From a bacterium (lineage in GTDB: Bacteria > Bacteroidota > Ignavibacteria > Kapaibacteriales > UBA2268), in the NCBI GenBank assembly GCA_024711295.1, contig JANJTB010000039.1:134319-198318 (forward strand): a stretch of DNA of 64,000 nucleotides, in the 5' to 3' direction. Shown piece after piece: positions 1 through 64,000 of the stretch. The notes under the pieces are model-generated. The model worked only from the letters and a program-made list of their open reading frames with translations, was not told the origin of the DNA and did no database searches. A program made the position numbers and the translations under genes. The first letter of the stretch is position 1. Every line of letters starts with the position of its first letter.

Positions 1-2
1 CT

Positions 3-1619
3 GAAGTAAAAATTGACGAGGTTACCCAAAAAGAAAATTTCAGTATTATTGCGATTTCTGATAAAGGAATTATAAATACTAACAAAGCTTTGTTTGAGGA
101 AAATGATTTCTATACTGATTTATGTCCTCAACTTAATAATGGTCATAATTCAATCATAGAATTTAATTGCATTGAAAATAACTGTGGGCTTTGTAGAGCT
201 CTAACTTATAATGGTTCGATATACTTCTTTGTTAAGAAAATTAGAATTTTTGATAAGCAAATTTTCTTTATTATTAATTATATTGACAAAGATGAGCTGA
301 GTAGTTATGAAAAACAGCTTCTAACATCGGTTGTCATTAATCTTAAATACGGAATGAATGCTCTCGAAACAAAACGAAGGAATATAAATTTTCAACTTGA
401 ATTAAACAGGGAAAAAGAAGAACTTTCTAAGACTTTAGCAAGTATTACTGATGGCGTGATTTTTGCCAATCTTAACGGAAAAATTGTTTATTGCAATCCT
501 GCATCTTACAAAACATTGGGGTTTAGTGAAGTTGAATTAAAATCTACAAGTATATTCGAGATTTTTAAAATTTTGAACGATAGTAATGTTGATTTGTTTA
601 ATCCAATAGACATGATTCAGAACTATAATAAGCACGAAATTCAAAAATTTCAACTAAATGTCATTACTCAAAAAGAAAAAAAGATGATATTGCAATGCTC
701 ATTGGCACCTATTTACAAAGGTGAAACACAAACTTTGGAAGCTGTTACTTTTTCTTTTCAGGATATTACCGAACAAATCAAACTAACAAACGACCTTGCA
801 CTTTCTCAAAAGATGCAAAGCGTAGGTCAGTTGGCAGCCGGAATTGCACATGAAATCAACACTCCACTGCAATTTATTGGAGACAATAACTTTTTTCTCA
901 AAGATGCTTCAAAGAATGTAACAGATTATTACAATTATATAAATTCATTGCTGATTGAAAATGATAATAACATTGTTTATCAAGAGCTTATTAATAAAAT
1001 CAGAGCTTATGCCGATAATCTGAGTCTTGACTTTTTAATTAATGAAATGCAAAAAGCCATAGATAGTAACCTTGATGGAATTCAGAGGGTTAATAGAATT
1101 GTCACTGCAATGAAAAATTTTGCCCATCCATCAGAAAAGACCAAAACACTTTCGAACATCAACGAAACTATCGAAACTACATCTGTTATTACAAGGAATG
1201 AATGGAAATATTCAGCAGAATTGGAATTACTGCTCGAACCTGATTTACCTCTTGTAAGCTGCGTACTTGATGAAATAAATCAAGTCTTGCTAAACATGAT
1301 AATAAATGCAGTCCATACTATAAAGGATTGCATTGGACAAAAGAAATATGAGTTGGGGTTAATACAAATCAAAACTTATCATACTTATGGATTTGTTTAT
1401 ATTGAGATTAAGGATAATGGTGCAGGTATATCAAAAGAGATTTTAAATAGAATTTATGATCCATTCTTTACCACAAAGCCTGTTGGAATGGGTACTGGTC
1501 AGGGATTAGCAATATCACATGATATCATTGTCAATAAACACCAGGGCAAAATTGATATAACATCTGAGGTTGGTGTTGGAACTACATTCATAATTTCATT
1601 GCCGCTTATAGGAGAATAA
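3..1619 (+). CDS. PAS-domain sensor histidine kinase (5' end outside window)
   Basis: Sensor kinase that autophosphorylates on His and should pass phosphate to a response regulator. The reading frame is open to the left window edge (in frame from base 3), so the TTG near base 90 is not the real start. Visible part is 538 residues: an N-terminal GAF-like region (inference), a PAS domain that follows a short coiled stretch (SITDGVIFANLNGKIVYCNP), an H-box GQLAAGIAHEINTPLQF, then a HATPase_c domain with N-box NQVLLNMIINAVHTI, G1 DNGAGIS and the F/G2 region DPFFTTKPVGMGTGQGL. No transmembrane segment is visible, so it may be cytoplasmic. Two response regulators follow 4 bp downstream and overlap each other, so this is probably one signalling operon. 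Stimulus unknown. Confidence 0.93.
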   Translation, partial: EVKIDEVTQKENFSIIAISDKGIINTNKALFEENDFYTDLCPQLNNGHNSIIEFNCIENNCGLCRALTYNGSIYFFVKKIRIFDKQIFFIINYIDKDELSSYEKQLLTSVVINLKYGMNALETKRRNINFQLELNREKEELSKTLASITDGVIFANLNGKIVYCNPASYKTLGFSEVELKSTSIFEIFKILNDSNVDLFNPIDMIQNYNKHEIQKFQLNVITQKEKKMILQCSLAPIYKGETQTLEAVTFSFQDITEQIKLTNDLALSQKMQSVGQLAAGIAHEINTPLQFIGDNNFFLKDASKNVTDYYNYINSLLIENDNNIVYQELINKIRAYADNLSLDFLINEMQKAIDSNLDGIQRVNRIVTAMKNFAHPSEKTKTLSNINETIETTSVITRNEWKYSAELELLLEPDLPLVSCVLDEINQVLLNMIINAVHTIKDCIGQKKYELGLIQIKTYHTYGFVYIEIKDNGAGISKEILNRIYDPFFTTKPVGMGTGQGLAISHDIIVNKHQGKIDITSEVGVGTTFIISLPLIGE

Positions 1620-1623
1620 GTAA

Positions 1624-2823
1624 ATGAAGACTAAAATATTGATGGTTGATGACGAACCTGAAATAATAAATGCATATAGAAGATTGTTTTTCAGCTTCAA
1701 AAATGTATGGGAAATCAATTTTGCTACCAGTGGTGCTGAAGCAATTGAATTTCTAAAAAATAATGAAGTAGATGTTGTGGTTTCGGATATGAGAATGCCC
1801 GGTATGAATGGGGATGAACTGTTAAGAATCATTCAATCAGATTTTCCGGGCACTTTGAGAATTATTCTATCCGGTTATCAGGATGAAATAAGTATAATAA
1901 GAAGCTTATCCTCAGCGCATCAATTTTTAATTAAGCCATGTGAGCCTGATAAATTAAAAGTCACAATTGAAAATGCTTATGCTTTAAGAGATTTGATCGA
2001 AAATAAGCAATTTATTGAATTTGCAAACGGACTTGATGAATTGCCTGTATTACCTCAGATATATATAAAATTGGAGAGAGAATTTTCGAAGGAAGATATT
2101 TCACTGAGGAGAGTGGCTGATATCATTGAAGAAGATCCTGTAATTTCTGCAAAAATATTACAGGTGGTAAATTCGGGTTTCTTTGGTATTCCCAGAAGAA
2201 TAGCTGATCTTATGGAAGCATTAAATTACTTGGGAACCAATCTTGTTAAAGCCATCATTTTATATGTCGAAACATTTTCTGTGAAAAATTATCCTGAAGC
2301 AGAAAGTGTTGAAATTCGAAAAATCGGCAAACATTCAATGAAAACTGCTGAAATTGGAAGAGTCCTTTGCAAATTAAAGAAACTTGACAAAAAAAGCTCC
2401 GACAACATTATTATATCTTGTATTTTACATGATATTGGGAGATTATTGATGATCAGGAAGAAAAATTATCTGAATGATGTTTTAGAAAAAATGGCATCTG
2501 ACAATATTTCGATGATTGATGCTGAAAATAAATTGTATGGATTTACCCATACAAGTGCAGGTGCATATTTGCTCGGAATCTGGGGTTTACCAAAAGAGAT
2601 TATTGAAGCTGTAGGTTTTCACCATAATCCTTCTGCAATTAATTGCGAAGCTGACTGTGTAACAGGTGTGGTTCATTTCGCAAATGCATTTGCGAATTAT
2701 TCTAAATCAATTTTTAATTTCAAGGAATTTGATCTTGATTTAGAATATACTCAAAAATTTATTTCTGAAGATGAAATTCTTAAACTTTGGAAAAATGTAC
2801 TATATTCTTTGGATAACAAATGA
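1624..2823 (+). CDS. Response regulator, REC-HDOD
   Basis: The receiver domain is at about residues 4-120, with acidic pocket D9/D10, phosphoacceptor D55 (SDMRMPG) and K104 (IKP). The HDOD domain starts near residue 138 (ELPVLPQI) and contains the typical VNSGFFG stretch and an HDIGR-like HD remnant (LHDIGRLLMI). HDOD domains are usually non-catalytic signalling outputs; the target here is unknown. The gene starts 4 bp after the kinase stop and its own stop overlaps the next start (ATGA), so translation is probably coupled. The REC domain is the expected partner of the upstream kinase. Confidence 0.9.
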   Translation: MKTKILMVDDEPEIINAYRRLFFSFKNVWEINFATSGAEAIEFLKNNEVDVVVSDMRMPGMNGDELLRIIQSDFPGTLRIILSGYQDEISIIRSLSSAHQFLIKPCEPDKLKVTIENAYALRDLIENKQFIEFANGLDELPVLPQIYIKLEREFSKEDISLRRVADIIEEDPVISAKILQVVNSGFFGIPRRIADLMEALNYLGTNLVKAIILYVETFSVKNYPEAESVEIRKIGKHSMKTAEIGRVLCKLKKLDKKSSDNIIISCILHDIGRLLMIRKKNYLNDVLEKMASDNISMIDAENKLYGFTHTSAGAYLLGIWGLPKEIIEAVGFHHNPSAINCEADCVTGVVHFANAFANYSKSIFNFKEFDLDLEYTQKFISEDEILKLWKNVLYSLDNK

Positions 2824-3956
2824 AGCCAAAAGTTCTTTTAGTTGATGATGAAACCGAAGTTTTGATGGGATACCAAAGAAATCTTTTTAAGCTTTTTAAT
2901 ATTTCAATTAGCACTAATGGTCAGGAAGCACTTGATACTATTAAAGAAGAAGGTCCTTTTGCTGCTATTCTGTCAGATTACAATATGCCAGGAATGAATG
3001 GTATTGAATTGTTAGCTGCTGTCAAAGAGATTTCTCCTGATACAACACGATTACTCATAACAGGTTATGCCGACTTAAATATAGCTATAAATTCTGTCAA
3101 TACAGGAAAAGTATTTAGATTTTTAACAAAGCCGATCTCTCCCGACAACTTGATTTTAGCATTGAACGCTGCAACCGAACAGTATAAACTGGTTGTATCA
3201 GAAAAAGAAATACTTGACAAAACTCTCAAGGGAAGTATCAAAATGTTGATTGATATTTTATCCCTGGGTTACCCTGAAGTCTTTGCAAAAAGTAATCAGT
3301 ATCGAAGTCTTGCACGTAAAGTTGCCGAATCATTAGGTATGAGAAATCTATGGGAAGTAGAAATTGCAACTCTCCTCTCACAAATTGGTGTTGTTGTAGT
3401 ACCGCCTGAAATCATAAATAAAATGGTAAATAGCGAAATACTTGATGATGAAGAAAAAAGAATCATAAAAAAAATACCATCTTATTCAAAAGATTTATTA
3501 AAAAATATACCAAGATTGGAACAAATTGCTGAAGCAATAGAAAAACAGGATTGTAATGCTTCAAAAAGCAATGTTCACAGTATTGATTGCGAAAATGTAC
3601 CAAAAATATCGAAAATAATTAGGGTGGTCAAGGACTATTATAAGCATTTTTCTGATAACAAACTTCCGATGTCTGAAGCACTAAAGGCACTTTACAGAGA
3701 TTCAATGAATTACGATTCTGAAGTTTTGAATATTCTTATTAAAATTCTAAACTCAGAAGGTTCTGCAAAAGGTATTAAATCAGTTTATATAGACAAATTA
3801 ACTCCCGGTATGATTTTGGCTGATGATGTTGAAAATGCTGATAATGTTATTCTTTTGAGAAAAGGAAGGGAGTTGTCGGATGTTCACATAATGAGGTTGA
3901 GAATGCTACACAGAAGAGTTACAATATCCGAACCTCTATTTGTCTATGATGAATAA
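2820..3956 (+). CDS. Response regulator, REC plus degenerate HD-GYP-like domain
   Basis: The REC domain is at residues 3-120 with D9/D10, phosphoacceptor D53 (SDYNMPG) and a TKP lysine. The rest (about 130-378) follows the layout of HD-GYP response regulators: an opening helix, a Y/R-x-LARKVAESLG stretch, and a C-terminal module with LTPGMILADDV. The motif that should carry the metal-binding HD pair (usually LHDIGK) reads LLSQIGVVVVPPEI, and no GYP motif is seen, so cyclic-di-GMP hydrolysis is unlikely. It overlaps the preceding gene by 4 bp. The call of a degenerate HD domain is from motif reading and is less certain than the REC domain. Confidence 0.8.
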   Translation: MKPKVLLVDDETEVLMGYQRNLFKLFNISISTNGQEALDTIKEEGPFAAILSDYNMPGMNGIELLAAVKEISPDTTRLLITGYADLNIAINSVNTGKVFRFLTKPISPDNLILALNAATEQYKLVVSEKEILDKTLKGSIKMLIDILSLGYPEVFAKSNQYRSLARKVAESLGMRNLWEVEIATLLSQIGVVVVPPEIINKMVNSEILDDEEKRIIKKIPSYSKDLLKNIPRLEQIAEAIEKQDCNASKSNVHSIDCENVPKISKIIRVVKDYYKHFSDNKLPMSEALKALYRDSMNYDSEVLNILIKILNSEGSAKGIKSVYIDKLTPGMILADDVENADNVILLRKGRELSDVHIMRLRMLHRRVTISEPLFVYDE

Positions 3957-4032
3957 TTACTTTTTAAATTTTGTTTTTACTTCGTTTAACATTATTTTTG
4001 ATAAAATATTTCTTACTTAACCAATTAATCAG

Positions 4033-5040
4033 ATGAGCGAAAACAATAATCAAAGAGAAATTTACTACAGTTTGTTCGGTAGTTCTACTTTGCACTACAT
4101 AATATTAATATTATTAATTGGTTCAATTTCATTTACTTTATTTCATTCTACATTACCAATCATTAAAGAAACACTTATCGAAGGATACCTCGAGGGATTA
4201 GCTCTTGACTCTCCGTTAAGTGAAGACAAAGAAAGAATAAAATACCTTGACAAACTTGTTAACGACAACAGACAAAATCCTACGAAAGTCAGGGATATAA
4301 TATTTTACTATACTAATTGGCAGGTTATCATTTACAAAGACTCTGAGCAGGAGGGTATTTATTGGTTCAACCCATTAATGTCATTGTCTATGCCTATATT
4401 ATTAATATCAGTCTTGTTCAGTCTTCTAATTGCGTCAATTATCCCTTCAAAAATCGGTATGATGAGTCATAAAATAGAAAGGGAAATACTTAACACTTTA
4501 GACATATTATACTACAAAATCAATAACAAATATTCTGATAATATCAAGGAATTCGAGGATTTGATAATATCAATGGATATTAGGGAGTTGCTTTCGAGAG
4601 CTGACGAGTGGAAAATATCTCATGATGATTTGATTTATCTTAGAGATGCACTTAAATGGAAGAATTCGGGTGTTACTGCAAAAATTATTAATTCACTGAG
4701 TGCTATTAAATTCTATCTTAGATTTTATTTCACTGATAAGTATAGCAATGTAATTCTTGGTTTAGTTTATATTGGTGCGGCTGTATTAATTATAATTATA
4801 GGTCTTAGAGGTCTGAAATTTATCCCTGCCTCTCAACCATCACTTGTATTTTTTGCATTGGGCTTGGAATTTACTGTATTAATAACTTATGCATTTACTG
4901 TGATTTATAGCAGGAGTGATAATGATACATTGTTTAATACTGCAACACCAAAAAGTGAGAGCCTACCCCTATTATCGGAAGAATTTGGGAATAGTCGTGA
5001 AGTTGAAAGTTTGTTAAGAGCATTTTTAAAAAAGAAATAA
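4033..5040 (+). CDS. Uncharacterised four-helix membrane protein
   Basis: 335 residues with no family I recognise. Four hydrophobic stretches are visible: near residues 16-38, 113-138, 238-260 and 265-290. A soluble region of about 65 residues lies between helices 1 and 2, and a longer charged region of about 100 residues between helices 2 and 3. It starts 76 bp after the response regulators and stops 18 bp before purE, so it may share a transcript with purE. There is no strong Shine-Dalgarno sequence before the ATG. Confidence 0.75.
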   Translation: MSENNNQREIYYSLFGSSTLHYIILILLIGSISFTLFHSTLPIIKETLIEGYLEGLALDSPLSEDKERIKYLDKLVNDNRQNPTKVRDIIFYYTNWQVIIYKDSEQEGIYWFNPLMSLSMPILLISVLFSLLIASIIPSKIGMMSHKIEREILNTLDILYYKINNKYSDNIKEFEDLIISMDIRELLSRADEWKISHDDLIYLRDALKWKNSGVTAKIINSLSAIKFYLRFYFTDKYSNVILGLVYIGAAVLIIIIGLRGLKFIPASQPSLVFFALGLEFTVLITYAFTVIYSRSDNDTLFNTATPKSESLPLLSEEFGNSREVESLLRAFLKKK

Positions 5041-5058
5041 TATTTAAAGAAAGAGTAA

Positions 5059-5547
5059 ATGGCAAAGGTTGGAATAATTATGGGGAGCGATTCAGACCTC
5101 CCGACAATGCAAATGGCGGCTGATGTTTGCAAAGAGTTTGGTGTTGATTACGAAATCAAAGTAGTAAGTGCTCATCGAACACCTCTGGATATGGCAAATT
5201 ATGCTGCAAATGCTAAAGCTAATGGAATTAATGTAATTATTGCCGGGGCTGGAGGTGCAGCTCACTTACCTGGGATGGTAGCTTCGTTTACTACATTACC
5301 CGTTATCGGTGTTCCCGTTCAATCTAAATCACTAAATGGTTTAGATTCATTGTTAAGCATTGTGCAAATGCCTGCAGGTGTTCCTGTGGCTACCGTTGCG
5401 ATAGGTGGTGGTAAAAATGCCGGAATTTTAGCTGTTTCAATTTTAGCACTCGCTGATGCTGAACTTTCTGAAAAACTTGAAAAATATAAGTTATCAATTG
5501 CACAGGAATCCAGGGATAAAAATAATAACTCACCATTTTCCGGGTAA
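5059..5547 (+). CDS. purE: N5-carboxyaminoimidazole ribonucleotide mutase
   Basis: PurE converts N5-CAIR to CAIR in purine synthesis. The 162-residue length is usual for bacterial class I PurE. Visible signatures are the nucleotide-binding GSDSDLPTM at residues 8-16, SAHRTP near residue 40, a glycine-rich [11 protein letters not shown] and GVPVQS. No purK is seen in the window. An inverted repeat immediately follows the stop codon. Confidence 0.96.
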
Positions 5548-5550
5548 AAA

Positions 5551-5582
5551 AAAGCTGCTTATTTATAAAAAAAAGCAGCTTT
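5551..5582 (-). terminator. Intrinsic terminator between purE and ferritin
   Basis: Ten-base arms AAAGCTGCTT (5551-5560) and AAGCAGCTTT (5573-5582) pair perfectly. A run of A on the plus strand just before the left arm gives a U-tract on the minus strand, so it best fits ferritin transcription. It may also stop purE from the other side. Confidence 0.75.
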
Positions 5583-5605
5583 AAATATTTGTAAATTAAT
5601 TAAGC

Positions 5606-6121
5606 TCAGGTTGTAGCGCCGGCTGATACTGGAGCAGTAGCTCTTTGGCCTAATTGAGCATCCATCATCAAAATTATTTGTGGATTATTATTAGCCAATT
5701 TAAGCTTTTCGACGATTTCGAGTGCGGTTGCTTCTTCTTCTACTTGCTCATTAACGAACCACTGCAACAAGTTTTCAGTTGCATAATCATTTTCGGATCT
5801 GGCAATAGCAACACAATCATAAATCCAACCCGTAACCAGAGTTTCGTGATGATAAGCATCTTCAAAAGCTTTAACAGGTGAGTCCCAAACTGCAGGGGGC
5901 TCGGCAATAGCTCCAATTATCGGTTTGCCACCTCTTTGTAATAAGAAATGATAAAATTTCATAGCGTGCATCATTTCTTCAGCAGCCTGAATTTCCATCC
6001 ATTTGGCAAATCCGCTTAAATTGATTGATGCGTAATATGCAGACATCGAAAGATATAAATTCGATGAGTACATTTCTCTGTTAATTTGCTTATTAAGAGC
6101 ATCAAGAACTACTTGTTTCAT
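5606..6121 (-). CDS. ftnA: Ferritin
   Basis: Non-haem ferritin that oxidises and stores iron. It has 171 residues, the usual bacterial length. Ferroxidase-type residues are visible in REMYSSNLYLSM (helix A), AAEEMMHAMKF (helix B), HHETL and NEQVEEEATA (later helices). A purine-rich AAAGGAAAG precedes the ATG. It is convergent with purE and shares the terminator hairpin between them. No Fur-box was identified. Confidence 0.94.
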   Translation of the reverse strand: MKQVVLDALNKQINREMYSSNLYLSMSAYYASINLSGFAKWMEIQAAEEMMHAMKFYHFLLQRGGKPIIGAIAEPPAVWDSPVKAFEDAYHHETLVTGWIYDCVAIARSENDYATENLLQWFVNEQVEEEATALEIVEKLKLANNNPQIILMMDAQLGQRATAPVSAGATT

Positions 6122-6239
6122 TTTCTTTCCTTTATAAAATATAAGTTTAATTGATTATAAATGTAATTATTAACTACAAAAGCTATGACGTTTATAATTT
6201 AAAAAATTTTGCTAATTTCTTAAATTAACAAAAACTTAA

Positions 6240-6710
6240 CTAATCTCCCTTAAAATAATATTCACTTAAATCATCAAATTTTATATTGGTTACAATCCAA
6301 TTTTTTTGAGGGGATTTATAAAATGTGAATACCCATCTAACAGGGAAGTTTCCATGCAAACCCAGATATCGAAGTCTTACATAGGATTCAGTAATCAACT
6401 CAGCATTTACTGCCTCGTAACCCCCTATATTCCCATAAATTTCGAATGCTCTTTTTGTTTGTTTAAGGAGATTGTCAACATCATTTTTTTGTCGGCTTAT
6501 AGGGCTGTTTGTCAGCATTTTGTCATAAGCTCCATTAACATCATCGTTAATTAAGGAGGTAAAGAAATTATCAATGCGAGTCTTGAGTATATTTGGTACT
6601 TCAAGAAATGAAGTTGGCTCTTTTGATTTGCGTGATGTAGGTAGTCCATCTTGAGCAAAGTTAGTTGAGTATATAAAAAACAATGCTAAGATAAAAACAC
6701 AAATTCTCAT
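6240..6710 (-). CDS. Small exported protein of unknown function
   Basis: 156 residues with a clear signal peptide (hydrophobic residues 3-18, likely cleavage after NFAQ). The mature part, with a repeated aromatic beta-like pattern (LRYLGLHG, RWVFTFYK), resembles small NTF2-like/DUF4019-type periplasmic proteins, but this is only inference. No catalytic motif is visible. The gene upstream on the same strand also encodes an exported protein. Confidence 0.7.
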   Translation of the reverse strand: MRICVFILALFFIYSTNFAQDGLPTSRKSKEPTSFLEVPNILKTRIDNFFTSLINDDVNGAYDKMLTNSPISRQKNDVDNLLKQTKRAFEIYGNIGGYEAVNAELITESYVRLRYLGLHGNFPVRWVFTFYKSPQKNWIVTNIKFDDLSEYYFKGD

Positions 6711-6796
6711 ATAAATGTCCTAAGTTTTATAAAAATATAAAATGTAAAACTAAGTAAAAAAATAATGATAAACAAATATTTTTTTACTAATTTAAA

Positions 6797-7426
6797 TTAT
6801 CTCCATTCCTGATCAATCACGGTTATTCTTCCAGGATAGCTCATTGGCCCGATGGCTGTCCTGACAGTTGGCTTAATATCGAGTTTAACTTTTGATGTTG
6901 TGCCGTTTACACCACCGATTGCTAAAGCAAGATTTACAATACTTTCGTAACCTCGGCTACCGAAGAATTGATATAAATCTAAGCCCATCCCTAGTGGTAT
7001 GATTGTAGATTGACCACTTCCCGGAACCGATATTTCACTTTTGATGTCTCCGTTGATTGTAGTGATTTCGTCAATTATCAAACGGTAATCAAGTGATTGA
7101 ATAAACGCATTTGTTTTTTGCTTCCCGTTATTACCATCATTAGGATTCTGTGCTAATACATTTAAAGTAAATTCAGCAGGAAATTTTTTGGTTGCAAATG
7201 AGCTGGTCAATTTCAACACATCTGTGGTTGATATATCATTAAAACTCTTCTTGTTTGATAATGTTATACCCGAAACTGACATATTCGAAATATTGTCGAG
7301 TTTAAATTTTAATCTGCCTATATCTGCCAAAGTATTTGTAATATCTTTTACTATATTACAAGATTGGAAAAAAAATATGCTGATGATAAATATCATCAAT
7401 ACTTTTGTTATTGAGAATCTGCTCAT
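6797..7426 (-). CDS. Putative lipoprotein, LEA-type-2-like
   Basis: 209 residues with an N-terminal hydrophobic segment ending in a lipobox (IFFFQSC, Cys23), so probably membrane-anchored in the periplasm. The mature sequence has alternating hydrophobic beta-strand character and phrases such as LDNISNMSVSGITL and VLAQNPND, reminiscent of LEA type 2 (WHy-like) lipoproteins. This assignment is tentative. It is divergent from the large gene at 7581. Confidence 0.7.
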   Translation of the reverse strand: MSRFSITKVLMIFIISIFFFQSCNIVKDITNTLADIGRLKFKLDNISNMSVSGITLSNKKSFNDISTTDVLKLTSSFATKKFPAEFTLNVLAQNPNDGNNGKQKTNAFIQSLDYRLIIDEITTINGDIKSEISVPGSGQSTIIPLGMGLDLYQFFGSRGYESIVNLALAIGGVNGTTSKVKLDIKPTVRTAIGPMSYPGRITVIDQEWR

Positions 7427-7580
7427 TTTATTCCTTTATATAATATTCTTATTTAGATTGATAGACGATTAATACTAAAAATTGGTTACGATTTAGGAAA
7501 AATAAAAATTGAATTTTAAATTATCATAAAAAAAATGTAAATTGAATAAAAATCTCAAGTAAATTTCAAAAAGAAAAAAT

Positions 7581-10500
7581 ATGATAGACAATTTATTTAA
7601 TAATATAGAAAATCAAAAAGAAAAGTTGAGTTTGGCTGAGAATTACTTCCTCAGATCAGATATTAGAGACAAGAGTGAATTATCATTATTCTTGTCCGAA
7701 ACCTCAAAGCCTGTATTTCTTAAAAGTTTAGAAAATGATTCATTGAGAAATGATTGGGCCCAACTATGTTTTAAACTTATAAGGAATTATAATTATTCTT
7801 TACTCGACTTGTTTGAATCAAGAACATCAGAGAGTCCGGATAAGACATTGTTCCACGATATGTCCGAACCTGATAAGGGGAAGTGGTCGTACAAAAGAAT
7901 TTATCAAAATCTAAAAGAAATTGCAGCCGGTTTTTATCATGTTCACAATAAAAATATTCTGGAAGAAGTTGATATATCATTAATGCCAAGATTAGCTATT
8001 CTTTCAGAAAATTCTGTAGTTTCAGCTTCTGCTGACCTGGCATGCTTATGTTATGACATATTAGTCACACCACTAAATGTAAGTTTTGGGAGAGAAATAA
8101 TTGAATATATTTTTAAAGAACTTGATATCAACACTGTTGTAACTGACAGTAAGCAAAGAATTGATATGTTAATTAGTTTAAAAAATAGTTCTTTTCCAGA
8201 TTTAGTGATTTTCTCTACAAATAGCGAGTATAGTGAATATTCAGATTCAGTATGTTTTATTGGTGAATATGAGGCTTCGTTGAGTCCGTCTGATATTGAA
8301 AAAATATTGAGTAAACGAAAAAAACTGAGTATAAATCAAGTATGCACGGTAATGTTTACATCAGGCAGTACAGGTATGCCAAAAGGATTGTCCTTCACAA
8401 TGTACAATTTAATTTCTAAACGGTTTGCCAGAGGTGCAGCACTTCCTGATGTTGGAGAAGACGAAGTATTTTTGTCTTTTTTACCTTTATATCATACTTT
8501 TGGAAGATATCTCGAATTAATGGGCTCGATTTATTGGCGATCAACATACGTTTTTGCTGGTAATACATCATCAGATACTCTACTAAATTTGTTCCCGATA
8601 GTTCAACCAAGTGTATTTATAAGCATTCCCCTAAGATGGAATCAGCTTTATGAAAAAGCATACGAGATGATGAGCGACGTTAGTGATTCTAAGGAATTGA
8701 GAAATATTTTCAGAAAGGTAGTTGGAAATCGGCTGAAGTGGGGATTATCGGCGGCAGGATATCTTGATCCAAAGGTATTTGAATTTTTTGGACTAAATGG
8801 GGTTGAGCTTTGTAGTGGTTTTGGAATGACTGAGGCTACAGGTGGTATTACAATGACACCACCCGGTAAGTATCGCCAGGGGACTGTGGGAATACCTCTC
8901 CCCGGAGTTAATTGCCTGATTAATTCTGAGGGTGTTCTCGAAATTAGTGGTCATTATGTAGCAAGATATTTAGAAAATGCAGGACCATTGTCAGAAGTAT
9001 CTTTTCCTGATGAAGAAACTTATCGTATTTCAACAGGAGATGTATTCCAAGTTGACTCTGATGGGTATTATGAAATAGTTGACAGAGTAAAAGACATATA
9101 CAAAAACAATAAAGGACAAACAATTTCTCCCAAAAATGTTGAGAATAAATTTGAAAGTGTACCCGGTATAAAAAGGACATTCCTGGTAGGTGACGGTAAG
9201 CCATATAATACTCTGTTGATTGTTACTGACCAGAACGAAGATTTGATTAGCCAAAAATCACCTGAAGAAGTGAATGATTACATTGAACTTTTGGTGACTA
9301 AAGCTAATCAGGAACTTGCAAACTATGAAAGAATTGTAAATTATCTTATCATTGATAGAGATTTCGAAATGGATAAAGGAGAACTAACTCCAAAAAATTC
9401 ATTTAACAGAAAAAATATAGAAAAAAACTTTTCAAAAGAAATTGAAAAACTATATGAGAAAAACCATTCTGATTATAATTTCGAAAGCCTAATCATAAGA
9501 ATTCCAAGGTGGTTTTACCGAGACTTAGGTATTATTGAAAGTGATATTTCTGTTGACAGCTTCGGATTTTTGAATAAAAGGAGTAAAAAAGTTCTCAGAA
9601 TCAAAAAGAGTGATATCGAAAATCAAATAATGATCGGTGATTTGATTTACGAAATTACTGGAAAACAAGTCAATTTGGGCACTTTAGCCCGTCAACCAAA
9701 ACTATGGGTTGGTAATCCTAATTTTATTGAATTTTCTCCGGTAAAAGATGGCTGGGATACAAATATTGATACTATTTCAGAGAATGTATTTATTGATTAT
9801 AATCCCCAGTCAATTAATTATCCGGTTGATGAAAACAAGCGACTTGGAGTTGGAAACCAACTTTCAGAAGTTAACAAAATTGTTTGCGATATGATATTCG
9901 GTAATGAGGAAATTATTTTTGAAACTTTAAGAAAAGTTGAGCATTTACTTGACAATACCACCGAAAAGTTTATCAATCTATTAAGAAAAAGACTTCAAGC
10001 ACTTGCCAAACATCCAAGTGAAGATGTTCGCTGCACAGCCTATAGAATTTTGTTGCTTGATGAACCAAGCCCTGACTATTCAAAAGCTTTTCCGGCATTT
10101 ATTAAATCAGGTTTAAGTTATCTGAATGAAAAATCAATCAAAGAAATTGCAGGTGGTAAATTAGAAATCAGAAGATTGGAAGCACTGAGAAAAAGACTTT
10201 TAGCTTATCGGACACAGATTGATTTGTCAAATGACGAAGTCACAATTTATCAGTTCAAAAGCTTGTTCAAACTTTTAATAAACTTTCTAAAAAATAATCC
10301 CGAATTTTATACATCGGTTAGGTTTGAATTAATTTCTTGGATATTGTTTAATAAAATTCCTGAAGTTTCTGCATTTGCAAAGCAGTACTTTAATGAAATG
10401 CATAAATTTTATGAAAATATGCTCGACGAGAACACACCAAAATATCCTTATGCTCTTTGGATGAGTAAAATTGTGTTTGATCAGGAGATTAATGAGTTCG

Positions 10501-12197
10501 AAATTGACTCAATTAATAATGTTTTGATAAATAAAGCATTTCTTAAGCAATCTATTATTCTATGCTTTGACGAAGGAGATTTTTCAATCAATGATGTTAA
10601 GGACAAAGGAATATGGATTTCAAGGTTAAGCAATGACGGTACAACTTATCATTACAGAGTTATAATTGCCATGAAAAATCAGCGTCACTATGATTTACAG
10701 ATATTTATAAATAATGGTGATGATGAGAAAATTATACTACAAACAATACTTCGCCATGTTGCTATTTCAGGATATCCTTATGGATACAGAGTGCTTCCTA
10801 AATTGGGTGCTTATCGCCAAGAACTAAAGGCGTGGTCATTCGAATATTTTGGAGAATTGTCTCTTTGGGCAAAAATTCGTGAATTCTCGAGTCAGAGAAT
10901 TAGCGGTAACCCATTTAGTAAAGTTGATGTACTCCGAAAATATTATATTCAAGCAATTTCAGCATTTATTATTGCTTGGAGAAACTCAGGAAAGCAGATC
11001 ATACCCGGAATCGTTTCGCCGAATAATGTTATAATACCTGAACTTGATTTTCGAGACGGAGCTATTATCAACTCAATAAATGGTTGGAAAATGTTTTACA
11101 GTTTTACACAATTTATTGATGCAATTATTCTGAATTTTTACGAAAAACCCGTCATTCACTATACCTGGATAGAGCCCTATCTTGACAAAAGCTGGATTTT
11201 CGAAGCCATTTTAAATGCTTTGGATCAAGAAGAGGGTAAATCTGTTTTCAGAGAAATATCTAATGAAATGAAATCATTTGATGAAGAAAAATACTCTGAG
11301 TTAAGCACAATTTTAGATAAATTTATTACAAAAATTGAGACAAATTATTTCCCGACACTTAAGTTGATTTCATCTGTCGAAAGGTACAATGATTGGGCAA
11401 GTGAAAACACAGATGCTGAAATTGATGCCCACGAGCAGACAATAAGAGAATTAATTGTCCTTTATAATTTGAACATTAAAAATGAAGCTGATAGATTATT
11501 TCTTTACAAGTCAACTTATTTCAAAAAATCAACTATAGAAGTACATAAAAAGTTTGATGAAATTATTAATAGATTGTATCGAAACAAAAACGAAAAAGCG
11601 ACGCAACTTATTGAACTTACCGAGTTGCAAGCGTTACTTCAAAGTCAGGACGAAAGAACAATATTTGCTAAAATGTTATTTCCAAAAAGTGTTGCTAACG
11701 AGATGAGGATTACCGGCAAAGCCATGAACATTAGTGGAAAAGTTATTATCAATTCATATATTAAAGATTACAATAACGAACTATATACAATGCGGGAAGT
11801 AGAAAACGTTTCGGAAATAGGAACTCTTTATAGGATATTCTTCAAAGAAAACTATCCTAAGGTTATTTCTGAAAATGATGAATTTTATATATTGACAGAC
11901 AGTATAAACAGGATAGTTGGAGGATTGTGTTATCGAAAAACTGACAACAATTCAGTTATAATTGATGGAGGAATAATAATTAAATCATTAACAAACCGTG
12001 GTCTTGGAACTGCAATGCTCGAAGACTTTTGTTCAAGAATGGGTGCTTTAGGTTACGAATCTGTTCAGGGGCATTTTTTCCTGAAGAATTTTTACATAAA
12101 AAGAGGATTTACTTACGACAAAAGATATGGCACGCTTGTAAGATTCCTGAATAATCAAAAAAGTATAAATATCAAAGGAAACTACTGTATAATTTAG
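7581..12197 (+). CDS. Multidomain adenylate-forming enzyme with C-terminal GNAT-like domain
   Basis: 1538 residues. Residues about 60-640 form an AMP-dependent acyl-CoA synthetase-like module: ATP-binding MFTSGSTGMPKGLS near 257-270, GFGMTEATGG near 412-421, and STGDVFQVDSDGYY with RVKDIYKNNKGQTISP near 483-515. About 650-1390 is an uncharacterised region; part (near 800-830) looks like HEAT-type helices (KHPSEDVRCTAYRILL). Residues about 1400-1520 match the GNAT pattern, with acetyl-CoA-binding TNRGLGTAML and the closing NFYIKRGFTY. Acyl-CoA synthetases average about 550 residues, so this is a large fusion. Whether the GNAT acts on the synthetase or on other proteins or lipids is unknown. 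The adjacent lpx genes are compatible with a lipid or envelope role, but the link is weak. Confidence 0.85.
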   Translation: MIDNLFNNIENQKEKLSLAENYFLRSDIRDKSELSLFLSETSKPVFLKSLENDSLRNDWAQLCFKLIRNYNYSLLDLFESRTSESPDKTLFHDMSEPDKGKWSYKRIYQNLKEIAAGFYHVHNKNILEEVDISLMPRLAILSENSVVSASADLACLCYDILVTPLNVSFGREIIEYIFKELDINTVVTDSKQRIDMLISLKNSSFPDLVIFSTNSEYSEYSDSVCFIGEYEASLSPSDIEKILSKRKKLSINQVCTVMFTSGSTGMPKGLSFTMYNLISKRFARGAALPDVGEDEVFLSFLPLYHTFGRYLELMGSIYWRSTYVFAGNTSSDTLLNLFPIVQPSVFISIPLRWNQLYEKAYEMMSDVSDSKELRNIFRKVVGNRLKWGLSAAGYLDPKVFEFFGLNGVELCSGFGMTEATGGITMTPPGKYRQGTVGIPLPGVNCLINSEGVLEISGHYVARYLENAGPLSEVSFPDEETYRISTGDVFQVDSDGYYEIVDRVKDIYKNNKGQTISPKNVENKFESVPGIKRTFLVGDGKPYNTLLIVTDQNEDLISQKSPEEVNDYIELLVTKANQELANYERIVNYLIIDRDFEMDKGELTPKNSFNRKNIEKNFSKEIEKLYEKNHSDYNFESLIIRIPRWFYRDLGIIESDISVDSFGFLNKRSKKVLRIKKSDIENQIMIGDLIYEITGKQVNLGTLARQPKLWVGNPNFIEFSPVKDGWDTNIDTISENVFIDYNPQSINYPVDENKRLGVGNQLSEVNKIVCDMIFGNEEIIFETLRKVEHLLDNTTEKFINLLRKRLQALAKHPSEDVRCTAYRILLLDEPSPDYSKAFPAFIKSGLSYLNEKSIKEIAGGKLEIRRLEALRKRLLAYRTQIDLSNDEVTIYQFKSLFKLLINFLKNNPEFYTSVRFELISWILFNKIPEVSAFAKQYFNEMHKFYENMLDENTPKYPYALWMSKIVFDQEINEFEIDSINNVLINKAFLKQSIILCFDEGDFSINDVKDKGIWISRLSNDGTTYHYRVIIAMKNQRHYDLQIFINNGDDEKIILQTILRHVAISGYPYGYRVLPKLGAYRQELKAWSFEYFGELSLWAKIREFSSQRISGNPFSKVDVLRKYYIQAISAFIIAWRNSGKQIIPGIVSPNNVIIPELDFRDGAIINSINGWKMFYSFTQFIDAIILNFYEKPVIHYTWIEPYLDKSWIFEAILNALDQEEGKSVFREISNEMKSFDEEKYSELSTILDKFITKIETNYFPTLKLISSVERYNDWASENTDAEIDAHEQTIRELIVLYNLNIKNEADRLFLYKSTYFKKSTIEVHKKFDEIINRLYRNKNEKATQLIELTELQALLQSQDERTIFAKMLFPKSVANEMRITGKAMNISGKVIINSYIKDYNNELYTMREVENVSEIGTLYRIFFKENYPKVISENDEFYILTDSINRIVGGLCYRKTDNNSVIIDGGIIIKSLTNRGLGTAMLEDFCSRMGALGYESVQGHFFLKNFYIKRGFTYDKRYGTLVRFLNNQKSINIKGNYCII

Positions 12198-12268
12198 TTT
12201 AGTTGGTACTAATCAATTTTTATTGCATGATAAAACAAAAAAAACGGCATCAATTTATGAGTTTTTCG

Positions 12269-12276
12269 TATTTTTG
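12269..12276 (+). promoter_or_regulatory. Possible -7 box (TAnnTTTG) before lpxC/fabZ
   Basis: TATTTTTG matches the Bacteroidota sigma-factor -7 consensus TAnnTTTG, about 53 bases before the ATG. No clear -33 TTG is seen at the expected distance, and short AT-rich matches occur by chance. Confidence 0.3.
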
Positions 12277-12328
12277 TATTTTATATATTTTCTAAAGTAA
12301 TTAATTCGATAAACTATACACTTGCTAA

Positions 12329-13723
12329 ATGGAAAAACAACGTACAATAGCCCGAACCGTATCTTTTTCAGGTATCGGACTTCACACAGGTAATCCTTCA
12401 ACAATTACATTCCACCCTGCACCTGCTAATTACGGATATGTATTTGTTCGTACTGATTACGAGCCAAACTTTGAAATACCTGCGTTAATAGATTACGTTG
12501 TTGATTTATCACGTGGTACCACACTTGGAATTGATGATGTCAGGGTGCATACAGTGGAGCATGTTCTTGCTGCCCTTGCAGGACTGAAAATTGATAATTG
12601 CAGAATTGAACTATCAGCTAACGAGCCACCTGTTGTTGATGGAAGTTCTATGCCTTATGTAAATGCTCTTTTGGATGCAGGGATTCATGAATTGGATGTA
12701 CCTAGGGAATATTTCGAAATTAACGAAACTGTCAGATATACAAATGATGAAAAACATGTTGATATAGTCGCATTACCTAATCCTGAATACAGGATTACAG
12801 TAATGATAGACTATTTCAATCCTGCATTGGGAAGTCAGCACACAGGTATGTTCGACCTCGAGAAAGAATTTATTAAAGAATTTGCTCCTGCCCGAACCTT
12901 TTGTTTCCTTACTGAAGTCATGATGCTTCATAAACAAGGTTTAATAAAAGGTGGAAGTTTAGATAGTGCCATTGTAATCAATGACACAAAAGTTTCTGAT
13001 GCTGATTTGAATACTTTGAAAAATGTTTTCAAACTTGAAAATCCACCTATCAGAGGTGAGAATGGAATTTTAAACGGAGAACAGTTAAGATTTAAAAATG
13101 AGCCTGCACGTCACAAACTTCTTGATATGATTGGTGACCTCACACTGATAGGTGTACCTATCAAGGCACAAATATTGGCTGCTCGTCCCGGTCATGCAAG
13201 TAATATTGAGTTTGGGAAAAAGATTAGGCAATTATACCTTGAGCATAAGAAAAAAGAGAAGTTATTGCCTAAAAACAACAAGCAAACATTAATGGATATT
13301 TATCAAATTCTTGATATTATGCCTCACAGATATCCATTTTTGCTGATTGACAGAGTTACATCTTTCGACCCGAATACCGATACAATAATAGCTTACAAAA
13401 ATGTTACAATAAATGAACCATTTTTCAATGGTCATTTTCCTGAAAAGCCAGTAATGCCTGGCGTGTTAATACTTGAAGCTTTGGCACAAACTGGCGGCTT
13501 ACTAATATTTCATAAAGTAAATGATGTCGCTGGTAAGTTAGCTTTTTTTATGGGTATAAAAAATGCAAAGTTTCGTAAACCGGTAGTTCCCGGTGATCAG
13601 TTGATGATGGAAGTTAAATTAGTTTCTAAGAGATTTAATGCCTTTATGTTCGAAAGCAAAGCTTATGTTGACGGCAACATAGTAGCAGAGTCAGAATTTC
13701 AGGCAGCTATAGTGGAAAAATAA
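12329..13723 (+). CDS. lpxC/fabZ: Bifunctional UDP-3-O-acyl-GlcNAc deacetylase / beta-hydroxyacyl-ACP dehydratase
   Basis: Fusion of LpxC (residues about 1-305), the zinc deacetylase committing to lipid A, with FabZ (about 315-464), which dehydrates 3-hydroxyacyl-ACP. LpxC signatures are HTVEHVLAALAGL (H74, E77, H78) and HKLLDMIGDLTLIG. FabZ signatures are IMPHRYPFLLIDRV and NGHFPEKPVMPGVLILEA with the catalytic His and Glu. This fusion is established in Bacteroidota and Chlorobi, so it also informs the taxonomy. The two enzymes draw on the same hydroxyacyl-ACP pool. lpxA follows 2 bp later. Confidence 0.97.
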   Translation: MEKQRTIARTVSFSGIGLHTGNPSTITFHPAPANYGYVFVRTDYEPNFEIPALIDYVVDLSRGTTLGIDDVRVHTVEHVLAALAGLKIDNCRIELSANEPPVVDGSSMPYVNALLDAGIHELDVPREYFEINETVRYTNDEKHVDIVALPNPEYRITVMIDYFNPALGSQHTGMFDLEKEFIKEFAPARTFCFLTEVMMLHKQGLIKGGSLDSAIVINDTKVSDADLNTLKNVFKLENPPIRGENGILNGEQLRFKNEPARHKLLDMIGDLTLIGVPIKAQILAARPGHASNIEFGKKIRQLYLEHKKKEKLLPKNNKQTLMDIYQILDIMPHRYPFLLIDRVTSFDPNTDTIIAYKNVTINEPFFNGHFPEKPVMPGVLILEALAQTGGLLIFHKVNDVAGKLAFFMGIKNAKFRKPVVPGDQLMMEVKLVSKRFNAFMFESKAYVDGNIVAESEFQAAIVEK

Positions 13724-13725
13724 AT

Positions 13726-14502
13726 ATGTCTGTTCAGATACATCCTAGTGCTATTGTTTCGCCAAATGCAAAAATTGGCAGTAATACTATCATTGGACCA
13801 TTCTCAATAATCGAAGATAATGTTGAAATTGGTGAAGATTGTGAAATAAGGTCTAGTGTTATTATAGGGAATGGAGCCCGAATAGGTGATGCTGTACGAA
13901 TATACGCAGGTGCAGCAATAAGCACCGAACCACAGGATTTGAAATTTAGTGGTGAGCCTACCTTTACATATTTAGGTAATAATACAGTAGTAAGAGAATA
14001 TGCTACTATCAATCGTGGCACAAAGGAGACCGGAGAGACACGTATAGGTAATGACTGTTTGATAATGTCTTATTGTCACGTGGCACATGACTGTGTGGTT
14101 GGAAATAATGTAATAATATCTAATGTTACTCAATTGGCGGGGCATGTTGTAATTGAGGATTTTGTAACTCTTGGTGGTGTTGCAAAAATTCATCAGTTTT
14201 GCAAAGTGGGCAAATACTCAATGGTTGGTGCAGATTGCAAAGTTGTTAAGGATGTTCCGCCATTCACTTTAGTTGATCGTAAGCCTGCTCAAGTAGAAGG
14301 TGTGAATAAAATCGGGCTAAGAAGAAAAGGATTCGCACCTGAAGTGATTCAAGAAATTGAACAGTTCTATGACACGATTTTATTTTCAGGATTAAATAAT
14401 CGTGATGGTATCGAGAAATTTATTCAGCGTGGCAAAATTTGTGATGAAGTAAGTTATTGTATTGATTTCATTCAAAATTCAGTCCGTGGAATACACAGAT
14501 AA
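13726..14502 (+). CDS. lpxA: UDP-N-acetylglucosamine acyltransferase
   Basis: LpxA transfers 3-hydroxyacyl from ACP to UDP-GlcNAc, the first lipid A step. The 258-residue length is standard. The N-terminal two thirds are hexapeptide repeats of a left-handed beta-helix (IHPSAIVSPNAKIG, IGPFSIIEDNVEIG, TINRGTKETGETRIG), with HVAHDCVVGNNVIISN carrying the conserved His, then the C-terminal helical domain. It starts 2 bp after lpxC/fabZ and is followed by a strong terminator. lpxB and lpxD are not in the window. Confidence 0.96.
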   Translation: MSVQIHPSAIVSPNAKIGSNTIIGPFSIIEDNVEIGEDCEIRSSVIIGNGARIGDAVRIYAGAAISTEPQDLKFSGEPTFTYLGNNTVVREYATINRGTKETGETRIGNDCLIMSYCHVAHDCVVGNNVIISNVTQLAGHVVIEDFVTLGGVAKIHQFCKVGKYSMVGADCKVVKDVPPFTLVDRKPAQVEGVNKIGLRRKGFAPEVIQEIEQFYDTILFSGLNNRDGIEKFIQRGKICDEVSYCIDFIQNSVRGIHR

Positions 14503-14530
14503 TAAGCTATTTAATAATAATTCTAAACAA

Positions 14531-14562
14531 AAAAAAGCAGAGAAATATCTCTGCTTTTTTTT
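14531..14562 (+). terminator. Intrinsic terminator after lpxA
   Basis: Perfect 13-base arms (14531-14543 and 14548-14560; core GCAGAGA/TCTCTGC) with loop AATA, followed by T residues. Closes the lpxC/fabZ-lpxA operon. Confidence 0.9.
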
Positions 14563-14649
14563 ATTCCATAATTTAATTACTTATTATTTATGAATTATTT
14601 AGTATCTTAGTGATAAATATAAAGATTAATTTTACAAAATGTTTATATT

Positions 14650-17457
14650 ATGGATTTTGAAAAATTTACCAGAGAACAATTGATTAAGCAAATTCAAGAT
14701 TTGAAAGATGAAAATGCTTATCTCAGGCATATTACTTCTGAAATGGATGTAATGGGATTTCAACTAAATAGTATGCTCTATCAGGTAATGTTGAATAATT
14801 TCCCTTTTATGGCTTGGATGAAGGATACGCTTGGGAAGTTTACTGCTGTAAATCATTTATTTGAAAAAACTTATAATATATCAAGTGTTGATGTACTGGG
14901 TAAAACTGATTATAATTTAGTTTCTAAAGACCTTGCTGATGAATTTACTAATGAGGATGAAATTGTTATCAAATCTGGAAAAGCCCAAAACATAATTGCA
15001 CATAGAGTAATAGATAATAATCACAAGTGGTTTGAGACTTACAAAACACCTATATTTGATAAAAATGGAAAAGTAATAGCGTTACTCGGAATGACCAGAG
15101 ATGTAACAGAACAGTTTATTCTCAAAACTGAACTCGAAAAAAGCGAGTATCAACTGCGCACATTAACAGATTCAATTCCTGTAGGCATTTACAGAACAGA
15201 TGCTCATGGAAACTTTATTTTTATAAATTCTACTCTTGCAAATATTCTCGGATTTAATTCAAAGCAAGATCTACTCGAAACTAATGCCGGGATATACTAC
15301 TATGACAAGTCTGATAGAGAGAATTTGATTAGTCAGTTGAAAAAAAATAACTTCCATCAGCAAATATTAAAATTAAAGACAATTGATGGCAAGGAAAAAT
15401 GGGTTAAGGACGTTTCAAAAGTTGTTAAAAATGATGATGAATGCGTTGAGGAGAATTTTCTGATAGATGGTATTTTAGATGATATTACTGATGTAATTAC
15501 TAAAGAAAATCAATTAAACAATCAGATCAGCTTATATAATGACAGCTTTGTTAATTTACCTCTTGCAACAGTAATAATTGATGATAGTTATAATTTGATA
15601 TTTGCAAGTAATGAATTTTACAAACTGTTTGGTTACAGTGATCAAGAGATCCTAAATAAAAATTTAAAAAATATCATTGTTCCACCCAATTTAAGTGAAG
15701 AAAGTAAGTTCTTACTTATTAATACTGATTTGTATGATTTATCTTCTATAGAGTCACAAAGACTTCACAAAAATGGTGACCTGATTTCTGTAAGAATTAT
15801 CTGTAAAAAATTCATTTCAGGAGAAGTCAAAAAATATTATTCAATAGTATATCAAAATATCAGTGAAAATCTTGATGAGATGAAAGACTTAAAAACAAGT
15901 GAAGCTAGATATAAATTATTAGCCGAAAATTCATTCGATGGTGTTTATATTATTACAAATAAAGGTTACGAGTATGTAAACCCAAAATTCTGTGAAATAA
16001 CCGGTTATACTGAATCTGAACTTTTAAGTCCTGAATTTCATTTTGATGTATTATTAACAGATGAATCAAGAGAGTTTATGAGAAAAAGGTTTCAGGCAAG
16101 ATATGCTAATCTAGAAATTCCTGATAACTACTCTATCACTATAAATTCTAAATATGGAGAAATAAAAGAGCTTGAGGTTGTTACCAAGAATATTTCCAGA
16201 TCTAACGAACTGAGAATTTTAGGTATTATGCAGGATGTTACAAGCCGTCATGCATCAATGAGAATGCTTCGGGAAAGTTATCAGAGATTTAAACTGCTTT
16301 TTGATAATAGCCCGGGAGTTGCATATTTATGCAAAAATGATGAGCGCTATACTGTATTTACTATCAATAGCAAAATATTCGACATTGTTGGTTATACTAA
16401 GGACGATTTTATAGAGCAAAAGGTATTTTTTACTGATTTTTACTTCGAGGATGAGCACCGGATGATTTTTGACACAGTTGATGATGCTTTGTCAAGTAGA
16501 AAGCCCTGGCATCTAATTTATAAATTAAAACATAAAAATGGTGGTTATAGATGGTGTGAGGAATTTGGAGAAGGGCTTTTTATCGAAGGTGAACTTCAAT
16601 ATTTGGGTGGTATAATATTCGATATCACCGATAGAATAAGCATGCAAAATGAATTGCAGAGATTAAATAATGATCTTGAAGAAAGAGTAATTTTAAGAAC
16701 AAAGGAATTAGACCAAACATTGTTTGAACTAACAAAAGCCAGGGATGAACTTGAAATTTCCTTAGATAAGGAAAAGGAACTTTCTGAACTCAAATCAAAG
16801 TTTATTTCAATGGTATCCCATGAGTATCGAACTCCACTAACAGTGATATTAACTTCAACTTATTTGCTCGAACGCTACTATGTAAATCAGGAAACAGAGC
16901 CTTTTAATGAGAGTTTGAAAAGGATTCAGGACAGTATAAAAAATATTACTAAAATACTCGAAGATGTCTTGATCATCGGCAAAGAAGATATAGGTACTAA
17001 GGAACTTAAAAAATCAAATATCAATATCAAGTCTTTTTTAAATGAAATAATAAATGAAGTGAAATACAATATAAGCGTTGATAGAATAATTGAAGTTAAT
17101 GTTGATGATAATCTTATATTGTTTACTGATTATACTAATTTAAGATACATTGCTCTTAATTTACTGACTAATGCAATCAAATATTCCAATGATAAATCTG
17201 TCGTAAGAATATCATCTTACATTGAAAAATCTAGTGTGTGTATTAATATTACTGATGAAGGAATTGGTATACCGCATAATGAAATTAATAACTTATTTGA
17301 GCCATTCTATCGCTTCAGTAATGTTGGAAATATACCTGGAATTGGTTTGGGCATGACTATAGTAAAGAATGCTGTTGATTTACTGGATGGCAAAATTAAT
17401 GTAATAAGTGAAATAGGAAAAGGAACTACATTTATAGTAGCTTTTCCACAACAATAA
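14650..17457 (+). CDS. Multi-PAS sensor histidine kinase
   Basis: 935 residues. After a short coiled coil there are about five PAS-like modules, starting near residues 42, 165, 290, 420 and 545, each closing with a PAC-type phrase such as GMTRDVTEQ, GIMQDVTSRH or GGIIFDITDR. A coiled coil near 665-715 leads to the H-box FISMVSHEYRTPLTVI (near 720), then HATPase_c with NLLTNAIKYS, DEGIGIP and GIGLGMTIVKNAVD. No transmembrane helix is visible, suggesting cytosolic or ligand-soluble sensing. No response regulator is adjacent, so it is an orphan kinase here. It is followed 22 bp later by a DUF389 membrane gene. Confidence 0.93.
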   Translation: MDFEKFTREQLIKQIQDLKDENAYLRHITSEMDVMGFQLNSMLYQVMLNNFPFMAWMKDTLGKFTAVNHLFEKTYNISSVDVLGKTDYNLVSKDLADEFTNEDEIVIKSGKAQNIIAHRVIDNNHKWFETYKTPIFDKNGKVIALLGMTRDVTEQFILKTELEKSEYQLRTLTDSIPVGIYRTDAHGNFIFINSTLANILGFNSKQDLLETNAGIYYYDKSDRENLISQLKKNNFHQQILKLKTIDGKEKWVKDVSKVVKNDDECVEENFLIDGILDDITDVITKENQLNNQISLYNDSFVNLPLATVIIDDSYNLIFASNEFYKLFGYSDQEILNKNLKNIIVPPNLSEESKFLLINTDLYDLSSIESQRLHKNGDLISVRIICKKFISGEVKKYYSIVYQNISENLDEMKDLKTSEARYKLLAENSFDGVYIITNKGYEYVNPKFCEITGYTESELLSPEFHFDVLLTDESREFMRKRFQARYANLEIPDNYSITINSKYGEIKELEVVTKNISRSNELRILGIMQDVTSRHASMRMLRESYQRFKLLFDNSPGVAYLCKNDERYTVFTINSKIFDIVGYTKDDFIEQKVFFTDFYFEDEHRMIFDTVDDALSSRKPWHLIYKLKHKNGGYRWCEEFGEGLFIEGELQYLGGIIFDITDRISMQNELQRLNNDLEERVILRTKELDQTLFELTKARDELEISLDKEKELSELKSKFISMVSHEYRTPLTVILTSTYLLERYYVNQETEPFNESLKRIQDSIKNITKILEDVLIIGKEDIGTKELKKSNINIKSFLNEIINEVKYNISVDRIIEVNVDDNLILFTDYTNLRYIALNLLTNAIKYSNDKSVVRISSYIEKSSVCINITDEGIGIPHNEINNLFEPFYRFSNVGNIPGIGLGMTIVKNAVDLLDGKINVISEIGKGTTFIVAFPQQ

Positions 17458-17479
17458 ATAGAATTTAAGGGATGAAATA

Positions 17480-18790
17480 ATGTTAAAGAAATTTATTGAT
17501 TATATTGACTTAAGGCATGAGATTGAAGATTTCAATTTGATTCATAATGAAATCGAAAAAGGTGTAGTATTCAAAGGGACTAATCTTTGGATTTTAATGT
17601 TCGCAATAGTAGTAGCATCTGTCGGTCTTAATACAAATTCAACTGCAGTTATTATCGGAGCTATGTTGATTTCTCCACTCATGGGACCAATAAATGGTAT
17701 GGGGTATAGCATTGCAACCTACAATTTTGACTTACTTAAGAAATCTGTCAAGAATTTTACTTTTGCTGTGATTGCCTCTTTGATTGCATCAACATTTTAT
17801 TTTGCAATAAGTCCTGTTTCGACTGCTCAGTCTGAATTATTAGCTCGTACAACACCTACTATTTATGATGTTTTGATTGCTCTTTTTGGTGGTTTAGCCG
17901 GGATAGTTGCTATTTCTAGTAAACTTAAAGGAAATGTTATACCGGGTGTAGCTATAGCTACGGCCTTGATGCCGCCCCTATGTACTGCCGGGTATGGCTT
18001 GGCAACATCGCAATTCAATTTTTTCTTTGGTGCATTTTATTTATTTACTATTAACACTGTTTTTATTGCAATATCATCAGTGTTAGTATCGCAGTTTTTC
18101 AAATTTCCAATCAGTAATGTAATTGAGGAATCAAGGAAAAAGTCTGTAAACAGATGGATAACAATAATTATTACAATAACTCTGTTGCCGAGTATTTATT
18201 TCGGTTACAAGCTTGTTTTGAATGAAAAGTTTAATGAGAATGCTGCTAAATTCATCAGCAATGTAACAACTTACGAAGGTAGTTACTTGCTAAAATATAA
18301 TATTGATGCTCCGAAAAAAGAAGTTAAGCTAATTTATGGAGGCAATTTGTTAAGTGATGACAGTAAATTGAGAATCAAAAAGTCAGCTACTGATTTCGAA
18401 ATCATTGGTGCTAAAATAGTGATTGAGCAAGGTTTCTCATTTAATGAATCAAGCATTGATGAAAACCAAGTATTGAAGAATAAATTGAACGCAACGCTAT
18501 TTCAGTTAGAAAAAGTAAAAAAAACAGTTGATTCAATTAGTACTAAACCAATGTTTGGTAAGGAACTTTTAAAGGAAATTAGACCTTTGTTCCCTCAGAT
18601 TTACGGATTAGCTTACTCTGACACCTATATTTTCAATGATACTCAGGATACTACTGGATTACAAAAATTAGCATTAATTGTAATTAATGTAAAATCCAAA
18701 TCATTGAAAAAATCAGATGAAGAAAGTGTCAATCAATGGTTGAATGCAAGATTGAAAACAGATAAATACAAAGTGTATTTTGTGGAATAG
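17480..18790 (+). CDS. DUF389 family membrane protein
   Basis: 436 residues. The N-terminal half carries the DUF389 (TIGR00341) signature: FKGTNLWILMFAIVVASVGL, NSTAVIIGAMLISPLMGPI and GIATALMPPLCTAGYGL, with about six membrane helices. The C-terminal half (from about residue 240) is soluble and probably periplasmic or cytosolic. Family function is unknown. It has a good ribosome-binding site (AAGGGATG) and sits 22 bp after the orphan kinase, so the pair may be cotranscribed. It converges with the ABC exporter gene with only 7 bp between them. Confidence 0.88.
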   Translation: MLKKFIDYIDLRHEIEDFNLIHNEIEKGVVFKGTNLWILMFAIVVASVGLNTNSTAVIIGAMLISPLMGPINGMGYSIATYNFDLLKKSVKNFTFAVIASLIASTFYFAISPVSTAQSELLARTTPTIYDVLIALFGGLAGIVAISSKLKGNVIPGVAIATALMPPLCTAGYGLATSQFNFFFGAFYLFTINTVFIAISSVLVSQFFKFPISNVIEESRKKSVNRWITIIITITLLPSIYFGYKLVLNEKFNENAAKFISNVTTYEGSYLLKYNIDAPKKEVKLIYGGNLLSDDSKLRIKKSATDFEIIGAKIVIEQGFSFNESSIDENQVLKNKLNATLFQLEKVKKTVDSISTKPMFGKELLKEIRPLFPQIYGLAYSDTYIFNDTQDTTGLQKLALIVINVKSKSLKKSDEESVNQWLNARLKTDKYKVYFVE

Positions 18791-18797
18791 TAAGATT

Positions 18798-20573
18798 TTA
18801 AGCAACATTTGATTCTGAATACTGCAATTTATATAATTTTGCATAAATACCATTGTTTTCCAGCAGCTCAAGGTGGGTTCCTATTTCTCTGATTTCGCCT
18901 TTGTGTAATACAATAATTTTATCAGCCCGCTTAATTGTAGAAAGTCTGTGAGCTATTACAATTGATGTCCTGTTGGCAAGCAAAACCTCAAGTGATTTTT
19001 CAATGATTTTTTCTGTTTCTGTGTCAATACTGGAAGTTGCTTCATCAAGTATCAAAAGCTCAGGTTTAGCAGCGTAAGCTCTGCAGAATGAAATTAGCTG
19101 ATTTTGACCTGAAGAAAGAGTTTGACCCCTTTCAGATACCTGTGTTTGGAATTTATCAGGTAATCTGTCAATGAATTCATAAGCTCCAAGTGCTTTAGCA
19201 GCATTGATGATATCTGTGTTACTAATTTCCTCATTATTTAGTGAAATATTGTCGGCAACACTTCTGGAAAATAAAAATACATCCTGCATTACCAAAGCGA
19301 TTTTTTCTCTAAGTGAATATTGATTTAATTCTCTAATGTCAGTGCCATCAATTTTAATGCTTCCCTTTTGGAAGTCATAAAATCTACATATTAGATTTAT
19401 TAATGAAGTTTTACCCGAACCTGTTGCTCCAACAATTGCGACAGTCTCGCCCTTATTGATGTTGAAATTTACATTTCGAAGAACCCATTTTTCATTATCA
19501 TAACTAAATGATACATTATCAAAAATAATACCCGAATTGATTGTTTCAAGCACCTTAGCATTGTCTACATCAGTGGTGAGATCTTCAGTGTCTAAAAGCC
19601 CAAAAATTCTTTCCGAAGAAGCCATCGCATTTTGAAGAGTAGTGTATTTTTCGCTCAAATCTCTGACAGGCCTGAAGAACATTTCAGCATATTGAATGAA
19701 GGCAATCAAGACACCTACTGTCATAAATCCATCAAGTACATGAAGTCCTGAATACCAAAGGGTAATACCTAAGGCTATAGCACTTATCATCTCTATTGAT
19801 GGATAGAATATTGCATAATAAAATACTGTTCTGATATTTAGTTCTCTGGTAGTTTTATTAATTTGGTCGAATTCACCAAATAATCTGCTTTCCTGATTAT
19901 ATAATTTAACTGTATTTATTCCGGTAATGAATTCATTAAGAAAAGAATTCATTTTTGAAACTTCATTTCTCAAGTCGCGGAATAATACTCTGACTTTTTT
20001 CCTAAAGAAAGTAGTTACTATTAATAAAAGTGGAAGAACTGTTAATGCTAGAAATGAAAGTTCGGTATTTGTATAAAACATAAATCCCAAAATCCAAAAA
20101 ATAAGCATTATATCCGCAATCATCATCACCAATCCTGATGAAAATAATTGATTGAGAACCTCTACATCATTGGTAACCCTTGTTACTAATTTACCTACTG
20201 GATTTTTATCATAAAATGATAATGATAATTTTTGTATGTGCTCAAAAAGTTTGGTTCTGATATCATTCAAGACACTTTGACCTACCCATTGCATAATGTA
20301 GGTCATTGCTACTCTAAGCGCTCCATTAACTACAAGTAGGCCAAAAATAGCTACAATCATCCATAGCAATCCGTGTTTATCCCCTGTTGAAATAAAACTA
20401 TCAATTGCAATTTTGTTAAGAAAAGGCCTAAGTGGACCTAAAGCTGATACTAAAATTGTAAAAAATAGTGCCGTAAACACATATTTCTTATAGGGTTTAA
20501 GAAATACTATCAGCCTTTTGATTAGTTTATAATCTATTGACTTATATTCAGCACCGAATGAATCGCCTCTCAT
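18798..20573 (-). CDS. ABC exporter, fused permease and ATPase (MsbA-like)
   Basis: 591-residue half-transporter. The N-terminal about 320 residues are the six-helix ABC membrane domain (first helix near 33-55). The nucleotide-binding domain has Walker A GATGSGKTS, Q-loop MQDVFLFS, signature LSSGQNQL, Walker B LLILDEATSSIDT and the H-loop IAHRLSTI. It should work as a dimer in the inner membrane. The sequence suits lipid, drug or lipid-A flippase homologues (MsbA, LmrA, MdlB-like), and the substrate cannot be fixed. Note LSSGQ rather than the canonical LSGGQ. Confidence 0.93.
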   Translation of the reverse strand: MRGDSFGAEYKSIDYKLIKRLIVFLKPYKKYVFTALFFTILVSALGPLRPFLNKIAIDSFISTGDKHGLLWMIVAIFGLLVVNGALRVAMTYIMQWVGQSVLNDIRTKLFEHIQKLSLSFYDKNPVGKLVTRVTNDVEVLNQLFSSGLVMMIADIMLIFWILGFMFYTNTELSFLALTVLPLLLIVTTFFRKKVRVLFRDLRNEVSKMNSFLNEFITGINTVKLYNQESRLFGEFDQINKTTRELNIRTVFYYAIFYPSIEMISAIALGITLWYSGLHVLDGFMTVGVLIAFIQYAEMFFRPVRDLSEKYTTLQNAMASSERIFGLLDTEDLTTDVDNAKVLETINSGIIFDNVSFSYDNEKWVLRNVNFNINKGETVAIVGATGSGKTSLINLICRFYDFQKGSIKIDGTDIRELNQYSLREKIALVMQDVFLFSRSVADNISLNNEEISNTDIINAAKALGAYEFIDRLPDKFQTQVSERGQTLSSGQNQLISFCRAYAAKPELLILDEATSSIDTETEKIIEKSLEVLLANRTSIVIAHRLSTIKRADKIIVLHKGEIREIGTHLELLENNGIYAKLYKLQYSESNVA

Positions 20574-20594
20574 TTTCTCTGCTTGATAATATAG

Positions 20595-20623
20595 AAAAAG
20601 CTAATGACGTGCATTAGCTTTTT
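20595..20623 (-). terminator. Hairpin terminator, minus strand
   Basis: Twelve-base arms (20595-20606 and 20612-20623; core AGCTAATG/CATTAGCT) around loop ACGTG, with T or A runs on both sides. It lies after the T9SS gene at 20647-22056 and before the exporter gene, both on the minus strand. Confidence 0.8.
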
Positions 20624-20646
20624 TTAACATTTTTATTTTGTTTGAA

Positions 20647-22056
20647 CTATTTTATTATTGAGATTTTCTTAATAAAACGGCTTACACCATCAGAAAACTC
20701 TATTAAATATATACCATTCAGAAAGTCAGTTGTGTTAACGGTGATTTGGTTTCTGTTTGTTATACTTTCTTTTAGTATAACATTACCCATGACGTCAAAA
20801 ATTCTGATATTTTGAAAATTGTCATTACAACTAATAAAAAGATTGTCAAAATTTTGTTGAATTGAAACTTTATCGTTATTATCATCAACACTACTAAGAA
20901 TATTTTTGAGTTCAAAAACTTCTCCACTCTCATTGATTCCGTATATTTCTTCAATTAGTAAGTCTTGTATATCAAAATTCTTCTCAGAAGTAACAACAAA
21001 CAATTCTCCTTTAGTATCAAACGGTACGGTTGATGTGCTGTTTGAAATTACAAAATAAATTTTATCATCCTTCTCAAAGAAATAATTGTAAGTGTTTTTA
21101 GGGAAAATGCTTCCTGATTTTATATTACTTATGGTAATATCGTCTTTCAATAATCTAAAGGAACCTGCAACACTTTTAAATTTCCCTTCAGAGTTAATGT
21201 AAAATGAACTTTCAAAAATATCCTTAGATAGAAACCACTCATTACTTGTCTCTTCTTTAAAAATTGAGTTTTTACCATGTGGGTAAAGACTGTCCTTACC
21301 CAAATTGTAAGTCACTATAAGCATATCTGTTGTAGTAATATCAGCATTACCGTCACAATCTACATAGGTGACAGCAGCACTATCCCATGTCAAAACTCTT
21401 TGTGGAGTCCATAGAGCACTTGATTTAGCTCTCTTGAAACTTCTGAAGCCTTTAGATGCTGAACCCATTCCAATATATTGGGATATAGGAACAAAATCAA
21501 GATGGTCCACAATTCCATTATTATCTGTATCACCAGGCCAAACATTTACGTAACTGTGAATTTTGTAATCAAGAGTTGGAGCCGTCAAGGGAATATTTAC
21601 ACCAACTCCATCATTTATGGCAGTTGCGTAAGGTCTCTCAAAAGACATCCTAAGGTTATTAAGATTTGGAGCATTTTTGGTAACTACAAATTCGAGCTCA
21701 ATGACTTTAGGTTGTAACTTATCCGAACTCTGAGGATTAATCCCCGAGCTCACACCGATTACCAAATCTGCTGTACCATCGTCGTTATATATATTAACTG
21801 CCTGTAATACATCAAAATCACCTTTTCGCCATTCTGAGAACTTTATATAATCTGCCATATCATAATTTAATCTGAAAGCGATACTATTGCTGTTTGGAAC
21901 TCCATCCAACAATATCTCGAATGAGAAACTATATGTGGCTGTCACAAAGCCCGCATTTGGATTTTGTAAATCAGTACGTTGTATAATTAAAGTTTGGGAT
22001 ATTGCAGAATAATAACCCACAAAGAATAAAAAAGGTATAAATAGCTTCAAATTCAT
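20647..22056 (-). CDS. Secreted cohesin/dockerin-like protein with T9SS sorting domain
   Basis: 469 residues. A signal peptide (residues 1-20) is followed by a beta-sandwich region about 20-165 with cohesin-like character (FSFEILLDGVPNSNSIAFRL). Then come two dockerin-type calcium-loop patterns: GDTDNNGIVDHLDFVPIS and VDCDGNADITTTDMLIVTYN. The C-terminus is a T9SS type A sorting domain (IFDVMGNVILKES and GIYLIEFSDG), so the protein should be exported across the outer membrane. It has its own terminator and a divergent neighbour, pruA. The cohesin call is tentative; the dockerin loops and T9SS tail are clearer. A partner-binding or surface-assembly role is inference. Confidence 0.78.
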   Translation of the reverse strand: MNLKLFIPFLFFVGYYSAISQTLIIQRTDLQNPNAGFVTATYSFSFEILLDGVPNSNSIAFRLNYDMADYIKFSEWRKGDFDVLQAVNIYNDDGTADLVIGVSSGINPQSSDKLQPKVIELEFVVTKNAPNLNNLRMSFERPYATAINDGVGVNIPLTAPTLDYKIHSYVNVWPGDTDNNGIVDHLDFVPISQYIGMGSASKGFRSFKRAKSSALWTPQRVLTWDSAAVTYVDCDGNADITTTDMLIVTYNLGKDSLYPHGKNSIFKEETSNEWFLSKDIFESSFYINSEGKFKSVAGSFRLLKDDITISNIKSGSIFPKNTYNYFFEKDDKIYFVISNSTSTVPFDTKGELFVVTSEKNFDIQDLLIEEIYGINESGEVFELKNILSSVDDNNDKVSIQQNFDNLFISCNDNFQNIRIFDVMGNVILKESITNRNQITVNTTDFLNGIYLIEFSDGVSRFIKKISIIK

Positions 22057-22171
22057 TTATATTACTCACTATTTTTTCAATAAAGAAAGTTTAGCAATAG
22101 ATGTGCCAAATGTTGAATCGTTAAAATACTTCTAAATCATTGTTAATTAGAAAATTTTCATTAATTTTGTA

Positions 22172-22179
22172 AATATTTT
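22172..22179 (+). promoter_or_regulatory. Possible -7 box (TAnnTTTG) before pruA
   Basis: TAATTTTG matches the Bacteroidota -7 consensus and lies 31 bases before the pruA ATG. No TTG is seen at the usual distance upstream. Confidence 0.25.
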
Positions 22180-22209
22180 TTTCACTTTTTATAAAAAAAT
22201 GGTGTATCA

Positions 22210-23754
22210 ATGAAAGAATTCGCTAATGAAATGCCTCTTAGCTTTTTGAATGAAGAGGACGTTAAAAGACAAAAAGAAGCCTTAGCTAAAGTTAGAGCCC
22301 AATTAGGCAAAGAATATCCCAACATTATTGGTGGGAAAGATGTTTTTACAGACAAAAAAACAACATCGTATAATCCTGCAAATAAAACTGAAGTTGTAGG
22401 TGTTTTTCAAAAAGGTGTTAAGGATCATGCTGAAGATGCAATACAGGCTGCACTTAAAGCTTTCGAAACATGGAAATATACTCCAGCAGAAGAGCGTGCT
22501 TCGTACTTGTTCAAAGCCGCTGAAATTATGCGTCAGAGACGCATGGAAATAAATGCATGGATGATAACTGAAGCTGGCAAAAATTTTGCAGAAGCTGATG
22601 CTGACACATGCGAGGCAATTGACTTTATGGAGTTTTATGCTCACGAGGCAATCAGGTACGGACAGCTACAGCCCCTTACTCCTTATCCAGGCGAAAAAAA
22701 TGAATATTTTTATATTCCATTAGGGGTTGGTGTATGTGTTCCACCTTGGAATTTCCCATTTGCAATCATGGCAGGCATTTCTGCTGCAGGATTTGTAACA
22801 GGTAACACAATAGTGCTTAAACCTTCGTCCGAAACACCTATGATGGCATATTTGTTTGCCGATATTATGCGTCAAACAGGTTTACCTGATGGTGTTTTAA
22901 ACTACTTTGTAGCAAGTGGAGCAGAAGCTGGTGATTACCTCGTTGACCATCCAAAAACCAGATTTATTTCATTTACAGGCTCTATGGAAGTGGGCTTGAG
23001 AATAATGGAAAGAGCTGCAAAAATTAATCCTGGTCAAATTTGGGTTAAAAGAGTAGTTGCTGAAATGGGTGGCAAAGATGCTATTATTGTTGACTCAGAG
23101 GCAGATGTAGATTCAGCAGCTCAAGGAGTTGTTGCTTCTGCTTTTGGATTCCAGGGACAGAAATGTTCTGCATGTTCAAGAGCTATTGTTGATGCTGCAG
23201 TATATGATGAATTTGTAGAGAAAGTCAGAGAAGAAGTTGACAAAATTCAAATCGGTGAACCTTCAGAAAATTACAGAATGGGTCCTGTTATCAGCGCAAA
23301 AGCAGAGAAATCAATTTTAGAATATATTGAAATTGGTAAAAAAGAAGGCAGATTAATCAATGGTGGTGAAAAGGTTGAAGGATTGAACGGATATTTCATT
23401 AAACCTACTGTATTTGCTGATATTGATGAAAATGCAAGAATTGCTCAGGAAGAGATTTTTGGACCGGTATTAGCTATTACCAAAGCCCGCGATTATGACC
23501 ATGCTTTAGATATTGCAAACGGTACAATTTACGGCTTGACTGGTGCTGTTTATTCAAAAAATGAGCAAAAACTCGAAAGAGCTAAACGTGAATTCCATTG
23601 TGGTAATCTATATCTTAACAGAAAATGCACCGGTGCTATGGTTGATGTTCATCCATTTGGTGGTTTCAATATGAGTGGCACTGACTCAAAAGCAGGTAGT
23701 CGTGACTATTTGATGTTGTTCTTGCAGGGAAAATCTGTAGCTACTAAAATCTAA
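22210..23754 (+). CDS. pruA: L-glutamate gamma-semialdehyde (1-pyrroline-5-carboxylate) dehydrogenase
   Basis: NAD(P)-dependent aldehyde dehydrogenase that completes proline catabolism by turning glutamate semialdehyde into glutamate. 514 residues is typical for the monofunctional RocA/PruA type. Motifs are PPWNFPFAIMAG, FTGSMEVGL, VAEMGGKDAIIVDSEA and the catalytic Cys in GFQGQKCSACSR, with the late HPFGGFNMSGTDSK region typical of P5C dehydrogenases. No proline dehydrogenase domain is attached, and no putA/prodh gene is in the window. A strong terminator follows. Confidence 0.94.
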   Translation: MKEFANEMPLSFLNEEDVKRQKEALAKVRAQLGKEYPNIIGGKDVFTDKKTTSYNPANKTEVVGVFQKGVKDHAEDAIQAALKAFETWKYTPAEERASYLFKAAEIMRQRRMEINAWMITEAGKNFAEADADTCEAIDFMEFYAHEAIRYGQLQPLTPYPGEKNEYFYIPLGVGVCVPPWNFPFAIMAGISAAGFVTGNTIVLKPSSETPMMAYLFADIMRQTGLPDGVLNYFVASGAEAGDYLVDHPKTRFISFTGSMEVGLRIMERAAKINPGQIWVKRVVAEMGGKDAIIVDSEADVDSAAQGVVASAFGFQGQKCSACSRAIVDAAVYDEFVEKVREEVDKIQIGEPSENYRMGPVISAKAEKSILEYIEIGKKEGRLINGGEKVEGLNGYFIKPTVFADIDENARIAQEEIFGPVLAITKARDYDHALDIANGTIYGLTGAVYSKNEQKLERAKREFHCGNLYLNRKCTGAMVDVHPFGGFNMSGTDSKAGSRDYLMLFLQGKSVATKI

Positions 23755-23781
23755 TTTTTTATTAAGCTGTAGATATATTTT

Positions 23782-23820
23782 TTGGGTTGCGTGCTTAAAG
23801 CGTGCAACCCAATTTTTTTC
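23782..23820 (+). terminator. Intrinsic terminator after pruA
   Basis: Arms TTGGGTTGC (23782-23790) and GCAACCCAA (23804-23812) pair, with the inner GTGC/GCGT extending the stem by two G-U and two normal pairs, then seven T residues. Confidence 0.9.
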
Positions 23821-23910
23821 CTAAAATTTCTCCAAATTAATACTAAATAAAAAAAAGCACACAAAATTTAGTAAAATATTATTAAATTTGAAATTATTCC
23901 GGGGGGAATT

Positions 23911-24243
23911 TTGAGTAAAGTAAATCATATAAAAGAATTTTTTCAATCGCTGTCATTGTCAGATGCTCTTTTGGATTGGGTAAGAGCATACAGGTTTGTA
24001 TTGCTCTTTGTTATACTGGGAAGTGCCCTTTGGTTTTTGATTATGATTGTGAATGTAAGAAACATCAATTCCTTGATAGGAGAAATCAGAGAATTAGAAA
24101 AATCCTCCCGAAAACTCGACAATATCAACGAAAGATATATGTATGATATAGTTAACCTCCAGACAGCTGAAAGAATTATTAAAATTGCAGAAGAGCAGTT
24201 GTATATGGAGCAATCTCAAAAAGCACCCGACATATTGAAGTAA
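23911..24243 (+). CDS. ftsL: FtsL-like cell division protein
   Basis: 110 residues with one transmembrane helix (residues 30-48) and a C-terminal coiled coil (about 50-95), the bitopic FtsL/DivIC layout. It lies 3 bp before an FtsI-type transpeptidase, the usual position of ftsL. The start is TTG, chosen because an unusually strong GGGGGGAA precedes it by 4-6 bases. Sequence conservation in FtsL is low, so the call rests on topology and position. Neighbours upstream are not mraZ/mraW but pruA. Confidence 0.75.
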   Translation: MSKVNHIKEFFQSLSLSDALLDWVRAYRFVLLFVILGSALWFLIMIVNVRNINSLIGEIRELEKSSRKLDNINERYMYDIVNLQTAERIIKIAEEQLYMEQSQKAPDILK

Positions 24244-24246
24244 ATC

Positions 24247-26382
24247 ATGAATATTGAAGAAACCCAACAATTTGACCCCGATTATGTAAGAAAGAATAAG
24301 TTCTGGAAATTCTGGTTCATTATGTCACTGATTACAATTGGTTTAATATTGGTTGTTTATAGGTTATTGAGTATTCAGGTTATTGATTCTGAAAAGTATA
24401 AAGAAATTGCCAAAAAACAACACGAATCAAAAATTACATTGTCTTCGCAAAGAGGCAAAATATTTGACAGATACGGAAGACTGGTGGCTTCGAACCTTGA
24501 ATCAATTTCAATTGCTGTTGACCCAACCAGATTAAAAAATCCCTTAAGACTTGCAGAGTTAATACAGGAATCACTCGAAATTCCCAAAGAAAGAATCTTA
24601 AAGAAAATTCGCTCTGCTAAGGGTTCGTTTGTTTGGTTGGCAAGAGGAATTTTCCCTGAAAAGACAAGTAAGATTGCTGATTTGGGTGATAAAGGTGTTA
24701 TATTAATAAAAGAACCAAGGCGTATATACCATTACGGGCTTGTATGTTCTCAAGTTGTAGGATTTACAGATATTGACAATAACGGATTATCAGGAATTGA
24801 ACTCAAACATGACAGTATTCTAAAAGGCAGAAGCGGCTACATGGTCATGAATCGCGATGGTCTTGGCAGGTTAAGACCTGCGGCTGATTTGCCTGTATTT
24901 CCTGCTGTTGATGGATATTCACTTAAATTAACAATAGACATTGAATTTCAGAGAATTGTTGAGTATGAATTGATGAAAGGTGTAGAGAGTGCAGATGCCG
25001 AAGCAGGTACCGTTATAGCTATCGAACCATCTACAGGTGAAATTCTGGCAATGGCAACTTATCCAACCTACGACCCACATTTATCCTCAGGAGAAAAAAA
25101 ACAAGGCAATATGAGAATGAGAGCTATTACCGATACTTACGAGCCGGGCTCAACATTCAAAATTATTACTGCCGCAGCTGCTATGGAAGAGAAATTGGTC
25201 AAAGAGGAAGATAAATTCAATGGTTATGGTGGTTCCATGCAGTTTAAGAATTTTGTTATACGTGATGTTCATGGTATTGGAGTAGTTACATTCAGAGAAG
25301 CGATGGAGCACTCAAGTAATATTATCATGTCGAACGTTGCATCAATGATTCCGGATTATACTTTTTACAAATATCTGAGAGATTTTGGATTCGGTATTCG
25401 TTCCGGAATAGACTTTCCAGGGGAAGTACCTGGTAAATTGCCTAAACCCGAAGATTACAATGCTGCATCAAAAAGATATATGGGTTTTGGGTATGGATTA
25501 TCTGTTAGTCCACTTCAGATTACAAATGCTTACTCTACAATTGCAAATAATGGAATTTTGATGAAACCATATTTGGTAAAATCAATGTTTGATTTAGAAG
25601 GTAAAGAAGTTTACAGTAGAAAGCCTGAACAGGTAAGAAGAGTTATTTCTGATAGTACTGCCAAAAGACTGAATGATATGCTAAAAGGTGTCGTAAACAA
25701 AGGAACCGGTAAATCGGTACGTGTTGATAATTTGCAAGTTTGTGGTAAAACAGGTACTGCACAGCAAATTGTGAATGGAGTATATTCTAAATCTAATTAC
25801 ACAGCATCATTTGCTGGATTTTTCCCAGCCGAAAACCCAAAGGTAGCAATGATTGTTGTACTTGACAAACCTCGCTCTTCAATCTATGGCGGAGCTGTTG
25901 CTGGCCCGATATTCAAAAATATTGCGTTAAGGTGGGCTTCTGTTTCTGATGAAATAAAGAGTGGAAATCTTTTGGAATATGCCAGTATTGATACAACTAT
26001 TGAAAAATCAGATAATTATATTGTACCAAATTTTATTGGAAAAAATAGGGCAGAAGCTTTGAAAATATCTGCACTGACTGGCTTAAACCTGATTTTTAAT
26101 CATGAAAACGATGGTGTTGTAATAGAACAGTCACCCGAGCCAATGACACATATTGAAAAGAAAAACCCGATTAACATATTTTTGACTTCTAATGAGCGGA
26201 AAAAGAAATCAACTACAGATTATGAAAAAATTAATCTTGTTGGTGTGCCTTTGAGGAAAGCAATTGCTTACTTAAACGCTTATTCTATAAAGTCTAAAGT
26301 AATAGGACGTGGAATTGTTATTAAACAAAGATGGGAAATAGACGGTAACAAATCAAGATTATGTATATTAGAATGTAATTGA
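24247..26382 (+). CDS. ftsI: Peptidoglycan D,D-transpeptidase (FtsI/PBP3-like) with PASTA domains
   Basis: 711-residue septal class B penicillin-binding protein. Short cytosolic tail, one membrane helix (about 25-46), dimerisation domain, then the transpeptidase domain with EPGSTFKII (S302, K305), HSSN (S356-N358) and CGKTGTAQQ (KTG at 501-503). Residues about 595-711 look like two PASTA-type repeats (IVPNFIGKNRAEALKIS; LVGVPLRKAIAYLNAYSIK). PASTA on division PBPs is known in Bacteroidota and Firmicutes. It sits in an ftsL-ftsI unit but continues into a beta-lactamase-like gene, not murE. Confidence 0.93.
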   Translation: MNIEETQQFDPDYVRKNKFWKFWFIMSLITIGLILVVYRLLSIQVIDSEKYKEIAKKQHESKITLSSQRGKIFDRYGRLVASNLESISIAVDPTRLKNPLRLAELIQESLEIPKERILKKIRSAKGSFVWLARGIFPEKTSKIADLGDKGVILIKEPRRIYHYGLVCSQVVGFTDIDNNGLSGIELKHDSILKGRSGYMVMNRDGLGRLRPAADLPVFPAVDGYSLKLTIDIEFQRIVEYELMKGVESADAEAGTVIAIEPSTGEILAMATYPTYDPHLSSGEKKQGNMRMRAITDTYEPGSTFKIITAAAAMEEKLVKEEDKFNGYGGSMQFKNFVIRDVHGIGVVTFREAMEHSSNIIMSNVASMIPDYTFYKYLRDFGFGIRSGIDFPGEVPGKLPKPEDYNAASKRYMGFGYGLSVSPLQITNAYSTIANNGILMKPYLVKSMFDLEGKEVYSRKPEQVRRVISDSTAKRLNDMLKGVVNKGTGKSVRVDNLQVCGKTGTAQQIVNGVYSKSNYTASFAGFFPAENPKVAMIVVLDKPRSSIYGGAVAGPIFKNIALRWASVSDEIKSGNLLEYASIDTTIEKSDNYIVPNFIGKNRAEALKISALTGLNLIFNHENDGVVIEQSPEPMTHIEKKNPINIFLTSNERKKKSTTDYEKINLVGVPLRKAIAYLNAYSIKSKVIGRGIVIKQRWEIDGNKSRLCILECN

Positions 26383-26384
26383 TT

Positions 26385-27173
26385 ATGAAAACTTATCTGA
26401 TATTAATTTCTTTAATTTTTATTGTTTCTTGTGCAGAAGACAAGGTTGCATACAGAAAAGATTTGAATTCTGTTTTTGATTCGGTTGGTTACGAAGGCGG
26501 TTTTGTTCTATTGGATATTAAAAGTGGCAAAAAAACTTATGTAAATCAAGAATACTGCAGTCAAAAATATTCTCCTGCTTCAACTTTTAAAATTCCTCAC
26601 TCATTGATTGCTTTAGAAACAAAAGCAGTATCTACAATACACGATACTATTAGATATAATGGAATACCTAAGGATATTCCTGAATGGAATCAAGACCATG
26701 ACTTAGCTTCAGCATTCAAAAACTCTGTGGTTTGGTATTATCAGGATATGGCAAATAGAATTGGTGATTCAGCGATGAAATTCTGGTTGGATACTCTCAA
26801 AGATTATGGTACAATGCTTCGACCGGGTGCTTTGGATAAGTTTTGGTTGGATGGAAGTCTTGTAATTTCTCTTGATGAGCAGGTTAACTTTTTAGAAAAA
26901 TTAGCCGAAAACAAATTACCCTTCAGAAAGGGAGTTTTAGACACAGCCAAGACTATAATGATTTTTGAAAAAAAACCTACCTATACAATATATGCTAAAA
27001 CCGGACTTTCAAATACATCAAATGTTGGTTGGTTTGTTGGTTGGGTCGAAAAGAAAGATAATAAATTCGTGTTTGCAACCAATATCAAATCAAAGGATTC
27101 GTTATCAAGCAAGTTCATGGCAGATAGAGTTCTGATCACTAAAGAATTGCTGAAAAGATTGAGAGTTATTTGA
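26385..27173 (+). CDS. Class D beta-lactamase-like lipoprotein
   Basis: 262 residues. An upstream TTG at 26379 is in frame, but the ATG at 26385 gives a clean signal peptide, so it was chosen. Lipobox FIVSC (Cys13 region) suggests membrane anchoring. Class D serine hydrolase motifs are PASTFKIP (S66-K69), SVV (114-116) and KTG (205-207), with WLDGSL. The YGN motif of OXA enzymes reads YGT (141-143). It begins 2 bp after the ftsI stop, so transcription with the transpeptidase is likely. It could be a true beta-lactamase, a BlaR-like sensor fragment, or a penicillin-recognising protein; hydrolysis is inferred only. Confidence 0.88.
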   Translation: MKTYLILISLIFIVSCAEDKVAYRKDLNSVFDSVGYEGGFVLLDIKSGKKTYVNQEYCSQKYSPASTFKIPHSLIALETKAVSTIHDTIRYNGIPKDIPEWNQDHDLASAFKNSVVWYYQDMANRIGDSAMKFWLDTLKDYGTMLRPGALDKFWLDGSLVISLDEQVNFLEKLAENKLPFRKGVLDTAKTIMIFEKKPTYTIYAKTGLSNTSNVGWFVGWVEKKDNKFVFATNIKSKDSLSSKFMADRVLITKELLKRLRVI

Positions 27174-27174
27174 T

Positions 27175-28620
27175 ATGTCTTATCACAGGATGTTTCTGAT
27201 CATTAGTTTAATTATAAGCACATTGATGTTGGTTCAATGCTCTGATAATTCATCGAAATTGGGCTTTTTTGTCATTGATAGTGTCTATGTAGCAAAAGGT
27301 GTTGAATACCCCGCTGATTACTGCACAATGCAGGTTTACGAAAATCCAAGAGATAAAGAATCCAAAATCATTGACCTACCTGTAATCAGAATAAGAACAA
27401 ACTCTAATGACCCGGGTGCACCTGTTTTTGTATTAAATGACGGACCAGGTTTGAGTAATTTTGAGCAAAATCTACCACTTGGACTATTAAATAATCATGA
27501 TTTGATCATTATTGGTTATAGGGGTGTTGATGGTTCTGTTAATTTAAATATTCCTACAGTTAATAATTTGATTAAGAATAAGAATTTTCTATCGGATGCG
27601 AACTTGGATTTGGCAGCGTTAGCTTTTGATAAAGGTTTATCGCATTTAAGAGATAGTTTGGAGATTGACCTGAAAATGTACAATCTTGAAAACATGGCTT
27701 ATGATTTAGAAAGTGCTCGTCAAGCGTTTATGTATCAAAAGATCAACCTTTTTACTGTTGGATTTGGTGCCAGGATTGCTCAGTTTTATTCTGCTATAGC
27801 ACCAAATTCTATATTTAGAATATTTATGGAACGACCTAAAGCTTATGGAGCTTTGGTGTTAGACCCTAAACATATTGACAATGTTATTGATTTTATAAAT
27901 TATTCATCAACTGATTACAATGGCGGTAAGGGTTTTAGAAGTTTAATTTTTGAAGCTCTTAAGAAAACTGCAAATAATTCAGATTTAGAGTTTGATTTTG
28001 ATAAGATAATTTTTCAGACCATTAATTCTACTAATAATAGTCAGGGCCCGGCTCTGGTAAACGAGGCATTTTTGTCTGCTAATCAGGGAGATTATGAAAG
28101 TTTGAAATACTTGGAAGAGACATTCGATAACTCTGATATATCTCTTAATTTTGGTGATTATGCGGTAAAAATTCTAACAAGTGAATTTGACAGGAATAAA
28201 AATTACAGAAAAGATTTTGGGTTTAGTCTTGAACCACAATTGGTCGGTTCACCTCTTGCAAAGTTTATCTGTGGTAGTCTTCAAAAGTCAAAATTGTTGA
28301 ATGATATACATGCCTTGGAGGTTTCTAACCCTGATAAATTGAATGGAGAGGTGTTTATTGTAATGTGTAATTTAGATATATATTCGCCATACGAATTAGC
28401 TGAATTTGATCTAAAAAATAAATATTACAACGCAAAAAGTATGTTGATGTCGGATTATTCTCCGCAAGATTTATATACATATAATTATTCTTCATATTCA
28501 AAGTCGGTATCTGAGTTCTTATACATAGGTGATACAAAGCTATTTGTATCATATCCTTTAGAAATTAATTTTAAACCGAACAAAACACTTAAACAAATTT
28601 CACTGGAAAGAATTCAATAA
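27175..28620 (+). CDS. Lipoprotein with degenerate alpha/beta-hydrolase fold
   Basis: 481 residues, starting 1 bp after the class D gene. Signal with lipobox LMLVQC. The sequence keeps features of tripeptidyl/prolyl aminopeptidase-type alpha/beta hydrolases: VFVLNDGPGLS (oxyanion-like), LIIIGYRGVDGS and the nucleophile-elbow region. That region reads VGFGARIAQFY: the elbow Ser is Gly (G198) and the following Gly is Arg. It therefore probably lacks peptidase activity and may be a binding protein. Position after ftsI and the beta-lactamase suggests an envelope role. The fold call is moderate. Confidence 0.72.
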   Translation: MSYHRMFLIISLIISTLMLVQCSDNSSKLGFFVIDSVYVAKGVEYPADYCTMQVYENPRDKESKIIDLPVIRIRTNSNDPGAPVFVLNDGPGLSNFEQNLPLGLLNNHDLIIIGYRGVDGSVNLNIPTVNNLIKNKNFLSDANLDLAALAFDKGLSHLRDSLEIDLKMYNLENMAYDLESARQAFMYQKINLFTVGFGARIAQFYSAIAPNSIFRIFMERPKAYGALVLDPKHIDNVIDFINYSSTDYNGGKGFRSLIFEALKKTANNSDLEFDFDKIIFQTINSTNNSQGPALVNEAFLSANQGDYESLKYLEETFDNSDISLNFGDYAVKILTSEFDRNKNYRKDFGFSLEPQLVGSPLAKFICGSLQKSKLLNDIHALEVSNPDKLNGEVFIVMCNLDIYSPYELAEFDLKNKYYNAKSMLMSDYSPQDLYTYNYSSYSKSVSEFLYIGDTKLFVSYPLEINFKPNKTLKQISLERIQ

Positions 28621-28689
28621 ATGTAACATTTTTGCAAAATTTGTTTTATTATTAAATTATAGAAATTACAATTAGGAGAATTTATATTA

Positions 28690-29544
28690 ATGCATAAGTA
28701 TTTAGTTTTATTTGTTGTATTATTCATTTTTTCATGTACTGAACAAAATTCACCCGGGAATGATGGAAGTAGCACTAATCCCGATGATTTTAAAGAGGTT
28801 ATACAAAAATATGAAAATACGGTAACAGAAAAGCCCAAAGAAGTTGTTGATAAGTTTATGTATGTTAATGGTTATCGCATGGCTTTGAATATGATGAGGG
28901 ATTCTCTTCATTTCGATATTGAGCAGTTCATTCAAGGATTTATTGATGGTATAAAAAATAAAGATACAAAAGTACCGATAGATTCTATGGACCAGGTTAT
29001 GGCTGATTTTGGCATTTACATGACTAAAAGGACAGAAGAAAGAGCCAAGCTCCAAAGCATTGAAATTTCTGTTCAGCAAGTAGTAAATCTTGCTGAAGCT
29101 GACTCTTTTTTGGTTGAAAATGCGAAAAAACCTGGTGTTGTGAGTCTTCCGAGTGGATTGCAATATAAGATTATCAAGGAAGGAACAGGCAGAATGCCAA
29201 CACCGACTGATCCTGTTTTAGTTCATATGACTTCTACTTTCCCTGATGGCACCATATTTGACGATACTCGAAAAGGTGATCCAAGAGCTATTCCAAATGA
29301 GAGAATGATTCCTGGATGGCTTGAGGGTATAACTAAAATGAAAGAGGGCTCAAGATGGATACTTTACATGCATCCAAACCTTGCATTTGGCGAGTTCGGA
29401 ATGGAAGGTAAGGTTCCACCAAACAAACTTACAATAGTAGATGTAGAGCTTATTAAAATTATGTCTCAGGCAGAAGTTGAAGAACATCTAAAGAAAAATC
29501 CGCCTAAACCTATGATTCCTGGTGGACCTGTAAAAGGAATGTAA
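28690..29544 (+). CDS. FKBP-type peptidyl-prolyl isomerase, lipoprotein
   Basis: 284 residues. Signal with lipobox (FIFSC, Cys16), an N-terminal FKBP_N-type helical domain (about 40-140: YVNGYRMALNMMRD), then the FKBP catalytic domain (about 155-265: LPSGLQYKIIKEGTG, MTSTFPDGTIFDDT, GWLEGITKMKEGSRWILYMHP, AFGEFG). Mip/FkpA-like periplasmic isomerases that assist envelope folding share this layout. A good RBS (TTAGGAGAA) precedes the ATG. It is separated by 69 bp from the gene before, so it may have its own promoter. Confidence 0.92.
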   Translation: MHKYLVLFVVLFIFSCTEQNSPGNDGSSTNPDDFKEVIQKYENTVTEKPKEVVDKFMYVNGYRMALNMMRDSLHFDIEQFIQGFIDGIKNKDTKVPIDSMDQVMADFGIYMTKRTEERAKLQSIEISVQQVVNLAEADSFLVENAKKPGVVSLPSGLQYKIIKEGTGRMPTPTDPVLVHMTSTFPDGTIFDDTRKGDPRAIPNERMIPGWLEGITKMKEGSRWILYMHPNLAFGEFGMEGKVPPNKLTIVDVELIKIMSQAEVEEHLKKNPPKPMIPGGPVKGM

Positions 29545-29563
29545 TTTATAATAAAATCTAGAT

Positions 29564-29592
29564 GAGCGAAAATTATTTGTTAATTTTCGCTC
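29564..29592 (+). terminator. Hairpin after FKBP gene
   Basis: Perfect 12-base arms (29564-29575 and 29581-29592; GAGCGAAAATTA) around loop TTTGT, followed by a T-rich run. Confidence 0.8.
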
Positions 29593-29642
29593 TCTTGTTT
29601 ACTTTTAAAGAAACTATTATTACCATCAAAAAATAAACTGAT

Positions 29643-30242
29643 ATAAAAATCTTCATAATAATACTGCTATTATTCATCCAATTCAACCTGATTTATTCCG
29701 GACAAAAAACACAAATTATCTGGAATAACAAATCAAAATCTATTACATTGTTAAACGATAACGCAACAAGTTACATTAGTATTAATGATTTATCAGATCT
29801 AATCAGTACTGGAGCTATAGTCGAAAATAATCAAATAGTTTTGGATGGAGAATCAGTCAAATTCGCTGCAGGTTCATTCTATTGTGTCTATAGAGATGGT
29901 GACAATATTAGGGTTGCTCAAATGTCTTTGCCTGCAATTACTATTAATTCTGAACTCTATATTCCATTTAATTCTCTTTTATCTGCGTTAAGTGGGATTA
30001 AGCTCATACATAATGAATTATTGGGAAAAGGTTGGTTAGTTAAGTCTAACATATTTAATAAATTAAATCATGAAAAGCCCAACCGGAATTTGAAACCATT
30101 AGATGGAAATGAAGTATCTAAAGATAATAAAAAAATGTTATCAGTAAATGACACAAATACATCAAAAAAATACCCTGTTATAATATCTGACAGTATATCC
30201 TTACCAACTAAATACATTATACCAAAGAGTTTAATTAAATAA
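29643..30242 (+). CDS. Exported copper-amine-oxidase-N-like domain protein; no normal start codon
   Basis: The frame open from 29637 encodes an obvious signal peptide (IKIFIIILLLFIQF, then YSGQ) but contains no ATG, GTG or TTG before the TTG at 29748. That TTG lies after the signal, inside the conserved domain. The likely initiator position is an ATA codon at 29643-29645, or the start is lost. The mature part (residues about 40-145) resembles the strand-rich domain (SYISINDLSDLI, LYIPFNSLLSALSG) found before amidase domains in Chlorobi/Ignavibacteria-type N-acetylmuramoyl-L-alanine amidases. No amidase domain follows. It could be a degraded gene or a short binding protein. Start is uncertain. 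Confidence 0.5.
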   Translation: MKIFIIILLLFIQFNLIYSGQKTQIIWNNKSKSITLLNDNATSYISINDLSDLISTGAIVENNQIVLDGESVKFAAGSFYCVYRDGDNIRVAQMSLPAITINSELYIPFNSLLSALSGIKLIHNELLGKGWLVKSNIFNKLNHEKPNRNLKPLDGNEVSKDNKKMLSVNDTNTSKKYPVIISDSISLPTKYIIPKSLIK

Positions 30243-30244
30243 TC

Positions 30245-31624
30245 TTATATTTTCTTTACTAATCTAGCAGCAAAAGCGCCATCCATACCTGTAATATGTG
30301 GAATAGATTTGTAAAATCCATTTGAGCAAAGTTCAGTTGGGATATATTTTTCTGCAGCATCAAGCTCAAAATCAGGATGATTGTCTAAAAACCACTTGAT
30401 ATTTTCTTCATTCTCTTCAGGTTCGATAGTGCATGTAGAATAAACTAAAACACCACCTGGCTTTAGAATTTTGGCAGCATTTTCAATGATTTTACGTTGA
30501 TGTTGGACTAATTTTGGGATATCTTCATATTCCTTTTTCCATTTAATATCAGGTTTTTTTGATATTGTTCCTAATCCGCTACAAGGTACGTCAGCAAAAA
30601 CAATGTCAGCATTTTCAGAAAACTCTGAGGTTTCGGCATCCTTGGCTACTGTTTTGATTATATTGATTTTTAGTCTTTCGGCACCATCTACAATAAATCT
30701 TAGTTTTGATTCATGTTTATCATAAGAAATAACTCTTCCTTGGTTTTTCATCATTTCAGCAAGTAAAAATGACTTACCACCAGGTGCAGCGCAAATATCT
30801 AAAACAGAATTACCTGGTTTAGGATTTGCTAATGCAACAGCTATTGATGCACTTGGATCCTGAATAGTAATTTTCCCCTGCTTAAAAATCTCACTCGAAG
30901 TTATATCATATCTTGGTGACTCTAACAATAATGTTAAATTATTATATTTACTTAAACTATATTTAATATTATGAGTGTCAAATATTTTCGAAATCTCATC
31001 TACAGAAGAATTTAGTTCAACTATTCTAACTGCAGTATAAGGTCTTCGGTTGTTGAATTCCATTAAACTTTCAGTTTCTTTTAATCCATATCTGTCAATC
31101 CATCTTTTTACCATCCATTTGGGATGTGAAAATAAAACAGCGTAAAAATAAAGTTCATCTTCAGTTTTATCAGGATATCTAATATTTTCCATATTCCTTG
31201 CAACATTACGAAGGACACCGTTTACAATTGCAGCTGTTTTTTCTCCCTGAATTCTCTTCACTACTTCTACAGATTCATAAATTGCAGCAGGTATTGGTAT
31301 TCTGTTCAAAAACATCATTTGGTATATAGCTATTCGCATTGCATTCTTAACAAGATTCAAGCATTTTTGATAATCTCCGTGATAAAATCCTGTTAGTATC
31401 CAGTCAATCTTGCCACGCCAACGTATTACACCATTAACCAACTCGGTCAGTAAGGCTCTGTCCTGGTGAATAAGATGCTCATGTTTTAGCTCATGGCTCA
31501 AGAGTTTGTCAATGTATGAGTCACTTCTGTCGTATCTGTTCAAAATCTTTACAGCTAACTGTCTTACTGATGGTGAATAATTAGTGTTTTTTTCAATTTC
31601 AGAGAAATCTGATGTGTTTTCCAT
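30245..31624 (-). CDS. rsmB: 16S rRNA (cytosine-967-C5)-methyltransferase
   Basis: 459 residues. The N-terminal NusB-like domain (about 15-160: ILNRYDRSDSYIDKLL, NRIPIPAAIYESVEVVKR) is followed by a Rossmann methyltransferase domain. SAM motif VLDICAAPGGKSFLLAEM (near residues 270-290). The two catalytic-cysteine motifs VPCSGLGTISKKPDIKW and YSTCTIEPEEN are present. It converges tightly with the gene ending at 30242 and is divergent from the barrel protein at 31682. Confidence 0.95.
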   Translation of the reverse strand: MENTSDFSEIEKNTNYSPSVRQLAVKILNRYDRSDSYIDKLLSHELKHEHLIHQDRALLTELVNGVIRWRGKIDWILTGFYHGDYQKCLNLVKNAMRIAIYQMMFLNRIPIPAAIYESVEVVKRIQGEKTAAIVNGVLRNVARNMENIRYPDKTEDELYFYAVLFSHPKWMVKRWIDRYGLKETESLMEFNNRRPYTAVRIVELNSSVDEISKIFDTHNIKYSLSKYNNLTLLLESPRYDITSSEIFKQGKITIQDPSASIAVALANPKPGNSVLDICAAPGGKSFLLAEMMKNQGRVISYDKHESKLRFIVDGAERLKINIIKTVAKDAETSEFSENADIVFADVPCSGLGTISKKPDIKWKKEYEDIPKLVQHQRKIIENAAKILKPGGVLVYSTCTIEPEENEENIKWFLDNHPDFELDAAEKYIPTELCSNGFYKSIPHITGMDGAFAARLVKKI

Positions 31625-31681
31625 AATAAATAATGCAATTAATAGTTATTACTTTTTTAAACTTGTATTACGTGAATTATA

Positions 31682-32479
31682 ATGCGTCTATTGTATATTA
31701 TTATTGTCAACATGATTTTATTTCAGATTACGGCATTGTCGCAATATGTACATACGCCACTTATACCCGCCAAGGACAAAATTCCCGGTTGGAATGGTTT
31801 TATGATCGGATTAGGACAAAATTTCCAATCAGGTGAATATTATGTTGACTGCGAAGATTGTATTTTCGATGGTGGTGTCGGAACAGGTTTTACTTTAGGT
31901 GCAAGTTACGACCGTAAAGCAACTGATTGGCTTAAGTATGGAATTGCAGTTATGTATGACTATTCTGGAATACAAAATGCCTTTTCAGAAACTGAGCAAA
32001 TTCAATTTGAGCTCGAAAACAGCGGTATAAAAGAGAATATATATATAAACTTCCGGCATACAGCCCAAAGCGATTTTCATTTTATTAATTTTATGCCTTA
32101 TCTGAAATTTGAACCTTGGAATTTCTTTTTCTTCAGAATGGGTTTTGGTGGTGCATTGCTTTTAGATTCAAGAATCGTTCATGAGAAAGAGCTTATGCAA
32201 CGAACTGTACAGCTAAGCAATGGCGCGATTGTAACAGTGAGGATACCAAACTCAAATTCTGATAAAGTTACAATCCAGGATAGTCAAGTACAAGAAGTAA
32301 GTAATTTTAATTTGTATTTAATGCCTGCTTCTGGTTTCAAAATTGATTTTAGTGAAACAACATATCTGATGACTTATTTACAGTATAGTTTACCATTGAA
32401 TAACATTTCCGAATTTGGAAAAGATTATAAGATTAATCAATGGAGAATATTCCTTGAATTAGGCTTCAAAGTACATTAA
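31682..32479 (+). CDS. Outer membrane beta-barrel-like protein
   Basis: 265 residues with a signal peptide ending near ALSQ (residues 1-20). The rest has alternating hydrophobic residues, glycine turns and aromatic strand ends (FILIGLGQNF-like stretches, MTYLQYSLPLNN, IFLELGFKVH with the terminal aromatic/hydrophobic strand). This is the pattern of a small Bacteroidota beta-barrel. No family is recognised. The ATG has no clear ribosome-binding site. Confidence 0.65.
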   Translation: MRLLYIIIVNMILFQITALSQYVHTPLIPAKDKIPGWNGFMIGLGQNFQSGEYYVDCEDCIFDGGVGTGFTLGASYDRKATDWLKYGIAVMYDYSGIQNAFSETEQIQFELENSGIKENIYINFRHTAQSDFHFINFMPYLKFEPWNFFFFRMGFGGALLLDSRIVHEKELMQRTVQLSNGAIVTVRIPNSNSDKVTIQDSQVQEVSNFNLYLMPASGFKIDFSETTYLMTYLQYSLPLNNISEFGKDYKINQWRIFLELGFKVH

Positions 32480-32857
32480 AATGTCTTACAAAAATTTTAA
32501 AATAATAATTTAATCATAATGTATCGACGTTGATTGTCAACAATTCAGCCTTTTAGCATACTTGACACTAAAAAAAATAAATAAAATAAACTTTTTAAGA
32601 CAAAAACTTTTTGAAGTTTGATTACTTTTAGCTAAATTAAATCTTTAATCAATTACAAGATAAAAAAAGTTTTTTAACATATAATTAACAAAATAAATTA
32701 AGATTAATTATTATTAATTTAGGTTAAGTATTCTTTTTTTTAAATTATATATATAAAAAGATTTAAGTTCAAATTGATAATTTCAATAAAGAATTTAATT
32801 GATGTAAAAAAAATTAATTTAGTATAAAATTTATTTATTTTTAACAGGTAGGAGCTT
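32480..32857. other. Long AT-rich non-coding region
   Basis: 378 bases, very AT-rich, no credible ORF or RNA gene seen. It contains an inverted repeat GTTGA-TTG-TCAAC at 32529-32541 and a TTGACA at 32562-32567, and ends in GGTAGGAG just before the next ATG. It is probably the upstream control region of the PD40-OmpA gene. The motifs are short and could be chance. Confidence 0.4.
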
Positions 32858-35515
32858 ATGCAAAGACTAATTACTATCACTTTTGCTCTTATAATTGGGG
32901 TGATGTTATATGGACAACATCTATTGACTCAAACACCTCAATCAAAGAAAACACCGCAAATTAATGCTGCCCCGGGAGCATTTTATCTTATGAGTGCAGA
33001 GATTATAGCACAAGAAGGAGATAAAGGAATTCTTGGTAAAGCCAATAGAATCAGAATTATAAATCTCGGTCCTGTTGTTAACTCTGCCGGTGTAGACTAC
33101 GCTCCAACAGTGAGTGCTGATGGTAAAACATTATTTTATGTGTCTGATAGACAAGGTAGTAGAATTTTAGATGGTAAGCCATCACATGATTTTTGGGCTG
33201 CTAAGAAAAATGACAGACTTGATACAATTTTCTTTACCCCATATAACATTGATACTGTTACCGGTCTGAATTACTTGAATGTAAACACCGAGTTTAATGA
33301 AGGTGCAGCATCTATAAGTGCTGATAGGCAAACTCTCTATTTTACAGCCTGCAGCCGTCCTGATGGTTTGGGTATGTGCGACATTTATAAGTCAACAATT
33401 GACGGCGATAAATGGGGAAGACCGGTTAACTTAGGCAAGAATGTAAACTCTGAGAACTGGGACTCACAACCCTCAATTTCACCTGACCAAAAAAGACTTT
33501 ATTTTATTTCAACCCGTAAAGGTCCTAATAGCGACGGTAAACCTGTTACAAAAAACATGGATATGTGGTATTGCGATTGGGATGATGATGCTGAAGAATG
33601 GAAACCTGCTCAAAACCTCGAAGAATTAAATACTGACGGATGGGAATATACTCCATTTATTGCAGCCGACAACCAAACCTTGTTCTTTGCCTCTAATAGT
33701 CATTCTCCAAATTTAGGTGGTTTAGATTTTTACTTCTCCAGATTTGATGCTTCAACCGGAAAGTGGTCAAAACCTGAAAATCTAGGAGCACCAATAAATA
33801 CTAAAGCTGATGAGTCATTTATTACATTACCTGCGTCAGGTGATATTATATATTTCTCCTCAAAGAGAACTGACTTATCTGGTTATCAGGGTCATTATGA
33901 CGTGTTTATGGCTTTTGTTCCATCATTCTTTAGAGCTGTAAACGTTTTAACAACTGTTATTGACGAATGTTCACAAGAGTTTATTCCGGCTGTTGTTACT
34001 GTTAAAAATCCTATCACAGGAAGAATTGTTAAAGATAGCATCACTACTTTCAAACCAAAATTTGAGGTTATAGTATCTAATAATGATTACGGTAATCCAA
34101 AAGACTCACTTAAATATGTTGATTTGGAAATTACTGCTTCACATCCAAAGTATGGAAGTAAAACTGTAACTCAAAGAGTCGAAAAGCCAAGTATGACAGA
34201 AAATCCTGATGAAGTTGAAAAATTTGCGAACGAAATCAATATTACTATTACATTAGGTCAACGTCCAACTTTAGCATCTGATATTGCAGAAGCCGAATAC
34301 ATTACACAGCAAAAAGTTTCAAAACCACAACTCGCTACATGGAGAGGCTTGGTAATGAAAGAAACAAAAACATGGAACTTGTATCCATTATTGAATTATG
34401 TATTTTTCGATCAATGTTCTGATGTTATTCCTGAACGCTATATTTTATTTGATTCACCAGACCAAACAGAGATGTTTACTGATACAACAATTCTCGGCGG
34501 TACACTCGACAAATACTATCACTTATTAAATATCTACGGTTACAGATTAAGAAACAATCCTTCAGTAAAAATTACTATCGTCGGTACAAATGATGGTCTT
34601 ACTACTTGCGAAAAAAATAACATGAAGCTTTCTGAATCAAGAGCCAAGAAAATTTACGATTATTTATTGAATATCTGGAAAATTGATGCTTCAAGAATGA
34701 AACTCGAGCATGTTGGTATGCCTAAATTACCTACAAGTACCAGAGTTGACTCTATTGGTGTTCACGAAAATCGCAGAGTTGAAATTCTATGTGATAATTG
34801 GGAAGTTGTAAAACCTGTATTTGATATCGGTTCTGTAACTGAGCCTCAACCACGTAATATGAATTTTGTAATGAAAAACGGTATTGAGGATGCATTAGTT
34901 GCTAAGAGAAGAGTAGAAATTACTAAAGCCGGTAAGCCATGGAGAACTCTTACAGAAGTTGGAAAGCTTGATGAAAAAGTTCAGTGGAATTGGCAAAATA
35001 CCGGTAGAGAATATCCTACTGACGAAATTCAATATACTGCTCAATTGGTAATCACTACTCAATCAGGTGCTGAATGTAAGTCTGATCCTATCAATATTCC
35101 AATTTTGCAGGTTACTCAATCAAGATTAAGAACTGAAGGTACAATGGATACTACTAGAGAAATCTATAACCTCATTCTTTTCCCATTTGATAAATATGAT
35201 GCAGGTCCGGTAAATGAAAGAATCATGAGAGACTACGTATATTCACGTTGTAAACCATCATCAAAGATTGAAGTAATAGGTCATACCGACATCGTGGGTA
35301 TGTACGACCATAACATGAAGCTTTCAACAAACAGATCTAACTCTGTTAAGAACGGTATCAACAAGGAAACAAGCGGTAAATATAATCAACTAAACAGTAA
35401 AGGTGTTGGCGAAGAAGACCCACTTTATACTAATGATTTTCCTGAAGGCAGATTTTACAATCGTACAGTTCAAGTAATTGTAAGAACTCCGCTTAGCGAA
35501 TACGAAGGTCAATAA
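32858..35515 (+). CDS. PD40 beta-propeller plus OmpA-like envelope protein (PorE-like)
   Basis: 885 residues. Signal peptide (1-25), then PD40/WD40-like repeats about 80-370 (ADGKTLFYVSDRQGSR, ADRQTLYFTACS, PDQKRLYFISTRKGPN, ADNQTLFFASNSHSP, SGDIIYFSSKRTDLSG). A middle region about 370-480 fits a carboxypeptidase-regulatory-like domain. Two OmpA-like peptidoglycan-binding segments follow, about 545-645 and 765-880 (IEVIGHTDIVGMYDHNMKLS; NRTVQVIV). PorE of the T9SS has PD40, CRD and OmpA domains and anchors the machine to peptidoglycan, so this may be a homologue. The first OmpA-like segment is weaker. RBS GGTAGGAG. Confidence 0.82.
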   Translation: MQRLITITFALIIGVMLYGQHLLTQTPQSKKTPQINAAPGAFYLMSAEIIAQEGDKGILGKANRIRIINLGPVVNSAGVDYAPTVSADGKTLFYVSDRQGSRILDGKPSHDFWAAKKNDRLDTIFFTPYNIDTVTGLNYLNVNTEFNEGAASISADRQTLYFTACSRPDGLGMCDIYKSTIDGDKWGRPVNLGKNVNSENWDSQPSISPDQKRLYFISTRKGPNSDGKPVTKNMDMWYCDWDDDAEEWKPAQNLEELNTDGWEYTPFIAADNQTLFFASNSHSPNLGGLDFYFSRFDASTGKWSKPENLGAPINTKADESFITLPASGDIIYFSSKRTDLSGYQGHYDVFMAFVPSFFRAVNVLTTVIDECSQEFIPAVVTVKNPITGRIVKDSITTFKPKFEVIVSNNDYGNPKDSLKYVDLEITASHPKYGSKTVTQRVEKPSMTENPDEVEKFANEINITITLGQRPTLASDIAEAEYITQQKVSKPQLATWRGLVMKETKTWNLYPLLNYVFFDQCSDVIPERYILFDSPDQTEMFTDTTILGGTLDKYYHLLNIYGYRLRNNPSVKITIVGTNDGLTTCEKNNMKLSESRAKKIYDYLLNIWKIDASRMKLEHVGMPKLPTSTRVDSIGVHENRRVEILCDNWEVVKPVFDIGSVTEPQPRNMNFVMKNGIEDALVAKRRVEITKAGKPWRTLTEVGKLDEKVQWNWQNTGREYPTDEIQYTAQLVITTQSGAECKSDPINIPILQVTQSRLRTEGTMDTTREIYNLILFPFDKYDAGPVNERIMRDYVYSRCKPSSKIEVIGHTDIVGMYDHNMKLSTNRSNSVKNGINKETSGKYNQLNSKGVGEEDPLYTNDFPEGRFYNRTVQVIVRTPLSEYEGQ

Positions 35516-35542
35516 AATATTAATTTTTTATTATTGAAATTC

Positions 35543-35580
35543 AATGGCTGTGTCAAATAAGATACAGCCATTTTTTTTGA
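35543..35580 (+). terminator. Intrinsic terminator after PD40-OmpA gene
   Basis: Twelve-base arms (35543-35554 and 35561-35572, one G-U pair; core GGCTGT/ACAGCC) around loop AAATAA, then eight T residues. Confidence 0.9.
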
Positions 35581-35650
35581 CAATAGCAATTATGTGACAA
35601 AAATATCTTATTTTTGAACTGATTTATTTAAATGAAGTGAAAAAATCATA

Positions 35651-37732
35651 ATGCTCAAAAACATTAGATTTTGGATTAAATACTCCTATATACAGCTTTC
35701 GAGGAAGGCATTTTACCTTCAGAACAGAATCCAAATGACAGAATTCATGTACATGATAATTCTGTCTGTTATAATTGGATTTGTAGCAGGATTTGGCTCA
35801 GTGGGTGTTAAATACCTGATAGAATTTATTTCCAGACTGGCATTTAGCGGCGATGGTAATATACTAGAAATTGTCTCTGCTACCCCTTGGTATTTGATTG
35901 TTATGATTCCTACGTTAGGAGGTTTATTTGTAGGACTTTTTGCAAATTTCGTTGTTCCAGAGTCCAAAGGGCATGGTGTTACAGAGGTTATACAAAGCCT
36001 GCTGACAAAGGGCGGTGTTATCAAGCCGATTGTTGCAGTAGGTAAATCAATAACTTCAGCGGTAACTATTGGCACAGGTGGTTCAGTTGGATTCGAGGGT
36101 CCAATAGTTCAAATAGGTGCATCTATAGGTTCAACAGTAGGTCAGTTTTTTAAAGTGCCATCAAGAAGGCTTCGAACTCTTGTTGGTTGTGGGGCAGCAG
36201 CAGGTATAGCAGCTACATTCAATATGCCTATTGCAGGAGCACTCTTTGCTATCGAAGTCATTATGATGGACTATGCTGCATACCAGCTTTTTCCGATTAT
36301 CATCTCATCAGTAATTGCTACAGTAATTTCACATCATTATTTCGGGAACTATGCAGAATTTATTGCTTCACCGATTATTCTTGATAACTATTTCGAAATA
36401 ATCAATTTTTTTGTTCTTGGAGTATTTTGTGGGTTGATTTCTTTTTTCATGATAAAGTCAATATATTTTTTTGAAGACTTGTTTCATAACAAAATTAAGA
36501 TACCGGTATATATAAAGCCAGCTATTGGAGGATTGATTATTGGTATTATCGGAATTCATTTTCCTTATGTAATAGGTGTAGGGAATGATTCGATAATGCT
36601 TGCCCTCAATAATAATATGATTTGGTATATGGCTTTAAGTTTAATTTTCATAAAGATTGTATCTACCTCTATAACACTTGGCTCAGGTGGATCTGGAGGC
36701 ATGCTTTCACCGGCACTCTTTGTCGGTGCAATGTCCGGCTTTTCATTTGGATACGGACTTGAGTTTTTTGGTATTTCATCTACTTTATCGTATGGCACTT
36801 ATGCATTCATTGCAATGGGTGGCTTAATAGCAGGTACTGTAAGAGCACCTCTTACAGCAATACTGATGGTATTTGAGCTTTCTAAACAATCTTCTTCAAT
36901 TTTGCCGTTAATGATTGTTGTAACAATTAGCATAATACTATCCACAAAATTATCAAGGGAGTCAGTATATACACTTAAGCTTGTGATGGATAAGATTAGA
37001 ATCAAGTCATTCAACGAGAAAAACATTTTACGGTCAATACCGGTAAAAGATGTTTATACTAATAAATTCATAAGTTTAAAAGAGAATACGCCTTATGGAA
37101 AAATTACTGAAACATTGCTCAAAATAAATGATCCATGTATTTCTGTTGTGTCATTAGATGGAAAATTTATGGGGATTGTTTCTATGAGTACTCTCAAAGA
37201 AACGCTTTTGGATAATGACTTTATGAGAGATGTTGTGATTGCAGGCGATATTGCTGATAAAATGTTGCCTAATGTTACTATTTTTGATGATTGTTACAAA
37301 GTTATGGATTTGTGCAGAATATATGATATCGAAGGAATACCTGTTGTTGACGACGAGGACAAAACCAAACAACTGGGTATGATTTGGATTAAAGATGTAA
37401 ATGATTATTTACAGAAAGAGGTCGAACATATTGAGCATACAAGCGACTTAGCAACCAAAATATCTCAGATTAACAAGGATGAAGAAATACCTTTCATACC
37501 CGGCTACGTTATTGCTGAATTGAAAGCACCGAAATCTTTTATTGGCCGAACTATCTCAGGACTGAAAGTGCGCTCAGAATATGGTGTCGAAATTATTTCA
37601 ATAAAAAAATATGAAAATGATGATGAGGTTATAAAAGCTCTTCCAAAAGCAGACTATATAATTTCTGAAGGTGATTCTTTAATAATTGCAGGTCAAACTG
37701 AAAAAGTAAACATTTTGAGGGATTTAAACTAA
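35651..37732 (+). CDS. ClC-type chloride transporter with CBS pair and TrkA-C domain
   Basis: 693 residues. The ClC membrane domain (about 25-440) has GTGGSVGFEGPIVQIG with the gating Glu (E149), the GSGGSGGMLSP selectivity stretch and GAAAGIAATFNMPIAGALFA. The gating Glu suggests an exchanger rather than a channel. Two CBS domains follow (about 455-590: VKDVYTNKFISLKENT; IADKMLPNVTIFDDC), then a TrkA-C/RCK-C domain (about 610-690: FIPGYVIAELKAPKSFIGRTISGLKVR). CBS and TrkA-C could bind nucleotides or ions for regulation. Own terminator upstream belongs to the preceding gene, so it is probably monocistronic. Confidence 0.93.
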   Translation: MLKNIRFWIKYSYIQLSRKAFYLQNRIQMTEFMYMIILSVIIGFVAGFGSVGVKYLIEFISRLAFSGDGNILEIVSATPWYLIVMIPTLGGLFVGLFANFVVPESKGHGVTEVIQSLLTKGGVIKPIVAVGKSITSAVTIGTGGSVGFEGPIVQIGASIGSTVGQFFKVPSRRLRTLVGCGAAAGIAATFNMPIAGALFAIEVIMMDYAAYQLFPIIISSVIATVISHHYFGNYAEFIASPIILDNYFEIINFFVLGVFCGLISFFMIKSIYFFEDLFHNKIKIPVYIKPAIGGLIIGIIGIHFPYVIGVGNDSIMLALNNNMIWYMALSLIFIKIVSTSITLGSGGSGGMLSPALFVGAMSGFSFGYGLEFFGISSTLSYGTYAFIAMGGLIAGTVRAPLTAILMVFELSKQSSSILPLMIVVTISIILSTKLSRESVYTLKLVMDKIRIKSFNEKNILRSIPVKDVYTNKFISLKENTPYGKITETLLKINDPCISVVSLDGKFMGIVSMSTLKETLLDNDFMRDVVIAGDIADKMLPNVTIFDDCYKVMDLCRIYDIEGIPVVDDEDKTKQLGMIWIKDVNDYLQKEVEHIEHTSDLATKISQINKDEEIPFIPGYVIAELKAPKSFIGRTISGLKVRSEYGVEIISIKKYENDDEVIKALPKADYIISEGDSLIIAGQTEKVNILRDLN

Positions 37733-37988
37733 ATTTTAGTGAATTTATTAAAGTATATTAAATTGTTTCTAGCCCTTTATTGAACTTATAGTAACAGCCA
37801 TGTGAATTATCTTTTGTATCCCCAAATGAAGGTTGAGCACCCTTGTTTCAAGTAATCCGAAAATGAATACTTTACAATCTTTTAAATTTTATTCACCCAA
37901 ACATATGTTTTTTATATTTTATGATGAAACTGTATTGAAAGGTCTAAAACCGATCTAAATATAAACCAATATTTCATAGCTTTTGTTT

Positions 37989-38936
37989 TTAAAAAGGCAA
38001 TTTACCTAAATCTACATTTCCTCCTGATAAAATAACTCCTATCCTTTTATTTCTGAAAAAATCTACATTTTCCATTATCGCTGCAACCGGGACTGCCGAT
38101 GATGGTTCAATTATTATTTTCATTCTTTCCCAAATGATTCTCATAGCGTTTATGATGGAATCCTCAGATACGGTAAAAATTCTATCAACATTTTGAGTTA
38201 TAATCTGAAAAGTCATGGACCCAAGTGAAGTTAGCAATCCATCAGCAATTGTTTTTGGGTTTACCGACGGTATCAACTGTCCTGTATAGAAAGACCTGAA
38301 AGCATCATCAGCACCTGATGGCTCACCGGCAATAACCAGAGTATTAGGTGACTTGGCTTTAACAGTAATTGAAGTACCTGACAAAAGACCACCACCACCT
38401 ACAGGTGTCATAACAATGTCTAAGTCTGATGTCTCTTCAAGCAATTCCAAAGCAGCAGTTCCCTGCCCACAAATTACATAAAAATTATTATACGGGTGAA
38501 CAAAAAAAGCATCAGTTTGTTGAACTATATTTTCCAAAGTTAATTCTCGTGCCTGAAGTGTAGGTTCGCAATAAATTATTTTGCCTCCATAAGATGCAAC
38601 CGCATCTGATTTTACTTTTGGTGAATTATTCGGCATTACAATATAAGCTGGGATTCCTTGCATGGAAGCTGCAAGGGCAAGAGCCTGAGCATGATTACCT
38701 GAAGAATGAGTTGCTACACCATTTCTGATTTTACTATTATCTAATGACAATACAGCATTTGATGCTCCTCTAAATTTGAAAGCCCCAACTTTTTGAAAAT
38801 TTTCACACTTAAAAAATACATTACAGTTCAATATTTCATTTACCGACATAGAACTTAATATCGGAGTTCTTTTGACTTGATTTTTTATTCTGGAATAAGC
38901 CGACAAAATATTATCAAAATTTGGTAATTCGCTCAT
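37989..38936 (-). CDS. PLP-dependent threonine dehydratase / serine racemase-type enzyme
   Basis: 315 residues from the Met at 38936; an in-frame upstream extension to 39002 would add a hydrophobic 22-residue segment, not expected for this cytosolic family. Fold-type II PLP enzyme: KCENFQKVGAFKFRGA contains the PLP lysine, SSGNHAQALALAA binds the substrate, GGGGLLSG is the phosphate-binding loop. No C-terminal ACT domain, so it resembles catabolic threonine ammonia-lyase or serine racemase and not IlvA. Which of the two is unresolved. Divergent from the M49 gene. Confidence 0.9.
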   Translation of the reverse strand: MSELPNFDNILSAYSRIKNQVKRTPILSSMSVNEILNCNVFFKCENFQKVGAFKFRGASNAVLSLDNSKIRNGVATHSSGNHAQALALAASMQGIPAYIVMPNNSPKVKSDAVASYGGKIIYCEPTLQARELTLENIVQQTDAFFVHPYNNFYVICGQGTAALELLEETSDLDIVMTPVGGGGLLSGTSITVKAKSPNTLVIAGEPSGADDAFRSFYTGQLIPSVNPKTIADGLLTSLGSMTFQIITQNVDRIFTVSEDSIINAMRIIWERMKIIIEPSSAVPVAAIMENVDFFRNKRIGVILSGGNVDLGKLPF

Positions 38937-39114
38937 TATTTTTTGTGTAAATATGTTGATAGATATAAAATTACTTACAAAAATAACTAAGATTAGCGAC
39001 AAAATAAACAGTTAAATTTTTTTAAGAAAACTTAGTTTTTTTTTGTTTAACTCCCACAAACTCCGTAAATTGCTTATCATTTTAATGTAAATTTTAAAAA
39101 GGTTTTTACCCGAT

Positions 39115-40776
39115 ATGAAATACTTATATTTAATAGTCTTATTATTATCAGGATTATTCATAAGCAATTGCGAAAAGAAAGAAATAATTGAAGAAGCAAC
39201 TATGTCTGAATCACACAAAGCAGTAATCGAAAAATTGAATCAATATGCACCTATCGACTTAAAAGTTGATATATCGCATTTAAGTGACAGAGAGAAGCAA
39301 TTAATTCAAAAACTTATCGAAGCCGGAAGAATAGTAGATAATATTTTCTGGAAACAAGCATCACATGATGCTATAGCCACCCGAGATTCTTTGATGTATG
39401 CAAAATCCGACGAAGCTAAAGATTTCTTGAAGTATGTTCTTTTAAATTATGGACCTTATGATGATTTAGCTGATAAACAGCGATTTTGGGGCGAAGGTCC
39501 GCAGCGTCGACCTGAAGGTGGCGGTTTCTATCCTGCCGATATGACCAAAGAAGAGTTTGAAAAATATTTGTTGGATAACCCCGAACAGGCAGCTTCATTG
39601 AAGAATGACTATACTGTTGTCGTGAGAGAAAATGGGAAGTTGAAAGCTGTTCCGTATTCAATTTACTATCCCGAAATATTCGAATTATCTATGAAAATGG
39701 AAGAAGCCGCTGTGTTAGCTGATAATCCAACATTGAAGAATTATTTGATTATGCGTGCAAACTCTTTACGTACTGATGTTTACTTCCCAAGTGATATGGC
39801 TTGGATGGACATTACTGATAGTAATATTGATATTGTAATAGGACCAATTGAGAATTATCAGGATGAACTTTTCAACTATAAAACTGCCTACGAGGCTGTG
39901 ATAATGGTTAAAGATCCTGAAGCTACCAAAGAATTAGAAATGTTTAAGAAGAATCTTGATAATTTTGAAAAGAATTTGCCAATAGACAACAAATTTAAAA
40001 ACAAGACAATTGGTGATGGCAATATAATTCAGGTCTGTAATGTGATTTATTTTGGTGGAGACTGTAATATGGCTGTCAAAACTATTGCTGCTGCTTTGCC
40101 TAATGATCCTAAAGTTGCTGACGCTAAGGGTAGAAAGCTGTCAATGTACAAAAATCATATGGAAGCAAAATTTGAAAAGATTGTTAAACCTATCGGAGAA
40201 CTTATGTTTACCTCAGATAGAGCGAAATACCTGAGTTCAAAAGCTTTTACAAGTTTTGTTACATTGCACGAAGTTTCACATGCATTAGGTCCAAAATATA
40301 CATCTGATACAAAGAAAGAAGAAATCAGATCTGCATTAAAAGAAAGGTATTCTGCTATTGAAGAAACAAAAGCTGATATCGTAAGTATGTTTAACCATAA
40401 ATATTTATATTCTGTCAAAGAATATAACGATGATTATATCAAACAATCTATAACAACCTATGTAGCAGGTCTTTACAGGTCAATCAGATTTGGTGGTGGT
40501 GCTCATTATCGTGCTAATTTAATCCAGTTGAATTTCTTGAAAGAAAAAGGTGCTATCTACAAACAGGCAGATGGAAAGTTTGAAATTGACGACACTAAAT
40601 TTTTTGAAGCTGTCGAAGAACTTGCAAATTTGATACTAATGATTCAGGTTAATGGTGATTATGCTAAAGCTGGTGAAATAATGGAGAAATATTCAATAGT
40701 TACGCCTGAAATAGAAAAAGAAATTAAAGCTCTTGTTAGTATTCCAAGAGATATTAATCCAAAATATATTTTTTAA
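39115..40776 (+). CDS. M49 (dipeptidyl peptidase III) family zinc peptidase, lipoprotein
   Basis: 553 residues. Signal with lipobox (LFISNC, Cys19), so exported to the periplasm or surface. The M49 family uses HExxGH; here TLHEVSHALG has H385-E-V-S-H (HExxH, without the extra residue of the classical HELLGH). The downstream EETKADIV (E416 region) supplies the third ligand. Regions RFWGEGPQRRPEGGGFYP and NYGPYDDLADKQRFWG match M49 homologues of Bacteroidota. Dipeptide release from peptides is the likely function. The variant zinc motif is noted. No close operon partner. Confidence 0.85.
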   Translation: MKYLYLIVLLLSGLFISNCEKKEIIEEATMSESHKAVIEKLNQYAPIDLKVDISHLSDREKQLIQKLIEAGRIVDNIFWKQASHDAIATRDSLMYAKSDEAKDFLKYVLLNYGPYDDLADKQRFWGEGPQRRPEGGGFYPADMTKEEFEKYLLDNPEQAASLKNDYTVVVRENGKLKAVPYSIYYPEIFELSMKMEEAAVLADNPTLKNYLIMRANSLRTDVYFPSDMAWMDITDSNIDIVIGPIENYQDELFNYKTAYEAVIMVKDPEATKELEMFKKNLDNFEKNLPIDNKFKNKTIGDGNIIQVCNVIYFGGDCNMAVKTIAAALPNDPKVADAKGRKLSMYKNHMEAKFEKIVKPIGELMFTSDRAKYLSSKAFTSFVTLHEVSHALGPKYTSDTKKEEIRSALKERYSAIEETKADIVSMFNHKYLYSVKEYNDDYIKQSITTYVAGLYRSIRFGGGAHYRANLIQLNFLKEKGAIYKQADGKFEIDDTKFFEAVEELANLILMIQVNGDYAKAGEIMEKYSIVTPEIEKEIKALVSIPRDINPKYIF

Positions 40777-40808
40777 AAAATAGTAAAAATAACTTAAAAG
40801 GAGGCTTT

Positions 40809-41882
40809 ATGCCTGAAATTAAAATTATTAGATCAGAAACAACAAAAATTGAAAATGTAAATTGGGATAAACTTGGTTTTGGTGTTTATTTTTCTGACCA
40901 CATGTTTATTTCTGAATACAAAGATGGGGCATGGGATGCCGGTGAGATCAGACCTTATGGACCGATACCTACCGAGCCATCAATGTGCACACTACATTAT
41001 GGACAGTCTATTTTTGAAGGATTGAAAGCATTCAAAGCTGTTGATGGCGGCTATAACATATTCAGGCCTGACAGAAATGCAAAAAGACTTAACCATTCAG
41101 GTTCAAGAGTATGTATTCCACCTTATGATGAATCACATTTTATCGAAGCATTGAAAACACTTATCAGGGTTGATCAGAATTGGGTTCCTCAAAAAAGAGG
41201 TCATTCATTATACATTCGTCCCTTAGCTTATGGTGATGGCAACTTTTTGGGTGTTCATTCATCGAAAACGTTCAAACTTATTATCATGACTTCACCTGTT
41301 GCTTCATATTACCCTGAAGGGCTCGCACCTGTAAAGATTTTGGTTGCCAAAGATTTTGTCAGAGCTGTACGTGGTGGGCTGGGGTCTGCAAAAACTGCAG
41401 CTAACTATGCAGCTTCGTTGCTTGCAGGTGAAACAGCCAAAAAAGAAGGGTACTCTCAAGTATTATGGCTCGATGCGGTGAATCGTCATTTTGTTGATGA
41501 AGTGGGAGCAATGAATATTATGTTTGTTATTGGTGATGAAATTGTTACTCCACCTCTCGACCAAGGTACTATACTTCGTGGTGTTACACGCGATAGTGTG
41601 CTTGAGCTTGCTCATGATTTTGGCTTTAAAGTTAACGAAAGGCCAATTACTATCGAAGATGTGTTCGAAGCCAACAAGCGCGGTGAACTAAAAGAAGCAT
41701 TCGGAACCGGTACTGCTGCTGTTATTTCACCTGTAGGACAGTTAAGCTATATGGGCGAAACGATTACCATTAATAATATGGAAATTGGTCCTGTTGCCCA
41801 AAAGTTCTATGATACTATTACTGGTATGCAATATGGTGAAATTGAGGATAAGAAAGGTTGGATTGTTAAAGTAAATCCATAA
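40809..41882 (+). CDS. ilvE: Branched-chain amino acid aminotransferase
   Basis: 357 residues, PLP fold-type IV. Transfers amino groups between glutamate and Leu, Ile or Val ketoacids. Motifs are LHYGQSIFEGLKAFKA, the GGLGSAKTAANYAASLLAG region with the PLP contacts, LWLDAVNRHFVDEVGAMN, and EAFGTGTAAVISPVG. The length and the phrases fit the type II (eukaryote-like/Mycobacterium-like) BCAT form. RBS AAAAGGAGG precedes the ATG, and a terminator follows. Confidence 0.95.
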   Translation: MPEIKIIRSETTKIENVNWDKLGFGVYFSDHMFISEYKDGAWDAGEIRPYGPIPTEPSMCTLHYGQSIFEGLKAFKAVDGGYNIFRPDRNAKRLNHSGSRVCIPPYDESHFIEALKTLIRVDQNWVPQKRGHSLYIRPLAYGDGNFLGVHSSKTFKLIIMTSPVASYYPEGLAPVKILVAKDFVRAVRGGLGSAKTAANYAASLLAGETAKKEGYSQVLWLDAVNRHFVDEVGAMNIMFVIGDEIVTPPLDQGTILRGVTRDSVLELAHDFGFKVNERPITIEDVFEANKRGELKEAFGTGTAAVISPVGQLSYMGETITINNMEIGPVAQKFYDTITGMQYGEIEDKKGWIVKVNP

Positions 41883-41902
41883 TCTATCTCTTATATTTTG
41901 TG

Positions 41903-41946
41903 AAACCTCTCAATTATATTAATTCAAATTGAGAGGTTTTCTTTTT
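41903..41946 (+). terminator. Intrinsic terminator after ilvE
   Basis: Perfect 13-base arms (41903-41915 and 41927-41939; core AACCTCTCAA) with an 11-base loop, followed by T-rich bases. Confidence 0.9.
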
Positions 41947-42016
41947 AATATACAAAATTAATGATTTATTCGTCTTTATATAATTGTGTATATGAGAATA
42001 TAATTTTGGAGTAAAA

Positions 42017-42733
42017 ATGGAAGATTCAAATTTAAATCAGAAGCCATTGAGAAAACCATCTACGAATAAGATTAAAGATATTTACGAAACGTACCTAAAA
42101 AATGATAAAACAAAGAATATTCCCATTTCAGATGGTGATAATACAAAGGTTGAGATTTCTGTAGATAATGATGAACAGTTATTAAGTGAGTCTGCCAATT
42201 CACTTAATGATGAAGCGTTTATTGAGATGCAAAATAAAATTGAACAATTGAATTCAAGCTTATCTGAAGCTAATTCAACTATCGAAAGTTTAAAAAGCGA
42301 AGTCAGCGAGCTTAAAGAACTATCTTTAAGGAAAACAGCTGAATTGGAGAACTTCAGAAAGAGAAGCATGAAGGAAAAAAGCGATTTAATTGACTATGCA
42401 AATGAGAAATTATTAACTAACTTCGTTGAAATACTTGATGACTTGACCAACGCAGTCAAAACATCTTCAAGCACTAAAGACTCTGAATCTATTATCAAAG
42501 GTTTGGAGCTAATGTTGAATAAAACTAAAAAACTATTTGATGAAGCCGGAGTTAAGCAACTGGAATTTTCCGATGATACCCTTTTTGATGTTAACTATCA
42601 CGAAGCAATGATGATGGCTCCTTCAGATAAACCCGAGGGCACTGTTATTCAGGTACTTCAGAACGGGTACACTTTGAAAGAAAAAGTGCTTCGTCATGCA
42701 AAGGTTATTACTTCATCTGGAAATACTAATTAA
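42017..42733 (+). CDS. grpE: Nucleotide exchange factor GrpE
   Basis: 238 residues. Nucleotide-exchange factor for DnaK. A charged N-terminal region, then a long coiled coil (about 75-125), [13 protein letters not shown], the DDLTNAV helix and the C-terminal beta domain ([27 protein letters not shown]). 17 bp before dnaJ, so an operon. dnaK itself is not in the window and no CIRCE element was found. Confidence 0.94.
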
Positions 42734-42750
42734 GAAAGGAAATTACCGGA

Positions 42751-43917
42751 ATGTCAAAAAGAGATTACTACGATATACTTGGAGTATCGAAGAGTGCAAC
42801 ACAGGACGAGATAAAAGCTAATTACAGAAAATTGGCGCTTAAATATCATCCTGACAGAAACTCAGATAATCCTGAAGCCGAAAATTTGTTCAAAGAAGCA
42901 GCAGAAGCCTACGAAGTTTTGAGTGACCAAGACAAAAGAGCCAGATATGACAGGTTTGGGCACGATGGATTAAGAGGTGGACAGGATTTCCACCAATACT
43001 CAAATATTAATGATATTTTTTCTGCGTTTGGCGACGTATTTTCTGGCAGAGGTAGTATTTTTGATGACTTTTTCAATATGGGAGGCTCCGGAAGAGGCCG
43101 CCAAAGATACTCTGGGGAACGTGGCTCTGATATTAGAATTAAATTGCCTATTTCATTGGAAGAGGTAGCTCAGGGAGTTACAAAGACTATTAAAATCAAG
43201 CATTATGTATCATGCACTGATTGTAGTGGTACCGGAGCCAAAAGTGGAAGTGGTAAGAAAACCTGTTCGTCCTGTGGTGGAAGTGGAGAGGTTCGTCAGG
43301 TATCACGTTCAATTTTTGGACAAATGGTAAATATTTCTACTTGTCCGACTTGCAGAGGTACCGGTGAGCTGATTGTTGAGAAGTGTAATACTTGTTTTGG
43401 TGAATCAAGGGTTCAGGAAGAGGAAAAGATTCAGGTTACCATACCTGCAGGGGTTGAAGAAGGAAATTATATTCCTCTCAGAGGAAAAGGCAATGCCGGA
43501 AAGATGGGCGGACCAAGCGGTGACTTGATTGTTATTATTGAAGAAAAAGAGCATGATGTTTTTACACGTGATGGTAATAATATTCTTTATAATTTAAAAA
43601 TCAGCTTCCCTTCAGCTGCATTAGGCGACGAAATTGAAATACCCACCTTGTTTGGTACAGAAAAAATTAAAATTGAATCAGGTACTCAGAATGGAGCTGT
43701 TATTCATCTAAGAGACAAAGGGCTTCCATATCTTAACTCATATCAAAAAGGTGAGGAGATTATCATTATCAATGTATTTGTACCCAAAAAACTAAATGCA
43801 AGAGAAAAGGAAATACTTAAGGAATTATCTGAGTCTGAAAATATTAAACCAAACACTAAATCTCATAAGAAAGATAAAGATATTTTTGATAAGATAAAAG
43901 ATTTCATAAATCATTAA
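42751..43917 (+). CDS. dnaJ: Chaperone DnaJ
   Basis: 388 residues. J domain (1-70) with YHPDRN (HPD), Gly/Phe-rich linker (about 75-125), zinc domain with [30 protein letters not shown] and [10 protein letters not shown], and C-terminal substrate-binding domain. The fourth zinc repeat deviates from CxxCxGxG (GES). RBS AAGAAAGGAAAT lies 9-12 bases before the ATG. Works with DnaK and GrpE. Terminator follows. Confidence 0.96.
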
Positions 43918-43924
43918 GAAAATA

Positions 43925-43960
43925 AAATGCGGGCAAATTCAGTTCCGCATTTATTTTTTA
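43925..43960 (+). terminator. Terminator after dnaJ
   Basis: Arms AAATGCGG (43925-43932) and CCGCATTT (43945-43952) pair, followed by a T-rich tract. Confidence 0.8.
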
Positions 43961-43972
43961 TTATTATACAAT

Positions 43973-43986
43973 TGAAAATATTTTCA
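43973..43986. promoter_or_regulatory. Perfect 14-bp palindrome upstream of ArsR gene
   Basis: TGAAAATATTTTCA is a perfect inverted repeat 42 bp before the ArsR start and 8 bp before CATATATA. A related stretch (CATATAT..AATT) recurs before the TauE gene at 44364-44376. Position and symmetry suit an operator for the ArsR protein that follows, but this is inference. Confidence 0.45.
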
Positions 43987-44027
43987 TACGTTCATATATA
44001 AAATTTTATTACAGATTTAAAATTATT

Positions 44028-44333
44028 ATGATTTTGACTAAAAGAAATATTTCTGCTGACAAACTATCAAAAATGGCTGAGACACTCAAGACTATAGCAC
44101 ATCCAGTTCGGCTTGAAATATTGGAGTTGTTGGAGGAGTACGGTAGACTTGGAGTATCAGAAATTCAAACATACCTTGATATCGAACAGTCCCTTTTGTC
44201 GCATCATTTAAATAAAATGAAAGATAAAGGCATACTTCTTTCAGAGAGAGAAGGAAAGAATCTGTTTTATACTATTTCTCTTAAGAATATTGAATCAATT
44301 TTTGATTGCTTAGGAAGATGTGATATTAAGTAA
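44028..44333 (+). CDS. ArsR-family transcriptional regulator
   Basis: 101-residue winged-helix protein. KTIAHPVRLEILELLEEYG and EIQTYLDIEQSLLSHHLNKMKDKGIL are the ArsR DNA-binding helices. Two cysteines sit at the C-terminus (C94 and C98, DCLGRCD), a possible metal or persulfide sensor pair, unlike the C41/C107 pair of SqrR/BigR. The genes downstream handle reduced sulfur, so a persulfide-responsive repressor is likely. 57 bp before the TauE gene. Autoregulation suggested by the upstream palindrome. Confidence 0.88.
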   Translation: MILTKRNISADKLSKMAETLKTIAHPVRLEILELLEEYGRLGVSEIQTYLDIEQSLLSHHLNKMKDKGILLSEREGKNLFYTISLKNIESIFDCLGRCDIK

Positions 44334-44390
44334 TTTTTTTTACTTAATAAATGAATAAATGAACATATATTGAATTATAGATATTAGATT

Positions 44391-45185
44391 ATGGAAATTT
44401 TAAGTTATACAGCTTTTATTTTTATGGGAATAATCTTGGGCTTGATAGGTGGAGGAGGCTCAATACTAACAGTTCCAATTCTTGTGTATTTGTTCGGAAC
44501 CGAGACTGTTGCTGCTACTTCATACTCATTATTTATAGTAGGTGTTACTGCTATGGTTGGTTCATTCAAGTACTTCACCGACAAGCTTGTTGATCTGAAG
44601 GCAGCTGTAGCTTTTTCTATTCCATCTTTATTAGCTGTCTTTGCTGTGAGAAAAATTATTATTCCTATCATCCCTGATGAGCTTTTTACAATATTTGGCA
44701 TTAATATTACAAAATCAATATTTATTCTGTTGGTTTTTGCAGTGTTGATGCTTTTGGCTTCATTCTCGATGCTCAGGAAATCAACTATAGATAAGAAATA
44801 TGAGAATACAGGTTTTAATTATCCATTAATTTTCGTTGAAGGAATATTAGTGGGTGCAATAACCGGGTTTGTTGGAGCAGGAGGAGGATTCTTAATAATA
44901 CCAGCATTGGTATTATTGGCAAAAATTCCGATGAAAGTGGCTATAGGTACATCATTGGTTATTATTGCTGCAAAGTCTTTACTGGGATTTTTGGGTGATG
45001 TTACGAATGATTTGAGTATAGATTGGATTAGTTTGTCCATGTATTCTATTTTGTCTGTAACAGGAATTTTTATTGGCTCAAAACTTTCAGGTAAATTATC
45101 ACAGGAACGACTCAAAAAAGTATTTGCATATTTTGTTCTGGTAATGGGAATTTTTATAATTATGAAAGAACTATTTTTTAAATAA
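44391..45185 (+). CDS. TauE/SafE family sulfite/sulfonate exporter
   Basis: 264 residues, about eight membrane helices, with the paired glycine-rich repeats GLIGGGGSILTVPILVYLFG and GFVGAGGGFLIIPALVLLAK that define the family. Likely removes sulfite or thiosulfate from the cytosol. It lies 17 bp before the persulfide dioxygenase-rhodanese gene and is preceded by the ArsR regulator, an arrangement parallel to the cst operon of Staphylococcus aureus. Confidence 0.93.
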   Translation: MEILSYTAFIFMGIILGLIGGGGSILTVPILVYLFGTETVAATSYSLFIVGVTAMVGSFKYFTDKLVDLKAAVAFSIPSLLAVFAVRKIIIPIIPDELFTIFGINITKSIFILLVFAVLMLLASFSMLRKSTIDKKYENTGFNYPLIFVEGILVGAITGFVGAGGGFLIIPALVLLAKIPMKVAIGTSLVIIAAKSLLGFLGDVTNDLSIDWISLSMYSILSVTGIFIGSKLSGKLSQERLKKVFAYFVLVMGIFIIMKELFFK

Positions 45186-45202
45186 TAAAAGGGATTTTTA
45201 AA

Positions 45203-46594
45203 ATGTATATCGAACAAATTTATACAGGATGTTTGGCTCAAGGTGCCTATTACATTGAGTCAGAAGGTGTATCTGCTGTAATTGATCCTCTTAGGGAGTC
45301 AAGTCCATACATTAATAGGGCTGATTCGAGAAATGCAAAAATTAAGTATATTTTCGAAACGCATTTCCATGCTGACTTTGTTTCAGGGCATCTAGATTTA
45401 GCTAAAAAAACCGGTGCAATGATTGTTTTTGGTCCTACAGCTCAAACAAAATATGAAAGTTATATTGCAAAGGATGGCGAAGTATTCGAGATAGGTAAAA
45501 TTAAGATTAAGGTTCTGCACACACCAGGGCATACCCAGGAATCAACTACATACTTATTAATTGATGAAAACGGAAAGAATCATGCAATATTTTCAGGTGA
45601 TACATTATTTATAGGTGATGTGGGTCGTCCTGATTTAGCTGTGAAATCAGACTTGACTAAAGAAGATTTAGCTAGTATGTTGTATGACTCACTTCAAAGT
45701 AAAATTATGCCTCTCGAAGATGATATTCTTGTTTACCCTGCTCATGGAGCCGGTTCAGCATGTGGGAAAAAAATGAGCAAAGAAACTGTTGATTTTCTCG
45801 GTACTCAAAAGCGAACTAACTATGCTTTGTTGGCACCAGATAAAGAATCGTTTGTAAAGCAAGTTCTTGACGGAATTATGCCACCACCACCTTATTTCCC
45901 GATAAATGCTAAAATGAATAAAGAAGGCTACGAAAGCTTTGATTCGGTAATGCAAAAAGGAAAAGTTGCTTTGAGTCCTGAGATGTTCGAAGAAGTTGTA
46001 AACGCTAATTCGGCTCTAATGCTAGATTCACGATACCAGCAAGAATTCAATAAAGCGTTTATTCCAAACTCTGTTAATATAAGCTTAGACGGCCAGTTTG
46101 CACCCTGGGTAGGTGCTCTGATCCCTGATGTCAGCCAGCCTATTGTATTGATTGCCGAAGAGTCAAGACTCGACGAAACTATGATGAGATTGGCAAGAGT
46201 TGGTTATGAGAATATTTTAGGATACCTCGAAGGAGGTATTGAGTCATGGAAAAAGGCTGGTAAAGAAACAGACTCCATTAATTCGCTTTCTCCAATTGAG
46301 TTAAAAAATAAATTTGAAGCTGGTGAAATTAAGACAATTCTGGATGTTCGTAAGCCAAGTGAATACGAAGTAAGTCATATTCCAGGTGCAATTAATTTTC
46401 CATTGGACTTCATAAATGACAGAATGCATGAACTAGATAAAGAAGCAAACTATGTATTACACTGTTCTGGTGGATATCGCTCTATGACTACAGCGTCAAT
46501 ACTCAAATCACGTGGTTTCGAAAATGTTGTTGATGTTGACGGTGGATTTTCTGCTATTGCAGATACAGGCATTAAACTTGTTTCAAATAATTAA
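45203..46594 (+). CDS. CstB-like metallo-beta-lactamase-fold persulfide dioxygenase with two rhodanese domains
   Basis: 463 residues. Residues about 1-240 are the metallo-beta-lactamase domain with ETHFHADFVSGH (non-haem iron ligands), HTPGHTQES and FSGDTLFIGDVGRPDL. Residues about 262-352 form a rhodanese domain without the catalytic Cys (loop reads AEESRL). Residues about 362-460 form an active rhodanese (HCSGGYRSM). The order MBL, pseudo-rhodanese, rhodanese is that of CstB, which oxidises persulfide and makes thiosulfate. The preceding stop is 17 bp away and a rhodanese gene follows. Confidence 0.92.
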   Translation: MYIEQIYTGCLAQGAYYIESEGVSAVIDPLRESSPYINRADSRNAKIKYIFETHFHADFVSGHLDLAKKTGAMIVFGPTAQTKYESYIAKDGEVFEIGKIKIKVLHTPGHTQESTTYLLIDENGKNHAIFSGDTLFIGDVGRPDLAVKSDLTKEDLASMLYDSLQSKIMPLEDDILVYPAHGAGSACGKKMSKETVDFLGTQKRTNYALLAPDKESFVKQVLDGIMPPPPYFPINAKMNKEGYESFDSVMQKGKVALSPEMFEEVVNANSALMLDSRYQQEFNKAFIPNSVNISLDGQFAPWVGALIPDVSQPIVLIAEESRLDETMMRLARVGYENILGYLEGGIESWKKAGKETDSINSLSPIELKNKFEAGEIKTILDVRKPSEYEVSHIPGAINFPLDFINDRMHELDKEANYVLHCSGGYRSMTTASILKSRGFENVVDVDGGFSAIADTGIKLVSNN

Positions 46595-46617
46595 TTATCA
46601 CCAGGCAGGGATTAAAT

Positions 46618-46944
46618 ATGAATTACAAAGATATATCTCCGGAAGAGTTTAAGAAAATTATTGATGAAAATCCAGATTCTCAGGTTATTGATTGCAGAAC
46701 TTACCCCGAGTTAATGGAATTCAAACTAGACTATCAACACCATATTGATATTATGCAACCAAATTTTATGTCAAAACTTGCAAATTTGGATAAGTCTAAA
46801 AAGTATCTTGTATATTGCCGAAGTGGTAATAGAAGTGCTTTCTTGTGTGATTATATGGCAAAGATGGGATTTAATCAACTATATAATCTTGATGGCGGGA
46901 TAATTTCCTGGATTTATATGTTGCGACGTCAACAGTCTAATTAA
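46618..46944 (+). CDS. Single-domain rhodanese-like protein
   Basis: 108 residues. One rhodanese domain with the active-site loop YCRSGNRSAFLC (Cys nucleophile about residue 65) and IDCRTYPE. Probably a sulfur carrier or transferase for the persulfide oxidation operon; it starts 23 bp after the CstB-like gene with the RBS GCAGGGA. A terminator-like hairpin follows. Confidence 0.9.
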   Translation: MNYKDISPEEFKKIIDENPDSQVIDCRTYPELMEFKLDYQHHIDIMQPNFMSKLANLDKSKKYLVYCRSGNRSAFLCDYMAKMGFNQLYNLDGGIISWIYMLRRQQSN

Positions 46945-46966
46945 TTGTGTTTGGAATAATATGATA

Positions 46967-47002
46967 AGGCTGAATCGAGTTAAATCGTTCAGCCTCTCTT
47001 TT
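46967..47002 (+). terminator. Hairpin after sulfur operon
   Basis: Arms AGGCTGAA (46967-46974) and TTCAGCCT (46988-46995), with extra pairing across a bulge, then T-rich bases. Confidence 0.75.
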
Positions 47003-47068
47003 ATGAATTCTGTAATGATTTTTGATTTACCTGGTTAAGGTGACTTTTTCATATTTTTTAATTAAACT

Positions 47069-47294
47069 TTACACTTTCTGAAACTCCTCAGGCGATAGAC
47101 CAATTTGATTTAGAATAGCCCTTAAAGTTCCTTTTTTTATCGGTTGTGGGTGATTTGGTATAGTTGTTCTTCTTTAATTTACCGGGTTATACCAAATTTC
47201 ATGGCTTCCTTTTTGGATTTCGGTCATATTCAAAACCGACTTTTCTAAGTTTTTTTCCCACATCGCCATATCTATATTCAAGTAATTTGCTCAT
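47069..47294 (-). pseudogene. HicA-like toxin, broken by a frameshift and a stop codon
   Basis: Starts with an ATG overlapping the hicB stop (ATGA at 47291-47294). It reads KLRKVGFEYDRN in one frame, then continues in another frame as QKGSHEIWYNPVN, a stop (TAA), and RRTTIPNHPQPIKKGTLRAI, ending NQIGLSPEEFQKV. These are the recognisable parts of HicA (GSH motif, IPNH, KKGTLRAIL). At least one base is out of register between the DRN and KGSH parts, and one codon is a stop where Lys is usual. A functional toxin is therefore unlikely. Confidence 0.82.
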
Positions 47295-47548
47295 AAAGCT
47301 ACTTCAACAGGTACTCTAAATCTATTGATTTTTCTTTTTATCCCAAGCTGTTTACTAATTTTTTCGGGTAGTGGGTCGCCATGCTCCAAATACGAATCTA
47401 TTAGTTTTCGTGCTACATCCTGAGCTATTTCAATTGGTTCTAATTGCGTTCTGCCCTCAGCCAAAAGTCCGGGCAAATCTGGGGAAGTAGCTAAGAACCC
47501 ACCTTCATCAAGTGGCTCAATGCTCAAATCTAAAATAAAATCATTTAT
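47291..47548 (-). CDS. HicB-like antitoxin
   Basis: Partly conserved HicB domain: IEPLDEGGFLATSPDLPGL near the N-terminus and the helical stretch EIAQDVARKLIDSYLEHGDPLPE. The nearest usual start is TTG at 47527, but the frame extends upstream through NDFILDL, which looks like the normal HicB beginning, to an ATA codon at 47546-47548. The real start is thus unclear. The C-terminal region lacks an obvious ribbon-helix-helix or HTH of longer HicB forms. The adjoining toxin gene is broken, so this may be a relic. Confidence 0.7.
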   Translation of the reverse strand: MNDFILDLSIEPLDEGGFLATSPDLPGLLAEGRTQLEPIEIAQDVARKLIDSYLEHGDPLPEKISKQLGIKRKINRFRVPVEVAL

Positions 47549-47602
47549 AAAAATATCCTTAAAAATACATGCACTTATTGATGAAATTAATACTTTTTTA
47601 TT

Positions 47603-50600
47603 TTACCTCACCACCAGCACTTTCCCTCTCTCAATAATTCCAACGCCACTTATAACATAATAATTTGAGCCGATTGGAAGCTGCGATGTAGGAAAACTGA
47701 ATGTTTTTTCGGTTTGAGCTGGTAAAGATCCTTCGTGTATTTTTATTATCTCATTACCGTAAATGTCGTAAAGTTTAATAGAAAAATTTGCAGTTTCACT
47801 TGTTATTACCCTCAAATTTACCAAATCACTTGATGGATTGGGATATGCGGTGTGAGTAAGTTTGTCGCTAATAATTTTTGGTGAATCTTCAACGTTAGCG
47901 ATAATTTCGTCGGGTAAACTAAGAACAGATGCGGTTGTTTGGTAGCTTTCGTTTGCACCGAGAGCCATCGTTTGATTTGAAACTACTTTTTCGGTAAAAA
48001 GATAAACTTTGTTTGACCAAATGTATATATCTTTAATATTTTCAGAAAGGCCATAGATTCTAATATCTCTAACCACATTGACATTTGTATCAAAAACTAA
48101 ATATCCCTGACTACCTCTTGAACTTCCTGCCAAAGCAAATGATGAATTGCTAATTCTTTGTATCATATTTATTTCAGATCTACTATATACTATAGTTTCT
48201 GCAATTTGGCTAGCACTTGGAGTAAATTTTGCAATATAACCATAACTAACATTATTTTCTATTTTAAAACCGTATAGTAAAATTAAGTCATTATTAACAA
48301 CTTTGATTCCAGAGATTTTAATATTGCTATGAATTAATAGTTCTTTTGTATAGTTTACATTACCATCTTCATTTATTGAAAATATTTCTGACTGACCATT
48401 TTGTTTTACAAAATAAATATAAATATTATCATTTAAAGTGTCTGAATAGAATTGTCTAGGATTATTAATAGGTAATATGTTTGACCCAATTTGATTAAGT
48501 TCGTAATCAGTTTTAATAATTTCAAAATTGGTTTTGTCATTTAAGAAGGAATAAAATGAATTTTTAGAATTAATAGGATGAATATTTGAAACTATAAAAT
48601 GCTTTTTTAATTCATCTTTGTCATTTTTGATTTTACCCAAATTAATTATCGCAGCTTTGAAATCATAGTTGTCAGCATAAAACATGACAATAGATGTATC
48701 TGTAATTAACAATTCATAATCAAACGGTAAACTACTATTATATTTTTCACGACTTGGTAAAACGATAAAATTATTGCCTAATGTATCAAAATTGAAATTT
48801 AATTTCTTAAAAGTTAATATCGGATTAAAAAACTGATAACCCATAAACTGGGAACCGGTATATTTATTATAAGTTCTCATTAAACTAAAACCGAAATTTG
48901 TTTTAAAGCATTTTTTATAATTATCGTTAAACTTTCCAATGATTTTTGTTTTAAAATCTGTTGAATATTCAATTTTTGTATTATGATTAATTATTATATC
49001 ATATAAGCTTAAAGAATCATAACTAATTCCATCACTTACAATTAACTTTGGGCTAAAATCACCTTTAAATTTATATTCATGTATTGGGTTTTGTTCATTT
49101 GATGATTCTCCATCACCAAAGTGCCAACTCCATATTTTTATTGCTCCTTTACTTTTTTCAGTAAATTGAACTTTTTGTGGTATTTCATAATTTAGTTTGG
49201 TAATTTCAAAATCCGCATTAACAGTTTCCAAAACAGTAATAATTGAATCTTTTTTAAAACTTAAGGTTGTACCATCCGGTTTAGTAATATCCAATTTAAC
49301 TCCATAAATGCCAGGTTTAATATATATATATTCTACATCTGAACTATTACTATTCGTGCTAATTCCCGTGATAAATTGCCATCTATATTTACAACCTGTA
49401 ATATTGGATAATGCTCTAAATCGTATAGAATTACCTTCATAAATTGTGTCTTGAGACCAGTAAAATCCAAATTTCGAAAAATCATTGAGAATGTCAAAAG
49501 ATTTAGAAATAACTCTTCCATCTTTTAATGCAAAAATGGTTTTATAGTTTTTCTCATCAGTAAATGTATGTGAATTTTGCAAATCGGTTGGTAAAGTAAA
49601 ATCCTCAAGTTTTCGAAAATTAATTGTACCATATATAGAGTACACATTATTATTTAATTGGCTGATGTATTTGTTATTTTTTAAGAATTCAATATCACTT
49701 TTGAATAAGGGATTATCCACTGAATCTGTAAATCTTTTAGAATTGATATTAAATGTATATAGTCTTCCAACGCCACGAATATAAAGTAATGAATCAAAAT
49801 TTGATTCAAATACCTGTTGCATAGGAAACAAGTAACCATATTCACTTTTCGAAGATGATCCCGGATTACCTTCATAAGAATATTCACCACTAAATGATGA
49901 TTTAAATAAATTCAGAGTATCATAATGATGATCAACAAAATATAGAGAATTCGACTTTTTTATAGTGCTAGTATGTACCAAAAAGCCAGTATTTTCATTT
50001 AATTCACTAATTATTGCATACTTATTTTGTTTGTTAAACCTCAATTTGGAAACAGCAAATGGAGCAAAAGCTAAAAGTTGATTTTTAATTAATGGAATAA
50101 TATTTGAGAAATCAACAATAAATGAAGCACCTGATGTACAATACCCATACCAGTTTTCGTGTGTGGCATCAATTTTGGAGTAGTATGAAAAAGTTAGTAC
50201 TTGTGAGTCAAAATTGAAATCAGAATATGTTACAAAAATTGAACTCGTGAATTGACTGTAGAAATTAAAATATTTGTGAGATAAAGTGATATCTTTCAGT
50301 TTATTCAATGAGTTGATTTCAAAAATTGAAACATTAACAGAATCTCTAAAAGTGTTTTTTTTATACCGCGCTACCACAGTCGTTTTTCCATCGCTGGAGA
50401 TTTTGGCGTAGTTGTTAGTGTCTGTTAATCCTTCGGGCTTACCGGATTTGAGGATTTTTCCACTATCATACTCGATATAACGGATAGTATTATCCTTGCT
50501 AACAGTGATTATCAGATTTTCTTCTGGTATGATTTTCAAATCCCGAAGGTCTGGTATTTTTTCGGATAATTCCCAATATCCCTCTTTTTCGAGCCATTTA

Positions 50601-50659
50601 GAGTGGAGCGTGCTGACTGAAAAAATTGTTAGAATTGCGATTAAGAATACATTTTTCAT
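47603..50659 (-). CDS. Large secreted PKD protein with T9SS sorting domain, paralogue A
   Basis: Start taken at the Met at 50659 (MKNVFLIAILTIFS signal peptide), not at 50749, which would add a 30-residue non-signal extension; 1018 residues. N-terminal about 20-400 is a WD40/PQQ-like beta-propeller (DNTIRYIEYDSGKI). Next are one weak and one good PKD domain (SWHFGDGESSNEQNPIHEYKF, near 545-590), a second propeller-like region, and a T9SS type A sorting domain (KLYDIYGNEIIKIHEG, then GIIERGKVLVVR). It should be surface-exposed or released. Its first codons and last about 130 are nearly identical to paralogue B at 54175-57192, while the middle differs. Confidence 0.85.
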   Translation of the reverse strand: MKNVFLIAILTIFSVSTLHSKWLEKEGYWELSEKIPDLRDLKIIPEENLIITVSKDNTIRYIEYDSGKILKSGKPEGLTDTNNYAKISSDGKTTVVARYKKNTFRDSVNVSIFEINSLNKLKDITLSHKYFNFYSQFTSSIFVTYSDFNFDSQVLTFSYYSKIDATHENWYGYCTSGASFIVDFSNIIPLIKNQLLAFAPFAVSKLRFNKQNKYAIISELNENTGFLVHTSTIKKSNSLYFVDHHYDTLNLFKSSFSGEYSYEGNPGSSSKSEYGYLFPMQQVFESNFDSLLYIRGVGRLYTFNINSKRFTDSVDNPLFKSDIEFLKNNKYISQLNNNVYSIYGTINFRKLEDFTLPTDLQNSHTFTDEKNYKTIFALKDGRVISKSFDILNDFSKFGFYWSQDTIYEGNSIRFRALSNITGCKYRWQFITGISTNSNSSDVEYIYIKPGIYGVKLDITKPDGTTLSFKKDSIITVLETVNADFEITKLNYEIPQKVQFTEKSKGAIKIWSWHFGDGESSNEQNPIHEYKFKGDFSPKLIVSDGISYDSLSLYDIIINHNTKIEYSTDFKTKIIGKFNDNYKKCFKTNFGFSLMRTYNKYTGSQFMGYQFFNPILTFKKLNFNFDTLGNNFIVLPSREKYNSSLPFDYELLITDTSIVMFYADNYDFKAAIINLGKIKNDKDELKKHFIVSNIHPINSKNSFYSFLNDKTNFEIIKTDYELNQIGSNILPINNPRQFYSDTLNDNIYIYFVKQNGQSEIFSINEDGNVNYTKELLIHSNIKISGIKVVNNDLILLYGFKIENNVSYGYIAKFTPSASQIAETIVYSRSEINMIQRISNSSFALAGSSRGSQGYLVFDTNVNVVRDIRIYGLSENIKDIYIWSNKVYLFTEKVVSNQTMALGANESYQTTASVLSLPDEIIANVEDSPKIISDKLTHTAYPNPSSDLVNLRVITSETANFSIKLYDIYGNEIIKIHEGSLPAQTEKTFSFPTSQLPIGSNYYVISGVGIIERGKVLVVR
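47607..48007 (-). repeat. Long repeat copy 1 (3' end of T9SS paralogue A)
   Basis: About 400 bases that match 54179-54579 with no indels and about a dozen differences by eye. Encodes the linker and sorting domain. Identity stops abruptly at 48007. Confidence 0.85.
50571..50625 (-). repeat. Short repeat copy 1 (5' end of T9SS paralogue A)
   Basis: About 55 bases encoding the signal-peptide end and LHSKWLEKEGYWEL, matching 57101-57155 with two differences. Confidence 0.8.
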
Positions 50660-50775
50660 AGTTTTCACACAAAATTTGGTGGTCGAAGCACTTGTCAATA
50701 TCAGGTTAAATTTCATAATTTTTTTATTTTTGCAACTTAATATATTCAATATTATTTACTTTTTAAGATTTCATA

Positions 50776-51198
50776 TTAAAATACATTTGGATAAGTTTCT
50801 AAAAAATATTTGGGTGTAAAAGCCGGAACTTCTGATTTGATATAATCAGAAATGTTTCGTGTAATAATGCAATCAATAGAATTTGAAATTGATGCACTTA
50901 TTTGAATTGAATCTTCAAAATCTTCTATCTCAGACTTCAATGCGCTTAAAAGAATTGATTTATCAATTGCTAAAACATCAATAAATGAGATTAAACTTTC
51001 AATAAAAGCAAATGCTATATCCTTACCTTTTGCTTTTCTAACCAAATAATAAATATCTGTAATAGTTGTTGCAGTGATAAATCCTTGTACCAGTTTACCG
51101 TCAATTTTAATTATAACCTCTTTGCTTTGCTCGAAATGCGGTTCACGTTGAAGTATTATGTCGAGTATAACATTTGTATCTAAAAGTAATTTCATCAT
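50776..51198 (-). CDS. PIN-domain toxin (VapC-like)
   Basis: 140 residues. PIN-domain nuclease acids: LLLDTNVILD (Asp near 7), a central acidic DFEDSI, and CIITRN at the end. Probably an RNase toxin. Its ATG overlaps the stop of the upstream antitoxin gene by 4 bp (51195-51198). No obvious damage, so it may be functional. Confidence 0.85.
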   Translation of the reverse strand: MMKLLLDTNVILDIILQREPHFEQSKEVIIKIDGKLVQGFITATTITDIYYLVRKAKGKDIAFAFIESLISFIDVLAIDKSILLSALKSEIEDFEDSIQISASISNSIDCIITRNISDYIKSEVPAFTPKYFLETYPNVF

Positions 51199-51422
51199 TT
51201 ATGTTTTCTTGCTATATAATCTAATCGAGTTTCATTAACTTCTTCATTTTTGAGTAAACCTGACCATTTGTTTACAAAATCTAATCCTGTCATTTTGCGA
51301 CTTCCATTAATCAATGGTGTAATAACCACTTTAACATTGTTACCTACAAATTCTTCAGGCACCTGAATTGTTAGAAAGCCACTTTTATCTATATGAGTAT
51401 CATAAGTAAACGCTTGCATCAT
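51195..51422 (-). CDS. Antitoxin-like protein paired with PIN toxin
   Basis: About 75 residues. Upstream Met at 51431 gives MEKMMQAF; GGAG then falls inside the coding sequence, and is better placed for the Met at 51422 or 51419, so a start there is preferred. The N-terminal region is AbrB/SpoVT-like in feel (LTIQVPEEFVGNNVKVVITP), the rest unfamiliar. Coupled to the PIN toxin by a 4-bp overlap, the usual VapBC layout. Confidence 0.7.
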   Translation of the reverse strand: MMQAFTYDTHIDKSGFLTIQVPEEFVGNNVKVVITPLINGSRKMTGLDFVNKWSGLLKNEEVNETRLDYIARKHK

Positions 51423-51525
51423 TTTCTCCATATATTATTGAATTTTATTGACGATAATTATATAAATTATTTTTTTCATCGTCTCCTGTAATGATATTTT
51501 AATTTATTGATTCTTTAAAAAAATA

Positions 51526-51553
51526 AGAGCTTCCCGAAAAATCAGGAAGCTCT
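51526..51553 (-). terminator. Terminator after DUF3160 gene
   Basis: Arms AGAGCTTCC (51526-51534) and GGAAGCTCT (51545-51553); on the minus strand the stem is followed by a run of T (plus-strand A run at 51515-51523). Confidence 0.85.
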
Positions 51554-51562
51554 ATATTTATA

Positions 51563-54130
51563 TTATCTTATAATTGTAACTTTACCGGAAATAACATTAT
51601 TACCTGATTTTAAGGTATAGATATAATTACCAATTGGAAGTTTATTATGATTATCGTCGGTACCATCCCAAACGATTGAATAATTAGAGCCAATTGGGTA
51701 ATCTTTAATTAGATTCCTGATAACATTACCTTTTATATCAGAAATGAAAAGCTCAATTATATTCTGCAATTCATTTTTATTCAATGTGAACTGTATAGTT
51801 GTATTACCTGAAAACGGATTTGGGTAGCATCTTAAATTTCTTGGGTTTTCTGTCTGCAAATTCTTTTCGACACTTGAAGGCACTGAATTTAGAGAAACTT
51901 TTTCGCCATTTGGGGAATTACCGTCTTTATCAGCAAGATAAAGATTTGTAAATTCCGGTCTGTAAGCCGGCTTTCCGTCCATTCCACGCCACTCTTCATT
52001 GGTTAGACGTTTGAAATCATTTGACAAGAATTCATAATAACTAAATACAGGTCCGATGTACGAGCGTGTACCACCTTCGGGAGTTGGAGCAGTGATTACA
52101 GCATTATTCACCCTACCTGTACCGGCATGCAATACCCAACCTACCATATTACCACCTTCATCTGTTGGTATTGTATGGACATCAGTAATAATCATTCTAT
52201 CAGACTCAAATCCCAAAGTACTATCATACAAATAATTTTCTAAAAGTGGTGCAGGGCGCATGCCATAATACAATTTCAAATACCAACCGATATCAAGAGC
52301 AGATGGTGATGAATCGCAAACTCTGCCTTTCTTAATCGTTGAACATATAAAATCAACATCTTCTTCATTGAATTCTTCATTTTTAAGAATTTTTTCTGAC
52401 ATTTCGGATAATTGTTGACAAACGTTTACCCAATGCTCAAAAAAGTCGTTTCCTTTTACGGATTTTTCCAATGATGAATATAGTTCATTAAGTGAAATGA
52501 AAAAATTCTTAATTCTTTGATAAAATTCAACGTTTGGTTCAATATACCCATAAGGATATGAACAAACGATACTTGCAGTGTATGGTTGTTTAGCATAAAG
52601 TACAAAATTATATCTTAGTTGCGACCAGCTTGCAAGTTGAGTATTTATGGTTTTCTGCCACCATGCAGCTGTCTGCATAAACTTCGGCAATTTGCTTCTG
52701 TTAAGCGGTGGATTTAAACTTCTGATACCATTTAACCACAGTGTATAGCTCGAACTTTTCCAGAAGTCATCATCGTAAGAGCTAATAAGATACCTTAATG
52801 ATGCTAGATTTGATGAGTATGGATATTTTGAAAGTTCATCATCAAGAAGTTGCACTGTTGCATCATTCCCGAATGCAAAGAGAATATCAAGAGTTGATGG
52901 AACCATTCTCCTAACTTTTTTATTTTCGAACATAACTCTGTCGTAAACAACATTTGCAGTAATGAAACCATCTAATATCGGTCGTTGCCCCATAAGTAGA
53001 AAAACGGACGGTAGAACAACCTGGTCTGGTGATAAATGATCTGAAAACAATATCTGGGACATATATAATTGATTTGCAGAACTAAGTTCGAGCAATTTTT
53101 CCTGATATTTATTCAAATTTGTTTCATCGCAAATATCCAAAGCATCAAAATCAAGACTGTCCAAAACACTTACAGCTTCAAACAATGAAATATTATCTTG
53201 TGTACCAAGTAATGTTTTCAAAATACTTTCAATTTTTTCAAAATGTGTATAAGCTTCTGATTTTAGTGATAATTCTGCAATTAAAGCTGATAGAACATTC
53301 ATGCGATGCAAATCTGTATCAGTATATAAAAATGATATTTCATTCTTGGGATTAGTAATGCAAATTTCAGCTCGTCCCAACCACATCATTGCTAGAAAAT
53401 ATTTAGTAAGGTCTTCATCAATTGTATAATGACCTCTCGGAGTAAATTGACTGAAATCAATAAATCTGTATGTAGAATCAGAAAATAGTTTTATATCTAA
53501 TGCACCTTTTCCAATGATATATCCTATCAAAGTATCAACAGCTCCTTCATTAGAACTAAATGCACAACTCGATTCTCCGGTTAGTAGTTTATGAGCCACA
53601 GTAAGATAAACATCGGCATCATTTACTGCTTTTTTGTAAATTTCGGGTTTGTTGTTTGTTTTCAGCAATGATAACTCATTTTTAATTTTAGATAATGCTG
53701 AATCAAGATTTGGTATAATGTGTGTATATTCAAATTTAACCAATATTTTATTAAATGAAAAATGCAGAGCCTGCAAAATTGCATCACTTGATATATATAC
53801 AGGCATATCCTTAATGAAAATATCCCAAAATGAGTGTATAAAAGTCGGATAATTCATACGTTCACTAACCATAAAGCCGTGTTTATTAATTAAACTGACT
53901 TCGTAAGGAGTTAACGAATATTTGCTTGCTATTTCATTGCCAAATTCAGACTTGTTGAAATCTGTAGGAGCATCTTCAAGGAAATTTCCCGCAGGATATA
54001 TTTTTAAAAGTTGTTCGACTGTCATATCCTTATTATTTTCGAGAAATAACTTGTATGCCTCAATATCGAACTTTGAGTAAAGCATTGAATTGCTTAAAAT
54101 TAACAGAAGTAGTAAAACTAATTTTTTCAT
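51563..54130 (-). CDS. DUF3160 family secreted protein with T9SS sorting domain
   Basis: 855 residues. Signal peptide 1-19 (YSKF). The long middle (about 60-670) matches DUF3160 in its VYISSDAILQALHFSFNKIL and later WYLKLYYGMRPAPLLENYLYD phrases; helical and all exported. The end (about 770-855) is a T9SS sorting domain: RCYPNPFSGNTTIQF and GNYIYTLKSGNNVISGK. No enzyme motif is apparent. Function unknown. Confidence 0.85.
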   Translation of the reverse strand: MKKLVLLLLLILSNSMLYSKFDIEAYKLFLENNKDMTVEQLLKIYPAGNFLEDAPTDFNKSEFGNEIASKYSLTPYEVSLINKHGFMVSERMNYPTFIHSFWDIFIKDMPVYISSDAILQALHFSFNKILVKFEYTHIIPNLDSALSKIKNELSLLKTNNKPEIYKKAVNDADVYLTVAHKLLTGESSCAFSSNEGAVDTLIGYIIGKGALDIKLFSDSTYRFIDFSQFTPRGHYTIDEDLTKYFLAMMWLGRAEICITNPKNEISFLYTDTDLHRMNVLSALIAELSLKSEAYTHFEKIESILKTLLGTQDNISLFEAVSVLDSLDFDALDICDETNLNKYQEKLLELSSANQLYMSQILFSDHLSPDQVVLPSVFLLMGQRPILDGFITANVVYDRVMFENKKVRRMVPSTLDILFAFGNDATVQLLDDELSKYPYSSNLASLRYLISSYDDDFWKSSSYTLWLNGIRSLNPPLNRSKLPKFMQTAAWWQKTINTQLASWSQLRYNFVLYAKQPYTASIVCSYPYGYIEPNVEFYQRIKNFFISLNELYSSLEKSVKGNDFFEHWVNVCQQLSEMSEKILKNEEFNEEDVDFICSTIKKGRVCDSSPSALDIGWYLKLYYGMRPAPLLENYLYDSTLGFESDRMIITDVHTIPTDEGGNMVGWVLHAGTGRVNNAVITAPTPEGGTRSYIGPVFSYYEFLSNDFKRLTNEEWRGMDGKPAYRPEFTNLYLADKDGNSPNGEKVSLNSVPSSVEKNLQTENPRNLRCYPNPFSGNTTIQFTLNKNELQNIIELFISDIKGNVIRNLIKDYPIGSNYSIVWDGTDDNHNKLPIGNYIYTLKSGNNVISGKVTIIR

Positions 54131-54174
54131 AGTAAAACCTCAATTTTGTTTTTATAAATTTCATTTTTCATTGG

Positions 54175-57100
54175 CTATCTCACCACCAGCACTTTCCCTC
54201 TCTCAATAATTCCATCGCCACTTATAACATAATAATATGAGCCGATTGGAAGCTGCGATGTAGAAAAAAAGAATGTTTTTTCGGTTTGAGCTGGTAAAGA
54301 TCCTTCGTGTATTTTTATTATTTCATTACCGTAAATGTCGTAAAGTTTAATAGAAAAATTTGCAGTTTCACTTGTTATTACACTCAAATTTACCAAATCA
54401 CTTGATGGATTGGGAAATGCAGAATGAGTAAGTTTGTCGCTAATAATTTTTGGTGAATCTTCAACGTTAGCGATAATTTCGTCGGGTAAACTAAGAACAG
54501 ATGCGGTTGTTTGGTAGCTTTCGTTTGCACCGAGAGCCATCGTTTGATTTGAAACGACTTTTTCGGTAAAAAGATAAACCTTATTATCTTGCAGAATCAT
54601 ATCTTTGATTTCACCTGTCAAATTTTCTACCCGAATATCTTTAATTTGGTGTAAATTTGTATCCAGTAGCAAATATCCCTGTCTGCCACGGCTCTGCCCA
54701 ATTGCTGCATAAGTAGAATTATTCACCCGCTCAAGTTTCCGAATATCTTTCCTGCTGTAAAGAATTGTATCTTGTAGAGTATTATCCAATGGATGATATT
54801 TAGCGAAATAAGCATAAGTAGTTTTGTTTACATCATCTTTGTAAGAGCCGTATAGCAATATCAAATTTTCATGAACGGATTTGATGTTTGTGAGAGTTAT
54901 GTTTGTGTCGAGAGAGAAAGATTTTTCGGAAGTGATTGTGTTTTCTGGGGAAATGGAGAAATAAGTGTAAGATTTATCTTGTTTTTTAAGAAACAAACTA
55001 ATACCGTTATTTATAGTATCTGCTAGATACTCATTAGAAGGTTCAACCGGTAAAATAAGATTAGAAATTGAATCTAAATTTAAATTTGTTGTTTTAATGA
55101 TTGAAACATTTTTTTCCTCATAAACCCAGTGTATCCTATCTTTATTCACTAAGATCGGGAAATGAACATTTGTCCAATTTGAAAAAATATCGCTTAAGTA
55201 ATTATTTTGTAAACGATTAAATACTTTTTTCCCACCAGAACGCCCAGTATGAAGAAACAAATAAAGCGAATCATTTACTTGCTGCTGAGTAAATATTGGA
55301 GCCGGACCAAATCGGTAGCCATCATCTCCACCAGGTAATATTACTGATTTTGTTGCTTCAAAATTTTCATTATATTCGTTAATGCATAACTTTAAATAAT
55401 AGTAATATAAATCCCTTTTAAGTTGATAATCCCATTCTGATGTTATATGATAGAAAGAACTAATCAACAAAAAACCATCATTAGTTAAATATGCATTACG
55501 AAAAAGAGCTTGTACATTTTGTGTTAGTACGTAATTATTCTCATTGACTAATATTGGTGTTGGTAAATTAACTAGAATATCTTCATGTTTAATTATAGTA
55601 TCAACGCCTAATGCATCTCTAACTATCAATTTGACAGTAAAATCACCACTATATTTGTATTCGTGGATGGGATTCAGTTCAGTTGAGGTACTTCCATCCC
55701 CAAAATCCCAAAGACGGTCTAATACTTCGCCATTTGTTTTATCAATAAATTGTACTTTTCTTGGCAATTGTTTATTCAAAATTTGAAATGAAAAATCTGC
55801 TTTTGACTTTTCAATTACTTTAATTATTTTCTCTTTTTTGAAACTGTATCTTTTCCCAGCCGGAGTAACTATTGTTAGATTAACATCATAAATACCAGGT
55901 GAATCATAGGAATATTCAATTTCTTTACTTTTAGTCTTTTTTATTTTATCCGGTGTAAATTCCCACTCATATTCACAAGAGTCAATATTGCAAATTGCGG
56001 AAAATTCCACATTATTTTTAGTATATATCAGGTTTTCTTTAAATACAAAGCCAATATCAGGAATAGACTTAAGAATGTTTGGTCTTACATATCTAATTTT
56101 ACTATCTGGACATAACAATAATATTTCATTATTTTTCTTTCTAAAAATTAATTTATTTGAAGACATTTCTAAAGTTGCATAGTCTATTAATTGATTGTTG
56201 GGTAAATTTAAAAAATATATTTTTTTAGAATCATTATAAACCAAAATATTGCTTTCCTTGATTAATATAAAATCTATGAAATTAGTATTTATTTTGATTG
56301 AATCGGTTATTTTTCGAATTTTTGAATTAAAGAAATACAAGTTATTGTTTGATTTTACAATAAATACGGTATCATCATATTGAAGCAATTTTCCAAAATT
56401 TAAAGGATACCCACTTTTTTGATTTTTACTATCATAACTATATTCATTTATTAATAAATCCTTATTTTCAAAGTTAGATAAATTGAATTCATTTATGAAA
56501 TTTGTTCCTCGATTTGAGTATCCACCTCCAAAATTTGACCATTCTACATTTGTTGATTGACCTGAAGTTCCATAAATCACATTCTCATTATAATTAGATT
56601 GAATTACATTCGAAATACCATATTCCTTTTGTGAAATTAATTTAATATCATAATTTTCTAAACTATAAATTCCTGTAAAACCTGTTGATTCTACTATTGT
56701 ACTTGCTCCTTGGTAAGTAGTTGTTGTTATACCTAAAGAAGTATAGAAGATATTTATTTTACTTATATAATCTATAAAATAAATTTTTACATTAGTTGCT
56801 TTATTAATAACTACATTAGTATTACCCTTTTTTGAGCAATTGTTTGTATTAAATAAACTGATTCCAATAGAATCAATACTACTTGTCTGAGAATAAAAAT
56901 ACGAGAATGACACACTAAGAAAATCACTTGATAAGTAGGCGCTGTTTATAATTCCTTCCAATTCGCACTCGCATCTTTTCACTTCAATACCAGTTTCGGT
57001 ATCAATAGCAATGACTTTATTATCTGTTGTTACAATCCAAAGTTCATTAGTGGTTTCATTGAGTTTTATGTCTAGTAGTTGACCATAATTTTGTTCAAGC

Positions 57101-57192
57101 TCCCAATACCCCTCTTTTTCGAGCCATTGAGAGTGGAGCGTGCTGACTGAAAAAAACATCAGAACAGAAAAAAATAGCTGTAGATTTTTCAT
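54175..57192 (-). CDS. Large secreted PKD protein with T9SS sorting domain, paralogue B
   Basis: 1005 residues. Signal peptide ends near LHSQW. Beta-propeller-like region about 20-380, PKD-like domains (CEYEWEF region weak; WDFGDGSTSTELNPIHEYKYSG near 495-520), a second propeller-like region and a C-terminal T9SS type A sorting domain (KLYDIYGNEIIKIHEG; VISGDGIIERGKVLVVR). It is a paralogue of 47603-50659 and of similar size and order. The two share first codons and last about 130 codons at nucleotide level, while the interiors have diverged strongly. Probably a surface protein with a variable interior. Confidence 0.85.
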   Translation of the reverse strand: MKNLQLFFSVLMFFSVSTLHSQWLEKEGYWELEQNYGQLLDIKLNETTNELWIVTTDNKVIAIDTETGIEVKRCECELEGIINSAYLSSDFLSVSFSYFYSQTSSIDSIGISLFNTNNCSKKGNTNVVINKATNVKIYFIDYISKINIFYTSLGITTTTYQGASTIVESTGFTGIYSLENYDIKLISQKEYGISNVIQSNYNENVIYGTSGQSTNVEWSNFGGGYSNRGTNFINEFNLSNFENKDLLINEYSYDSKNQKSGYPLNFGKLLQYDDTVFIVKSNNNLYFFNSKIRKITDSIKINTNFIDFILIKESNILVYNDSKKIYFLNLPNNQLIDYATLEMSSNKLIFRKKNNEILLLCPDSKIRYVRPNILKSIPDIGFVFKENLIYTKNNVEFSAICNIDSCEYEWEFTPDKIKKTKSKEIEYSYDSPGIYDVNLTIVTPAGKRYSFKKEKIIKVIEKSKADFSFQILNKQLPRKVQFIDKTNGEVLDRLWDFGDGSTSTELNPIHEYKYSGDFTVKLIVRDALGVDTIIKHEDILVNLPTPILVNENNYVLTQNVQALFRNAYLTNDGFLLISSFYHITSEWDYQLKRDLYYYYLKLCINEYNENFEATKSVILPGGDDGYRFGPAPIFTQQQVNDSLYLFLHTGRSGGKKVFNRLQNNYLSDIFSNWTNVHFPILVNKDRIHWVYEEKNVSIIKTTNLNLDSISNLILPVEPSNEYLADTINNGISLFLKKQDKSYTYFSISPENTITSEKSFSLDTNITLTNIKSVHENLILLYGSYKDDVNKTTYAYFAKYHPLDNTLQDTILYSRKDIRKLERVNNSTYAAIGQSRGRQGYLLLDTNLHQIKDIRVENLTGEIKDMILQDNKVYLFTEKVVSNQTMALGANESYQTTASVLSLPDEIIANVEDSPKIISDKLTHSAFPNPSSDLVNLSVITSETANFSIKLYDIYGNEIIKIHEGSLPAQTEKTFFFSTSQLPIGSYYYVISGDGIIERGKVLVVR
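54179..54579 (-). repeat. Long repeat copy 2 (3' end of T9SS paralogue B)
   Basis: Partner of 47607-48007, the same length with no indels. Confidence 0.85.
57101..57155 (-). repeat. Short repeat copy 2 (5' end of T9SS paralogue B)
   Basis: Partner of 50571-50625. Confidence 0.8.
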
Positions 57193-57284
57193 AACTTTTT
57201 TCTATTTTGTAAAGTATATATATACAAAGACACATTAATTTGGTTTTTGTCCCAAAAAAAAGTAGTTTTTTCCAAAAAAGTTGA

Positions 57285-59108
57285 TTATTTTATGAATATT
57301 TTTTTTATTCTGTTAAAACTGAAGGATTCGTTGTTGACTGTAACAGTTAGAAAGATACCCATCAAGCCCACGATAATATTCGCTAACCACATTGCTAACC
57401 AAGGTGTTACCATTCCACGATCTGCAAGTTTTTCTCCACCAATCAAACATGCCCAATAGAAGATGTAAAATCCTAAGCTTATTCCGGCGCTGATACCAAA
57501 ATTGCCACCTTTTGTTTTTACTCCAAGTGGGCAACCAACGAAGACAAAAACAATACAAGCGAAAGGTAACGCATACTTTTTGTAGATTTCAACTTTATAC
57601 TGTTCTTCTCTGGATTCAAAAAATCTGATATTATTAATATCCGGTTGAAGTGTAGATTTAATAATGTTTGCCTGCTGAATTACTCTGTTGAGTACCTCAG
57701 GGTAAGAAGTATCATAATTACTGTAAATTTTATCTTGTGTTGATGTGTTGTTGCTGACGCTTATATCAATTTTGGCAGTATCTCTTGGTTTATCTGTTTT
57801 TTCTTTATTTACTGATTCACTTTTTATAGCCGAAAGTATTTTCTTTTTCTCTTCCTGAATGGTAATTTCCTTTTTAGTCGCTTCTATTCTGGCATTTATA
57901 TCGGCTTGCTTCTCTACGGAAACAACGGTGTCCTTGTTGAATTCAGTATTTCCGGAGGCAATTGCTTTGTTGAATTTCTGTTTGATTTGCTCCATGTAAG
58001 ATAAACCGGTATCCTGACTTTTCTTTTGCTTTGCCAAAGTTTTTCTAACGATTCTACCTTCTTCGTCTTCATCGTTAAAATCTGATTTGATTACAGTTAC
58101 AGCTTTCGGTTTAGATTTCGGCTTACTCTTTACTACTACTTGTGGCTCAATTAAAGAATCGGATTGATTCTTTACAGTTATCACGGTATTTGCAGAATCT
58201 TTTTTTGCAACATCAAGGTTACGTCCTATCAGAATATCCCTGATATTCTTCGTAAGAACAGTATCTAAGCGACTTTTGATATTTGATTTGTTTGATATTG
58301 CTGTATCAACTATAGCAGACATATCAGCAACATTCATCTCTCGGTCACCCTTAGATACCATATCCGCTCTTGACTCTTCGAATGCAAAGCCGTGAGCATT
58401 CATTGCAATTCTGTACGAACTGAACTGTATAACTTTGTAATTATCAGCAGAATTCACGTTCAGCTGATGAACTTCACCATTCTTGAGGTCGAGAAGAAGC
58501 TTTTTATAATCAGGGGTGAAAGATATCCAACCTGAATCTGCCGAGATAATATTCCTGGATTGGAATTTTGTCATATCATAGATAGTTACGCCACTGAGTG
58601 CTCCAGTCAGAGAATCTACATTTCTAGATAGGAGAGTATATCCATCCAATTGTGTAGAGAATAAACCTGATTCCAATGCAAATGTCGGCTTTTTTCGTTG
58701 AATGTCATTCATCATAATTTTTACCTGATGATTAGACTCAGGTAAAATTCTATCATTAAACCAGAAGAGTGCAATATAAAGTAAAAATGAAGTTACAACA
58801 ACAGGTGCCATCATCCTAAGCAAAGAGCCACCACTTGCTTTTACTATAGTAACTTCGTGTGCCATAGCCATAGAGCCAAACGACATCAGTGTTGAGAATA
58901 ATACTCCCATGGGTACTGCAAGGATTACCATCCATGCCATATTGTAAACAATCAGTTTAACAATCAGCCATTCACTAAGACCCTTGCCAACGAGTTGCTC
59001 TAAGGAAATCATCAGAAACTGCATCAGAAATATAAATATTACCGTACCTGTCCCAAATAAAAATGGGGCAAAAAGATTACGAATTATATATCTGTCAACT
59101 AACTTCAT
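57285..59108 (-). CDS. LptF/LptG family permease with large insertion
   Basis: 607 residues from the Met at 59108 (a TTG at 59117 gives MLIMKL and is less likely). YjgP/YjgQ family: MKLVDRYIIRNLFAPFLFG at the start, VPMGVLFSTLMSFGSMAMAHE, ending with GCPLGVKTKGGNFGISAGIS and four last helices. Family members are about 350-480 residues and move LPS through the inner-membrane LptBFG complex. Here about 240 extra residues (about 245-485) lie between the beta-jellyroll and the last helices, rich in Lys, Glu, Ser and Thr, probably periplasmic. Only one permease is seen in the window. Confidence 0.9.
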   Translation of the reverse strand: MKLVDRYIIRNLFAPFLFGTGTVIFIFLMQFLMISLEQLVGKGLSEWLIVKLIVYNMAWMVILAVPMGVLFSTLMSFGSMAMAHEVTIVKASGGSLLRMMAPVVVTSFLLYIALFWFNDRILPESNHQVKIMMNDIQRKKPTFALESGLFSTQLDGYTLLSRNVDSLTGALSGVTIYDMTKFQSRNIISADSGWISFTPDYKKLLLDLKNGEVHQLNVNSADNYKVIQFSSYRIAMNAHGFAFEESRADMVSKGDREMNVADMSAIVDTAISNKSNIKSRLDTVLTKNIRDILIGRNLDVAKKDSANTVITVKNQSDSLIEPQVVVKSKPKSKPKAVTVIKSDFNDEDEEGRIVRKTLAKQKKSQDTGLSYMEQIKQKFNKAIASGNTEFNKDTVVSVEKQADINARIEATKKEITIQEEKKKILSAIKSESVNKEKTDKPRDTAKIDISVSNNTSTQDKIYSNYDTSYPEVLNRVIQQANIIKSTLQPDINNIRFFESREEQYKVEIYKKYALPFACIVFVFVGCPLGVKTKGGNFGISAGISLGFYIFYWACLIGGEKLADRGMVTPWLAMWLANIIVGLMGIFLTVTVNNESFSFNRIKKIFIK

Positions 59109-59192
59109 GATTAACAATATTTGTTTTTAGTGTTTATGGAATGACGAAAATAACTATATTTTAAATGGCAAAAAAGATATTAATAAAATTAT

Positions 59193-59200
59193 TATATTTG
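59193..59200 (+). promoter_or_regulatory. Possible -7 box (TAnnTTTG) before M16 gene
   Basis: TATATTTG, 14 bases before the M16 ATG, matches the Bacteroidota -7 consensus. No -33 element at the right distance. Confidence 0.3.
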
Positions 59201-59214
59201 CATTTTAAAAATTG

Positions 59215-60564
59215 ATGAGATTTAATATAGTTATGTTACTTGACAGAAATAAGATTCCATTCAACCACTCCGGAATTGTGATAAATTTCCCGAAAATTCA
59301 AATAGAGAACTTTAATAACACTAAGATATACAAATATCACGATAACACACAACCTTTGGTCAATTTTAAATTGAATTTCAAGAGTGGTGCTGTGCTTGAT
59401 AAAATTCCAGGATTGGCAAATTTTACAATGTCAATGTTTCAGGGAGGTACATCAAGTATGAATTCTTCGCAATTATCAGAAGAATTCGAGAAACTCGGTG
59501 CAACCTATTTTTCCAACGCATATTGGGATGAATGTGCTATTGGTTTTACATGTCTGGAGAAATATTTTGACAAATGTCTTGATTTAGTCGCCCAATGTGT
59601 ATTTGATTCACAGTTTGCAGATGATGAAATTGAGCGTCAGCGACAGAAGATAGCTGCAAATATCATGCATAACCTTTCTGATCCTTCGTATCTTGCTCAG
59701 GTTACGTTCAATAAAGGTATATTTCTGAATCATCCTTATTCTAATCAGAGAACAGGCACTTTAGATGATGTATCTTCTATTACACGGAATGATATTGTTG
59801 AATGTTACAAATTAATGATTGAGAAATCTTCTACCAGCATTATTGTAACAGGTAATTTCGATGATAACAGTTTTAATCAGAAGATTAGTGCAAAGTTTTT
59901 ACCCATCAGCAATAACACCGGTATTGATGCTGTCGAATCATTCCGAAGAATTCACTCTCCACATTTGATTTCTGCTAAAGATGAATCTTCACAGACTAAT
60001 TTAAGAATCGGTAAGGCGTCTATTGACAGAAAAAATCCTGATTATCCCGCTTTCCAGGTGATTAATACTATTTTCGGGGGCTATTTCCTCTCGCGATTGA
60101 ATACTGTTTTACGCGAAACCAAGGGACTAACATACGGCATACATTCTTATCTCGACAGTAGAAAGTATGGTTCAGCATTTATTATTTCTACGGGAATTAA
60201 TTGCGACAAAACTTCAGAGTCAATTGATGATATATTCGAAATATCAGATAAACTTACAAGCGAAAAACTAACAAACACTGAGATTGAACGCTCGGTAGAG
60301 TTTATGACTGGTTCATTTGCACGAACTTTAGAAACACCAAAGCAGATTACCGGATTAATCCAGACTATTGACAGCTATGACCTTGATTTATCCTTTTTAT
60401 CAGATTTTTACAGCAGAATCAGACAGCTGAGTGCTGATGACCTGATTATTGTTCAGGAAAAATATTTTCATTCATCAGATTATTTAATTGCGGCAAACGG
60501 TGATGTTGATTATTTAAGTAGCAGTCTATCAAAATTTGGCAAGTTTGAGGTGATAGCAATTTGA
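59215..60564 (+). CDS. M16 peptidase-like protein, non-catalytic type
   Basis: 450-residue class; an in-frame TTG at 59212 precedes the ATG at 59215, so the ATG is preferred. Two M16 half-domains. The zinc motif HxxEH, expected near residue 75 in GLANFTMSMFQGGTSS, is absent (N and S where His and Glu-His belong). The C-terminal half keeps RETKGLTYGIHSYL (the R/Y substrate-binding region). This is the profile of the inactive partner of a two-subunit M16B peptidase. No active partner was found in the window. It overlaps the next gene's start. Confidence 0.85.
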   Translation: MRFNIVMLLDRNKIPFNHSGIVINFPKIQIENFNNTKIYKYHDNTQPLVNFKLNFKSGAVLDKIPGLANFTMSMFQGGTSSMNSSQLSEEFEKLGATYFSNAYWDECAIGFTCLEKYFDKCLDLVAQCVFDSQFADDEIERQRQKIAANIMHNLSDPSYLAQVTFNKGIFLNHPYSNQRTGTLDDVSSITRNDIVECYKLMIEKSSTSIIVTGNFDDNSFNQKISAKFLPISNNTGIDAVESFRRIHSPHLISAKDESSQTNLRIGKASIDRKNPDYPAFQVINTIFGGYFLSRLNTVLRETKGLTYGIHSYLDSRKYGSAFIISTGINCDKTSESIDDIFEISDKLTSEKLTNTEIERSVEFMTGSFARTLETPKQITGLIQTIDSYDLDLSFLSDFYSRIRQLSADDLIIVQEKYFHSSDYLIAANGDVDYLSSSLSKFGKFEVIAI

Positions 60565-61541
60565 TAAGCAGAACTCCATCAATTGGTGTGTTGATACTTA
60601 GCAGGAATAATGAATCTACAATTCTGGCTACGATCAATTCTGTGGCTCACATTGCCAGGCAGGTCGTTGTAATGGATACCGGCTCTACTGATAATACTCC
60701 ATTAATTAGCAGAAAATCTGGAGCTGAGGTTTATTTTTTTGAATGGGTTAATGATTTTTCTGCAGCAAGAAACCACGCTTTACAATTTTTGCATACAGAT
60801 TGGGTTCTTGTGCTCGACTCTGATGAATTATTAAATGACTTTGATATTTATGAATTTCAAAAGGTAGCGTCAAATAATAGTATTGGCGGTATAAATGTTT
60901 TGATACAAAATACGCTCGCTAATTCTGAGGGTAATACTACTACCACGCACAGATATACGAGGCTATTCAGACGACATGATAAAATAAAATTTTCCGGTAA
61001 AATTCACGAACAAATCAGAGAATCAATCGAATCTCAAGGGTTTATGGTATTCGAGTCTGATTTCTCTATTATCCATTTGGGATATGCTGATAATAAAAAA
61101 GAGAAATTTGACAGAAATATCGGACTTATTACTCAGGAAGTAAGTGATAATCCCAATGATGATTGGCTTAGGTATCATCTGGCTGTTACTAACTTTGCCG
61201 CTGGTAAGCTTGATGATGCCGATGAGATTTTCAGGAAAATAATGGACTCTGATTATTTGACGGTTGAGCAAAATGAAATTGTTAAAATCAGGTTGGCACA
61301 AATTGCTCTTAGTCGAGATAATTACCCTGAGGTGGTTAATTTTACAGAATTTTACAGTCAAAATCCTGATAACGAAGCATTAAGAAATTACGTTAGGGGT
61401 ACAGGATTTGTTTTTCTTAACAACAAAGCAGCAGCTCTTGACTGCCTGAGCAAAACTAAAGAAATAAATTCACCTGCTTTGTCAGATTCCGATGTTGACA
61501 GAGTTTTGAATTTTGCCCAAAATATGAAACAGAACATTTAA
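60561..61541 (+). CDS. Family 2 glycosyltransferase with C-terminal repeats
   Basis: 326 residues. GT-A domain about 1-200 with SIGVLILSRNNESTI, MDTGSTDNT and VLVLDSDELL (DxD-like), followed by a helical TPR-like region (about 210-320). TTG start preferred: the RBS GAGGTGAT lies 9 bases before it and the start overlaps the M16 stop (TTGA). Similar to glycosyltransferases that modify cell-surface proteins or sugars; acceptor unknown. Confidence 0.9.
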   Translation: MISRTPSIGVLILSRNNESTILATINSVAHIARQVVVMDTGSTDNTPLISRKSGAEVYFFEWVNDFSAARNHALQFLHTDWVLVLDSDELLNDFDIYEFQKVASNNSIGGINVLIQNTLANSEGNTTTTHRYTRLFRRHDKIKFSGKIHEQIRESIESQGFMVFESDFSIIHLGYADNKKEKFDRNIGLITQEVSDNPNDDWLRYHLAVTNFAAGKLDDADEIFRKIMDSDYLTVEQNEIVKIRLAQIALSRDNYPEVVNFTEFYSQNPDNEALRNYVRGTGFVFLNNKAAALDCLSKTKEINSPALSDSDVDRVLNFAQNMKQNI

Positions 61542-61600
61542 AATAAATATATTTATTCTTCGATTTATTATCATAAAGACTAAATAATCAGGACAATTAA

Positions 61601-62005
61601 GTGAATTCAAATTCGGACACTACAACTGAAGGAATCAGAGTAAGAGTTATACCGCAGTATATACCCGAAAGCCAGACTCCCGGAGATGGCAGAAACTATT
61701 TTGCATATACAGTTATAATATCCAATCATGGTTCAGTGTGGGTAAAACTGTTATCACGGCATTGGGTAATAATCAATTCTGATGGTGAGACAGAGGAAGT
61801 AGCAGGGGAGGGAGTGGTTGGCTATTTCCCTGAGCTTAATCCGGGAGAATCATTCACTTACACAAGTTTTTGTCCTATTGATACTGATTGGGGTACTATG
61901 GAGGGCGAATATCAGTTTATTAAAGAAGATGGATCAATGCTGCTGGCAAGGATTGGAAGGTTTTATCTGGTGGTACCCGAAAAAAAAGGAATTCTTACTG
62001 AATGA
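61601..62005 (+). CDS. apaG: ApaG domain protein
   Basis: 134 residues. ApaG fold (fibronectin-like): RVRVIPQYIPESQTP, FAYTVIISNHGSVWVKLLSRHW, GEGVVGYFPELNPGESFTYTSF. GTG start with a weak GGACAA upstream. The family is linked to Co/Mg resistance and to a pyrophosphate-binding role, biochemistry unsettled. Overlaps the next gene by 4 bp (ATGA). Confidence 0.93.
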   Translation: MNSNSDTTTEGIRVRVIPQYIPESQTPGDGRNYFAYTVIISNHGSVWVKLLSRHWVIINSDGETEEVAGEGVVGYFPELNPGESFTYTSFCPIDTDWGTMEGEYQFIKEDGSMLLARIGRFYLVVPEKKGILTE

Positions 62006-62613
62006 TTAATTCTTTATCTCCATATCAGTCAGGATATTATATTCCGGGTGTAAATCCGGTATCATTTATTCCTGACTCTAACAAAAGTAAAGCAAGTTCT
62101 ACCGCCTTTGCTGATATTTATGAAGATAAAAAAGATTTAAAAAATGATAAAGAAAATGTTAATGATGCTCAAAAAAGTCAAAGCAGATCAGTTACCAACA
62201 AAAATAATGAGCTTAGCGACGAAGACAAAAAGATTCTGGACAATCTAAAGCAAATTGAGCAAAGGGTTAGGACACATGAGCAGGCACATATCTCAGCCGG
62301 TGGTGGCTTGGTCAGAGGTGGGGCTAGTTACAGCTATCAAATGGGTCCAGATGGAAAGAGATACATTGTAGGTGGTGAAGTAAAAATTGATGCTGCTCCC
62401 GTACCGGACGACCCTCAGGCAACCATTCTTAAGATGCAGCAAGTTAGAGCTGCTGCTTTGGCACCATCAGACCCTTCAGCACAGGATAGGGCAGTTGCCA
62501 ACGAGGCATCAAAGAATGAATCAAATGCCCGAATAGAATTATCTAAAATGAAATTATCAGAGTATTCAGACAAAAAAGTCAAGAGTGCTGAATTTATTGA
62601 TTTAATTGCATAA
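62002..62613 (+). CDS. SprA-related small protein with HExxH
   Basis: 203 residues, overlapping apaG by 4 bp. An N-terminal charged, disordered region about 15-75, then RVRTHEQAHISAGGG with H-E-x-x-H, followed by RGGASYSYQMGPDGKRYIVGGEVKID and a helical end. This matches the SprA-related family (annotated as putative metalloprotease in epsilonproteobacteria and others). No signal peptide. Whether it is active is not known. Confidence 0.85.
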   Translation: MINSLSPYQSGYYIPGVNPVSFIPDSNKSKASSTAFADIYEDKKDLKNDKENVNDAQKSQSRSVTNKNNELSDEDKKILDNLKQIEQRVRTHEQAHISAGGGLVRGGASYSYQMGPDGKRYIVGGEVKIDAAPVPDDPQATILKMQQVRAAALAPSDPSAQDRAVANEASKNESNARIELSKMKLSEYSDKKVKSAEFIDLIA

Positions 62614-62735
62614 TCATTTCATCTGATATTCCTTGCTCACTTCTTTTTTTTATTTAACTATTCAAATTATAATCAATTATGATTTGTATTGAACGTCATA
62701 ATTATTTTTTATAACTAATCACGACTAAATTCACA

Positions 62736-63710
62736 ATGCAGGATACCGAAAAAATCAAATTACTTGCCGAGTCTATCGGCAAAGTAAGGTCAGAAATTGC
62801 TAAGGTTATTATTGGACAAGATGATATTGTTGAACAGCTATTAATTTCTTTATTTGCTAAAGGGCATGTTTTATTAATTGGTGTTCCGGGATTAGCAAAA
62901 ACATTGCTTATACGTACTTTATCCAAAGCTCTTGACCTGAAATTTTCGAGAATACAGTTTACTCCGGACTTGATGCCCGGTGATATTAGCGGGACTGAGC
63001 TTATTGAAGATGATTTATCAAGTGGTCAGAAAAAATTCAGGTTCGTTAAGGGACCGATTTTCGCTAATATTGTGCTCGCTGATGAAATTAATCGTACACC
63101 ACCTAAAACTCAGGCTGCATTGCTCGAAGCTATGGAAGAGCATGCTGTTACCGCTGCAGGTAACACCTACAAGCTCGAAGAACCTTTCTTTGTGCTTGCC
63201 ACTCAGAACCCTATCGAGCAGGAAGGTACATATCCGCTGCCCGAAGCTCAGCTCGACAGATTTATGTTTAATATCTGGCTTGATTATCCGCGTCACGAAG
63301 AAGAAATCAATATCGTTAAGTCAACTACTGCAATTAACAAACCTATTGTGAATAAAGTAATTACCGCTGAGGAGATAATTGATTTTCAAGAACTCGTGCG
63401 TAAAGTTCCAGTTAGTGACAACGTGATTGACTTTGCTGTCAGGTTGGTTCGTTCAACAAGACCTGAAACTACCAATTTACAGTTTATTAAAGATTTTCTA
63501 AGCTATGGAGCAGGACCAAGAGCCAGCCAGTATATTATTCTTGGTGCAAAGTCGAGAGCTGCTCTAAAAGGAAAATTCACACCCGATATTGATGATGTCA
63601 AATCTGCTGCTCTGCCTGTTTTAAGGCATAGAATTGTAACCAACTTCAACGCCGAAGCTGATAATATTAGCCCTAATGATATTATTAAGCGTTTGGTTGA
63701 TAGTATTTAA
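62736..63710 (+). CDS. MoxR-type AAA+ ATPase
   Basis: 324 residues. Walker A GVPGLAKT, Walker B VLADEINRTPPKTQAALLEAMEE, sensor-like ATQNPIEQEGTYPLPEAQLDRFMF and the C-terminal lid domain (SYGAGPRASQYIILGAK). MoxR ATPases usually work with VWA-domain proteins; no such gene is seen before the window ends. No clear RBS. Confidence 0.95.
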   Translation: MQDTEKIKLLAESIGKVRSEIAKVIIGQDDIVEQLLISLFAKGHVLLIGVPGLAKTLLIRTLSKALDLKFSRIQFTPDLMPGDISGTELIEDDLSSGQKKFRFVKGPIFANIVLADEINRTPPKTQAALLEAMEEHAVTAAGNTYKLEEPFFVLATQNPIEQEGTYPLPEAQLDRFMFNIWLDYPRHEEEINIVKSTTAINKPIVNKVITAEEIIDFQELVRKVPVSDNVIDFAVRLVRSTRPETTNLQFIKDFLSYGAGPRASQYIILGAKSRAALKGKFTPDIDDVKSAALPVLRHRIVTNFNAEADNISPNDIIKRLVDSI

Positions 63711-63940
63711 TGAAATTATATCACTATTTTGATTAAAAATATACTAATTGTTATAAGTAAAATGAATTTTTGAAAAATGTTGATAACTTAGTTAAATTCA
63801 GGCTCATTTTACGTAGATTTACTTAGATTTATTTTGTTTATTTGAATTATTTTTGATTATTGGAAAAAGTAATTTTTTCATATTTCTTTTGGTATAATTT
63901 TTGAAAATAGAAACTAAAATATATTAACAGGGTACAATTT

Positions 63941-64000
63941 ATGTCCATAGTTAAACCAAATTTAAAGCAAATCATTCTTGTGTTCATTGCCACGATGATA
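63941..64000 (+). CDS. Start of an exported or membrane protein, cut by window edge
   Basis: Twenty codons from an ATG (MSIVKPNLKQ, then IILVFIATMI, signal-like or transmembrane). CAGGGT precedes the ATG by about 8 bases. Nothing more can be said. Confidence 0.55.
   Translation, partial: MSIVKPNLKQIILVFIATMI

Follow-up and report, generated by a model that had tools for sequence, protein, structure and literature searches.

What would a bacterium gain by joining an acid-activating enzyme to an acetyltransferase through a very long linking region, all in one protein? The question is raised by a gene at 7581..12197 on the forward (+) strand of the window, by which we mean the whole 64,000-nucleotide stretch analysed; all features below lie on the same strand. 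A reading made from the sequence alone (the sequence-only reading) had described one frame of 1538 residues and proposed either an acyl-activation and acylation machine or a self-regulated synthetase. Sequence and structure models leave us in little doubt about the anatomy: an AMP-forming adenylating enzyme of the ANL type, a beta domain, HEAT-like helices, a degenerate kinase-like fold and a GNAT domain.

A conserved fusion protein

The 1538-aa frame starts at an ATG and is more than a product of chance, because seven further genomes of the same family keep a homologue (45-62% identity) without an inner stop. Six of these (L002-L007) are open frames of 1523-1554 aa, and the frame of the seventh, L008, ends with its contig at 1366 aa. 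These open homologous frames rule out a frame artefact or a wrong fusion; the single frame is thus real and conserved. The sequence-only reading had suggested looking at the distribution across FCB genomes, and relatives exist in many lineages. Bacteroidota have full-length proteins of ~1500-1640 aa with the parts in the same order, and so do MAGs that carry labels such as Gemmatimonadetes, Acidobacteria, Aminicenantes and Zixibacteria, labels that are fallible (the 'Alphaproteobacteria' L074 hardly differs from the Bacteroidales L063). Relatives were searched for with the middle part as sole query; the signature of the adenylating part described below is present in 81 of the 82 frames uncut by a contig end, and the one exception, L044, begins inside that part. 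Judged from these sequences, the ANL part, the middle and the GNAT domain are a fixed fusion.

Conservation was counted over an 84-row alignment of frames of at least 1450 aa; three uncut frames fall below 1500 aa, namely L044 (1141), L094 (1313) and L055 (1480). The 95-frame set used for gene neighbourhoods excludes L026, whose genome is present as L126, as well as L027 and L039, in which no frame was detected; L040 and L129 are the same record, counted twice.

The adenylating part retains its core motifs

The ANL part consists of an AMP-binding N-domain (residues 78-447, 7812..8921; Pfam PF00501, E 1.5e-40) and a C-terminal domain (residues 511-628, 9111..9464; PF23562, AMP-binding_C_3, E 5.6e-15), and for this ligase part every domain that Pfam reports at E<=10 is an AMP-binding one. 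The acyl-CoA synthetase motifs noticed in the bare sequence are indeed present, as the A3 motif SGSTGMPKG (residues 261-269, 8361..8387) and the A5 motif GFGMTE (residues 413-418, 8817..8834), both seen in the family alignment, and the Pfam matches and intact core motifs agree with them. Core motifs A3, A5, A7 and A8 together with the A10 lysine place the protein in the ANL superfamily. Invariant in the 84 rows are T260, S261, G262, G265 and K268, T485, G486 and D487, and D501, R502 and K504. The likely A10 lysine by alignment, K605 (9393..9395), is lysine in all non-gap family rows (83/83; 84/84 in a second alignment count). Ten of 17 ordinary acyl-CoA synthetases have lysine at the same place and the other seven have it at 607, and the idea that the A10 lysine was lost in ELTPKxSFNRK was dropped because of those ten. 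On these sequence grounds the ANL part is probably an active adenylating enzyme.

Residues 78-628 have carboxylic acid reductases, long-chain acyl-CoA synthetases and luciferases among their nearest modelled and solved relatives. One of the nearest solved sequence relatives is 6oz1 (E 1.9e-16), deposited as 'Oxidoreductase', which we take to be the A domain of a carboxylic acid reductase. The family's own signature LPLxHxFxRxxE (residues 301-312, 8481..8516), found in 84/84 members against 0/17 ordinary synthetases, sets it apart from the domains of both carboxylic acid reductases and long-chain acyl-CoA synthetases; these are akin to the ANL part, but neither a carrier nor a reductase domain was found here. 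Pfam matched no carrier domain on the whole chain, and we saw no carrier site, because no serine is more than 90% conserved in residues 620-1420 of the 84 rows.

K605 bears on the second proposal, in which the GNAT domain would acetylate this lysine and shut the ANL part off, the middle acting as a state-sensing hinge, much as Pat or AcuA acts on Acs in trans. K605 is kept throughout, so self-acylation is possible, yet nothing in the analysis points toward it: catalysis would keep the lysine anyway, and its conservation therefore says nothing on acetylation. The two-protein AcuA-AcsA pair offers a precedent (PMC11255334, in the part of the text available), and the window's genome has a sirtuin for reversal, as do 10/14 control genomes; this explanation leaves the link with citrate-cycle genes (see below) unaccounted for, and we regard it as unlikely.

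A degenerate kinase-like fold in the middle region

The middle had been described as about 740 uncharacterised residues. Its size is close to that (about 770, residues 629-1400) and Pfam lists nothing in 629-1421, but it is not featureless: structure models, which had been suggested as a check, reveal a beta domain, HEAT-like helices and a kinase-like fold. The fold emerged from models only. Pfam did not match the window's own middle, phmmer against the PDB gave 0 matches, and PDB profile searches outside the GNAT domain reached at best TFIIS (E 0.011) and Fic (E 0.063); scattered Pfam matches, each confined to one or a few relatives and the best of them INCENP_N (E 0.0011, 1/67), were taken as chance.

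In AF2 models, a beta-rich domain (residues 629-738, 9465..9794), for which no sequence relative was found and in which P642, W644, G686, Y690, W709, N712 and F718 are invariant over the 84 rows, is followed by a helical array (residues 759-951, 9855..10433) that appears HEAT-like from its helix pattern. A further helical part (residues 1242-1366, 11304..11678) comes after the kinase-like domain. A Foldseek match between the model and VPS34 spans 586 columns at E 3.4e-4 (listed without a residue range).

The kinase-like domain (residues 973-1241, 10497..11303) was modelled at pLDDT 91.9 and shows a two-lobed protein-kinase-like fold. VIA aligned it with Bud32 at Z 14.7-14.8 over 214-219 residues (3.9-4.1 A); all 50 VIA matches listed are kinase-fold proteins (best Z 14.8), and Foldseek gave 356 PDB matches at E<=1e-3. 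The middle thus matches a known fold, and a matched family with a described role was not found. The fold is shared with Bud32/PRPK, RIO1 and APH(3')-Ia (Z 14.8, 12.2 and 11.0), but identity to these kinases is ~10% and their catalytic and DFG aspartates are not kept here. With residue equivalences inferred from strand order, without superposition, the active-kinase set (beta-3 Lys, HRD Asp, DFG Asp) is absent from the 84-row alignment. The equivalent of the catalytic loop, PGxISPxN..PExDF (residues 1142-1157, 11004..11051), keeps N1149 (81/84) and not the aspartate: residue 1144, at the HRD-Asp position, is Asp in 7/84, and residue 1165, at the DFG-Asp position, is S in 69, T in 13 and N in 2 of 84. 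Within strand beta-3 (1036-1044) no position has Lys in more than 5/84. The active site of the kinase-like fold is degenerate, most relatives having lost both the catalytic aspartate and that of the DFG motif.

These same losses argue against a three-activity enzyme in which the domain would be a working non-canonical phospho- or nucleotide-transferase using the shifted residues N1149, D1156 and K/R1035. Such an enzyme would explain the conservation of N1149, of residue 1156 (D in 74 rows and E in 7), of residue 1035 just before beta-3 (K in 59 rows and R in 10) and of W1012 (83/84), R1026 (83/84) and G1076 (84/84); with S, T or N at the DFG-Asp position in all 84 rows we consider it very unlikely. 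Kinship with AceK, considered on account of isocitrate dehydrogenase neighbours, may or may not hold: PF06315 (AceK_kinase) matched no gene of the window's genome, the present one among them, and AceK is not among the 50 VIA matches listed, a listing that speaks neither for nor against it.

A genuine GNAT domain at the C-terminus

The GNAT call, made from NRGLGTAML (residues 1472-1480), is weak on the whole chain (Acetyltransf_7 E 0.0024 and Acetyltransf_1 E 0.003, both under the cut-off) and firm for the domain (residues 1374-1522, 11700..12146) and the family. Taken alone, the C-terminal stretch passes Acetyltransf_1 with 22.6 bits against a cut-off of 20.7; the same model is found at E<=0.01 in 42/42 C-terminal stretches scanned, and the family profile matches Tetrahymena GCN5 (E 3e-8). 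The fold also held up in structural comparison, with VIA Z 12.5-15.4 to GNAT structures among the matches listed, including YhbS (Z 15.4, 138 aligned, 2.5 A) and GCN5 (14.8).

Its motif A, TNRGLG (residues 1471-1476, 11991..12008), has Thr at the Q/R position in the window. The pattern Q/RxxGxG/A in register (Q/R 1471, G 1474, G/A 1476) is complete in 37/84, the window not among them, and is found anywhere in 1456-1490 in 50/83, the window included through a shifted register alone. Assignment to the GNAT fold does not depend on this motif. From the alignment, D1462 (11964..11966) on strand beta-4 is a candidate general base: the residue is D in 73, E in 8 and other in 2 of 83 non-gap rows. It lies two residues past the beta-4 Glu of GCN5 in the profile alignment, a residue that we take to be catalytic.

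The patchy motif A and the distribution of the 85 residues invariant over 84 rows (75 precede residue 642, the beta domain has 7 and the chain after it 3) would fit a plain fatty-acid activation enzyme with a vestigial GNAT domain and extra parts for localisation or assembly. However, G1474 (80/84), G1448 (82/84) and an acidic residue 1462 (81/83) argue for a kept GNAT site, and we give this explanation hardly any weight.

The nearest NCBIfam models of the GNAT domain are PRK07757 (29/42), RimI (25/42) and the amino-acid acetyltransferase PRK07922 (12/42); no model matched the window's own domain. Because these nearest models are mixed, lysine acylation is not singled out.

Citrate-cycle genes recur beside the gene

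Citrate synthase, aconitase or isocitrate dehydrogenase genes lie within 6 kb in 41/95 family loci, and in 23/41 loci having 6 kb on both sides, versus 0/20 and 0/20 (0/40) control synthetase loci. The first control set covers 20 genomes of the order to which the window belongs, including 9 of the same family; the second has 20 loci, drawn from 11 genomes of the f12/f17 group, which numbers 13, and the Bacteroidales clade is without a matching control. Neighbour counts are not independent, because 23 of the 41 linked loci share one 24-row clade; both control sets come from genomes outside that clade. In one Bacteroidales clade aconitase is divergent and isocitrate dehydrogenase downstream, in the f12/f17 group citrate synthase is upstream on the same strand, and L028, L038/L041 and L076 show other placements. 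The neighbours include two citrate synthase types, ~26% alike, and at least 7 changes of the neighbourhood state are needed on a quick tree (built without a mixture model, with L142 on a long branch and 27/91 rows having too little flank for a label). No citrate-cycle gene is near the window's copy or its two nearest relatives, L126 and L127, nor near loci labelled Gemmatimonadetes, Acidobacteria or Aminicenantes, many of which are short of flank. A link with the lpx genes downstream in the window was rejected, as it is not kept in L126 and L127.

This context would fit any acyl-CoA or 2-oxoglutarate role, with a protein target or without. One such role is a small-molecule amide synthetase, comparable to an N-acyl amino acid synthase or to insect Ebony without its carrier: the ANL part would turn an acid into acyl-CoA, the GNAT domain would join it to an amine or amino acid, the middle would be a scaffold, and the neighbours, which lead to glutamate, would supply 2-oxoglutarate or glutamate as acceptor. 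The matches to PRK07922 and PRK07757, the latter presumably also an amino-acid acetyltransferase-type model, speak for it, as does the ArgA-type structure 5yge (Z 14.4, tied with many GNATs). Against it, neither carrier domain nor conserved carrier serine was seen, and the large HEAT/pseudokinase arm would be costly for a small-molecule enzyme. A route through arginine or N-acetylglutamate was set aside, since that pathway seems absent from the window's genome: ArgJ has no match there and ArgB none over the cut-off (the ArgJ search alone is not decisive, matching 10/14 control genomes, E. coli not among them). An amide synthetase is a possibility that we find rather doubtful.

Comparison with known systems

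Bacterial GNAT lysine acetyltransferases have been sorted into five types (PMC6456759, PMC8556138, PMC11254643), and as these are set apart in the available portions of the reviews, the family fits none of them. Closest in plan are types I and II (Pat/PatZ/YfiQ), which as defined in the accessible text of PMC6456759 and PMC8556138 are also large chains with an acyl-CoA-ligase domain and a GNAT domain, type I in the same order (GNAT last). Their ligase domain is however NDP-forming and inactive, whereas here it is AMP-forming with intact core motifs; ligase and GNAT are separated by HEAT-like helices and a kinase-like fold; and the chain has 1538 aa rather than the 700-900 plus about 200 aa given in what the reviews make available. 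AcuA-AcsA of Bacillus subtilis is likewise a GNAT working with an AMP-forming synthetase, but these two proteins form a complex that dissociates on acetylation (PMC11255334, available text), in contrast to the one fixed chain with a kinase-like middle seen here. A literature search, with most subscription papers outside its reach, returned general or unrelated papers only (e.g. PMC4053389, PMC10531068).

Ebony too combines acid activation and a GNAT-type transfer domain in one chain. It consists of an adenylation domain, a carrier and an atypical GNAT-type condensation domain, and is not known to have HEAT-like or kinase-like parts; the carrier domain with phosphopantetheine serine of such Ebony-type NRPS proteins was not found here. 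Across many lineages, the present family joins an AMP-forming ligase that looks active to a pseudokinase and a GNAT domain, in a fixed order.

A proposed acyl-activating and acyl-transferring switch

Our preferred reading, to which we give a probability of about 40%, is that of a single conserved chain which both activates and transfers acyl groups, its HEAT/pseudokinase arm steering the GNAT domain onto enzymes of the citrate-to-2-oxoglutarate branch. The ANL part would make acyl-AMP and then acyl-CoA. Since the searches showed no carrier domain, the GNAT domain would receive the thioester in its CoA form, or it may use acetyl-CoA. The HEAT/pseudokinase arm, which may also sense a nucleotide, would dock and gate the target. 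Acylation of the docked protein by the GNAT domain would follow, a step we propose tentatively. Citrate synthase, aconitase and isocitrate dehydrogenase would be the likeliest targets because their genes recur beside this gene; acetylation alters the activity of citrate synthase and isocitrate dehydrogenase (PMC11254643, in the text available). The earlier idea of an acyl-activation and acylation machine stands as regards an adenylating enzyme with intact motifs, a real GNAT domain and one conserved chain; the machine as a whole is putative, though still the reading we prefer.

In distant bacteria, then, a protein often encoded beside citrate-cycle genes may switch metabolism by acylation, and the supply of acid or acyl-CoA would thereby set flux through the citrate-to-2-oxoglutarate branch. 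It is conceivable, if unlikely, that the protein represents one more architecture of bacterial protein acyltransferase, which makes its own acyl donor from free acid and switches these enzymes through HEAT/pseudokinase docking, as an acylation-based functional counterpart of the control of isocitrate dehydrogenase by AceK. If citrate-cycle enzymes are indeed acylated, free-acid supply would be tied to carbon flux in a single molecule, and the neighbouring genes offer concrete candidate targets.

Domain composition and conservation of the family

The frame at window positions 7581−12197 (forward strand) encodes 1538 residues and lies in a genome of 40 contigs and 3.4 Mb. Pfam matched an AMP-binding domain at residues 78−447 (E 1.5e-40) and its C-terminal domain at residues 511−628 (E 5.6e-15); the GNAT match was weak in this whole-chain scan, which returned nothing between the adenylating (ANL) C-terminal domain and GNAT. 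By NCBIfam and PDB searches, the N-terminal part is nearest to fatty-acid CoA ligases, carboxylic acid reductases and luciferases.

This protein belongs to a family and is not an accident. Using the middle region alone as query, we obtained 169 candidate places in named genome contigs, and 102 of them encode relatives; 80 were kept, and frames were located in 79 of these, mostly about 1500−1620 aa long where no contig end truncated them. An ANL signature is present in 81 of the 82 frames uncut by a contig end, the single exception beginning inside the ANL domain, and the fusion is therefore fixed, although its presence is sporadic. Eight of 60 genomes, including the window's own, encode the protein in full, or as much of it as their contig permits (45−62% identity to the window protein), and all eight are within the 36 genomes of the window's own family. 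The remaining matches in this set, including those in 24 genomes from the order's other families, cover the synthetase part only, except for an N-terminal piece in one genome (G003). Across the phylum, 15 of 296 genomes gave matches, every frame being 1515−1638 aa long. Contigs carrying relatives are labelled Bacteroidales, Kapabacteria, Chlorobiota, Gemmatimonadetes, Acidobacteria, Aminicenantes, Zixibacteria, Krumholzibacteria and Lysobacterales, these being MAG labels, subject to the usual doubt. One locus labelled Alphaproteobacteria (L074) is almost identical to a Bacteroidales locus (L063), so that its label or bin is probably wrong.

Conservation was examined in 84 aligned frames of at least 1450 aa, numbered by the window protein. 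The 85 invariant residues are concentrated in the adenylating half: 75 precede residue 642, the beta domain that follows has 7, and the remaining 3 lie beyond that domain. Motifs A3, A5, A7 and A8 are all intact. K605, the A10 lysine, is present in 83/83 rows, and a lysine occupies the equivalent position in 10 of 17 ordinary synthetases from relatives. From its motifs, the adenylating half looks active. An LPLxHxFxRxxE motif found in 84/84 family members, but in 0/17 ordinary synthetases, is a marker of the family at the sequence level.

The C-terminal domain was matched by Pfam Acetyltransf_1 in 42/42 members scanned and by a profile match to Tetrahymena GCN5 (E 3e-8). VIA gave YhbS (Z 15.4) and GCN5 (Z 14.8), and the GNAT domain of Streptomyces lividans Pat reached Z 13.4, level with many others, so no subfamily is singled out. 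NCBIfam matches of the family's GNAT domains were mixed, and the window's own domain had none at E≤0.01. Motif A is in register and complete in 37/84 members, the window protein having Thr at the Q/R position. The beta-4 acidic residue D1462, which is D or E in 81/83, could serve as the general base.

A kinase-like fold in the middle region

An AlphaFold2 model of residues 626−1538 (67 sequences; mean pLDDT 85.7, pTM 0.80) places, in order, a beta-rich domain (629−738), helices (759−951) that we read as HEAT-like from the model, a mixed domain, further helices and GNAT. The top Foldseek PDB match of this model was VPS34 (E 3.4e-4 over 586 columns); the two superpose poorly (rmsd 15.6). The mixed domain modelled alone (950−1318; pLDDT 91.9, pTM 0.89) matched 356 PDB chains at E≤1e-3, and the best 50 of the 356 are kinases. 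In the VIA ranking Bud32 came first (Z 14.8 over 214 residues, 4.1 Å), followed by PRPK, PsiK, RIO1 and phosphotransferases.

We read this domain as a pseudokinase. With equivalences taken from strand order, the counterpart of the catalytic loop is PGxISPxN; its N1149 is retained in 81/84 rows, the catalytic Asp position (1144) holds Asp in only 7/84, and all 84 rows have Ser, Thr or Asn where the DFG Asp would stand (1165). No conserved Lys was found in strand beta-3 among the 84 rows; residue 1035, immediately ahead of this strand, is K or R in 69/84. Given the kept N1149 and D/E1156, the predicted pseudokinase may bind a nucleotide.

Published reviews list five types of bacterial GNAT lysine acetyltransferases, two of them with an inactive NDP-forming ligase domain (PMC11254643, PMC6456759, PMC8556138). 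As set out there, none of the five has the AMP-forming ligase and kinase-like middle of the present family. We found no paper on the family in the open-access literature, a scope outside which most subscription journals fall.

Gene neighbourhood in the window

Upstream of the family gene, on the opposite strand, are three genes: one for a ferritin and two small ones that Pfam did not match. Downstream are a frame that appears to be an LpxC-FabZ fusion (12329−13723, named by eye), of a kind usual in Bacteroidota, and an LpxA-like hexapeptide protein (13726−14502, named from its domains). This neighbourhood is not preserved at two other family loci, L126 and L127. The genome had no match to ArgJ and none to ArgB above the cut-off, and arginine synthesis by the acetylated route therefore seems absent from it.

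Citrate-cycle neighbours across the family

Citrate synthase, aconitase or isocitrate dehydrogenase (IDH) is encoded within 6 kb at 41 of 95 family loci, and at 23 of the 41 loci having 6 kb on both sides. Neither control set of synthetase loci showed such linkage (0/20 in 20 genomes of the window's order; 0/20 in 11 of the f12/f17 genomes, a group of 13 genomes with family loci). In a Bacteroidales clade of 24 rows, 23 are linked and the remaining one is too short of sequence; here aconitase is mostly divergent at −1, often with citrate synthase behind it, and IDH usually occupies +1. At 9/13 family loci of the f12/f17 group there is a citrate synthase, upstream and on the same strand, that differs from the Bacteroidales-clade type (about 26% identity). 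Elsewhere, the citrate-cycle neighbour is at −1 on the other strand (L028), at −2 (L041), at −3 (L038) or at +1 on the other strand (L076), and IDH is about 5 kb distant at L030, L040 and L129. Over the tree, linkage switches state at least 7 times. A link to the citrate-cycle pathway is therefore likely at the level of the family; the window itself has no such neighbour, and the genome's only citrate synthase is on a different contig.

These data establish the parts of the protein and their conservation. Drawing on knowledge of the component families, we propose that the ANL part would activate an acid with ATP to acyl-AMP and then acyl-CoA, and that GNAT would transfer the acyl group without a carrier, the HEAT/pseudokinase arm acting as a docking and control element. 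The gene neighbours suggest that the targets may be among the enzymes leading from citrate to 2-oxoglutarate; acetylation is known to alter the activity of IDH and citrate synthase (PMC11254643; for IDH also PMC6456759). The strongest rival to this protein-acylation proposal is that the family protein is a small-molecule amide synthetase.

Other neighbours of family genes

Six loci labelled Acidobacteria or Aminicenantes (L069, L075, L088, L101, L102, L104) have, in place of a citrate-cycle gene, a divergent regulator at −1, of about 335 aa (456 in L069); the one scanned, in L104 (6932−7945, minus strand), is of GntR type. This arrangement hints at metabolite-controlled expression of the family gene. 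At six f12 loci (L130, L132, L135, L137, L138, L139) hopanoid/squalene-type genes lie just upstream of the family-adjacent citrate synthase, HpnC and HpnE being identified in the scanned L135 and the other five assigned by clustering. Five Kapabacteria-like loci (L029, L030, L040, L128, L129), two of which are one record, have at +1, on the opposite strand, a gene whose product is about 707 aa long and contains hydrophobic stretches (for example L030:12706−14826).
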